Origin: Tritrichomonas foetus
Lineage: Eukaryota; Parabasalia; Tritrichomonadida; Tritrichomonadidae
Reading direction: 5' to 3'
Assembly (NCBI GenBank): GCA_001839685.1
Contig: MLAK01000825.1
Coordinates: forward strand, 1-42,809
DNA length: 42,809 bases
The position numbers and the translations under genes were made by a program. Below, one piece after another: positions 1-42,809 of this stretch (positions are counted from its first letter, which is position 1; each line of letters opens with the position of its first letter). A model generated the notes under the pieces. That model had not been told where the DNA came from and searched no databases. It saw only the letters and a list, made by a program, of their open reading frames with translations.

Positions 1-513
1 AAAAATACATTAATGATTTTTGGAAAGACCGAGCGTGAGCGATGGATTTCAAAAAAGTTTTATTATTTTCAGGAGGTACCAAAACCACTTCTTACTATTA
101 CTAACTAATGTTAGAAATCCCAAGATGAGAATTAATCAAATAAGCAATTAAAGAAATGAAAATGCTTGCTGATATAAAAAATTAATATTTTTCTGCCAAT
201 CTAATGTCGAAAGATTATTATATTCACTATCATATGGAATTTTTGATAATATTAGTCCTACTTTTAATGAAATGTAACCACATTTTTGTATATATATCTA
301 ACCATTTCTTGTCAATAAACATTTCCTGATTTCATGTAAAGTTTAGAAATTATTTCGACAATGTAAAGAAAAAGGGGAAATTTTCAATGTTTTTGTGGTG
401 ATATTTCTTTGAATTTATAACGATTGTGACTCAAATTTTCAATATGCAAAAATTTCATCTAATCGAAATTTTTTCATCTCTCGCCAACTATCGTTAATTA
501 TCGATCGTCAAAT
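1..513. other. Left-edge intergenic sequence
   Basis: AT-rich sequence without a convincing reading frame. It must contain the promoter and short 5' leader of the gene starting at 514. A TTTCATCTC stretch near 473 is loosely like the trichomonad initiator element (TCAYTW type), but I cannot show that it is used. Confidence 0.4.
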
Positions 514-2676
514 ATGAATGAGAGCGAAACAGAAGAAGACCCATTTCTTGCTGTTTCTGATGACTCAGAAAACGAAAAAGCCATTCAAGAAATCGATGCA
601 TTTTTAAACGCGCCGTCTGCTTTTGTTGTCCAAGGCTTGGATCCAAATAATCCAAATGTAATTGCGAAATCTCAAGGTTTAACTTCACCACGAAACAGCA
701 AAGAAAACAATACAAAAGGCGAAAACAACGAAAATATTTTTTCGAAAGATAATTTGTCATCTGCCAAAATAAGTAGCTCAAACATATTCGAATTAACAGA
801 CTCGGCTGAAAACACAGAACTCTCCACGAAAAATAGCCAGCTGCCAGCATCATCAATTCCTTCTCAAAATATGGATAAAACTCCTTTGAATAATAACAGC
901 AATGCAAATGATTCAAACAAGCTACAAAAAATTAACAACAAAAATAAAAAAAACCTTGGCAATGAAATGCATTCAAGTCCAGAAAAAGGAAAAAGAAGGC
1001 CACCTATTCAAAATCATGGATTATTGACCAATATGGATTTGACAAATGCTTTGATGCTCTCAGACGATAATAATAATAATGAAAACAAAGCCACAAATAA
1101 AACCATCAATCATGTTGTCATTCAAGAACCAAATAATAATTCAAAAACAAGCAAAAATAAAAATAAGAAAAAGAATAGTAGTTTAACAAAGAAAAATCAT
1201 TTAAAAGATCTCTCGCCTGATGATATTTTGGCTCGGCTTGCTGCAGATGAAGATGATTCCTTTAACAGTGATGATGAATCCGCTCCATCACCATTAAATT
1301 CACCACCAGAATCGATAAGTCATAACAATGTATTAAATGCTCCAGACAATCACGACTTATCAAATTCAAATTCAGAGATAAATCAATCTGAAACTATCCC
1401 ATCAAATACTGATAAGAAAGATGAAAATAATAAACAAAATGTCACTAATCAAAAACAAACAAATTTAAGTTCTCAAAACCAAAATATTTCAAATCAAAAT
1501 GAATCTGCAATCAATCGAAATCCACAAAGTAATCAAAATCGTCAATATTTTCAGCAATCAACAAGCCAATTTTATGATTCACCAAAATCAGTAACAGAGA
1601 TTTTTGAATACTCATTTTATTCATACTTGCGTATGGTTACTGAAGATTTAAAATTAACTTTTACCGAAGAAATGAGATCTTTAATGGCATTTTATTTTGA
1701 TTTTGATCGATACATTATTGATTTCATGACGGATTTGGAACATGAGCTAGATGATATTCTACAAGAAGGTTTATCAAACCTGAATCTCTCAGAGACAAAA
1801 TATGATACCAGTTTTATCAATGATTTCTTCGATCAAATTTCTTCAATGATTCCCAAAAAAGACAAAAAAGAAAACGATTTAATTTCAATGCCATCCTACG
1901 AACTTGTTCAATCTGCTCATACATCTTTTGTTTCCAATTGCTCTCCACTTTTGTCAATTTTAACTGAAGATTTTGATGTTTCACAATTCGATGAAAATCG
2001 TTTTAAAGAAAGCCGATTATTTTTTACCAACGAACAAAACAATGAGAAAATTTTAGATCTTGAAGCAAGAGAATATGAAATTGAATTAGAAAAACAATAT
2101 ATTGACCAAAGAGTGAATTTATTGACAAGAAGCATTGCCAATTTTCGAGAAAATAGCATCTCTCTTTTTAGTCAAGATGCTGATTCTTCATATGATTTGG
2201 ATTTTTCCGATTCTATTCGTGAAATTATTGATCAATTGAATCACTATGATGTAAAAAACATCACATTACCGTTTTCTTCATTTGCAAATAAAAATAAAAG
2301 TGTTGCTGATGAAGTTTCTGTTACGAATTTTCAACTTTTTTCGAAAATTGATCGTTTTTCTCGATCACTAAATTTAATTAAATCTCATAATTTGACAGAA
2401 GCTCAAGCTCAAGCTCAATCTCAACAGCAAGCTCAAATTCAAAAACAGATTCAGAGGAGGACTGGAAGACACTCTCCTACTTCAAGTCATTTATCTTTAC
2501 CGATAGGAAGTCCAATATCACTTCAAAATGCATTTCTTGATTTTGAGCCAAACTATCATTCACCACCTTCTAGGTGTAATTTTGTGAATAGTGTAAAAGA
2601 AAGATTAACACAGATTAAACAAAAAAGACAAAATCAGATTGCTGATATCAATAACTATCCACCTGGATATCAGTAA
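514..2676 (+). CDS. Asn/Ser-rich protein with C-terminal coiled coil, function unknown
   Basis: A 720-residue ORF starting at ATG. The N-terminus is acidic (MNESETEEDPFLAVSDDSEN). Residues about 60-360 are low-complexity Asn/Ser/Gln/Lys-rich with acidic patches such as LSPDDILARLAADEDDS. From about 365 the sequence becomes less biased and helical. A stretch around residues 510-550 (beginning near NNEKILDLEAREYEIELEKQ) looks like a coiled coil. A short Ala/Gln repeat (AQAQAQSQQQAQ) follows near residue 630, and the protein ends with a basic tail. There is no signal peptide or membrane segment. The layout (acidic disordered N-terminus, coiled-coil C-terminus) vaguely recalls basal-body scaffold proteins such as FBF1, but I see no decisive motif and make no assignment. 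The Asn richness is typical of AT-rich protist genomes. Confidence 0.85.
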   Translation: MNESETEEDPFLAVSDDSENEKAIQEIDAFLNAPSAFVVQGLDPNNPNVIAKSQGLTSPRNSKENNTKGENNENIFSKDNLSSAKISSSNIFELTDSAENTELSTKNSQLPASSIPSQNMDKTPLNNNSNANDSNKLQKINNKNKKNLGNEMHSSPEKGKRRPPIQNHGLLTNMDLTNALMLSDDNNNNENKATNKTINHVVIQEPNNNSKTSKNKNKKKNSSLTKKNHLKDLSPDDILARLAADEDDSFNSDDESAPSPLNSPPESISHNNVLNAPDNHDLSNSNSEINQSETIPSNTDKKDENNKQNVTNQKQTNLSSQNQNISNQNESAINRNPQSNQNRQYFQQSTSQFYDSPKSVTEIFEYSFYSYLRMVTEDLKLTFTEEMRSLMAFYFDFDRYIIDFMTDLEHELDDILQEGLSNLNLSETKYDTSFINDFFDQISSMIPKKDKKENDLISMPSYELVQSAHTSFVSNCSPLLSILTEDFDVSQFDENRFKESRLFFTNEQNNEKILDLEAREYEIELEKQYIDQRVNLLTRSIANFRENSISLFSQDADSSYDLDFSDSIREIIDQLNHYDVKNITLPFSSFANKNKSVADEVSVTNFQLFSKIDRFSRSLNLIKSHNLTEAQAQAQSQQQAQIQKQIQRRTGRHSPTSSHLSLPIGSPISLQNAFLDFEPNYHSPPSRCNFVNSVKERLTQIKQKRQNQIADINNYPPGYQ

Positions 2677-3981
2677 TGAATAATTGTATATATAAATGTA
2701 TGTATGTATTGTAACTAAAATTGATATATTTATTTCGTTGTTCATTTTTTCTCTTTACACAGATCGAATTTTTTCTTTATTGATAAAATATATAATGCAC
2801 TATTTCTTGTTCAATAAGACCAAAAATATGAATATTAAATTACGATACGACACAATTTGATGAATAAGCATTTACTCATATGAAAGATTTCGTGTTTACT
2901 ATAAATTAAAATACCTGAGAATAGTTCATCATCAAGATTTAAAATACCTGAGAATAGATCAGATCAAACAATGAGGAGTTTTAGTCTACCAAAGAATTGT
3001 GAATTGATTTTCCTATCCCAAAAATACAAATTTTCATGAGATGATTCTGTGTTAATTATAACGAAATACATTGACTAAAATTCCCGGAAATCTCTTTGAG
3101 TTTCTGCATATCATTTGTTTGTTTATCTCATTTCTTATGCAGTACTGATACTCCCATATTTCACATCCGAATCCACGAAGCATGATTTTTAAAAATCGAT
3201 ATGCAAAGCTTGGCATCGTGATTGACTACCTGATTTCCATAGTTGTAACCAAGATTGATATCCAAGGAGTAAATATAATCTCAATTGGATTTAGAAGCTC
3301 AAATATACCATTATCTGAAAGAGAAGAATTAAAATAAGAAACGTAAAATAAGATCAAATTTTAATACCAGAGTTATTCTTTTCACTCACATGATCAATAT
3401 CTCAATATTTGAGTTACCACAATAAATCAATCATGCTTTGATAGTCTACTGCATTTTGAATAATCTTTTGGGAAGTAAGTCACCTTTTTAGCTTTCCCCT
3501 TGTAAATTATCATGGAAATCATCTAAAAAAACGACAACAGTTATCAATTGTAGTTATAAATTCTTGTCAATAGCTGTCGTAGCTGATATCCAAATCTGCA
3601 TTTTCAATCGCCAGAAATCTCAATAGTTTTTTATCACATATTGTAAACAATAACATTTTTTCTTGCGACTTGGATAATTTGTCAGTGTGATTCCAAAAAT
3701 TCAATCTATCCTTTAGATAAGCTAATTAATTTCATTCTCTAATCTTTCATGAGCTTAATTAATCTACAAGCACAATGCAAAAAAGTCTACTATTGACTTT
3801 GTTGTGCGACAAATCATTGGTAGCCCCAGCAAATGAGTTTTTAATTGACAACACTGTTGCATATACGACTCCATATATCAATAAAATAAAAGCAAAACAA
3901 AATCATTATCGTCATATTAAAAATAAAGTTTTTCATTTTACAATAAAACATATATTTAAATAATATATTCAGGAATAGAAA
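2677..3981. other. Long intergenic region, possible heavily decayed sequence
   Basis: About 1.3 kb between the Asn-rich gene and the convergent CstF-64-like gene. There is no intact gene. A 17-bp direct repeat (AAAATACCTGAGAATAG) occurs at about 2909 and 2941. On the minus strand at about 3360-3640 there are short open pieces that faintly resemble ankyrin-type sequence, interrupted by many stops. A 62-codon plus-strand ORF at 3775-3963 has no recognisable features and is probably chance. Confidence 0.4.
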
Positions 3982-4680
3982 TTACATCATCTGCATTTGC
4001 TCATATTCGCTTCTAATTTTGAGGACCTGCATTTTAGTTTCTTCATCAAGAAACTGAAGTTGCTCAGGCGTAATTTGCAGTGCAAGTTGCCTAAACTCTT
4101 CTTCAAGCTGGGAAGGCTCCTGGTATTCATATGCCATTTGTGGTGGCTGCTGCTGCTGCCCATACATCATTGCTGGTGCACCTGGTGGTGGTGGCATTGC
4201 TCCTCCATAATTGGGCGGATATGGATACTGGTTGTAGTAGTTCTGGACTGGCGGAATTATTGGAGGTGGCGGTGGAATCATATTTTGTGTAGATTGGGGC
4301 GGAATTTGCTGCTGATTATCGTTATTTTGATTATTGCTATTTGCGGAAGTTTGATCGTCGTTTGTGTTCTGGAAATCGAGGAAAACGCCCTGCATTTGAG
4401 GCATTCTATACGCCTGTTGATTGAATTGACCAATTTGCTGACTTGGATTACGTGGGTTTCCATTCTGATCGAGAATTCCAGTTTCTATGTCTTGATATTT
4501 CTGTTCCAGGATTTCTGGAATATGATATAAAGCGTAAGAAAGTTGCGGTGAATCTAGAAGTTGGTCTCGGGCTTGATCTCGATTTTGTTGAATCCAATTT
4601 TTGGCTTCGCTTAAAATTTTTGTCAATCTTTGTATATCCATATTTTGTAGAGCTTTGTAGATCTGTTCGGCTCCGCTCAT
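3982..4680 (-). CDS. CstF-64 (CSTF2/Rna15)-like protein lacking an RRM
   Basis: A 232-residue protein starting at ATG (MSGAEQIYKAL). Residues about 1-60 match the CstF-64 hinge, which binds CstF-77, including LLDSPQLSYAL (compare LLxNPQLAYAL in the family). The middle (about 95-185) is Asn/Gln then Pro/Tyr/Gly-rich. The last 40 residues match the CSTF C-terminal three-helix domain: LALQITPEQLQFLDEETKMQ aligns with the conserved LTPEQ...LP core. In the family this domain docks Pcf11 and the symplekin side of the cleavage/polyadenylation machinery. The N-terminal RRM that normally binds the GU-rich downstream element is absent, and the upstream 418 bp encodes nothing like it. The protein would act in the nucleus in mRNA 3'-end formation, presumably as a scaffold. 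It is divergently arranged with the RGG-protein gene. Confidence 0.8.
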   Translation of the reverse strand: MSGAEQIYKALQNMDIQRLTKILSEAKNWIQQNRDQARDQLLDSPQLSYALYHIPEILEQKYQDIETGILDQNGNPRNPSQQIGQFNQQAYRMPQMQGVFLDFQNTNDDQTSANSNNQNNDNQQQIPPQSTQNMIPPPPPIIPPVQNYYNQYPYPPNYGGAMPPPPGAPAMMYGQQQQPPQMAYEYQEPSQLEEEFRQLALQITPEQLQFLDEETKMQVLKIRSEYEQMQMM

Positions 4681-5098
4681 TTCTTATTTCGATTTTGCGA
4701 GAAAATTTTTGATGGAAAAATCAGAACAAAGTTTGTGAAATAATTTACCTTCTATGGTGAAATTGAAATAGTCGGAGGATTCTTAGTTTAATAGGACAAA
4801 ACTCCCTATAGGATTTGATGATATCTAATTAAATTGTAAGAAAAAATTTGGCTAATGTTTGTTGTAATTATCTCAAATTACTACGTCTTAAAGCTAAAAT
4901 ACATCATATCATAATATTTGTCAAAATCCGCACCAACTATAAGAATGATATTATTATAATTAAAATCATTTTCTATTTCTTTTCTCTGCTTTATTAGAGA
5001 AAATATACAATAAGAAAAGAGATACTCACATAAATACATTCACTTCCCTTCTTCTCAATTTTCTCAGATTGAGGAGCTTGAACGCCACTTTTCTTCGA
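4681..5098. other. Divergent intergenic region
   Basis: 418 bp between two divergently transcribed genes (CstF-64-like on minus, RGG protein on plus). It must hold both promoters. No ORF and no clear shared motif was seen. Confidence 0.5.
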
Positions 5099-6150
5099 AT
5101 GTGTATGATTTTTTTCTAACATCAGCTGATTACGGCCAAGGACGGGGAGGATATAACGACCGAGACAGATATTACGGCAATCAAGGTGGTTACAATAACA
5201 ACAATCAAGGTGGTTACAACCAAAATCGTGGCGGATATGGAAATCAAGGTGGCTACGGCAACCAAGGCGGTAATCAAAGCGGTGGTTACGGTGGAGGAGG
5301 CCAAGGTGGTTACGGTGGTCAAGGTGGAAACCGCGGCGGTTACGGTGGCGGCAATCAAGGATATGGAAATCAAGGTGGCTACAACAACAATCAAGGCGGC
5401 TATAACAATAATCAAGGCAGTGGTTACAACAACAACAACAACAACAACAACGGCGGCGGAAATCGCGGATACGGCAATCAAGGATATAATGATGGAAATC
5501 GTGGCTACAACGATAACAGAGGTGGCTATGGTGGCGGTGGTTATAACAACTCTGGTGGTTATAATAACGCTGGGGGCTACAATAATGCAGGTGGTTACAA
5601 TAACGGCCCTTATAATCGCGGATATAATTCAAACTACGACGACCGTTACTCTGGTGACAGAGGAGGCTACGGCGGAAACTACAACGAGCGCGGCCCACAG
5701 GGAGGCTACTACGACAACCGCGGATACGGCTACAACAACGACAACAGAGGACCAAATAACTATAATAATAATGGCGGCGGCGGTGGCGGCTACAATAATA
5801 ATAGTGACAGTCGTGGCCAAGGCGGGTACAATAATGATAGCAGAGGCGGAAACGATAATCGTGGCGGCTACGGTGGAAACCAAGGTGGCTACAACAACGA
5901 CAACAGAGGAGGAAATCGGTATGATGATCGCAACCAAGGCGGCGGCCGTGGAGGATTCAATGATCGAAACAACAGAGGACCACCGGGAGGCCGTGGATTT
6001 GGAGGAAGATCCAACGACCGATACAATGAATCACCACCTGTAGACCAAGCCTTGATTGATGCTGTATCGTCGAAGATTGATGAAGTAGCATCTGAAATGG
6101 CTTCTGCACCCCCTCAGCCAGAAGCACCACCTGAAAACACCTGGGATTAG
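5099..6150 (+). CDS. Gly/Asn/Tyr-rich RGG-type RNA-binding-like protein (spliced)
   Basis: Exon 1 is only ATGT (5099-5102) and exon 2 runs 5126-6150, joined over a 23-nt intron. The spliced product begins MSDYGQGRGGYND and has 342 residues. Without splicing, the long frame has no ATG at its start, only GTG at 5101, so the intron supplies the start codon. About 85% of the protein is low-complexity GGYNN/GGYGG/NQGGY repeats with many RGG and RGGY motifs, as in hnRNP-like and prion-like RNA-binding proteins. There is no RRM. The C-terminal 45 residues are different: an amphipathic acidic segment (DQALIDAVSSKIDEVASEMA) followed by a Pro/Glu-rich tail ending ENTWD, a plausible partner-binding site. 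Codons are richer in C/G than in neighbouring genes. A role in RNA granules or RNA chaperoning is inferred from composition only. Confidence 0.8.
5103..5125 (+). other. 23-nt micro-intron in the RGG-protein gene
   Basis: It begins GTATGA and ends TTTTCTAACATCAG. The CTAAC branch-point-like motif sits directly before the AG, as in trichomonad introns where branch point and 3' splice site form one fused motif. Removal joins ATGT to CTGATTACGG, giving M-S-D-Y-G in frame and creating an ATG start for an otherwise ATG-less reading frame. Confidence 0.85.
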
Positions 6151-6331
6151 AAAATCTTTAAAAATACTACAAAAATAAAGTTGATTCATATTGAAATTCC
6201 CTTTTTTACCTTTCCAATGAACACACTCATAACAATTGGTGATTAGCAATTCGTTTTAATATTGGCTTGAATTGTTTGATGAATGATTGAAGAATTAAAG
6301 GGTTATATGCTGATGATATGATCATTATATG
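6151..6331. other. 3' flank of the RGG-protein gene
   Basis: AT-rich sequence with AATAAAG soon after the stop codon (about 6173), a possible polyadenylation signal. Nothing else was seen. Confidence 0.35.
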
Positions 6332-6445
6332 TTATGAACATTTGCATATTATGAACATTTATATGTTATGAACATTTGTATATTATGAACATTTGCATAT
6401 TATGAACATTTGCAAATTTATGAACTTTTATATATTATGAACATA
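6332..6445. repeat. 17-bp tandem repeat (minisatellite)
   Basis: About 6.5 imperfect copies of TTATGAACATTTGCATA lie head to tail in the intergenic space between the convergent RGG-protein and IFT46 genes. Copies differ at a few positions (GCATA, ATATG, GTATA) and one unit is 18 bp. The last copies are more diverged. Confidence 0.9.
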
Positions 6446-6570
6446 ATTTGGACTAAAAAAGGGTTTGTGATCAATCGGTGCTCACAGCCGAGATAGAAAG
6501 GAAAATCTAGGTAATTCTGTTTTTACTAATAAAAATAAAATAGTTAAATAAGAAAGGGAAATAAAACATA

Positions 6571-7542
6571 CTAGGTTGGCGTTGGTTGTCTCTGTGATTG
6601 GAAGTATTGATTGCCTTCGAACTGCGCATAAAGCGAGAATAAAACGTGAAGAGATTCTATCAAGTTTCCTCTGACAGGAATTTCTAATAAAGCACAAATA
6701 ATTTTTGCATACTCTTCAAGTGATATATCCATATCTGCACTTGGAAGAACTACAGATTTGAGAACATTTTCAAATTCATCTGGCCAAGGCTCCATTAACT
6801 CTTCAAGCTCTGGCATTTTTGTATTATATATCACGTTTACTGGCGGGCGGTTTCTGTGAATTTCTTCAATTGATTCTAGCCATGCGTTTAATGCTTTCAA
6901 ATTCTTTTGTGGGTTTTCAATACATCCAATATATGCATCAGATTGATTATCGGGTGTGGTGATTCCGTATTGCTCACGAAGCTCCATTCTTAGAATTTGA
7001 GGGTTGCTCTGACTAATTGATGGTTCATCAAGAATTACAAGACCAAGATCATCAATTTCAGAATCTGGTCTCGGGACTTTAATGAAGGCGTCAATTGTTC
7101 CAATTGCTGGAACAAGCTCTGGTAAAAACGGTTTCCAATGAACAGTCATCTCAACTGGATTGGGCTGGAAATTCGAAATAAGAGAAAAGAGACTAGAAAG
7201 TTCAGGCGAGCCACCATCACCATAATCGGGGTAATCGTCTTCAGGAGAATTTGACCTTGGCGGTGTTGGCTGCGACAAAGGAACGTCATTTGCGAAATAA
7301 TCATAACGACTTTTTGGTGATTTCGGGCGAGGTGGCTGTGAAGTTTCTGGAAATCCACTGCTATCGTTTCCGTCGCTATCAAAAGAAAAAGAACGATCGT
7401 ACTGAGAATTTGGTTGAATATTAGGTTCGTTTGGGGTATTATTCATAATCGATTGAAAGTTGCTGGAATCCTGAAGGTTTCCACTTTCGTTTCCAAACTG
7501 TAAATCGAGATTTCCATCAATTCCAAGATCAGAATCAGTCAT
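6571..7542 (-). CDS. IFT46: Intraflagellar transport protein 46 (IFT46)
   Basis: A 323-residue protein starting at ATG. The N-terminal 125 residues are disordered and Asn/Ser/Pro/acidic-rich, as in other IFT46 proteins. The conserved part starts at about residue 130 with WKPFLPELVPAIGTIDAFIK and continues with VPRPDSEIDDLGLVILDEPS, then NAWLESIEEIHRNRPPVNVI, MPELEELMEPWPDEFENVLK and IPVRGNLIESLHVLFSLYAQ. These are the hallmark blocks of the IFT46 family in order. IFT46 is a core subunit of the IFT-B complex, working with IFT52 and IFT88 in anterograde transport inside the flagellum, and is linked to outer-arm dynein import. Its presence shows the organism builds flagella. Length is normal for the family. 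Confidence 0.95.
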   Translation of the reverse strand: MTDSDLGIDGNLDLQFGNESGNLQDSSNFQSIMNNTPNEPNIQPNSQYDRSFSFDSDGNDSSGFPETSQPPRPKSPKSRYDYFANDVPLSQPTPPRSNSPEDDYPDYGDGGSPELSSLFSLISNFQPNPVEMTVHWKPFLPELVPAIGTIDAFIKVPRPDSEIDDLGLVILDEPSISQSNPQILRMELREQYGITTPDNQSDAYIGCIENPQKNLKALNAWLESIEEIHRNRPPVNVIYNTKMPELEELMEPWPDEFENVLKSVVLPSADMDISLEEYAKIICALLEIPVRGNLIESLHVLFSLYAQFEGNQYFQSQRQPTPT

Positions 7543-8145
7543 TTTTGTTGTAATATTTTAAACGGATATTTTTATGTTTGAAAAATATTTTTAAACGTGC
7601 ATGAACATACTCTGAATTTTGTGAACTTTTTGAATTAATCATTCTTTTTTCAGAAGCTATTTGTTCCTTATATCCACAGGTGTCTCAAAGGTCATCATGG
7701 TTACCAATCTCTTCAGTGCCGAAAAATCTACCTTCTTTCGCTCGACCCATTTTTTTTTGTGAATGATTTACCATTGAAATTTAGAAAAATGGTCATTGAA
7801 CTGCAATACAAAATATTCATCAATGATTTTATCCCTACACAATTAATTTGAATAAGCTCAAAGAAATAATTCATACAGCTTTCAAACCAAATCACTTTCT
7901 TGGAAGATGAATCACTTCTTTTGGGAATTTTCGACATTTTATTTTATATTTGAGTTAGTTTAAGAGACCGGTAGATGAAAAACAAGTGTGGTTACTCGAA
8001 TATGTTGAGTTGTATCATAAAAGTGAAATTGAGAAAACACGCACAGATTTCAATAGAAAACTTCCACTTTTTCAAATATTTTATTTTTGCAACAGTTCAA
8101 TAATTGAATAAAGATATATACAAAAAGTGGAAGAATTTTACCAAA
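7543..8145. other. Divergent intergenic region
   Basis: About 600 bp between IFT46 (minus) and the pseudokinase gene (plus). A short minus-strand frame at 7728-7937 reads through part of it but has no family features. No RNA gene was recognised. Confidence 0.4.
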
Positions 8146-9963
8146 ATGAATTCCAATAACTCAGTTAGCAGCGAAAATGGCACAGTACCGCAACAGCCAA
8201 ATCCAAGCTTCTTCAAATCTAATAACAATATGAACACCATCGGACTGAGTAAAACGAATCCAAATTCAATTTTCCAAAAAATCCGAATAATCGGAAAAAG
8301 CGCATCTGGAACAATTTACGAGCTAACTCATTTACCAACTGGCAAATCTATGGCAGCAAAATCAATTCCTGATGAAATCCGACAAAAGTCATCTCCAGAA
8401 TATCTTCTTGCTGAAATGGGACTTTTGAAACAAGTAACTACACCGTTTACAGTTCAGAATTTTGGATCTATCATCTTCCAAAATCACTTCACTGTTGTGA
8501 CGGAATTTTGCTCATTAGGATCATTTCGAAATATTATGAACTTAACTGGAAAACCACTTTCTATTCCTCAATTGAAAATTGTTATTCATGACCTCCTTGC
8601 TGGTGTGACGCTTCTTCATTCGAACTATTTAATTCCACACCAAAACATTAAAGCAAGTAATGTACTTCTTTGTGATGATGGAAAAATCAAAATAGGTGAT
8701 TTTAAAATTCCATCTTCTCTTACAGAAAATATTATTCAGTATATTCATAAAGATTCAAATGGTCAATTGAATAATATTGAAAACACAAATGAAAATCAAA
8801 ACAATAGTGAAAATCAAGTTGGAATTAATTCAAATTATGAAGTGCCATATTGGCTTCCACCTGAAGTTCTAAATGGTCAAGAATATACGTTTGCTTCAGA
8901 CTCATGGAGTATCGGTGCTACAGTTATCGAATTATTTGAAGGTGCTCCTCCTTATGCTGAATTTCCCCCAGAAAGGGCTAAAAATGAAATCCTTACTCGT
9001 GGATTTTCTGGCTTCAGAAATGGAAGTCAGCCACCACAAGACTTAGTCGATTTTGTTACTTGCTGTACCTCAAAAGATCTGAAAATGAGAGTTCCTGCCA
9101 AACGTCTTCTTCTTCATCCATTTTTAAGCAACTGTGATCAAATAAATCGTAATGAGGCATTTGCAGAATTCCAAAACATTGATCTAACATTAAGTGAGGA
9201 TCAAAATCAGGAATATGATAGAGACTTTTTGATTAGATCTCAATTTTCTTCATTTATTTTACCTTTAGAAGATAATGAAATTACTCCTGATATGATCTAC
9301 CAGCCAGTGAGTGAAGAATTAAGTGAGATGCAAATAAATAGCGCACTATATAACCTTGACGATTCAATACCACCACTTGGGGAAAACATTGATAACAGTA
9401 ATAGCAATAATGAATCCGATAAATCCTTTTCAACGCCGAAAGCTCCACGAGCACCACCACCTTTACCACCAGGTGCTCGAAAGAATAAACTTTTAAGTCT
9501 TTCACACAAAACAAATAAAAAGTTTGAAATTGGTGGAAACAGATGCAATTCTGCAAAATTTGATAGAAAAGACATTTTATTACCACCAATTTGGGACACT
9601 TCAGGAAATAAAACACCAATCAGTTTAAAAAGTTCCAAAAGACTTAGCCGTTCAGCAGCTGGAAAGAAGTTCTCGAAACTTCTTAATGACGCGCCAAGCC
9701 CAAAGGCTGCAAAAGAATTGTTGAGAGAAAGAAGTGATGAAAGGTTCTTAGTCAATAGTAGTCCTGAAAAAGCTCAAATTAACATTCAAAAACAGCCAAC
9801 ATCTGAACCTCAAAATTTGGTTGACAGAATCATCAGAAATCCTAATGCACAATTTGCATTGCTTATGTTTTTAATGTGTGTAGTAATTGTAGCGTCAAAG
9901 TATTCATATTTATTAGCTATTGTAATGGCAATTGCTATATTATATTATTTTGCTTATATGTAA
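8146..9963 (+). CDS. Tail-anchored protein kinase-like pseudokinase
   Basis: The ATG at 8146 is chosen because the 14 codons upstream in frame contain no other ATG; the product is 605 residues. The kinase-like fold spans about residues 43-345. The Gly-rich loop is degenerate (IGKSASGTIY, 49-58). The ATP-binding Lys is present (MAAKSI, K72). The catalytic loop reads HQNIKASN (165-172), so the proton-acceptor Asp of HRD is Asn167. The Mg-binding motif is DFK (185-187) instead of DFG. An Asn-rich insert follows, then PYWLPPEVL in place of APE, and a normal C-lobe (SDSWSIGATVIELFEG). This is a pseudokinase of STE-like appearance, probably able to bind nucleotide but not to catalyse normally. Residues about 350-560 are a disordered Ser/Pro linker with APRAPPPLPPG. 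The last 36 residues are a hydrophobic hairpin or helix, so a C-terminal tail anchor in the ER or another membrane is likely. Confidence 0.85.
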   Translation: MNSNNSVSSENGTVPQQPNPSFFKSNNNMNTIGLSKTNPNSIFQKIRIIGKSASGTIYELTHLPTGKSMAAKSIPDEIRQKSSPEYLLAEMGLLKQVTTPFTVQNFGSIIFQNHFTVVTEFCSLGSFRNIMNLTGKPLSIPQLKIVIHDLLAGVTLLHSNYLIPHQNIKASNVLLCDDGKIKIGDFKIPSSLTENIIQYIHKDSNGQLNNIENTNENQNNSENQVGINSNYEVPYWLPPEVLNGQEYTFASDSWSIGATVIELFEGAPPYAEFPPERAKNEILTRGFSGFRNGSQPPQDLVDFVTCCTSKDLKMRVPAKRLLLHPFLSNCDQINRNEAFAEFQNIDLTLSEDQNQEYDRDFLIRSQFSSFILPLEDNEITPDMIYQPVSEELSEMQINSALYNLDDSIPPLGENIDNSNSNNESDKSFSTPKAPRAPPPLPPGARKNKLLSLSHKTNKKFEIGGNRCNSAKFDRKDILLPPIWDTSGNKTPISLKSSKRLSRSAAGKKFSKLLNDAPSPKAAKELLRERSDERFLVNSSPEKAQINIQKQPTSEPQNLVDRIIRNPNAQFALLMFLMCVVIVASKYSYLLAIVMAIAILYYFAYM

Positions 9964-10395
9964 ATTTATATTTCCTGGCCAAATAAATATTGAAATATTG
10001 GGGGAAAGAATAGAAAATGTTTTATTAAAATACTATTTTCGTGAAAATATTAATTTCTAAATGATTTTTTTTACATGACATAGCTAGAACTAAAATAAAC
10101 TACAAAACCATGATAATGATTGTGTGAGGATAATCTCCAAAATTATATAAAATTATAATAATATAAATATAGATTGATAAAATTTGATTCGGTTTTTTGT
10201 TGTCCTTAAATGGAATCATGTGGAAACTGAGTATTATGAGGCTTAACACTCATTGAAGCTGGAGAAATTCCCGAAAAGGATATCAAGAGTCATAATAGAA
10301 ATTTCAATAATATTGAAAAACCTCTTTATCGTCCTTTTCAAAAATAAATTTCTGAGAATCATCGTGTAAACTTCAGAAAAAACACTAAAAAGAAA
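9964..10395. other. Intergenic spacer
   Basis: About 430 bp of AT-rich spacer between two plus-strand genes. It carries AATAAATATT just after the upstream stop. No ORF or RNA gene was recognised. Confidence 0.4.
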
Positions 10396-12600
10396 ATGAG
10401 CGACAAACCTTTAATTTTCATTTCGCAACAACAAATCGAAGCAATCACGCAAGAATATTTATATGGGCCACAAGAACAGATACTTTTTGCCGGAAAAGTT
10501 CGAAAGCTCCACTTAAATGGTGGAGAAGATTCCAGAATCTTGGTTATTACTATTGGCGCGGTCTATCTATTCAAATCCAGATTCAGCAAAGGCAGCAAAA
10601 TAACGGAGTTCAATCTCGTCGATGTCGAAAAAGTTTCGTATATAAAACCCAATATCGTCACATTTATTTCTATGACAAGCGACAATAAAGTCCAGTCATT
10701 AACCGTCAAATCAGACTATGCGCTCGATATTGGCAAAAACATCCTTCTCTTGAATAAAATGTGCAAATATAAATTAGGTGATTTAGATAATGTGAAAATT
10801 GAATCAACTCCTCCTTCTGAATTGACTTCACCACCAATTCCAACCCGTCCACCTAATGCGCTTCAAGCGCGCATCATTCAGATGGCTCACAAATTCAATC
10901 ACAAATTTCCATTGGAACATTTGAACCTAATTTCAGACTGGGATAAGAAACCAGTTTCTACACTTAGAATAACATCTGCATTTAACGCTGGACTTGCTTC
11001 GCGTGCCGTTGTGAATGCTTTAGCTTGGGACGTAGCCATCCAAAATTTGGTTCTTGATAATTTTGCATCTTCACAACTTCAAACAATTCTTCAGACTTTA
11101 TTTACCACTTCTAAATCACTCACCAGATTAAGTATTGATAATTACAAAGAGCCGCCATCAAGCGATTTTGATCTTCCATCTAATGAAGAAACAAAATTGA
11201 TTGAATTATCTTTTAGAAGCTGCCACATTGCGGTTATTTTCACTATTTTGCACGGCCTCCGAAGTTTCAAAGGACGATTCCATATCTTAACTATTGGACG
11301 AAGTAAATTGAATAGTGATAATTTCAAGAAGCTATTCGAAATATTAAACAAAATGCCTTGCTTTATGGCAATAAATAATCTCAGAGTTGAAGAAGGTACA
11401 GCTGATGGATTAAATGTTGAAGATCTCGGTCACTTTTTAGCACAGTCACGCCTAAAAATTATTTCAGTGTCACGAACATCACATGATATTTCGTCCCTTT
11501 TAAATAACATATTACCATATTCAACATCTTTAAGATCCATTAATTTAATAAATGGTCGTTTGTTTGATCAAATTAACCAAGATATCACCTTACCAAATTC
11601 TTTAGCGTATTTAGATTTAACTAAATCACAAGTCTCGCCTGCAGCACTCGAACCATTTATGAAAGCTATATTATCAAAGCCAAGATCACAATTATTAACA
11701 TTAAATATATCCGATTTAGCAACAAGTGCATCAACAGAAGAAATTGTTCAATGTTTCAATATTCAAAATGCCCAACCAATTATTGCAGAGTTTATTTTTG
11801 CTGGAAATGAAATGCGACCATCTGATTTACAAATCATGATTGGTTTCTTCAAGACGCAAACAAGATTATCATATTTGAATTTAAGCAGATGCTTTAAAGA
11901 TGACATTGACGAATCATTAGCTCTCCTTTCTCAATACATCATCAATAGCAATTTGGCGGGACTTGAAATAACCTGCTCACCTGGATTCCCACTTGATTCA
12001 CACATGACCAAATTTATTGAATCAATTATTGGCAAGTCACCACTTCATGCATTAAACATTGATAAATCTGGAATGGGCGATAATGGACTCAAAGCACTCA
12101 AAAAACTAGTTGAGCATGATATCAAAATGACTTCACTTAATTGTGATGGTGCAAATCCACAAACGCCAGAAGTCTTCAATGATGCATATGAAGTATTTTC
12201 CAAATTAGATCGAGTTGCTCAACCAAAATCCGATTTGGCACTTTTGGGCTCAAAAGCAACTTTACCCAATAATTTTGGTTCAAAACTACCGCCAAAGACA
12301 TTAGCTGCCCGTGTTGCCGAATATGAATCATTTGATGCATCATCACCAACAATGCTTCATCCAATGGATGCTTTAATGGGAATAATAAATACAATGTCAG
12401 ACACAATTCTCAAGAAAAAAGAAACCGACATTTTCCAACATGACATTGTAAATGTTTTCAAGAGATCTTTAATTACAACCTCAGTGCCTTTAAAGCCAAA
12501 TCAAGGTGATGGAACATCACAATTATTTACTGTTCTTGATCCAAACTCGAATACAAAAGTATCTGAGCCAATGTCTGAATACAAAACCATTCATGACTAA
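10396..12600 (+). CDS. CARMIL-like PH plus leucine-rich repeat protein
   Basis: A 734-residue protein starting at ATG. Residues about 15-130 resemble the non-canonical PH domain that opens CARMIL proteins (YGPQEQILFAGKVRKLHLNG, then strands such as ILVITIGAVYLFKSRF). From about residue 185 to 590 there are long (about 28-30 residue) leucine-rich repeats of the ribonuclease-inhibitor type, for example LRSINLINGRLF, LAYLDLTKSQVS, LSYLNLSRCFKD, LHALNIDKSGMGDNGLKAL. The C-terminal 140 residues are less ordered and contain a Pro-rich stretch. CARMIL proteins bind capping protein and membranes at the actin cortex; trichomonads have many proteins of this PH-LRR layout. I do not see a clear capping-protein-interaction motif, so actin regulation is an inference from domain order. 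Confidence 0.75.
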   Translation: MSDKPLIFISQQQIEAITQEYLYGPQEQILFAGKVRKLHLNGGEDSRILVITIGAVYLFKSRFSKGSKITEFNLVDVEKVSYIKPNIVTFISMTSDNKVQSLTVKSDYALDIGKNILLLNKMCKYKLGDLDNVKIESTPPSELTSPPIPTRPPNALQARIIQMAHKFNHKFPLEHLNLISDWDKKPVSTLRITSAFNAGLASRAVVNALAWDVAIQNLVLDNFASSQLQTILQTLFTTSKSLTRLSIDNYKEPPSSDFDLPSNEETKLIELSFRSCHIAVIFTILHGLRSFKGRFHILTIGRSKLNSDNFKKLFEILNKMPCFMAINNLRVEEGTADGLNVEDLGHFLAQSRLKIISVSRTSHDISSLLNNILPYSTSLRSINLINGRLFDQINQDITLPNSLAYLDLTKSQVSPAALEPFMKAILSKPRSQLLTLNISDLATSASTEEIVQCFNIQNAQPIIAEFIFAGNEMRPSDLQIMIGFFKTQTRLSYLNLSRCFKDDIDESLALLSQYIINSNLAGLEITCSPGFPLDSHMTKFIESIIGKSPLHALNIDKSGMGDNGLKALKKLVEHDIKMTSLNCDGANPQTPEVFNDAYEVFSKLDRVAQPKSDLALLGSKATLPNNFGSKLPPKTLAARVAEYESFDASSPTMLHPMDALMGIINTMSDTILKKKETDIFQHDIVNVFKRSLITTSVPLKPNQGDGTSQLFTVLDPNSNTKVSEPMSEYKTIHD

Positions 12601-13050
12601 TCCTGACGATTATCCTTAATTTGCATAATTTATTGATTTCTGTATTATGTTCAATTGTCATTAATTTTATAGTTAATGTATATATTTTTTGAAATTCGCG
12701 TTTTTATTCCTCAGTTTAAATAAAAGTATTGTTGATGAATTTTTTCTTATTCATCTTTTCTCTTTTTTTCAAATCTCGATTTTATTTATTAACTCTTGTT
12801 TAATGAATCATATACTTATCAATTATTTTCATTGAAAATCATTATTCCACTCTAATTAGGTATGATTCATTGATTAGATAAAATGTTTGGAAAGTGATAA
12901 TGAATCCAGATGATGTAAAAAATCATACTTATCTTTGGTATTTCATGAAATATATGATTTAAATGACAATTTCAGGCAAAAGGTGAGAAAATTTTATCTG
13001 AACAACTTTCATATTGTTTTCACATCATATGTCATGACTTCAAATAATCG
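12601..13050. other. Intergenic spacer
   Basis: 450 bp of AT-rich sequence between two plus-strand genes, including TTTAAATAAAAG downstream of the LRR gene. No gene was recognised. Confidence 0.4.
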
Positions 13051-14220
13051 ATGACGAGCAAAAAGGAGACTCTCCTTCGAACATATCGCAAACGACTCGA
13101 AGAATACTCCAAACTCGAAAGCCAAGTCAAACAACTCGGCGCAGTTGTCGCTCAATTACGTGAATCACATGCAGAAAGCGAACGCGCATTTAATTCTCTC
13201 CAATCAGTTGGTCAAATCGTCGGCGAAGTTCTTCGTCCATTAGATGATGAACGATTTATTGTCAAAACAGTATCCGGAACCCGTTACGTAGTGGGTGTTC
13301 GAACCAGACTCGATCATTCATTGTTAGTAAATGGCCGCCGCGTTGCCCTCGACATCGCCACTCACACAATCATGCACGCCCTTCCACGAGAAGTCGATCC
13401 ATCTGTCCATCACATGTCTACGGAAGATCCCGGCAATGTCAAATATTCCGATATCGGAGGCCTCGGCGACCAGCTGAATGAAATCAGGGAAATCATCGAA
13501 CTCCCACTGAAGAACCCAGGAATCTTCAAACGCGTTGGAATCCCCGCTCCAAAGGGAGCATTGCTCTACGGCCCACCAGGAACAGGAAAGACCCTTATTG
13601 CCAGAGCAATAGCTCACATCACAGATGCTGTATTTTTGAAAGTTGTTGCAACTTCCCTATTTGATCGTTATGTTGGTGAATCAGCTCGAATTGTTCGAGA
13701 AATGTTTACCTACGCTCGCGAGCACGAGCCATGCATTATTTTCATCGACGAAATCGACGCACTCGGTGGGCGTCGTCTGGAAGAAGGATCATCAACAGAC
13801 CGCGAAGTTCAGCGTACACTGATGGAGTTACTTGCGCAAATGGATGGTTTTAGTTCTACTTCACAAGTCAAAGTTATAATGGCCACAAATCGACCAGATA
13901 TTTTAGATCCGGCACTCTTGAGGCCAGGCCGTTTAGACAGAAAGATTGAGATTCCTCTGCCGAATGAGCAGTCGCGTCTCGAGATTTTGAAGATTCATGC
14001 AAAGCCACTCACAACCGGAGGCGACATCGATTATGACGCAATCGTAAAACTCGCCGAAGGATTCAACGGAGCAGACTTGAGAAACGTCTGCACTGAAGCG
14101 GGACTGTTCGCACTGAGAGAGGAGAGAGATATGATTATCAATGAGGACTTTATGAAGGCTGTTAGAACAATAAAGCAGGCAAAGGGAATGGAATCAACGC
14201 TGCACTATGATAAAATTTAA
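13051..14220 (+). CDS. RPT4: 26S proteasome regulatory AAA-ATPase subunit Rpt4 (PSMC6)
   Basis: A 389-residue protein starting at ATG, the usual length for Rpt4. An N-terminal coiled coil (about 5-50) leads into the OB domain ([20 protein letters not shown], 53-72), then [20 protein letters not shown] (111-130), which is Rpt4-like. The AAA domain has Walker A GPPGTGKT (174-181), Walker B IIFIDEID (229-236; D233, E234), sensor Asn280 in ATNRPD, and arginine fingers within [10 protein letters not shown] (289-298). The C-terminal small domain follows ([20 protein letters not shown]). There is no HbYX tail, as expected for Rpt4. It unfolds ubiquitinated substrates in the base of the 19S particle. 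Codon use is enriched in C-ending codons compared with neighbours, consistent with high expression. TTTAATAAAC overlaps the stop codon, fitting the UAAA-type polyadenylation signal used in trichomonads. Confidence 0.95.
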
Positions 14221-14854
14221 TAAACTTTATTTAAATTTCATAAATAAATAATATAAATACTGTATTTTTCATCTTATCTATCATTTTAACGCTTATGTGA
14301 ATCAACAAAAAGTCAAATAGTGAAAAGAAAAGGAAATGCTTACAATAATAATATCATCAATTTGTAGAATCAATGAATTATATCCATTAGTTGTATAAAT
14401 ACCGACAGAATTTGTTCAAAAAAAAAAAAAAAAAAAGATAGATTCTTTCTTCTTGAAAGAGAGTTAGAATATAGCATAAACTATGAAATAGATACAATCT
14501 TTTATGTATCAAGAAGATGTTCTTATTGTGATAGCATTCATAAGCTATTGATAATAAAGTTTGATTTTTTTCTTGCTAGGTATGAATGAAATGTTGGAAT
14601 GAATGTATTTTGTGAAATAAATTCAACTTTGTCGTTTTGGGTCAAAAATGTGAATTGAGGAGAAATTCTGTGTGACGCTAAATTTAGTGTCACTAAAACT
14701 TTATCTTGAGCTATTGTAAGTAGTTCAGCATTTTCATTGAGTTGAATTATTGCAGTATGATGAACGTGAAATATTAATTTCAAGAGAATTTAATCGTTTT
14801 GATTAAAATTTTATATTGACCATATTTGACCATTACTAAGACTAGATTTTCTTC
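14221..14854. other. Intergenic region with 19-bp poly(A) tract
   Basis: 634 bp between Rpt4 and the TAF5-like gene. There is a homopolymer of 19 A at 14418-14436. A minus-strand frame at 14538-14783 is open for 81 codons but starts only at TTG and is preceded by a stop, so I do not call it a gene. Confidence 0.5.
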
Positions 14855-16315
14855 ATGAGCACCAATCAACGATTTGGCGCTTTACTCGAGGAATCATTCT
14901 CGCAAAAATATAATTTCGGCGATAAAATTGTGCCGCACGGAACCACACTCGATGAATATTTAAAGTCGACCGCATTTCTCGAATCAACTCCAAATAATTT
15001 CGCTTTCTCGTGCCCTGGCCCACGAAATGTTTCACTAAATCGACAATTCGAACAGTATGTAGGTTTTTCTAAGCAAAACCCTGACAGCCCCCCTATTCAA
15101 AATTCGATATTTCCATTATTCTGCCACATCTTCATGAGATTGAAGCAGAAGGACGATAGTTCAATACTCGAAAACTTCATCCAGGAAAATCTGATTTACG
15201 TGCCGGAAGAATTTCGCCAAGAAGCCAATTTATTCGTATCCGACGATGATTTTTATAAGAAGATGTCATGCCTTTTTTCAACCCAGCAATACAAAATTCC
15301 ATGCGATATTGAAACAGCAGAAAAAATCAAAGAGTTTCTATTCAAATCCGGACATTCGCAACTCAGAATTTTATATTCATCAATTATTATATTAACTCCG
15401 ATGATTCACCAAAGAAAAGACCGCACAGTTTATCCAATCTTTCCACTGAGATCTCCCACGTCCTCCATGAGTATTGTTCAAGCCAGAATCAACTCAGCAT
15501 CATTAGCAGCAATCTCAAATGATGACCCGACCGTTTATGCATGTTGCAACGATCAAAATATATTGAAAATTGATACCGCTTCACAAAAAGTTACAAATTT
15601 GTATACTCATAACTCATCGGTTACTACACTTAGCTTATCACATATGTCTAAAATATTATTAACAGCTGATATATGTGGTAATATTTCACTGTGGAGTCCT
15701 CAAGCAAGTTGCTCATTAAATACCAAATTCACCCAGTTTTTCTGCTCCGCCTTTGCTCCACATGGTGGAATCTTTGCTACTGGTACAGGAAGTGGCCTTA
15801 TACATTTATATGATACACCAAAGCAGCAACTTCGCAGAATTCTGATTGGCCATCAGGAGCCAGTGACAAATGTTGCCTTCCACCCTAATTGCGCACTTAT
15901 GGGATCACTTGCACTCGAACCTGCTATCAGAATTTGGGACCTCCGCCAACCAGAAACCGTTCGATTGTTCGTCAGTCAGCAGTCACAGAAAAACTCGGCA
16001 CTTGCTTTTTCAAATGATGGAAAATCAATTGTTGTATTTGATGGTGAGCTGAATATTTATGATATCGGTACACAAAAGCTCGTCCTTAAAAAATGTCTCC
16101 ATGTGCCAGACATCAACGCACTTCACTTTTCTATGGATTCGAGATATCTTTACGCTGTGGGTCAGCAAGGCGACCTAATTTCGTACGAATTGACGACAGA
16201 CAACAATCCAACGAAGGAAATCATTCGGCTGAATGAAAGAGTCATTTTCAGCGAGATTCTCAAGGCGGACGAATTTCGCATTGTTACTTCATATGAAAAT
16301 GAATCGGACCAATAG
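14855..16315 (+). CDS. TFIID subunit TAF5-like protein (NTD2 plus WD40)
   Basis: A 486-residue protein starting at ATG. Residues about 65-155 match the TAF5 N-terminal domain 2: FEQYVGF, then SIFPLFCHIFMRLKQKD and a helical region through LFVSDDDFYKK. The C-terminal half is a WD40 propeller with recognisable blades: VTTLSLSHMSKILLTADICG/NISLWSP, FCSAFAPHGGIFATGTGSG/LIHLYD, VTNVAFHPNCALMGSLALEP/AIRIWDLRQP, and LHFSMDSRYLYAVGQQGDLI. This NTD2-WD40 order is specific to TAF5 and the SAGA paralog TAF5L. TAF5 scaffolds the TFIID core with TAF6/9 and TAF4/12 in the nucleus. The LisH motif that often precedes NTD2 is not visible, and the protein is shorter than animal or fungal TAF5 because of reduced linkers and a divergent propeller. 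Confidence 0.8.
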   Translation: MSTNQRFGALLEESFSQKYNFGDKIVPHGTTLDEYLKSTAFLESTPNNFAFSCPGPRNVSLNRQFEQYVGFSKQNPDSPPIQNSIFPLFCHIFMRLKQKDDSSILENFIQENLIYVPEEFRQEANLFVSDDDFYKKMSCLFSTQQYKIPCDIETAEKIKEFLFKSGHSQLRILYSSIIILTPMIHQRKDRTVYPIFPLRSPTSSMSIVQARINSASLAAISNDDPTVYACCNDQNILKIDTASQKVTNLYTHNSSVTTLSLSHMSKILLTADICGNISLWSPQASCSLNTKFTQFFCSAFAPHGGIFATGTGSGLIHLYDTPKQQLRRILIGHQEPVTNVAFHPNCALMGSLALEPAIRIWDLRQPETVRLFVSQQSQKNSALAFSNDGKSIVVFDGELNIYDIGTQKLVLKKCLHVPDINALHFSMDSRYLYAVGQQGDLISYELTTDNNPTKEIIRLNERVIFSEILKADEFRIVTSYENESDQ

Positions 16316-16474
16316 AATTTTTCCAATTGCATTTCGACTTTCTTCATATTTTGTTGCATTTTTATAAAAAAATTTCTGAAGATATTATTAAAATTATTGT
16401 AATACATTAACTTTTGATTCTCTCTCTCCACTTTATGTGAATTAGTTTTGAATTCATCAGGATAATATTCCTTT
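16316..16474. other. Convergent intergenic spacer (left part)
   Basis: 3' flank of the TAF5-like gene leading into the 21-bp repeats. Read on the minus strand, it is open and in the same frame as the repeat, but this frame then runs antisense into the TAF5-like gene, so coding is doubtful. Confidence 0.4.
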
Positions 16475-16632
16475 AGATCATAAGATTGTTCTTTTAAACA
16501 AAAAGATTGTTCTTCTAAATCATCAGATTGTTCTTCTAAATCATCAGATTGTTCTTCTAAATCATCAGATTGTTCTTTTAAATCATCAGATTGTTCTTTT
16601 AAATCATCAGATTGTTCTTTTAAATCATCACA
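16475..16632. repeat. 21-bp tandem repeat with heptad coding capacity on the minus strand
   Basis: About 7.5 copies of TCATCAGATTGTTCTTYTAAA lie between the convergent TAF5-like and cyclophilin genes. The unit is exactly seven codons. On the minus strand it reads as repeated SDDLKEQ or SDDLEEQ, and the copies differ mainly at one codon (K or E). The first two copies (about 16475-16505) are more diverged. No ATG opens this frame. Confidence 0.9.
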
Positions 16633-16761
16633 TTCTCTTACATGTGATGATAAAAAAAGAAGAAATCATAGAAAAACCTAAAATCCCCCAGCACATGCAT
16701 AACATAAAAGACAAAAAAGAAGCCCAAAACAAAAAAAGAAAAGAATCAACTCAATATTTTA

Positions 16762-17320
16762 TTAGCTTGCTTGAACTTCTCCACAATCAAGGATCGAAAC
16801 AGATTGTTTTGGTGTTCCACTATTTGTGCCTGCAGCCTCAATTTTTTCTAAAATTTCAATACCTTCAACAACTTTTCCAAATGCAACATTCTTACCGTTA
16901 AGCCAAGGTGCTTTTCCGAATGTGATGAAAAATTGACCGCCGTTTGTATTTCTTCCATTATTTGCCATAGAAACTATTCCTCGGTCATCGTGTGGTACTG
17001 AAAAATTCTCGTCTTCAAATTTTGGTCCATAAACGCTTTCATTCTGAGATCCATCATTCGAAATAAAATCGCCGGCTTGGCCCAGAAAACCGCTGATGAT
17101 TTTATGGAACTTGCATCCTTTGTAATGAAGTTTGGCACCTGATCTGCCCACTCCTTTTTCGCCTGTACATAACATTCTGAAATTTTCTGCTGTTCGTGGA
17201 ACTTTGTTTTCAAAAAGCTCGATCACAAGACGACCAACTTTGGAACCTTCTACCGATCTGAGGTTAAAAAAATAAAAATTACATATCCAAAAAAACGCGA
17301 GGATTAGTTTTTTCGCTCAT
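16762..17320 (-). CDS. Cyclophilin-type peptidyl-prolyl cis-trans isomerase (spliced)
   Basis: Exon 1 (17320-17283) and exon 2 (17257-16762) join over a 25-nt intron to give a 177-residue protein. Exon 1 encodes MSEKTNPRVFLDI, the expected first strand of cyclophilin, and splicing gives VFLDISVEGSKVGRLVIELF. The unspliced exon 2 frame has only a GTG start and would lack this strand. Cyclophilin A landmarks follow: ENFRMLCTGEKG, the catalytic-site FHKIISGF (the Arg of the usual FHRI is Lys here), QAGDF, MANNGRNTNGGQFFIT, WLNGKNVAFGKV, and the end ILDCGEV. Cyclophilins catalyse prolyl isomerisation in folding; no signal peptide is present, so it is cytosolic or nuclear. The Arg-to-Lys change at the active-site Arg position is notable because that Arg contributes to catalysis. 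Confidence 0.95.
17258..17282 (-). other. 25-nt micro-intron in the cyclophilin gene
   Basis: On the minus strand it begins GTAATT and ends TTTTTTAACCTCAG. It splits an Ile codon (AT|A). Splicing restores the cyclophilin N-terminal strand, whereas reading through hits TAA immediately. The 3' end matches the intron at 5103-5125 in the pattern TAACHTCAG, with the branch-like TAAC at the same distance from the splice site. Confidence 0.9.
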
Positions 17321-17899
17321 TTTTGAATAACGTATAAAAACCGTTTATTCGCATATGATCAATTTATCAATTTTTCTGTATTTATATAGTCGGAATAAAC
17401 TGAAGTCATGACCAGATAAATATAGAAAATATGTCTGAATGTTGTGTTTTTCATCCTTTATTTTTTTTCTTTTCATTCTGAAATCTTAGAAACAGTCTCA
17501 AAAATGTGTAGCATAATGTAACTTTCATAGAATAATTCCATTTATATTCGTAGTATTTATGATAAAGACTTCATCAAATGAATTTATCAATAAACATTGA
17601 TGTCAAATAATGTTTTTTTAAAATAAGATAAAACCTGTATAGTAATAGTTGAGTTACTGATATGGAAAAGTCTTCATATTGGCATCCATTAATATAGTGA
17701 TAGTAAGAAGTTAAATACTAATAATGGATAATGACTCTGGAATAAAACTATTTATTTAATAATGTAAAATTGTTTTAATTGGAAATGATTTAAAATTTTG
17801 TTGGGAGGGCAAATAAACATTATTTTAAGCACTCTTTGAGGAATTTCATCCTTAAGTTAGGAAAATTTTTAATATGCCAATCTTAGATCTCAGGATGAT
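17321..17899. other. Gene-poor sequence upstream of cyclophilin
   Basis: About 580 bp of AT-rich sequence. The proximal part must include the cyclophilin promoter. Nothing else was recognised. Confidence 0.4.
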
Positions 17900-17929
17900 G
17901 ATGTTTGATGTTTACTATAGAAATCTGCT

Positions 17930-18272
17930 TTATATTTGGCTTGATGCCTTAAACAAGAGATCTATTTCTGCATTTCTTCCGTAATAGGCAGTTTCATGGA
18001 ATGATCATCAGGATAGAAAAATTGTTCCTAAAGACAATTGGGAATATTCATCATCTCGGAGTCTGATGAATTGAACACATTTAACAGCATTATATTTAGC
18101 AGCTTCGGCCAATATCTGGGCATTTAATAAATTATAGAATCTAAGTTTTGAGTAAAATTGACGAAATTCATGAACATCATTGTTAATCAAGATATTGAAG
18201 AGAGAATTCCGATCTATTATTTCTTTATCATTTACTTGATGGAAAAAACCATGAGAAGGAAAAAGATGGTAC
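17930..18272 (-). pseudogene. Relic of a trichomonad ankyrin (DUF3447-type) protein gene
   Basis: Minus-strand translation gives HQVNDKEIIDRNSLFNILIN, then NDVHEFRQFYSK and LAEAAKYNAVKCVQFIRLRD, which is the characteristic DUF3447 plus ankyrin organisation of large trichomonad gene families. After a frameshift near 18000 an ankyrin repeat resumes as ETAYYGRNAEIDLLFKASS and stops at TAA near 17930. The upstream side ends at an in-frame TAG near 18270. The piece is about one third of a normal family member and has at least one frameshift and stops at both ends, so it is a dead fragment. Confidence 0.7.
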
Positions 18273-18589
18273 TATTCTGAACGTTTATCACTATTGAATA
18301 ATCCATTAAATGCCTGCCTGCTGATAAATCCTTTCATGTACAGCCTTTATATGTGTAGATCTGGTTTAAAATATCTAATAAACACTTTGCTTTCAAGTAT
18401 AAACGTTTTAACTTCTTGATGATCAAAAGTCAATATGATATTGGCAAAAATTTGAATCAAATTTGGGCGAACTGCACTTCATCGTATTATTACCGAATTT
18501 TGAATAAATCAAGATTTCTCTTCATTATTTATGCAAAAATAATAATGTTTTTCAATTTTCAATTATATTCTATCATATACTGTCTTCAT
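18273..18589. other. Spacer between relics
   Basis: AT-rich sequence with a small plus-strand frame (18416-18604) ending in a CATCTT trinucleotide-like run. No family was recognised. Confidence 0.3.
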
Positions 18590-19154
18590 CTTCATCTTCA
18601 TTAATAGGATTGAACTTTACTGATTTATATCCTCTTTATACTGAAGGTGATGCAACATCAATTTTTGGTGCATCTGATTTATCAAGTATATTATCAACGA
18701 AGTCAACTCCATCATTAATTACTGTACCTAGACCTAGTTAAACTTTATCAAATAAACCACTTGCTCCACCTAACATTTATTTCGCTACACGTACAAGTTT
18801 AGATTCATCAAGATGAAATACTCGATACAATGCATTTGATAAACCATTTTGAATTTAGTTTCAAATTTCCCAAGTCATTTCACGAAGGACATTAAAGAAA
18901 TTTTTATTTTCATTTAAAACATTATACATAATATAAATAACTCGAACTTAAAACATTATGATGAATCAGGTAATGTAGCTAAGCACTTTGAGAAACTTCA
19001 TAATATGATAAATGACTATAATGGAACACGAAGTGTTCTTTTAAGAACTTTTGATTGTTATGATCGACAGTCTTTTGATGATTCACAAGAAACTGGAATT
19101 TCGATTACTCTCTCAGATCATCATGTTTCACAGTTAACTGATCTAGTTGTAATA

Positions 19155-19213
19155 TATCCGTGCGGTATGATGAACCACAGTACAGCTAGTGTGTCTATTC
19201 AACGAAAAATGGC
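19155..19213. repeat. Left arm of imperfect inverted repeat
   Basis: A 23-bp core at 19172-19194 pairs with 19790-19812 with one mismatch; weaker similarity extends on both sides from about 19155 to 19213. This arm interrupts the reading of the long plus-strand relic. Confidence 0.8.
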
Positions 19214-19279
19214 GCTATTGCGGAGATGAGACACTCGAGTATGGAGCTAAAATAAGACCAAAACGGAGTCTAGGGCTAT

Positions 19280-19311
19280 TTGAGTACGCAGTACTCAACA
19301 TAATGTTATGT
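19280..19311. repeat. Two adjacent short palindromes
   Basis: TGAGTACGCAGTACTCA (19281-19297) is a perfect 7-bp stem with a GCA loop, followed directly by ACATAATGTTATGT, a 6-bp stem with a TG loop. They lie inside the insertion that interrupts the capsid-like relic. Confidence 0.8.
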
Positions 19312-19769
19312 ACAAGTAAAACGTTTTGATTTTGGAAGCTTTCAAATCAGTAATTATAGATTGTTTATCACAAAGTCCTTTGATTATTCCATCTCAATGG
19401 ATTGAATATCAAGCATTTCCAAAATCAACATCAGAGAATTGAATTCTAACTACTGTTAATTTACCATTAAATAATGTAGCAAGTCTTTCATTAATGTTTC
19501 CACATAGCGCACATGATTATATTTGTTTCGAAAATACAAAGTTATCTAATCTTCAACTTGTTATTGATAAAAAGAATGGCCATAGTGAAACAATTAATAC
19601 AATTGGTGCATGATTCTTACAAGATGAATTAGTTGTTCATGATTTAGATGGAGCTGTACGTTGTACAATCGAATTTGGAGATTCCTAAATTCACAGTAAG
19701 AATGATGAAAATGGTAATATTTATTCAAATACATGATCATGATGAAAATGGAGGTCCAACCGAGCAAAT

Positions 19770-19833
19770 GCCATTTTGAGTGGGGGTGGCACACTAGCTG
19801 TACTATGGTTCATTAATGCACTCGGATGTATAT
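19770..19833. repeat. Right arm of imperfect inverted repeat
   Basis: Reverse-complement partner of 19155-19213 (core 19790-19812). It also interrupts the relic reading frame, which resumes after it as SIDHSSFILNILIERNGSGD. Confidence 0.8.
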
Positions 19834-20399
19834 CTATTGATCATTCATCATTTATATTAAATATTCTGATTGAAAGAAATGGAAGTGGTGATGAAATAGA
19901 AGGTTAAGATAGGAGTGGAAGAAACATTCTTATTCAACATAAAGGTACACCAATCTATAATGAAAAAGATAGTTAATTAAAAGTAGTTGATGATGGTCAA
20001 CCTCCACCACCAAAGAAATGATAATGTTATGATACTCACTTTGGATTCAATCCTGTTAATGGATTAGAATATCATGATTCTTTTTGATGGAAAAGTAAGA
20101 GGTTAGAATTTGGGTTCAGGAACTGACATTTTATATCATTCAAGATCAAAACCACAACATTGAGGTGGCATTTGTTCATATAAATCTGAATCAGATTGAT
20201 CTTATAACTATATTTGATATCTACTTTCAATTCTTTGTGCTCTTGAAATTAGATTAAGCGTTGAAAGATCAGGTGTAAATGGATAGTTATAGAGATTAAC
20301 TGCATTATATGAATTTTCATCAGCTAAAGATATAGCTGCTCACTTAAAATCTTCAAAAGAGATTTGTTCTCTCTCTCTCTCACGAATTAGTGGCATAAT

Positions 20400-20955
20400 T
20401 CCATCAACAATTTTTCATGTGTCTGTTTTGTGGGACCATATACATGTCTATTGGTGGTGGAAAGTGTCTCATCTTCTGCATTTCTGAAATTGCGTCATTG
20501 CTGACATGCAACTTATTTCTGATGTGGGAGTTACTGTCTCCATTTAATACTGCTTTATACATTTCTCTATGAAGTACTTCATACTATGTTGTTTTCAATT
20601 CACTGATCTCATTGTTTAATTGATCGATTGTCTCTTCCTTAACTTCACATTTCTAACATAAATGATAGATAACTGCAATCAGAATCATGAGTTCGAATAT
20701 AAAACCAACATAAATGTCCTATCTCATCTGATAAAAAAAGGCATAACCGCACGAGCCTCAATTCAGGTAGGAAGAAAAAAGTTGTACCAATTGAAATAAC
20801 ATTTTTCATGAATCCTTCTCCACTCGATTGCATCGATATATTCATTTGTAGACTGGACCTGTTGTCCTCAGCCATTACTCGTTTTCAATTCTCATGTCTC
20901 TTGCGATCAAATATCCTACAATTTTGGAAACGATTGACACAGTAAATTCCATATT
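20400..20955 (-). pseudogene. Decayed membrane or coiled-coil gene convergent with the capsid-like relic
   Basis: The minus strand opens at an ATG at about 20955 with MEFTVSIVSKIVGYLIARDM, hits stops, passes a hydrophobic membrane-like stretch (about 20700-20650), then a coiled-coil-like part (KEETIDQLNNEISELKTT), an in-frame TAG, and a well-preserved tail (YEVLHREMYKAVLNGDSNSH, then HFPPPIDMYMVPQNRHMKN) ending at TGA. Frameshifts lie between the parts. The gene family is not recognised. It converges with the plus-strand relic at about 20390, an arrangement expected inside one large mobile element. Confidence 0.5.
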
Positions 20956-21894
20956 TATCTTTAAATTTTCGTTGAATTTATGAATAGTTGGTTTAAACCT
21001 AATAATAAGTGTCACTTGATTCTATTTACTTTAAGGAGCAAAATTTTCATCATTTATATTAAGTTAACATTTACCCCAATTTACACCCCAAGAATGAGTC
21101 ATTGCTTCATGAAAAGACATGTATTAATAAATTCATGGAATTTCAAGTGGTATTTTCCTATTTGAAACTAGTTTACATGGTTTGGCGGTATTATTCCTCC
21201 CTATAAGTATTGAACTTACGATTGGTTAATGTTCTGTTAATTTGGGGGTTCCTTCGATTTATTTTGCCAATGAATGAAGCGATATGAGTTCTCACGGATC
21301 CTCTAAGTTGAAGTAGCCGAAAGAATCAGCATAGTTCACATCAAATTAGCTAATTCGTTTTTTTATACGAATGATCTGAAATTGCCTTTTCACATCCATT
21401 TACACATCTCATCAGAGAACAATGCTTCCCTTGTTGACTGTCCAAATAGAAAAACACTAAAATATCGTCAATATCTAATAATAGTTGATCCAAAAAGAAT
21501 ATATATATTCTATAGGCCTATAGATATTTATGTTTTCGAAATTTTTGAGAATCTCAGTTGTCTCACATTAAATATTATCAAGATAATGACAAAAAAGTGA
21601 CAAAATAAATGGTCAGTCATTCATGATTTTGTTACCACATTCAAAAAGTTACTATGATGAGTATCAGGGTAACACTAACTAGCTCTCTTTTTTTCTCTGT
21701 CTTTCTTTCATGTGATTTAATTTTGGCTAATCACTCAATTCCTTTTTAATAATATTATATTATATTTGAAAGAAAAATTCTTGTTAAAAGCATAAAATTT
21801 TGTCTTTTATTCACTAATAATATAAATATTAGATTCTAGAATCATATAGAGATAACATTTATGGATATACAAATAATCACATATTAATAATATA
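20956..21894. other. Gene-poor sequence between relics and the GT61 gene
   Basis: About 940 bp. A plus-strand 72-codon frame at 21382-21600 has no recognisable features. A CT-rich run (CTCTCTTTTTTTCTCTGTC) lies near 21682. No RNA gene or intact ORF is supported. Confidence 0.4.
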
Positions 21895-22931
21895 TTATAT
21901 GTAACATATTATTTTGGCAATTTTCTTTAAGAGTGCCGTTGATATTGTATTTGGTGATCTTTGATAATTTTTAATATAAATATCTCGTAGAGAAAAGTAG
22001 TTTTGTTGTTTGGTTTGAGTGATAGAAAATACACCTCGATGATTTGTTACGTTTGAGTGAAAGATTTCAAAAACTTAACTATTTTTATTCATAAAAATAG
22101 AATTCATCATATGTGCTCCATGGACTCCAATTAATACTTTGATTTTAGAGAAAAACGAAATTTGTGAATAAATGCTGAGTTGATGTATTTTTGGAAAATT
22201 CAAGAAGTCGATCTTTTGTTTTACTAGATATAAAACGATTTCGTTAAAATTGCCAAATTTTCTATCACCTGGGCCATTTTCTTTATTGATACAACACACG
22301 TATCGACTTGTTTTAGCAATAAAGTTTTTAGAAATGAAATTCACCATTAAATGGAGTAAATAAGGATTAGGATAATGTGAAAAATCTGAAGAAATTATAT
22401 AAATAGTTTTTCCAAAAATAATACGATTTTGACCAAAAATGTAATTCTCTTTTTTGATTGAAAGAAAATGGAAAAAATCTAGAGAAAACAAAGTGAATTT
22501 AGATGGTTTGGAAATGTCAGTCATAAAATAGAATTGATCAAAAGGAATAATTTGATGAAGAAAGACAAGTTTTGGAAAAACATCATGAAGAAAATGACCA
22601 TAATTAATGGATGATACATCATGATGAAAAGAAATGACTTTATTGTAAGTTACTATTTCTTGACATCTATTGACACGAAAATAATCTTGAGCTCTTGCAT
22701 AATATAATGAACGAAAAATATAAAGATTTTTTGGAGTAAGTATCGATGCCCTTGATAGAAGAAATTTGTTTTTTTCAATAATCAAATAAATGTCAAATTC
22801 TTTGCTCTTCAACATTTGCGTCCATTTCTGCTGTGTAGGTAAGGGTATTCCATAAATTTTATCTTCCAGAGATGTGTGAGTAGTATTATGACTGATTTCA
22901 AGATCTAAGTGACCGAGAGAGGTAGTGTTAA
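21895..22931 (-). pseudogene. GT61 glycosyltransferase, 3' part, split by a transposon and carrying a nonsense codon
   Basis: The minus-strand frame encodes a glycosyltransferase family 61 (DUF563, EOGT/xylosyltransferase-like) protein. Landmarks are SINYGHFLHDVFPKLVFLHQ, an NRIIFGKTIYI strand, YVCCINKENGPGDRKFGN and the diagnostic GVHGAHMMNSIFM. The upper end of the frame runs into transposon sequence at 22932, which by chance supplies an ATG at 23079. A TAA at 22077-22075 interrupts it after NSIFMNKNS, but the same frame continues with VFEIFHSNVT and TKQQNYFSLRDIYIKNY to a final TAA at 21897-21895, as expected for the family C-terminus. The remaining 5' exon-equivalent is at 26258-26385. 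GT61 enzymes work in the ER/Golgi on glycoprotein glycans. Confidence 0.85.
22928..22931. repeat. Left TTAA target site
   Basis: TTAA immediately outside the left terminal inverted repeat; the matching TTAA is at 26258-26261. Confidence 0.85.
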
Positions 22932-22945
22932 GGGGCAACTGACAT
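22932..22945 (+). repeat. Left terminal inverted repeat
   Basis: GGGGCAACTGACAT, perfect complement of 26244-26257. With the TTAA included, the match is 18 bp. Confidence 0.9.
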
Positions 22946-23079
22946 ATGAAGTGACCGAATGAAAAAAATGAAGTGATTGTTTCTATGTGATCTCTCAATC
23001 GTGATTTGACAGGATTTATCAGAAAAGAATTGAATGCATAAAAAATAGTTCTTTCAATTTTTTTTCTGTGTGCATTCAA

Positions 23080-23379
23080 ATGATCATATTAATCGAAAAA
23101 AATTCTCTTTATCAGAAGATTAGTAATGCTTTCTTTTATTCTTTAATTGGTATGCAATAATATATATATATCGAATAATGAAGACTTTTGCGCAAGAAAA
23201 AATGGTGCAATTTCATATGATTTTGTGATCAAGTTTTGGCGATACAGTTTTAGATAAACATGCATATAGCGTGGGAATTTTAACTTATTTTAAAAGTAAT
23301 AAAATCGATAAAATATTTATATATTATAAAAAAATAGTTACTTAATTGTTTATTTTTCCCCTCCTGTTTTTATAATCTC
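23080..23379. other. Non-coding left portion of the transposon
   Basis: AT-rich 3' flank of the transposase gene inside the element. Nothing else was seen. Confidence 0.4.
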
Positions 23380-26019
23380 TTACAGATCCTGCATAATTTG
23401 CTCATATAATAAAATTTCTGGCCGTGATTTTTTGTCAATCTCAAAAGGACTTTTTATTTGATTGATAAATGAATCTGAAATCAAGAACCACTTATTATTT
23501 TGGCGTACTACATCGAAATAATGCCCAGAATCTGGTAAATCTCGGAAATAAACTATCGATTTCATTGAATATAATTTTTGATTTATATGAAGTGTTTCTT
23601 TGATGTGAAAAATTTGTTCATAATTCGAATCAGTTAAATGAATAATTAAGAGAATGTTGATGGACACAATTTGAGTCATCATTAAAGGAGTATTTCTACA
23701 GAACTGACAAATACTATCATTTATAGGTTCATTTTTACAACAATCTTCAATATTTTGTAATTCAGAGCATGAAATTGAGTAAAGTAGGTTATTTTCCAAC
23801 ACTTCATTTCGAGCGCCACATTGTGAGCATAAAATGGATTTAGCAATAAATCCAGTCATATTTGCTATCATATTATATTTTTCTTCTAAGTCGTTCAATA
23901 AAAATAGTAAAAACGCAGAGGTATCTCCTTTTTCATTGTACTTGATTGTTTGTGTAGAATTATTAATATAATAATTTATTATATAATCAATATCTCTTTT
24001 GTTAACGATGTCTTTTGTACATTTTTTCAAAAATAATAACAAATCGTCTTCTTTATTGAATAATAATAGCTTAGTTCGAAAATGCTCTGAACTCATTAAT
24101 AATTGAATTCCACTGTTTATGTAACAATTATTAGCTATATTATATAAACGAAAAATATTTCCTAGTAATGCTTGATCAAGAAATAGTTTCCCAAAGTTAA
24201 ACAAATCGAAAATGGTCATAGAAAACCAATCATCTGCATTGATGTCCTTAAAAAAAGAATCTTCTTCAGGTGAATTGAAGTTGGTTTCACGAAAATCTAA
24301 ATCGTTTGTTTCTTCTTCTTCTTTGAAATCTGAATGAAGGACATCAGTTTCCCGAAATTCTATATTTATTGGAGTGAAAACTTTCTTTAATTTGTAATCA
24401 CCTTCTTTCCTCCCTGATTGTCTCCTAAGATTTCTAGTTTTGTTTTTTTGTTGTATATATTTTTCTGTTTGTTGCTTTTCTTTGTTTAGGGTTTTTCGCA
24501 GTATATATTTATCGATAATTTGTTTATTATGATCATTTAATTCTGCGATATTAAAATTGTTCATGAGCTGGTAATAAAACTTGTGCCCCTCATTCCAAAG
24601 TAAAACCGTAATTTTCATTCTGGTTGAAAAAGTCATTTTCCAAGATTTATTTTTGGGAGCCAGTTTGATTTTGAGTGAATGTAAACTTTCATTACATTGA
24701 GTATTCTTATGGGGTTCTGTTTTTTCAAAGATAATAACATTATCATCAAGAAACGTATCAAGTCTATTTTTTAAATTAATATTTTTCGCAAAAGCTGGAA
24801 TTTTAAAATCAATTAAATTCTCATGCAAACATTTCTGATGGTTATTCGAAAAATGTTCTGTAATATTAAAAAATTGTTCTTTTTTTGTTATCAGAGGTAA
24901 ATCTCTGTCAAGCATCAGGACTTTAACGAATTTTAAAAAAGACTTGATTATATCTGAAAATATATTTTTATTGTCGAAATTAAATTTAAGAAAACGGTTT
25001 TTAAATTGCTTATATGCGTGATTTACATCTATAAATTGAATAATTTTCCAGTTCAACTTAGTAAATATTCCACCTACATTGTTATCGTTATCCATTGTGA
25101 TACTATCTATTTTTGATAATGAACACCATTTAGAACTTAATTTATTTAAAATTTCTGATTCAAGTGACTGGGGAAATCCTTCGCAATTTCCAATAGACCA
25201 ATGGCTTTTTAATGACACTACATAATAGTCAATTATNNNNNNNNNNNNNNNNNNNNNNNNNNNNNNNNNNNNNNNNNNNNNNNNNNNNNNNNNNNNNNNN
25301 NNNNNNNNNNNNNNNNNNNNNNNNNNNNNNNNNNNNNNNNNNNNNNNNNNNNNNNNNNNNNNNNNNNNNNNNNNNNNNNNNNNNNNNNNNNNNNNNNNNN
25401 NNNNNNNNNNNNNNNNNNNNNNNNNNNNNNTTTTTTTTTCGGATTTGGCTTTTATTTCACTGAATTTATTAGATAATTCGCAAAAAGAACTATTTAATTC
25501 GGTTATTTTTTGTTTTAACTGAGTGTTTTCATATGTCAATGACGAGATCTTTTGTTTCAAACGGTTATGTTCCTTTTTTAATAACTCATTTTCAATTCTG
25601 CATTGAAATTGATCAAAATTTGGGTTGCTTTGGAGCAAACTGATAATTTCCGTTTTATTCATTGAATCAATATAGTTTTGAACATCTATATATTCACTAA
25701 TTGCCGGTACATTAATTATCTCTGTATGAGAAAACGACAATAAGTGAAATTTATTATTGCATTCATGAAAAGTTTGTTTCTCCGGGAAATTTGGAGCTTT
25801 TGAATCTACATAATTCTTTGTTTGAATCAGATGACAGTTTTTGTGAAAAAACAAGCGCATTTGATTGATATTATAGGTTGTAATAGGAATATTGCAGATT
25901 TTCAAAGCCTGCTCAATTGCAGTTCTTCGCATTTTGCTTCCCTGTAGTGAATGGTGATAGCAAAATATATAGGGATAGAAAAAAGTTAGTTTATTCGCTG
26001 GAACAAACACTTTATCCAT
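23380..26019 (-). CDS. Transposase fused to a C19 ubiquitin-specific protease domain
   Basis: An 879-residue frame from ATG, with about 65 residues unknown because of the N gap (numbers assume the gap size is right). Residues 1-130 are unassigned; about 145-195 are a coiled coil. The DDE-like core follows the gap: TMDNDN (D310/D312), FIDVNHAYKQFKNRF (D331, H334), and CNESLHSLKIKLAPKNKSWK (E444); the first catalytic Asp is probably inside the gap. A basic and then acidic linker spans about 500-600. The C-terminal 260 residues are a peptidase C19 domain: Cys box LYNIANNCYINSGIQLL (C632), zinc-ribbon pairs C731/C734 and C771/C774, His box SGHYFDVVRQNNKWFLISDS (H833), in correct order. The joint between DDE and protease lies outside the gap, so the fusion is real in this sequence. 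It likely mobilises the element and removes ubiquitin from the transposase or a host factor; the latter is inference. Confidence 0.8.
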   Translation of the reverse strand: MDKVFVPANKLTFFYPYIFCYHHSLQGSKMRRTAIEQALKICNIPITTYNINQMRLFFHKNCHLIQTKNYVDSKAPNFPEKQTFHECNNKFHLLSFSHTEIINVPAISEYIDVQNYIDSMNKTEIISLLQSNPNFDQFQCRIENELLKKEHNRLKQKISSLTYENTQLKQKITELNSSFCELSNKFSEIKAKSEKKXXXXXXXXXXXXXXXXXXXXXXXXXXXXXXXXXXXXXXXXXXXXXXXXXXXXXXXXXXXXXXXXXIIDYYVVSLKSHWSIGNCEGFPQSLESEILNKLSSKWCSLSKIDSITMDNDNNVGGIFTKLNWKIIQFIDVNHAYKQFKNRFLKFNFDNKNIFSDIIKSFLKFVKVLMLDRDLPLITKKEQFFNITEHFSNNHQKCLHENLIDFKIPAFAKNINLKNRLDTFLDDNVIIFEKTEPHKNTQCNESLHSLKIKLAPKNKSWKMTFSTRMKITVLLWNEGHKFYYQLMNNFNIAELNDHNKQIIDKYILRKTLNKEKQQTEKYIQQKNKTRNLRRQSGRKEGDYKLKKVFTPINIEFRETDVLHSDFKEEEETNDLDFRETNFNSPEEDSFFKDINADDWFSMTIFDLFNFGKLFLDQALLGNIFRLYNIANNCYINSGIQLLMSSEHFRTKLLLFNKEDDLLLFLKKCTKDIVNKRDIDYIINYYINNSTQTIKYNEKGDTSAFLLFLLNDLEEKYNMIANMTGFIAKSILCSQCGARNEVLENNLLYSISCSELQNIEDCCKNEPINDSICQFCRNTPLMMTQIVSINILLIIHLTDSNYEQIFHIKETLHINQKLYSMKSIVYFRDLPDSGHYFDVVRQNNKWFLISDSFINQIKSPFEIDKKSRPEILLYEQIMQDL
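25237..25430. other. Assembly gap (194 N)
   Basis: A run of N inside the transposase gene, next to a poly(T) run on its right side. The true length is unknown; frame continuity across it is not proof. Confidence 1.
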
Positions 26020-26116
26020 TTTGAAAATGGCGGATTTTTAGTAAAAAAATTGAATAATATAATTTCAGGGATTATTGAAAATATTTCAATGAAAAAGTTG
26101 ATAAAATTGTGAAAGA

Positions 26117-26195
26117 AACTTTTTCAATAATTCTAGTAACATAACTTTTTAAGTGACGAATAACTTTTTCAATAATTCTAGTAACATAACTTTTT
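26117..26195. repeat. 34-bp direct repeat near the right transposon end
   Basis: The 34-bp unit beginning AACTTTTTCAATAATTCTAG occurs at 26117-26150 and 26162-26195, 45 bp apart, apparently identical. It lies between the transposase start and the right terminal repeat, where subterminal transposase-binding sites or the promoter would be expected. Confidence 0.9.
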
Positions 26196-26243
26196 CTAAA
26201 TCATTCATAGAGCNGCTTCAAAATTTTGATATAGCTCGATGTG

Positions 26244-26257
26244 ATGTCAGTTGCCCC
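26244..26257 (-). repeat. Right terminal inverted repeat
   Basis: ATGTCAGTTGCCCC, perfect complement of the left end at 22932-22945, followed by TTAA at 26258-26261. Confidence 0.9.
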
Positions 26258-26385
26258 TTAAAAGCTTTGAGGTCAACTTTCATAGAAAGATTGTCAAAAC
26301 AGGTAAATGGGGTGGTGATAATCATGAGCTGAACTTTTTCAGGAAAAATAAAATGTAGAATCCATGGAATTATTCCGAAAATCAT
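26258..26385 (-). pseudogene. GT61 glycosyltransferase, 5' part
   Basis: On the minus strand an ATG at 26385 opens MIFGIIPWILHFIFPEKVQL and continues to KVDLKAFN at the TTAA. The first 14 residues are hydrophobic, fitting the signal anchor of a Golgi type II glycosyltransferase. An in-frame TGA lies just upstream (about 26403), so the ATG is the likely native start. Joined at one TTAA copy to the fragment at 22927, the frame is preserved (128 + 1033 = 1161 nt = 387 codons). Confidence 0.8.
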
Positions 26386-26839
26386 TGTTGAAACGAAATG
26401 TCAAATTTTTATCTAATACCAACCTCTAATGCCAATATAAACTTTTTGTGTATTTTTGAATTGGCAGAAATCTATTAGATGGAATCATTTGAAAGTTTAT
26501 ATATAGAAAAATATTTTTCAATGATTACTTTTTTTGGTTCATTGGTTAACTAACCCTTGGTTCGACTTTACTTCTCCATATATTTTTTTCCCTTTTTTGT
26601 CACCGTCATTCTTCCTGCAAGCTTGATTTCTCATTACGAAATTTCAGGAAGTCCTTCAGTTATCTGTATTGTTAGACATTTATTTCTGTCATTTTTCACT
26701 TTTTTACCCTAATTTTTTCTACAGTGTTGTTTTCATGAGGTTGCTTTTGTTTATAGTCATAGTTAATCCATTGCCAGGGTCATTGTTGTTCTGAATTTTC
26801 AAAATGTTTTTCGGTGATTCATATCCATATCACTATTAC
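26386..26839. other. Upstream region of the broken GT61 gene
   Basis: AT-rich, no gene recognised. Confidence 0.35.
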
Positions 26840-27166
26840 CTAATATTCTTGATTATCAAAAATTAGTTTATAGTACAAGCTATATGAAGCTAAAGAGAAC
26901 TTTAAATGTCCATTTTTATCATCAATGATAAGTGTAGTGATTTTTGTTAATTTTTCATTAACGCGTTCTGCAATACGAAAACCAATTGAAAATACACGAA
27001 CTACCTCAGAAGTGAACATGTGGGGTGCAACTGAAAACTCTACAATATGTTTGGTGATTCTAATTTGATGTAAAATGAAATAGTTTGCTGTTGTGTTTAA
27101 ATTCTTGAAGTAAAATACATCAGATTCTAATGACGAATCATGTTGATGATGATTTTCATATGACAA
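26840..27166 (-). CDS. Unassigned 108-codon frame, doubtful
   Basis: The minus-strand frame is open for 108 codons with protein-like composition (KNLNTTANYFILHQIRITKH, FSIGFRIAERVNEKLTKITT) and ends at TAG/TAA-rich sequence. It starts only at TTG and is preceded by TAG, with one internal ATG near its middle. It lies 20 bp from the Rab gene in divergent orientation. It may be a relic of a longer gene or chance. I recognise no family. Confidence 0.25.
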   Translation of the reverse strand: MSYENHHQHDSSLESDVFYFKNLNTTANYFILHQIRITKHIVEFSVAPHMFTSEVVRVFSIGFRIAERVNEKLTKITTLIIDDKNGHLKFSLASYSLYYKLIFDNQEY

Positions 27167-27187
27167 ATCCTATCAATCACATTTTCA

Positions 27188-27826
27188 ATGAAAAATCAAT
27201 ACATTGAAATCTATTCGAACATTGATATGGATGATAAAGAAAATGATAACATCAAAATTATTGTAGTTGGAGATGCAAATGTTGGTAAATCTTGCATTGT
27301 ATCCCAATATGTTGTTGGTTCTTTCTCTCATTTATCAAACCCCACAGTTGGAGCAGCTTTTTTTTCAAAAGAAATTGAATTTCAAGATAAGCTTTATACT
27401 TTAAATATATGGGACACAGCTGGACAAGAAACTTACAAATATTTAGTTCCTATGTATTACAGAAATGCAGGAATTGCAATTTATGTTTTCGATATTACAT
27501 CAGAGAAATCTTTCTTAAATATAACACATTGGTTATCTGATGTTAAAAAAACTATTGGTGATAATGTCTATTCTATTTTATGTGGAAATAAAATGGATTT
27601 ATATGAAAAAAGGAAAGTTTTATTTGAGGTAGCTCAAAATTTAGCAAATGAATACAATATGCTTTATACAGAAACATGTGCCAAAAATGGTTCTGGGATT
27701 GACAAATTGTTCGAGTTATCCCTTACTGAATATTTAAAAATGGTAGAAAGAAGTGAAATTGAACAACAAATTCATGTTGATATCGACATTTCAAAAAAAG
27801 CAACCAAAGAAAACACTTGTTGTTAA
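27188..27826 (+). CDS. Rab-family small GTPase (Rab5-like)
   Basis: A 212-residue protein. The ATG at 27188 is the first in frame; a second ATG 13 codons later (MDDKENDN) would give a more usual N-terminus. The G1 P-loop is GDANVGKS (28-35), switch I Thr53 in NPTVGAAF (compare Rab5 TIGAAF), G3 WDTAGQE (75-81), followed by the Rab-typical YKYLVPMYYRNAGIAIYVFD. G4 is GNKMD (133-137) and G5 ETCAK (162-166, variant of ETSAK). The C-terminus ends in Cys-Cys for double geranylgeranylation. GTP-loaded Rabs of this group control endosome fusion and traffic. All catalytic motifs are intact, including the switch II Gln. Trichomonads have many Rab paralogs, so an exact orthology is not claimed. Confidence 0.93.
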   Translation: MKNQYIEIYSNIDMDDKENDNIKIIVVGDANVGKSCIVSQYVVGSFSHLSNPTVGAAFFSKEIEFQDKLYTLNIWDTAGQETYKYLVPMYYRNAGIAIYVFDITSEKSFLNITHWLSDVKKTIGDNVYSILCGNKMDLYEKRKVLFEVAQNLANEYNMLYTETCAKNGSGIDKLFELSLTEYLKMVERSEIEQQIHVDIDISKKATKENTCC

Positions 27827-28598
27827 AACATATAATAATGACTTCCATGATTTGCTTTTTTTGTTTTTCATAGAATTATTCATGATTGTGATTGTCTGCT
27901 CTCCATTCTTTTCCTCACAATTAATTGAAGCGGCTTTTGTATGAAATAAATTTCTTTGCGATAAAAAAACTGAAGAACAATATTTCGGATAAAAGAAAAT
28001 ACATTTTTCATCACTTAAATATTTAAGAAATAAATATGATTGTTTGTTAGAGATATCAATTCCAATTTCTTTCCACCATTATTTGTGAAAATAATAAAAA
28101 AATTAATTGTGTTATCTCAAAGAAGGGAAAACGCCAAAGAAATACTATTTTGTCATATACAAATTTTAAATTCATATTGAATATCCAGAATTGTTTTTCA
28201 CTCTGAAAAAGAAAAGAATCATTTCGAACATTTTTTAAATGTTTCGAATATTTAATTATCATTTACGATCAAGAATTCGTTGTTTGCTCTATTATTATTA
28301 TAAAAATATGAGTATAATCTCATTGAATTTCTTCCAATGTGGTTGTGTAACGCTTTTCGTGAAATATTTCAATTGTTTTAAGTCATTTCTTAGTTTAGGT
28401 TCCTTTCTCAAGATATGGAATTAGTCAATCATCAATCATAATATGTATTCGCATATTCATATTTTTAGAGGGAATTTTTGAGAAAAAATACTTCGGAATT
28501 TTTTTAACTGATCGACTGAAAAGAAAATCTTTTTTCGCTTTTTCTGAAATCTTTTACATAGGTTTTGTGAAGTTATTTGATAAAAAAATCCAGAAAGT
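27827..28598. other. Intergenic spacer
   Basis: 770 bp of AT-rich sequence with short chance frames on both strands. No gene recognised. Confidence 0.4.
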
Positions 28599-29267
28599 AT
28601 GAAGTGTGGTGTACAAGCTTTCATTATTGACAATTCTTATCATCATTCTTTTGATAATTCTGTAGATCAAACATTAGAAATGATAGCTAACTACAGTACA
28701 AGGATTAATTCTAGTTCCCAGCTGCATTTTACGGATATGCTTTCCTACCAGCAATATATATCGCCTAGTTCATCAAAGAGGAAATGATCAACTGAAGAAG
28801 ATCAACTTTTATTACAAAGTGTTCAACAACATGGAACTAAAAATTGGATAGTTATTTCTCAATGTGTTCAAACTCGAAATTCTAAACAATGCAGAGAAAG
28901 ATGGGTATCTCAGATAGATCCATTATTAAATAGAGAGCAATGGAGCTTTGAAGAAGATCAAGCAATGGTTCATTATCATGGTGTATATGGAAATTCGTGG
29001 GCAAAAATAGCCAGGAAAATGACAGGTCGATCTCCAAACTCTGTGAAGAATAGATTGAAATTATTAGAGCGAAGGAAGTTCATAATGCCCAAGAAATATT
29101 GGGATTTTAAAGTTCATTCGGAAAAAGGTGATATAAATAATCCTCCAATCGGTGAAAAAGTAGAAAAGATTGATGACTCACATCTTAATGAATTAGTTGA
29201 TACATTTGATTGCCAAATGTGGAATTCATTCATCGATGGCGATACTGATGTTGAAACATTCTTTTGA
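28599..29267 (+). pseudogene. Two-repeat Myb DNA-binding protein with an in-frame TGA at a conserved Trp
   Basis: One frame runs from ATG at 28599 to TGA ending at 29267 and would encode 222 codons, broken only by TGA at 28785-28787. The first Myb repeat starts exactly there: K-R-K-[TGA]-STEEDQLLLQSVQQHG, where the family has W-S/T-x-E-E-D; the stop stands at the invariant first Trp and differs from TGG by one base. The rest of repeat one (NWIVISQCVQTRNSKQCRER) and repeat two (WSFEEDQAMVHYHG, SWAKIARKMTGRSPNSVKNR) are intact, with no frameshift. Trichomonad Myb proteins of this size bind promoters and regulate transcription. It may be a very recent pseudogene, a sequencing error, or a readthrough codon; a truncated product of 62 residues would not bind DNA. 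Confidence 0.85.
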
Positions 29268-29501
29268 AAAAAAGATTCATTTCATTGAAATATTCATATT
29301 ATATTATGCATGACATAATAATAATAATTATTTTTTTAAAAAATAAGCAATAGATAAAGTAATTAGAGTAAATTAAATTAGAAATCATATCTATGAAGAT
29401 TATTTTAACATTTATTTTTATTATCAAACATTACAACAAAGCTCTCTTAAGAAAACAAAAGCGACAATCAATGGATTTCGAATAGTATCATGATTTTATA
29501 T

Positions 29502-30272
29502 TTACGTTGTTGTATATTTCAATCTGTTATATTGTTCATATATTTCTCTTTGACGATTCAGAATTTCTTGAGTATTAATTTGCTTTTGTTTATCTTGTAA
29601 TTGTTCATATTTATTTCTCAATCTTTCATTTAATAAATCACTTTCATCTAAATTTCCTTCTGTTTCAGTTAATCTTAAATTCAACCTCATATTATCTGCT
29701 TTATAGTTCTTCTTTTTGTTTTTAATTTTCACTATTTTTTTGATGAAATCATTTTCTCTGTTGACACTTTTTTCAAGATCTGACGTAGCAGTTTGAACTT
29801 CATTTTTTAAACTAGTCATTTTTTCTTTTTTGTGATTAATCTTTTGGAGAATAGTATTCTGCTTATTAATAGAATTGTTTGTGACAGTAATTAATTCTTG
29901 AATTTGATTTTTCAGATCAGCGTTATCTTTTCTGGCTAAAAGCAGTTCGTTGTTGTTTGTTTGAGTTTCTTTATTTGTTAACATACTTTTGTACTTTTGA
30001 ATTGCTTTAATTTGGCGATCGAGCTGATGATTGAATCTTTCGGTATTTCCAAGTTCTTCCTTAAGTCTGATGTTCGAATTTTGTAGAGACGCGGTTCTTT
30101 GGTCAAGATCTTTGCCAGCTTTTTCATATTTCACGATTTGATCATTCATATAAATAATTTGGTTTTGAAGTTTTTGGATTTCTTTTTCGTATGCATTAAT
30201 CGCGCTTGCATAGACTTCGTCAATTGGGCCTGAACACGGCGAATATGCTTCAAAAGGCCCAAAAGTCGTCAT
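29502..30272 (-). CDS. Coiled-coil protein, function unknown
   Basis: A 256-residue protein from ATG. After a short non-helical start (MTTFGPFEAYSPCSGPIDEV) nearly the whole protein from about residue 22 to 250 is predicted by eye to be coiled coil, rich in Glu, Lys, Gln, Asn and Leu (EIQKLQNQIIYMNDQIVKYE; NLDESDLLNERLRNKYEQLQ). There is no signal peptide, membrane segment or catalytic motif. Its size and composition fit a cytoskeletal or flagellar/basal-body structural protein, but this is only inference. It ends LKYTTT. Confidence 0.8.
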   Translation of the reverse strand: MTTFGPFEAYSPCSGPIDEVYASAINAYEKEIQKLQNQIIYMNDQIVKYEKAGKDLDQRTASLQNSNIRLKEELGNTERFNHQLDRQIKAIQKYKSMLTNKETQTNNNELLLARKDNADLKNQIQELITVTNNSINKQNTILQKINHKKEKMTSLKNEVQTATSDLEKSVNRENDFIKKIVKIKNKKKNYKADNMRLNLRLTETEGNLDESDLLNERLRNKYEQLQDKQKQINTQEILNRQREIYEQYNRLKYTTT

Positions 30273-30710
30273 GACAGTTTCTTGAATTTTTAAACGTACA
30301 CTTTTTTTTATGAAAAGAAATGAATTCGAGAATAAAGCATTATATGAGAGGGAAAATCCTAATCAATTTTGATGTTTGTTATTACCATCATACAAGTAAG
30401 TAAAGAACTAACTTTTAAAGATTTCCTGGTTGCGAAAGTGAGAAATGAAATATCTTCAAATTCGATTTATGGATCCACGAAAAGTAACAAGAGATAAAAA
30501 TATATTAAAAAGAAGATATACCGCGATGAATATATTAAGAAATTCATTCTTTTATAATTTAATCTATTTTTCCCCTACATACAATCAAACAACAACAACA
30601 ATCAAATAAATTTTATATTCATCATCAGAAAAAAATCAAAATTAGTGTTTGACAAGGATTCCGATTCCACACACAAAATAATGATCAATCAATCAGATAT
30701 ATCGATAAAA
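30273..30710. other. Intergenic spacer
   Basis: 438 bp of AT-rich sequence between two minus-strand genes. It holds the upstream gene's 3' end and the coiled-coil gene's promoter. No gene recognised. Confidence 0.4.
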
Positions 30711-31802
30711 CTACACAAAGAATGGTGGCCTTTGCTGTAGTTTCCCAAAAATTTCAATTCCACTTAACATGAAGTAATTATCACCATTGTGATTTTTTCC
30801 AGTTTGCGTGAATTTCAAGTATCGAAATGGTCCTTTTGGAAAACACGTCCAGGTGCACATCGACACATTTTCATCAAGGACATCATTCATTCTGTGTTCG
30901 TCAATTACTTCCCATTCAATATCATCAGTTGATCCTTCAAGTTTCCAATTTCGAAGGAACCAAAAATTCATGTGACCAATGTGCGTCCGAATAGTATAAC
31001 CAGAAACTTCAACAACTCTGTCAATGAAGTCAATTTTTAGCCATTGGTGTTTTCGGTTTTCTGAGAACCACTTACATGCTTGATTATCTTCGAGAAGCAT
31101 GTATGGTGATGATGAGAAAAGTGACGATGTTGTAGATGCCGAAACGTGGATCAAACCGGATTCTTGTAAAGTTTGATGAATTTGCTGCCTGAGCCAAAAA
31201 ATGAGTCCACGGAGAGGTTCTCCAGTGAAATTTATAACTTTAGCACGATGTGATGAAAAAGTTGGTGATTGAATAATTGAATGATTTGCATTTTGTTTTT
31301 TTAATTCAGTGATTTGTTTTTCAAAAAATGCTTGGACCTCTTCTCTTTCATTCCGCGAGGTCTTCAGCCTCTCAATTTCTTTTTGCTGCTTCTCAATAAT
31401 TGTAGCAAGCTGATTTATTTGCTCTTGAAGATCATGAAATTCAGGAGATTTGTTAATTTGCGGAACGTTTGATATTGATACTTGCTTTGTTAGGGTTTTG
31501 ACATATTTTTCTAGATTCGGGGCGTCCCATTCTCTACATAATGTCCGAAAATCTTTGAGATCATCTAAATTTAGAATAAACGGCCGCTGTTGACAAGCAT
31601 CAACAAATGACGAGAAAACATGCTGGGGATATCGAACTGACACGTGGACAATTTGAGTTGAAAGAGAATTCGTAAGATTTGAAAAATGTTTGGAAATATT
31701 GGCAAATAAATTTTTGTTGATTTCATAATCGATTCCATTACAGGATAAAATAAAATCGTTATTTGGTGGATCTGAGGCCGGCAAAGGTGGAGAGAGAAGC
31801 AT
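30711..31802 (-). CDS. BTB-like, coiled-coil and F5/8-type C (discoidin-like) domain protein
   Basis: A 363-residue protein from ATG. Residues about 14-110 resemble a BTB/POZ fold (NDFILSCNGIDYEINKNLFA, then VFSSFVDACQQRPFILN). A coiled coil covers about 122-172 (LQEQINQLATIIEKQQKEIE). Residues about 190-355 are a galactose-binding-like F5/8-type C domain: an early GLIFWLRQQ, WLKIDFIDRVVEVSGYTIRT, LRNWKLEGSTDDIEWEVIDE, and FRYLKFTQTGKNHNGDNYFM followed by LSGIEIFG. BTB plus discoidin-like domains occur together in BTBD9-type proteins and in a large trichomonad family. No signal peptide is present, so it is intracellular. A role as a binding adaptor, possibly for a Cullin-3 ligase, is inference. 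Confidence 0.8.
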   Translation of the reverse strand: MLLSPPLPASDPPNNDFILSCNGIDYEINKNLFANISKHFSNLTNSLSTQIVHVSVRYPQHVFSSFVDACQQRPFILNLDDLKDFRTLCREWDAPNLEKYVKTLTKQVSISNVPQINKSPEFHDLQEQINQLATIIEKQQKEIERLKTSRNEREEVQAFFEKQITELKKQNANHSIIQSPTFSSHRAKVINFTGEPLRGLIFWLRQQIHQTLQESGLIHVSASTTSSLFSSSPYMLLEDNQACKWFSENRKHQWLKIDFIDRVVEVSGYTIRTHIGHMNFWFLRNWKLEGSTDDIEWEVIDEHRMNDVLDENVSMCTWTCFPKGPFRYLKFTQTGKNHNGDNYFMLSGIEIFGKLQQRPPFFV

Positions 31803-32051
31803 TTTGGATTTGAATGCTTCCTGATTTTCACATGAAATGTTATGTGAAATATATTTATCCGATCATCACTTTTGATCAACAAATAAAAGAAGAAAATTAT
31901 TTTTTACACTATCAATAACTATCATTGGTTTCGAATGAGTCACAAACCAATTTTCAAATGTTTAATAAAAAAAAAAAAAAAAAAATAATAATTCATTTGA
32001 ATGAAAAACAATACGCTTTTTATAACAGTAAAAGAAAGAGTGAAAAATGAA
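31803..32051. other. Intergenic spacer with 19-bp poly(A) tract
   Basis: It contains 19 A at 31967-31985 on the plus strand, downstream of the kinase gene start side. No gene recognised. Confidence 0.5.
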
Positions 32052-33155
32052 TCAACAGCATAGCACACCTGGCCATGATAATGATCTTTTCGCAGGTCCA
32101 AATTTGTAATTATCTTCGCATCTTTCTGCTTGAATTTTCACAATTGAGTTGTCTTCAGGAATTGAAGCAGATGCAAATTTTGGTTCGATTGGAACAACAA
32201 ATTGATTTGGGGCATGAACAAAGAACGGATGAACTAAAAGCTCATCCATTGTAATTCTTTTGTTCGGATCAACTTCCAGCATTCTTCGAAGAACGTCTTC
32301 TAGTTCTTCTGATGCAGTTTTAGGAATCTCCAATTTTGTCTGGTGGATTAAACGAACAATTTCATAGATGTTGTCTCCAACATAGGGGAGATAACCAAAA
32401 ACTGTATAGAAGAGAGTGACACCGAGACTCCAAACGTCTTCTTCGGCAGGAAGAGAATCATAATTATTAACTAAATTGGAGTTATTCAAATTATTATTGG
32501 GATTCATAAAATCTTCATGATAGCCAAAAACTTCAGGCGCTTGAAAGGCAGGAGTACCAATAACATTATCAGTACTTTGAAAAGAATGGCCGATTCCAAA
32601 ATCTGCCAATTTCGCGCCATTTTGAAATAATAAGATATTGGCTGGTTTTATGTCGTGGTGAACAATTCCTTGAGAGTGAAGATATTTAGTCCCAATAATA
32701 ATCTGTTTGAGAATACCAGCAATAACTTTTTCGCTCAATTTGATATTCTTATCAATACATTTTTGCAAAGATCCACAATTTGCCCATTCGAGAATCAAAA
32801 AAGCAGTTTCTGATCGTTTGCTATACAAAACTTCAGACAGTTCGATAATCTGAGGAGATTTCAAACTTTTCATATTTTTAATTTCTCGCTCAAGAACAAA
32901 AGAGCCTTCTGATCGAGAATTAATCTTGATAACTTTTGCAGCATACGTTATTTTTGTATTCGTGTCAACAGCCATGAAGACTTTCGAAAATGATCCAGAT
33001 CCAATTTTCTTTACTAAGGCGTATTGATTAACTTTTTTGGTTTGCTTTTGATTGATGAATGTGGAATCATCAATTATTTTATCTGTGATAAAAAAATTGC
33101 TGTGAGAAAAAGTAATGGGCTTCCTGCAATACATGATGCAATTTAAATTGTTCAT
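32052..33155 (-). CDS. Ser/Thr protein kinase, CaMKK/LKB1-like
   Basis: A 367-residue protein from ATG with a kinase domain at about 44-306. The Gly loop is IGSGSFSKV (51-59), the ATP Lys is K74 (YAAKVI), the helix-C Glu lies in LEREIKN (E91). The catalytic loop is VHHDIKPAN (165-173), with His in place of Arg in HRD, so it is a non-RD-type active kinase with D168 present. DFG is intact (185-187), and the activation segment ends VIGTPAFQAPEVFG, which is the signature of CaMKK, LKB1 and the yeast Sak1/Tos3/Elm1 group. These kinases activate AMPK/SNF1-type kinases by T-loop phosphorylation. A short Asn-rich insert follows (about 218-232). The protein ends LSWPGVLCC, and the terminal Cys-Cys could be lipidated. 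The substrate is not known. Confidence 0.9.
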   Translation of the reverse strand: MNNLNCIMYCRKPITFSHSNFFITDKIIDDSTFINQKQTKKVNQYALVKKIGSGSFSKVFMAVDTNTKITYAAKVIKINSRSEGSFVLEREIKNMKSLKSPQIIELSEVLYSKRSETAFLILEWANCGSLQKCIDKNIKLSEKVIAGILKQIIIGTKYLHSQGIVHHDIKPANILLFQNGAKLADFGIGHSFQSTDNVIGTPAFQAPEVFGYHEDFMNPNNNLNNSNLVNNYDSLPAEEDVWSLGVTLFYTVFGYLPYVGDNIYEIVRLIHQTKLEIPKTASEELEDVLRRMLEVDPNKRITMDELLVHPFFVHAPNQFVVPIEPKFASASIPEDNSIVKIQAERCEDNYKFGPAKRSLSWPGVLCC

Positions 33156-34173
33156 TTCACAATTTTTTCTATTGGGTTTGTTTATTCAATGAGACAAATT
33201 TCTATGTAGCTCGTCCTGTATTTTGTGATAAAAGGAGATATTCGAAGCCAAATTGAAAACAATATTTGAGAATTTGTGAACTCTATTTTTGAGAAAACAA
33301 TCTGAATTTGATTAGCCTTTTTGCCATGTCTTCAGAAAATAAATACCATTTGACAAACGGTCAAAAAAGCATTCAAAATAGTTCAAAGACATTGAAAATG
33401 AAGTAGAATATTTTGAATTTTGTTTTGATATATTCATTTTTCTGAGTGAGATAGATTCGTTTCAAAAGTGGGAGTTGAATGGAAAATAAAAAATGGATGC
33501 ACTATGGAACATCTTTTCATCGAATAATTGAAATCTTTTATGCAATTAGATAAGTATTTGCTGATTGGTCCAGATTCATTTCGGAAATATTTTTGTAAGG
33601 ATAATTATTCAGAGAATTCATTGAAAATTTGAAGCAGTCTTCAGACAGTGTAAAATGAGAAGAAAAAAATGGCCATGAAATAAAAATATCACAAATATTT
33701 GAATAGTTTAAAACCTAATCATGACCTCGAAACTCTGAAAAAGTTTACGATGAAAGAAAGTAAAATGGTTGAGTATCTCAATAAAAAAGCATAAAATGTA
33801 GATTAAAAGAAGTGAGTAAAGTAATACATTTTTGTATATCTATTGTATATGAATTAGGAAAAAAATTATGGAAAAATTCATCATGTTATAGTGGTTGTTG
33901 AAAATCCCAGAATTCTCAATTCTAGAAATATTTACTTTACTCAACAATTTTAAATGATAATAACAATAGATTTCATTAATCATTACACAAATTTGAAATC
34001 TATTATTACATCAATAATTCTGGTCATTTTGGCGAATTTGGTCTTATAACTCTGGAAAGACATCACTTATATTATTAGCGACTCAGTATATTTTTCGTTT
34101 AGAAAAAGGGCAACAAATCAAGAAAGAATTCATCAAGCATTAAATATTTAAAAAATAAAACTTCTGATTTTTT
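33156..34173. other. Long intergenic region
   Basis: About 1 kb between two minus-strand genes. AT-rich, no reading frame of note, no RNA gene recognised. Confidence 0.4.
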
Positions 34174-35538
34174 TTAGACAAATGCGAAGGGTTCCGATTC
34201 ATGATTTCCTCCTTCAGTAGGCTGATTCTCATCAGCTTGTTTTTCCTCATCAAGTGGTTGTACTTCACCACCGTTAATTTCTCTAATTTTCGCTTGATAA
34301 TCATTAACGACAGCTTGCTCTTTTGCAAGTTTTGCTTGTTTTTCAGCTAATGCTCTCTTAGCTTCATCTAGTTCATCAACCAAAACATTATATTCTTCTT
34401 CTGCTTTGGATAAAACTTCACGACGTTGTGAGTTTGTAACCGTTTTCTCTTCAATTTGTTTCTTTTTGTTTTCATTTTCAGCTTTTCTCTTGTCAAGTTC
34501 ATTTTTCTTTCTTTCAACTTTGGCTAATTCTTCTTTCTGTGCTTCAAGTAATCTTTTCATTCTTGCTAGTTCTTGTTCTGTATCAGCATGGTCAATTTCA
34601 AGTTGAGCTCTGATTCCAGAAATTTCATTGAGATCGATTTCTTCTTTATCAACAAGACTTTTCATTTCTTGTAAATCATCAAGTTTCTTTTGTAATTCAT
34701 CCAAATCTTTTTGATGCTGTTCCTTTTCATCTTGAATTTGAATTTCTAAATCATTCAAATCGTTTGTCTTTTTATCAAGAGCTTGTCTCTTTCTAAGATG
34801 TTCTTCTTTCTTCAATTGAAGTTGTCTAATATATTCTTTTGAAGCATCATTCTCTTCAGAAACTGCATTTGTGAGATTGTTATCATTATCAACAACAGAT
34901 TTTTGATTTTCTTCTTCTTGAAGGGCTTGGTATTGTTTCATTTCTGCATTGATTTGCTTTTCTTCACCTTCTAAAAAGACTCGTCGTTTTTCTAATACTT
35001 GAGAACGTAAAGAATTCGTTTTCTGAAGTTGTTCAGCTTGATGTAATTTATCTTCAACTTCTGCGATTTCTTCAGGAGAAGGAGGTTGTGGAACTTTTTC
35101 TTTGAATACAGCCAAATCTTTTTCAAGTTGCTCAACAACGCGGATCTCGCAATCAAGATCATCGATCGGGTCTGAAAGGATTTGGCGGGCAATGTTTGCA
35201 CGTTGTTCAAGTTTCTGCTGATAAACACTTAAGTTTGAAGCAAGTGACAATAATGAAATTGAATCTTTTGCTAACTTTCGTGAGCTAATAGTTAATTGAT
35301 CTTTCATTTTTTCGAATTTTGAGACTTCAACATGGAATTCTTTAAGTTCAGATAAAAATTCTTCTTCTTTTTGACAGACAGCTTTTTCATCTTCTACGAC
35401 TTTGGGATCAAAAATTGGGGATTGAAACGCACTGATTGGCGAAGTTTGGAATGAAGCGGTTTGTTTACTTACTGGTGTCGAATACTTTCGCGGCTTAGAA
35501 TTAAAGTCTCCTGCTAAGGGGTTTCTGCTGGATTTCAT
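34174..35538 (-). CDS. Long coiled-coil protein, function unknown
   Basis: The start is placed at the ATG at 35538 (MKSSRNPLAGDFNSKPRKYS), giving 454 residues. The frame extends upstream to an ATG at 35688, but those 50 residues are hydrophobic and atypical and are more likely leader. After a short Ser/Pro-rich head (about 1-50), residues about 50-440 form a nearly continuous coiled coil rich in Glu, Lys, Gln and Leu (for example LAKVERKKNELDKRKAENEN). The tail is acidic (GGEVQPLDEEKQADENQPTE). There are no enzymatic motifs. Such proteins in flagellates are often components of the costa, axostyle or basal apparatus; that is only a guess from composition. Confidence 0.8.
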   Translation of the reverse strand: MKSSRNPLAGDFNSKPRKYSTPVSKQTASFQTSPISAFQSPIFDPKVVEDEKAVCQKEEEFLSELKEFHVEVSKFEKMKDQLTISSRKLAKDSISLLSLASNLSVYQQKLEQRANIARQILSDPIDDLDCEIRVVEQLEKDLAVFKEKVPQPPSPEEIAEVEDKLHQAEQLQKTNSLRSQVLEKRRVFLEGEEKQINAEMKQYQALQEEENQKSVVDNDNNLTNAVSEENDASKEYIRQLQLKKEEHLRKRQALDKKTNDLNDLEIQIQDEKEQHQKDLDELQKKLDDLQEMKSLVDKEEIDLNEISGIRAQLEIDHADTEQELARMKRLLEAQKEELAKVERKKNELDKRKAENENKKKQIEEKTVTNSQRREVLSKAEEEYNVLVDELDEAKRALAEKQAKLAKEQAVVNDYQAKIREINGGEVQPLDEEKQADENQPTEGGNHESEPFAFV

Positions 35539-36808
35539 CGAAAATTCGAATGAGAAATTTCTATAAACGTACGGAATTTCCAAAGAAATAATCAAGGTCA
35601 AAATTTGACAAATAAATTTTACCTTTTTGAACAAGGATATTATGATAATGCCTTTTGAACTCTTCTTCAGTATTTTTCCGTCTCTCATTCATCACATAAA
35701 ATATTCTTTACAATTTTCATTTCGGTGTTGATCATGAAGATACTGAATTAGATCAGATTCATAATTCTCAACTTTTTGAAAGATATGTGAACATTTATAA
35801 CTTGAATTTCATGATTTGGAATGCAAAACAAGAAAAGACCAAAAATTCAAATTTGGAATTCGAACACAAATATCTTATTCGAATTTGTCCTCAAGTTTTT
35901 CCCTTTTTTCAAAGAAGAGTTTTGATATCGAATTTAGATCGAGATTGATGAGCTATTTCAGATTTGTATTTTCCTTTAAACTGCTATAGAATATTTCATT
36001 ATTCGAAACAAATGAATACAAAGTCAGAATAATGATGATTTTCATGATGAAAAGAAAATCGATTTTTTTCTTAAATATAAGTGCTCTGTGTGAAATCATA
36101 AAATACATGCTGATTTCGTTGTAAGATGAAAGAATTCTATCAATGAAAAACCACAAAAATGCCCTTTTTTTCATTTCCAGTAACCGTAATAATTTCCTCA
36201 ATATTTGACTGCAAACCTTTCAAAAATTGTGAAAACTCGCTTATTTTAGATTCAAATGGTTTTTCAATTGAATGGATTTAATTAACTTCCGACATAATTC
36301 TAGAATCGAAGAAATTAGCTGAAAATTACCCCTAGAAGTTGAAAGTCAAGTGGAGTAAATTTTGAAGTTTTGATGACCTTCGAATTTCTCTGAAATAAGA
36401 AAATGTTCTCACAAAAGATAATTTGCTTTCAAAATGTTGACAACACACCTCATTCTATCATAAATATATCATACTTTCACATCCATTTTTCTTTGATTAT
36501 TCCTTTTATCTTTTCAATTTATTTCTATAGTCACATAAGAAAAAGTCAATATTTAATCATGAAAAAGTTTATAAAATCAGGAAAAATGTGATCGTGAAAG
36601 AAATTCGTCATTCAATTCTTTTGAAACTATTGAAAGCATTTATCATAACGTTATTTGAATTAACTTTTTCATGTAAGCATAAAAAATATCTTTGAATTTT
36701 TCAATAATAACCTAATTATTCAAAAGTGAAATCATTCAAAAAGTCAAAATTCAAAAGAAAGAGTTTTCCAATCTTTTTTTAATTCATCTTTCTTGAGAAT
36801 TCGAAGTT
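35539..36808. other. Long intergenic region between divergent genes
   Basis: About 1.27 kb between the coiled-coil gene (minus) and the ABC transporter (plus). Small chance frames only. TTCATCTTTC at about 36783, 20 bp before the transporter ATG, is loosely initiator-like. Confidence 0.4.
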
Positions 36809-39271
36809 ATGACAAGTTCCACTTCAACGACAGAAGGTGAAATTGCTATAGATGGAAACCCACTTGGATCGTGGTCAGATCTTAAGCCATCTTTTAATCG
36901 CCAAGTTCGCGCTTTATTCAAGAAACAGTTTCTCATTAAAATCAGACATGCCGCATCAATCATTGAAGTCATCGTGGCTCTTGCTCTCGTTTTTGTCATG
37001 TATCCTGTCCATATATTGGCCAAGACAGAATATGATCCAATCGAAGATCCAGAAGTTGAACCTTTGACAATCAACGGTTCCAGCTTGTTTATGTTTTTTG
37101 CAATTACTGAAAATCCAAAATTTTCTCTTCTTCCAGATAATGAAATGACACATCAGCTCTGGGAACACATGACAATTCTCAAAATCATATCAAAAGGTAT
37201 AAATATGAGTTTCGGAAATATGTCAATTGATATTAAACCATTCACACCAAAATATTATAACGATAAAATTAAAATGGAAGATGAAATTTATGTAACTGAT
37301 GATAACGGATTGGGGATTTTTTGGGCAAACTCTGATAAAGAAGATGCTCTAATTCGTCCTGACTTTGAAATCTATCATCAAACAATGGGTCCATCAATTG
37401 AGCAGGATATCTTTTTAGAATTAAAAGAAGCTGTTGCAAAAATGGCTCTTGAGAAACAAGGTATTACAGGAATGCTCCAATATACGAACCCGCTTGTTCA
37501 TACTGGTGGATTTTCTGTTGGATTCTCCTTCCAGCAATTTGCCAGACCAAAATTGGTACAAAGATTTTCAATGGTTTCTTTATGTATGGGCTTCTTTTCA
37601 TGTCTCCCAATTTTGCTCGCCTCAAGGCCTGACATGGAAACCGTCCTTGGTGAAAAAGATTCTCACGTTGCTGCTTTGTGTTTACTTATGGGAATGAGTG
37701 AAACAGCTTACTGGTTTGTTAACTTTTTCACTCCATTTATTTTATGTTTCTTTGTTTATTTAGTTGCTGCTTGTATTTACGTTTTTTGGTTTGGACTTGT
37801 TGGATCTGATTTTACACTTATTTTGGTCACTTCCATTTTATTCATTGTTGCTCAACTTTGGTTCCAGTTCTTCATTTCCACTTTCATCAAAAAAGGATCA
37901 AGTGGACGTGCTATGACTGTTGTTTTAATCGTCTTCATTCTTTTCTTCTCATATTTACACATTTTCCTGACATTAGATGAAGATAACTCATCAGATGCAC
38001 TCAGGCACATCTTTTGCATACTTCCATTCTCTGCATATGAACTTTTCATGATGCAAGACTATATAACATGCAGTGAGGGTGTCGCACCATTCAGATGGAA
38101 TAACTTAAATGATAGAAGTTACATTTGCCCACCTTATATTCCATTATTCTGGCTTGTTATTGATATAGTGTTATACTTCTTCCTCTTTTTGTTATTCAAT
38201 GCTTGCAATCCACGTGAATTTGGTACACCAATCATTAAATGGAGCGAATTCTTCTCTAAAGCAGCCTGGAAGCGTGCTTTTTCACATGCTTCTTCATTAA
38301 AAGTTGCTCCAAAAACAGATGAATTCATGGCTGTTCGTGATTTATCTAAAGTTTTCCATGGTGATAAAGATATTACTGCATTAACTGATGTTGATTTCGA
38401 AATCAAGACTGGCGAAATTATTGTCATGATTGGTCCAAATGGTGCAGGTAAATCTACTCTTATTAATGTTATTTCTGGTGCTATTGAACCATCTAAAGGT
38501 GTACTCAGGCTTCTTGGTGGAGAAGAAACAACAAGATTCAAGGAAGTTCAATCTTATTTAGGTGTCTGCTTCCAAGATAACGTCATCATTAACTTACTAA
38601 GTGTGAGAGAACACTTTGAACTCTTTGGTGCAATGAGAGGTGTTCCACTTCAAACACTCCAAGATTGCATTGATTACTTTGCAACAAACATGCAATTAAC
38701 ACACATGCTTAATAATAGAGCAGGCGATTTATCAGGTGGTCAAAAGAGAAAGCTTTGTATTGGTTTGTCTCTTCTTGGAAATCCACCAGTTGTGCTTATG
38801 GATGAGCCGACGGCAGGAGTTGATGTTCAAGCACGTCAATTGATTTGGAAGATGATCTCAAATCTCAAGGAAACCACATCAATCATCACAAGCCACGCTC
38901 TTGAAGAAGCTGAAGCTGTTTCATCACGACTTTTCATCGTTGCTGGTGGAAAGATTCCATTCTGTGGAACTTCAACAGAACTTAGAAACAAATTCAAATG
39001 TGGATACCTCCTTAGAGTTGAAAGAGATGATGGTAAAGTTGGACCAGTTTTGGAATTTGCTCAATCATTCATTCCAGAGGCCCACCTTGTTGAAGATAGA
39101 GATGATATGATTTCAATGCCAGTCGATCCTGCTATCCCTCGATTCTTAGAAGCTTTAAGTGAAAAAGAAGCCGAATACGGAATCAGATCATATAGCTTTT
39201 CTGTCGAACAACTTGAAGATATGTTACTTAAGCTCATTCAATCAGAAGAAGTTAATCAACAAAACCATTAA
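36809..39271 (+). CDS. ABC transporter, A subfamily half-transporter
   Basis: An 820-residue protein from ATG with one membrane domain and one nucleotide-binding domain. The first membrane helix (about 44-68: SIIEVIVALALVFVMYPVHI) follows a cytosolic start, then a large extracytosolic loop of about 185 residues, then five to six helices between about 255 and 470. The ATPase domain has Walker A GPNGAGKST (542-550), signature LSGGQ (641-645), Walker B VVLMDEPTAGVD (D665, E666) and H-loop His696. The order (TM, big loop, TM bundle, ABC) and GPNGAGKST with LSGGQKRKL are typical of ABCA lipid transporters. As a half-transporter it must dimerise. The C-terminal 100 residues carry the usual ABCA regulatory extension. 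Lipid substrate is inferred from the family. Confidence 0.93.
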   Translation: MTSSTSTTEGEIAIDGNPLGSWSDLKPSFNRQVRALFKKQFLIKIRHAASIIEVIVALALVFVMYPVHILAKTEYDPIEDPEVEPLTINGSSLFMFFAITENPKFSLLPDNEMTHQLWEHMTILKIISKGINMSFGNMSIDIKPFTPKYYNDKIKMEDEIYVTDDNGLGIFWANSDKEDALIRPDFEIYHQTMGPSIEQDIFLELKEAVAKMALEKQGITGMLQYTNPLVHTGGFSVGFSFQQFARPKLVQRFSMVSLCMGFFSCLPILLASRPDMETVLGEKDSHVAALCLLMGMSETAYWFVNFFTPFILCFFVYLVAACIYVFWFGLVGSDFTLILVTSILFIVAQLWFQFFISTFIKKGSSGRAMTVVLIVFILFFSYLHIFLTLDEDNSSDALRHIFCILPFSAYELFMMQDYITCSEGVAPFRWNNLNDRSYICPPYIPLFWLVIDIVLYFFLFLLFNACNPREFGTPIIKWSEFFSKAAWKRAFSHASSLKVAPKTDEFMAVRDLSKVFHGDKDITALTDVDFEIKTGEIIVMIGPNGAGKSTLINVISGAIEPSKGVLRLLGGEETTRFKEVQSYLGVCFQDNVIINLLSVREHFELFGAMRGVPLQTLQDCIDYFATNMQLTHMLNNRAGDLSGGQKRKLCIGLSLLGNPPVVLMDEPTAGVDVQARQLIWKMISNLKETTSIITSHALEEAEAVSSRLFIVAGGKIPFCGTSTELRNKFKCGYLLRVERDDGKVGPVLEFAQSFIPEAHLVEDRDDMISMPVDPAIPRFLEALSEKEAEYGIRSYSFSVEQLEDMLLKLIQSEEVNQQNH

Positions 39272-40141
39272 AAAGATATACTATATAAAATAAATATTAA
39301 GGAAATGTTATATTTATGTGAATTTTTTTCCCCGTTATTTTCTAGTAACAAAAACTACAATTATGTTCTATCCCCAACTGGGTCGAGAAATGTATTAATC
39401 TATGAAATGTGATTATGGCTGATTTATTTGCTTTATATATAAATTATCTACCAATATAGTTGATATATATATTACGAAAACATAATCTTAGAAGATGCAA
39501 TATCACAAAGATTATTATATAAAATGAGAACAGCATAATCTCAGTAAATAAAATGTCAACAAATAGCAGCATTCAAATTAGTATAAAAAAGAAAAGAACA
39601 TCTATACGCAATTATTGCCTCGATAATAATAATGGCGGGTAATTTTTTGCGATGTGATTTCGACCTGCAAATTACTCATTTCTGTAAGGATCTCAAAATG
39701 ACCCTTTCTTGTCATGATTCTGCGGGAAATTAAAAATCGCTGTGAATGGGATTTTTCGTTTAAAAATTCAATAGAAACGCTTAAAACATCACTACATTGC
39801 TTCTAGAAAGATTGACAAAGTGATCGGATGCATTGCTATCGCAATAATCGTGCAATCATGACTATTCGCCCGACCATTTTGACATCACCGATTTTATCGT
39901 TGTATACGATTGGTCATATATTTGAAATGTTTTTATTTTCACGATATCCAAATGAATATAAGCCTTTGTGAAATGTCACTTCATACCAATCTCAAAGTCC
40001 ATTAGAAGAATGAATATCTAAAATAAGACCCTCGATGATTGTTTCATCTAACTAATATTTCCTCAATTTTTCAATGACAAATTGAGAATGACGATTTTAT
40101 GCGACCGATAAACCGATTATTTCCGAAACATTGAGACAAAA
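39272..40141. other. Intergenic region
   Basis: 870 bp between two plus-strand genes. TAAAAAGATATAC follows the transporter stop. No reading frame or RNA gene recognised. Confidence 0.4.
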
Positions 40142-42809
40142 ATGTTGACTGTTGCTCATGTGACACAGCTTGAGCAACAAGTCGCCGATTTGTTGACCAA
40201 TAAATATCAAACTTCCCGGTCGCAATTTACTCACACAGCAAGGCTGCATAACATGGCGAGTGAACATGCAAAAAATATATTGAAACGAAAAGTCAGGAAT
40301 TTACACGAAGGAATCAATGAAAGAAAAGCAGGATTTCAACAATACACAGAGATATGTTTTATTACGCATCCAATAGAAAAAAACGAACAGAGGGCTCAAA
40401 GAGTATTCGACGCTATTCTTCATAAGTACGGCGGCAGGCTCGATTTGGCAAGAAAAGCAAAAATAGATTCCTATGGAGTATCATTGACTCCTCTCCGCTC
40501 AGCTCAACCCGATAAAAATAATACCATTATCGTTGTGATCGTTTTGGCACTTTCTCCAGCCAAGGTGCGCGTCAGCAGCATTGAAAACATTTTCGTCGAG
40601 ATTAGAGAAGACGCAGCATCAGTTTTTAGTATCGATAGATACCATCAATACATTAACAGATATCGAAGGGCTGTTCAAATGGAGCCATTCACAAAAATAC
40701 AGGAATTTACAGGCACCAATGTTAAAGTATATGCCGATCCCAGAATTTACCAATATGATAGGGCTGGCATTTTGTTTTTGCATTTAATGCAAAACGATGA
40801 TTACTTGAAGCTAGTTCATATGAACTTTACAACAATTTTCATAAACGTCGAAGATCCAGATGATGAAGACAAAAGAAAAATTAACTTTGTTTTCATTCGA
40901 AAAGTGAACGAAGCGAGTCAATATTCCTTGTTTGTGAAATGTTCAATTCGAGAATTGCCAAATTATGGTCAAATGAACAAAGCTCGAATCAATTATCACG
41001 CAGGAAATATAGAAGAAGAAAATATGGAAAAACCACATGTTGAAGAACTAATTCAAATTGAAGGATCGTTAAGTGAAGAAGGATCAGTTGGGGCTTCTGA
41101 AGAAAAAATTGTTACACCATCTGCTGTTGAAGAACCAGTTAAAGAAACCAAAGACGAAGCCAAAGACGAAGCCAAAGAAGAAACCTCAGATGAATCTACA
41201 GAAGAAACCACTGAAGAAACCACCGAAGAAACTACCGAAGAAACCAAAGAAGAAACAGTTTCTAGCTTCCAAAACGAGCCAGTTCCATTCCAAGGAGCAA
41301 CAGCATTTGCACCAAGTCCAAAGAAAGAACGTTGGCATCGTATTAGTGATACAGTTGAATCACATTCACCATATGATGATTCACACGATTATGATAATAT
41401 TCCTAAAGAACTTCGTAAATCACATAAGACAGTTGTTCCAGGAATTCCAAGTGGTTCAGAAGGACATCATCCACAAAAAGAACTTGAAGATCAATTTGTT
41501 GATGAAAGTGGTGTTGCAGCACGTGCAGCTCAATTGAAAGAAGAACTCGAAGCACCAATTCCAACACCATCTGCTGTTGAAGAACCAGTTAAAGAAACCA
41601 AAGACGAAGCCAAAGACGAAGCCAAAGAAGAAACCTCAGATGAATCTACAGAAGAAACCACTGAAGAAACCACCGAAGAAACTACCGAAGAAACCAAAGA
41701 AGAAACAGTTTCTAGCTTCCAAAACGAGCCAGTTCCATTCCAAGGAGCAACAGCATTTGCACCAAGTCCAAAGAAAGAACGTTGGCATCGTATTAGTGAT
41801 ACAGTTGAATCACATTCACCATATGATGATTCACACGATTATGATAATATTCCTAAAGAACTTCGTAAATCACATAAGACAGTTGTTCCAGGAATTCCAA
41901 GTGGTTCAGAAGGACATCATCCACAAAAAGAACTTGAAGATCAATTTGTTGATGAAAGTGGTGTTGCAGCACGTGCAGCTCAATTGAAAGAAGAACTCGA
42001 AGCACCAATTCCAACACCATCTGCTGTTGAAGAACCAGTTAAAGAAACCAAAGACGAAGCCAAAGACGAAGCCAAAGAAGAAACCTCAGATGAATCTACA
42101 GAAGAAACCACTGAAGAAACCACCGAAGAAACTACCGAAGAAACCAAAGAAGAAACAGTTTCTAGCTTCCAAAACGAGCCAGTTCCATTCCAAGGAGCAA
42201 CAGCATTTGCACCAAGTCCAAAGAAAGAACGTTGGCATCGTATTAGTGATACAGTTGAATCACATTCACCATATGATGATTCACACGATTATGATAATAT
42301 TCCTAAAGAACTTCGTAAATCACATAAGACAGTTGTTCCAGGAATTCCAAGTGGTTCAGAAGGACATCATCCACAAAAAGAACTTGAAGATCAATTTGTT
42401 GATGAAAGTGGTGTTGCAGCACGTGCAGCTCAATTGAAAGAAGAACTCGAAGCACCAATTCCAACACCATCTGCTGTTGAAGAACCAGTTAAAGAAACCA
42501 AAGACGAAGCCAAAGACGAAGCCAAAGAAGAAACCTCAGATGAATCTACAGAAGAAACCACTGAAGAAACCACCGAAGAAACTACCGAAGAAACCAAAGA
42601 AGAAACAGTTTCTAGCTTCCAAAACGAGCCAGTTCCATTCCAAGGAGCAACAGCATTTGCACCAAGTCCAAAGAAAGAACGTTGGCATCGTATTAGTGAT
42701 ACAGTTGAATCACATTCACCATATGATGATTCACACGATTATGATAATATTCCTAAAGAACTTCGTAAATCACATAAGACAGTTGTTCCAGGAATTCCAA
42801 GTGGTTCAG
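40142..42809 (+). CDS. Large repeat protein, partial at the right edge; N-terminal region faintly CAP-like
   Basis: An ATG at 40142 opens a frame that stays open for 889 codons to the end of the window, so the 3' end is missing. Residues about 5-135 weakly recall a CAP/SCP domain: LLTNKYQTSRSQFTHTARLH and MASEHAKNIL at the start, then IDSYGVSLTP and IIVVIVLALS; family-typical residues are too few for a firm call. Residues 135-320 are unassigned (KVYADPRIYQYDRAGILFLH). From residue 325 the protein is a tandem array of 150-residue repeats, each with an acidic EETTEETTEE-type segment and a more complex part (FQGATAFAPSPKKERWHRIS, YDNIPKELRKSHKTVVPGIP). There is no signal peptide. The repeats suggest an elongated structural or surface-associated protein; function unknown. 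Confidence 0.85.
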   Translation, partial: MLTVAHVTQLEQQVADLLTNKYQTSRSQFTHTARLHNMASEHAKNILKRKVRNLHEGINERKAGFQQYTEICFITHPIEKNEQRAQRVFDAILHKYGGRLDLARKAKIDSYGVSLTPLRSAQPDKNNTIIVVIVLALSPAKVRVSSIENIFVEIREDAASVFSIDRYHQYINRYRRAVQMEPFTKIQEFTGTNVKVYADPRIYQYDRAGILFLHLMQNDDYLKLVHMNFTTIFINVEDPDDEDKRKINFVFIRKVNEASQYSLFVKCSIRELPNYGQMNKARINYHAGNIEEENMEKPHVEELIQIEGSLSEEGSVGASEEKIVTPSAVEEPVKETKDEAKDEAKEETSDESTEETTEETTEETTEETKEETVSSFQNEPVPFQGATAFAPSPKKERWHRISDTVESHSPYDDSHDYDNIPKELRKSHKTVVPGIPSGSEGHHPQKELEDQFVDESGVAARAAQLKEELEAPIPTPSAVEEPVKETKDEAKDEAKEETSDESTEETTEETTEETTEETKEETVSSFQNEPVPFQGATAFAPSPKKERWHRISDTVESHSPYDDSHDYDNIPKELRKSHKTVVPGIPSGSEGHHPQKELEDQFVDESGVAARAAQLKEELEAPIPTPSAVEEPVKETKDEAKDEAKEETSDESTEETTEETTEETTEETKEETVSSFQNEPVPFQGATAFAPSPKKERWHRISDTVESHSPYDDSHDYDNIPKELRKSHKTVVPGIPSGSEGHHPQKELEDQFVDESGVAARAAQLKEELEAPIPTPSAVEEPVKETKDEAKDEAKEETSDESTEETTEETTEETTEETKEETVSSFQNEPVPFQGATAFAPSPKKERWHRISDTVESHSPYDDSHDYDNIPKELRKSHKTVVPGIPSGS
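41114..42809 (+). repeat. 450-bp in-frame tandem repeats
   Basis: Units begin at 41114, 41564, 42014 and 42464 (the last is cut by the window edge). I saw no difference between copies over the lines compared, including third-codon positions. The unit is exactly 150 codons, so copy number can change without shifting the frame. Confidence 0.95.

What the first reader, a model, noticed from the sequence alone, without database searches (positions are those of the whole stretch)
23380..26019. Transposase fused to a ubiquitin-specific protease inside a TIR-bounded element
Seen: one frame joins a DDE-like core (D310, D331-x2-H334, E444) to a C-terminal peptidase C19 domain with Cys632, two zinc-binding CxxC pairs and His833 in the right order. 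The joint is outside the assembly gap. Known: plant Mutator-like elements (Kaonashi/KI-MULEs) carry ULP1-type SUMO proteases. I do not know of a transposase carrying a USP-type deubiquitinase. Inference: the protease could stabilise the transposase against the proteasome or strip ubiquitin from host chromatin at the target.
Basis: partly seen in the sequence, partly recalled or inferred. Interest (0 to 1): 0.93.

Follow-up and report, generated by a model that had tools for sequence, protein, structure and literature searches.

The report
Jumping gene with built-in ubiquitin remover
A mobile DNA element, found here in at least 15 nearly identical places, encodes one protein in which a transposase is joined to a predicted ubiquitin-removing enzyme, a pairing that three other, distantly related transposase families of the same genome also carry and that would likely shield the transposase from being destroyed by its host.

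Summary
Window 22928-26261 is a 3.3-kb element with perfect 18-bp TIRs beginning with TTAA. Its minus-strand ORF joins a DDE transposase (PF20700, E=3.2e-12, seen in a copy without the long gap) to a C-terminal ubiquitin-specific protease (PF00443, E=2.6e-13). In 13 of 15 near-identical genomic places both domains lie in one open frame. The element is Kolobok-like (TTAA, GG ends, DDE, H2CH), but no THAP domain was found. Three more transposase families here (24-34% identical to it) carry the same C-terminal arm, in the same order (DDE, basic stretch, acidic stretch, USP) and 188-218 residues from the catalytic Glu column to the USP Cys. Three unfused relatives stop after the basic tail. Fused family C has 93 TIR matches in the genome. 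The active-site Cys is kept in 6 of 6 readable Cys boxes, the His in 4 of 5; activity is untested. A precedent exists: a 2010 paper names a T. vaginalis transposase_11 + peptidase C19 protein (PMC2836005). So this is a new variant of a known kind. Most likely role, inferred: protecting the transposase from degradation.

The parts
22928..26261 (-). whole transposable element, TTAA to TTAA (gene on minus strand)
   Evidence: 18-bp perfect TIRs; same ends in 10 of 10 full copies at 10 different flanks
26244..26261 (-). TIR at the 5' side of the gene, TTAAGGGGCAACTGACAT
22928..22945 (+). TIR at the 3' side of the gene, TTAAGGGGCAACTGACAT
26117..26196 (.). subterminal direct repeats, period 26, 3.3 copies; candidate transposase-binding sites (inferred); two of the ten full copies (L023, L029) lack stretches here
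   Evidence: TRF; deletions
23380..26019 (-). ORF: coiled-coil-like N-part, transposase, linker, ubiquitin-specific protease
25237..25430 (.). assembly gap (194 N) hiding the first catalytic Asp; flanked by a T9 run at 25431-25439 where copies disagree
24688..25236 (-). readable DDE core: D359/D361, D380-x2-H383, H2CH and E493 (P0002 numbering)
   Evidence: PF20700 E=3.2e-12 in P0002; invariant columns
24823..24855 (-). H438-x4-H443-x2-C446-x-H448 (H2CH, a Kolobok hallmark)
   Evidence: hallmark from PMC6004289
24151..24555 (-). linker: basic stretch followed by acidic D/E-rich stretch, same order in four families
23404..24150 (-). USP (peptidase C19 / UCH) domain with C681, C780/C783, C820/C823, H882 (P0002 numbering)
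   Evidence: PF00443 E=2.2e-13; profile match to an Entamoeba USP, hhalign probability 97.3%; alignments
22075..22927 (-). remainder of a host glycosyltransferase-61 gene that the element interrupts near its 5' end
   Evidence: PF04577 E=8.7e-21; with one TTAA between the joined flanks a 331-codon frame spans the site, 46 codons of it upstream

Best explanation
This is a Kolobok-like cut-and-paste transposon whose single long protein carries a predicted ubiquitin-specific protease at the C-terminus of its DDE transposase, and that domain would most likely take ubiquitin off the transposase itself and so keep it from the proteasome. Shown: the element, its TIRs with TTAA ends, the fusion, the 15 near-identical places, and the same fusion in three other, distantly related transposase families of the same genome. 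Predicted from conserved residues: the USP is a working cysteine protease for ubiquitin. Inferred: the USP rides with the transposase multimer to the element ends and target, acts in cis or on neighbouring subunits, and raises the amount or dwell time of active transposase, favouring elements that keep it. The basic and acidic stretches would serve as a DNA-contacting tail and a flexible spacer. The family was probably active until recently, as full copies differ by at most one substitution besides some deletions.
For: PF20700 and PF00443 in one ORF. 15 places at 100% aa identity over the last 306 residues, 13 with DDE and USP in one frame. Nine full copies compared with L025 show 0 or 1 substitution over 3139-3452 bases. 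Families B, C and D carry UCH: 8.8e-9; 4.5e-5 (23.6 bits, just under the 23.9 cut-off); 3.5e-5 (24.0 bits, only the first half of the domain is in the frame read). Same order and spacing: Glu column to Cys 188, 218, 213 and 201 residues. Cys kept in 6 of 6 readable Cys boxes (A, A', B, C, C', D); the residue five before it is Asn in 4 and Gln in 1 of the 5 readable; His kept in 4 of 5 readable His boxes (A, B, B', C; Arg in the relic L057). Family C is mobile: its two coding copies stay alike up to a TTAA and then differ; 93 TIR matches with 0 in the reversed control; a derivative, L059, shares its TIR and 495 bp of its end. Helitron-encoded DUBs favour K48 chains among others and their authors propose such a protective role (PMC9741609, passages).
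Against: No activity or expression data. In family A the third USP triad residue (Asp/Asn) is Ser897; the following Asp898 is kept. dN/dS between family A and the C373 relic is 0.53 for the USP and 0.57 for the transposase C-part plus linker, neither significant (Fisher p=0.13 and 0.18), so selection on the USP is not shown this way. Two AlphaFold models were unusable (mean pLDDT 34.1 and 33.8). Sequence matches to solved USPs are weak (A 0.0012, C 0.19, B 0.21; D none). Inverted ends were not established for families B, B' and D. The start of the protein is unresolved at the poly-A run. Nothing tested tells self-deubiquitination from action on chromatin.
Confidence: 0.5

Rival explanations
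1. The USP acts on chromatin or repair proteins at the donor or target site, for example on ubiquitinated histones, to help insertion or repair of the break.
For: Tethering to a DNA-bound transposase would place it there. Human USP12/46, the nearest solved structures to family A by sequence (E 0.0012-0.0019), act on histones H2A/H2B (recalled). Bao et al. propose a repair role for Ulp1/OTU domains of transposases (PMC2836005, passage).
Against: No substrate evidence. The PDB match is weak and may reflect general USP similarity; families C and B match other USPs best (USP28 E=0.19, USP18 E=0.21) and D none.
Confidence: 0.28
2. The USP counters a host silencing or defence pathway that uses ubiquitin, in trans, in the manner of viral deubiquitinases.
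For: Transposons and herpesviruses share a deubiquitinase family (PMC9741609). Ulp1-carrying KIU/Vandal elements are tied to escape from silencing (PMC13317346).
Against: Fusion to the transposase rather than a separate gene favours a local role; I looked for no ubiquitin-using silencing pathway in this host and know of none.
Confidence: 0.12
3. The USP is a passenger captured from a host gene, with no function for the element.
For: Transposons capture host genes; unfused relatives in the same genome have intact frames (L051, L052, L054); dN/dS is not significant.
Against: Families only 24-34% identical keep the same arm, the same architecture and the active-site Cys.
Confidence: 0.07
4. The fusion is an assembly or annotation artefact.
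For: The assembly is gapped and the poly-A run is read differently in different copies.
Against: 13 of 15 places join DDE and USP in one frame, and independent families do the same.
Confidence: 0.02

Closest known systems
T. vaginalis XP_001314237.1, transposase_11 + peptidase C19 (cited in PMC2836005; passage seen)
   Same: A transposase fused to a USP-type domain; a parabasalid host, if this genome is one
   Different: Transposase_11 (IS5-like) superfamily, not Kolobok-like; USP subfamily given there as cd02657.
Ginger1 transposons (PMC2836005, passages)
   Same: DDE transposase with a C-terminal deubiquitinase- or deSUMOylase-like cysteine protease
   Different: OTU or Ulp1 instead of USP; Gypsy-integrase-type transposase
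Helitrons with VTD or OTU deubiquitinase domains (PMC9741609, passages)
   Same: Transposon-encoded deubiquitinase in the same protein as the mobility enzyme
   Different: Rolling-circle RepHel protein; a different protease family; the VTD domains were tested biochemically, the OTU ones not
KIU/Kaonashi (Vandal-type) MULEs with Ulp1 (PMC13317346, passages)
   Same: DNA transposon carrying a ubiquitin-family cysteine protease
   Different: SUMO-type Ulp1, in a VANC-type gene rather than on the transposase; plant non-TIR MULEs
Kolobok superfamily (PMC6004289; T. vaginalis Kolobok listed in PMC7845603; passages)
   Same: TTAA target, RR termini, DDE, H2CH
   Different: USP added at the C-terminus; no THAP domain found

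Membership tests
Kolobok superfamily (features as in PMC6004289) | TTAA target site | tested here: met
   Ends TTAA...TTAA in 10 of 10 full copies, though the TIR pattern used contained TTAA. Independent support: family C copies diverge exactly at TTAA; joined flanks with one TTAA carry long host frames at 3 of 10 sites (331, 527 and 698 codons, the last with only 15 codons upstream), the other seven 34-191 codons. No empty site found in this assembly
Kolobok superfamily | RR terminal nucleotides | tested here: met
   GGGGCAACTGACAT after TTAA
[quoted passage not shown]
   D287, D359/D361, D380-x2-H383, E493 invariant in 6 sequences; C/DxxH rule from PMC10045372
Kolobok superfamily | H2CH motif | tested here: met
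   H438, H443, C446, H448 in family A; the second His is Cys in family C; motif not seen in unfused L052 and L054
Kolobok superfamily | THAP DNA-binding domain (usual, per PMC6004289) | tested here: not met
   No THAP in Pfam at E<=5. I therefore call it Kolobok-like rather than a settled member
Mutator (MuDR) superfamily (the name of its Pfam hit, PF20700) | long target site duplication | tested here: not met
   Only TTAA is shared by the two ends; the bases outside differ. TvMULE TSDs are listed as 10-14 bp (PMC2725143)
USP / peptidase C19 | Pfam UCH match above the gathering score | tested here: met
   A 50.6 bits vs 23.9; B 35.8, D 24.0; C 23.6, just below
USP / peptidase C19 | catalytic Cys, His, oxyanion Asn and two zinc CxxC pairs | tested here: met
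   C681, H882, N676, C780/C783, C820/C823
USP / peptidase C19 | third triad residue Asp/Asn | tested here: not met
   Ser897 in family A at that column, next residue Asp898; Asp in B and in C
USP / peptidase C19 | ubiquitin hydrolysis | not testable with these tools
   needs biochemistry

The most novel reading that the evidence does not exclude
Removal of ubiquitin is a built-in, selected step of DNA transposition in this protist lineage: a USP arm has been kept through deep divergence in at least four Kolobok-like transposase families, and a T. vaginalis IS5-type transposase named in print also has one, so the fused transposase works as a self-protecting or chromatin-editing machine.
Probability: 0.42. 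Interest if true: 0.82.

Novelty: new variant of a known kind. Interest (0 to 1): 0.62.

Why it matters
Several unrelated transposon classes have gained OTU, Ulp1 or VTD proteases. A USP fused to Kolobok-like transposases in four deeply diverged families, next to unfused relatives in the same genome, is a natural comparison for asking what ubiquitin does to a transposase. It makes the suggestion that the ubiquitin pathway is involved in transposition (PMC2836005) testable with one point mutant.

Tried and rejected
Structure: a single-sequence model of the USP region (pLDDT 34.1) and a five-sequence alignment model (pLDDT 33.8) were both too poor; no fold search was run on them.

Relatives elsewhere: three protein searches returned no fused protein outside this genome. 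One search (limit E<=10) gave five proteins: P0003, two Entamoeba USPs and two plant USPs. P0004 aligns to the profile in its USP part only; Pfam finds UCH and no transposase in P0004, P0005 and P0006; P0007 was not scanned by me, its precomputed domains are UCH ones. Candidates were capped and shared words are needed, so absence elsewhere is not shown. The T. vaginalis precedent was not returned either.

One origin or several: the transposase tree groups A, D, B and B' (90/99) and leaves C unsure. The USP tree is unresolved; one clade is not rejected (p-AU 0.147). Neither settles it.

Ends of other fused families: a candidate end of B has 5 forward and 0 reverse matches, so no inverted partner was found. 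A candidate end of B' has 8 matches at up to 3 mismatches against 30 in the reversed control, so it is inconclusive. Ends of D were not sought.

Empty site: not found in this assembly. PHROGs and NCBIfam gave nothing above noise; Rfam gave no match in the window. Paper searches for a Kolobok-USP or other USP-transposase report; of these papers I found only PMC2836005 to bear on it. Gladyshev and Arkhipova 2009 (PMC7187635) is not held. Meng 2011 (T. vaginalis Kolobok) and the original KI-MULE paper were seen only as references. Of all papers cited I saw passages, not the whole text.

Full report
What is in the window. The element runs from 22928 to 26261 with an 18-bp perfect inverted repeat, TTAAGGGGCAACTGACAT. 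Its gene is on the minus strand: 879 codons from ATG at 26019 to the stop at 23380, with 194 N in the middle. Pfam finds UCH/PF00443 at residues 624-872 (E=2.2e-13). The gap hides much of the transposase. A copy without the long gap (L023, 928 residues with one X, P0002) shows PF20700 Mutator-like transposase at 220-447 (E=3.2e-12) and UCH at 673-921 (E=2.6e-13) in one frame.

Copies. The assembly (63.7 Mb, 1064 contigs) has 15 places matching the last 306 residues at 100% identity, one near-identical place with frame damage (C436) and one older relic (C373). In 13 of the 15 the catalytic Glu and the USP lie in one open frame; C552 lacks most of the transposase part in the assembly and C507 has a break at an N. 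Ten copies have both TIRs (C436 among them); nine compared with L025 show 0 or 1 substitution over 3139-3452 bases, besides deletions in L023, L029 and L036. Gap filling by the assembler may inflate this identity, but the outer flanks are ten different sequences. The TIR occurs 41 times, 19 forward and 22 reverse, with 0 in the reversed control; one pair, not read, is only about 1.1 kb apart (C455), which suggests a deletion derivative.

A caveat. Upstream of the transposase there is a poly-A run. Of ten full copies five read A9: three of them (L025, L028, L029) break the ORF into 222 and 731 codons, and L035 and L036 have further breaks. Two read A9-N-A9 and give 928 codons, and three have a longer gap there. 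Whether the N-terminal coiled-coil-like part belongs to the same protein is open. The transposase-USP joint is not affected.

Kind of transposon. TTAA ends, GG after TTAA, D287, D359/D361, D380-x2-H383, E493 and the H2CH motif H438/H443/C446/H448 match the Kolobok features given in PMC6004289, although Pfam's name for the matching model is Mutator. No THAP domain was found, so I call it Kolobok-like. In the window the element sits near the 5' end of a glycosyltransferase-61 gene: with one TTAA between the joined flanks, a 331-codon frame crosses the site. Two of the other nine full copies also lie in long frames (527 and 698 codons, the latter with only 15 codons upstream); the remaining seven sites give 34-191 codons. 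No empty site was found.

The same fusion in distant families. A transposase search of the genome returned relatives down to about 21% identity; searches with families C and B added more. Family B (C755; matches of 100% identity at C539 and C322) has UCH at E=8.8e-9; C755 has one in-frame stop inside the transposase. Family C (C802; C437 100% identical over 720 residues) has UCH at E=4.5e-5, 23.6 bits against a cut-off of 23.9. Family D (C586, frames broken) has UCH at E=3.5e-5, 24.0 bits, over the first half of the domain; its His box was not in the frame read. Relics with pieces of the same arm are C373, C592, C124 and C263. In A, B, C and D the order is DDE, basic stretch, acidic stretch, USP, and the distance from the catalytic Glu column to the USP Cys is 188, 218, 213 and 201 residues. 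In family D the Glu itself is Val. Three relatives have no USP in their transposase frame: L051 (425 codons), L052 (394) and L054 (408); they end 101-122 residues after the Glu with a basic tail. For L052 and L054 TTAAGGG-type ends, 15 of 16 bases alike, enclose no other frame of 110 codons or more; no such ends were found for L051, and a 378-codon frame downstream of it was not scanned.

Family C is also mobile. Downstream of the stop its two coding copies stay alike until ...TTTATCCTTAA and then differ. The end sequence TTAAGGATAAACTCCGGTG has 93 matches at up to 2 mismatches, 47 forward and 46 reverse, 0 in the reversed control. One of the roughly 3-kb pairs (C573, L059) shares 27 bp of TIR and 495 bp (94.5%) with family C and holds no frame of 90 codons or more, though it has a 123-N gap. 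So the fused gene is probably the source of transposase for many non-autonomous copies (inference from one copy read). For families B and B' no inverted ends could be shown.

Is the USP likely to work? In family A the Cys, His, oxyanion Asn and both zinc CxxC pairs align with a cellular Entamoeba USP, profile-profile probability 97.3%. The third triad position is Ser, followed by the conserved Asp. Across families the Cys is present in 6 of 6 readable Cys boxes and the His in 4 of 5. dN/dS of A against the C373 relic is 0.53 for the USP (170 codons) and 0.57 for the transposase C-part plus linker (175 codons), not significant. Models were too poor to use.

How it may work. Retention of an active-site-bearing deubiquitinase on transposases only 24-34% identical (local alignments) argues for use by the element. 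The simplest use is protection of the transposase from ubiquitin-dependent loss; action on histones or repair proteins at the site is the main rival. Neither was tested. Authors of PMC2836005 and PMC9741609 proposed a repair role and a protective role for other transposon proteases (passages).

Novelty. PMC2836005 states that T. vaginalis XP_001314237.1 joins transposase_11 and peptidase C19, so a USP on a transposase is not new. I found no report of a Kolobok-like transposase with a USP in the searched library, which lacks most subscription journals. New here, as far as those searches go: another transposase superfamily, four diverged families, unfused relatives beside them, and a conserved four-part architecture.

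Host. Not named. I take it for a parabasalid close to Tritrichomonas foetus, from AT-richness, a weak DUF3447 match in L047 (20.5 bits, below its cut-off) and a Myb protein whose PDB matches include three that I recall as T. vaginalis; this is inference.

Noticed in passing
window 22075-22927 and 26262-26400: A glycosyltransferase-61 gene (PF04577, E=8.7e-21) is interrupted near its 5' end by the element; its remaining frame now begins inside the element's 3' end. Copy L028 (C148) shows a similar element-host frame (540 codons, gene not identified).
   Followed up: partly
G000 C592 (L047) and C755 (L048): Family B' transposase is preceded in frame by a weak DUF3447-like (ankyrin-type) stretch; the stretch before the family B transposase looks similar by eye but has no Pfam match, as if an N-terminal part came from a host ankyrin gene.
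   Followed up: no
G000 C326:127951-128808 (L058): A 456-codon frame matches the family B USP (24%) and groups with it in a tree (97/94, long branches); no transposase in the 1.5 kb read. A possible domesticated or donor copy.
   Followed up: partly
G000 C573, C115, C141 and others: Family C ends enclose many stretches of about 3 kb; the one read (L059) has no frame of 90 codons, so a large non-autonomous family may depend on the USP-fused transposase.
   Followed up: partly
window 25431-25439 and the same place in copies: Poly-A run (T on the + strand) read as A9, A9-N-A9 or a gap in different copies; assembly error, two ORFs and programmed slippage are all possible.
   Followed up: partly
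window 41114-42809: 3.8 copies of a 450-bp tandem repeat, 100% matches, with inner 36-bp and 12-bp periods that look coding (Glu/Thr-rich, by eye).
   Followed up: no
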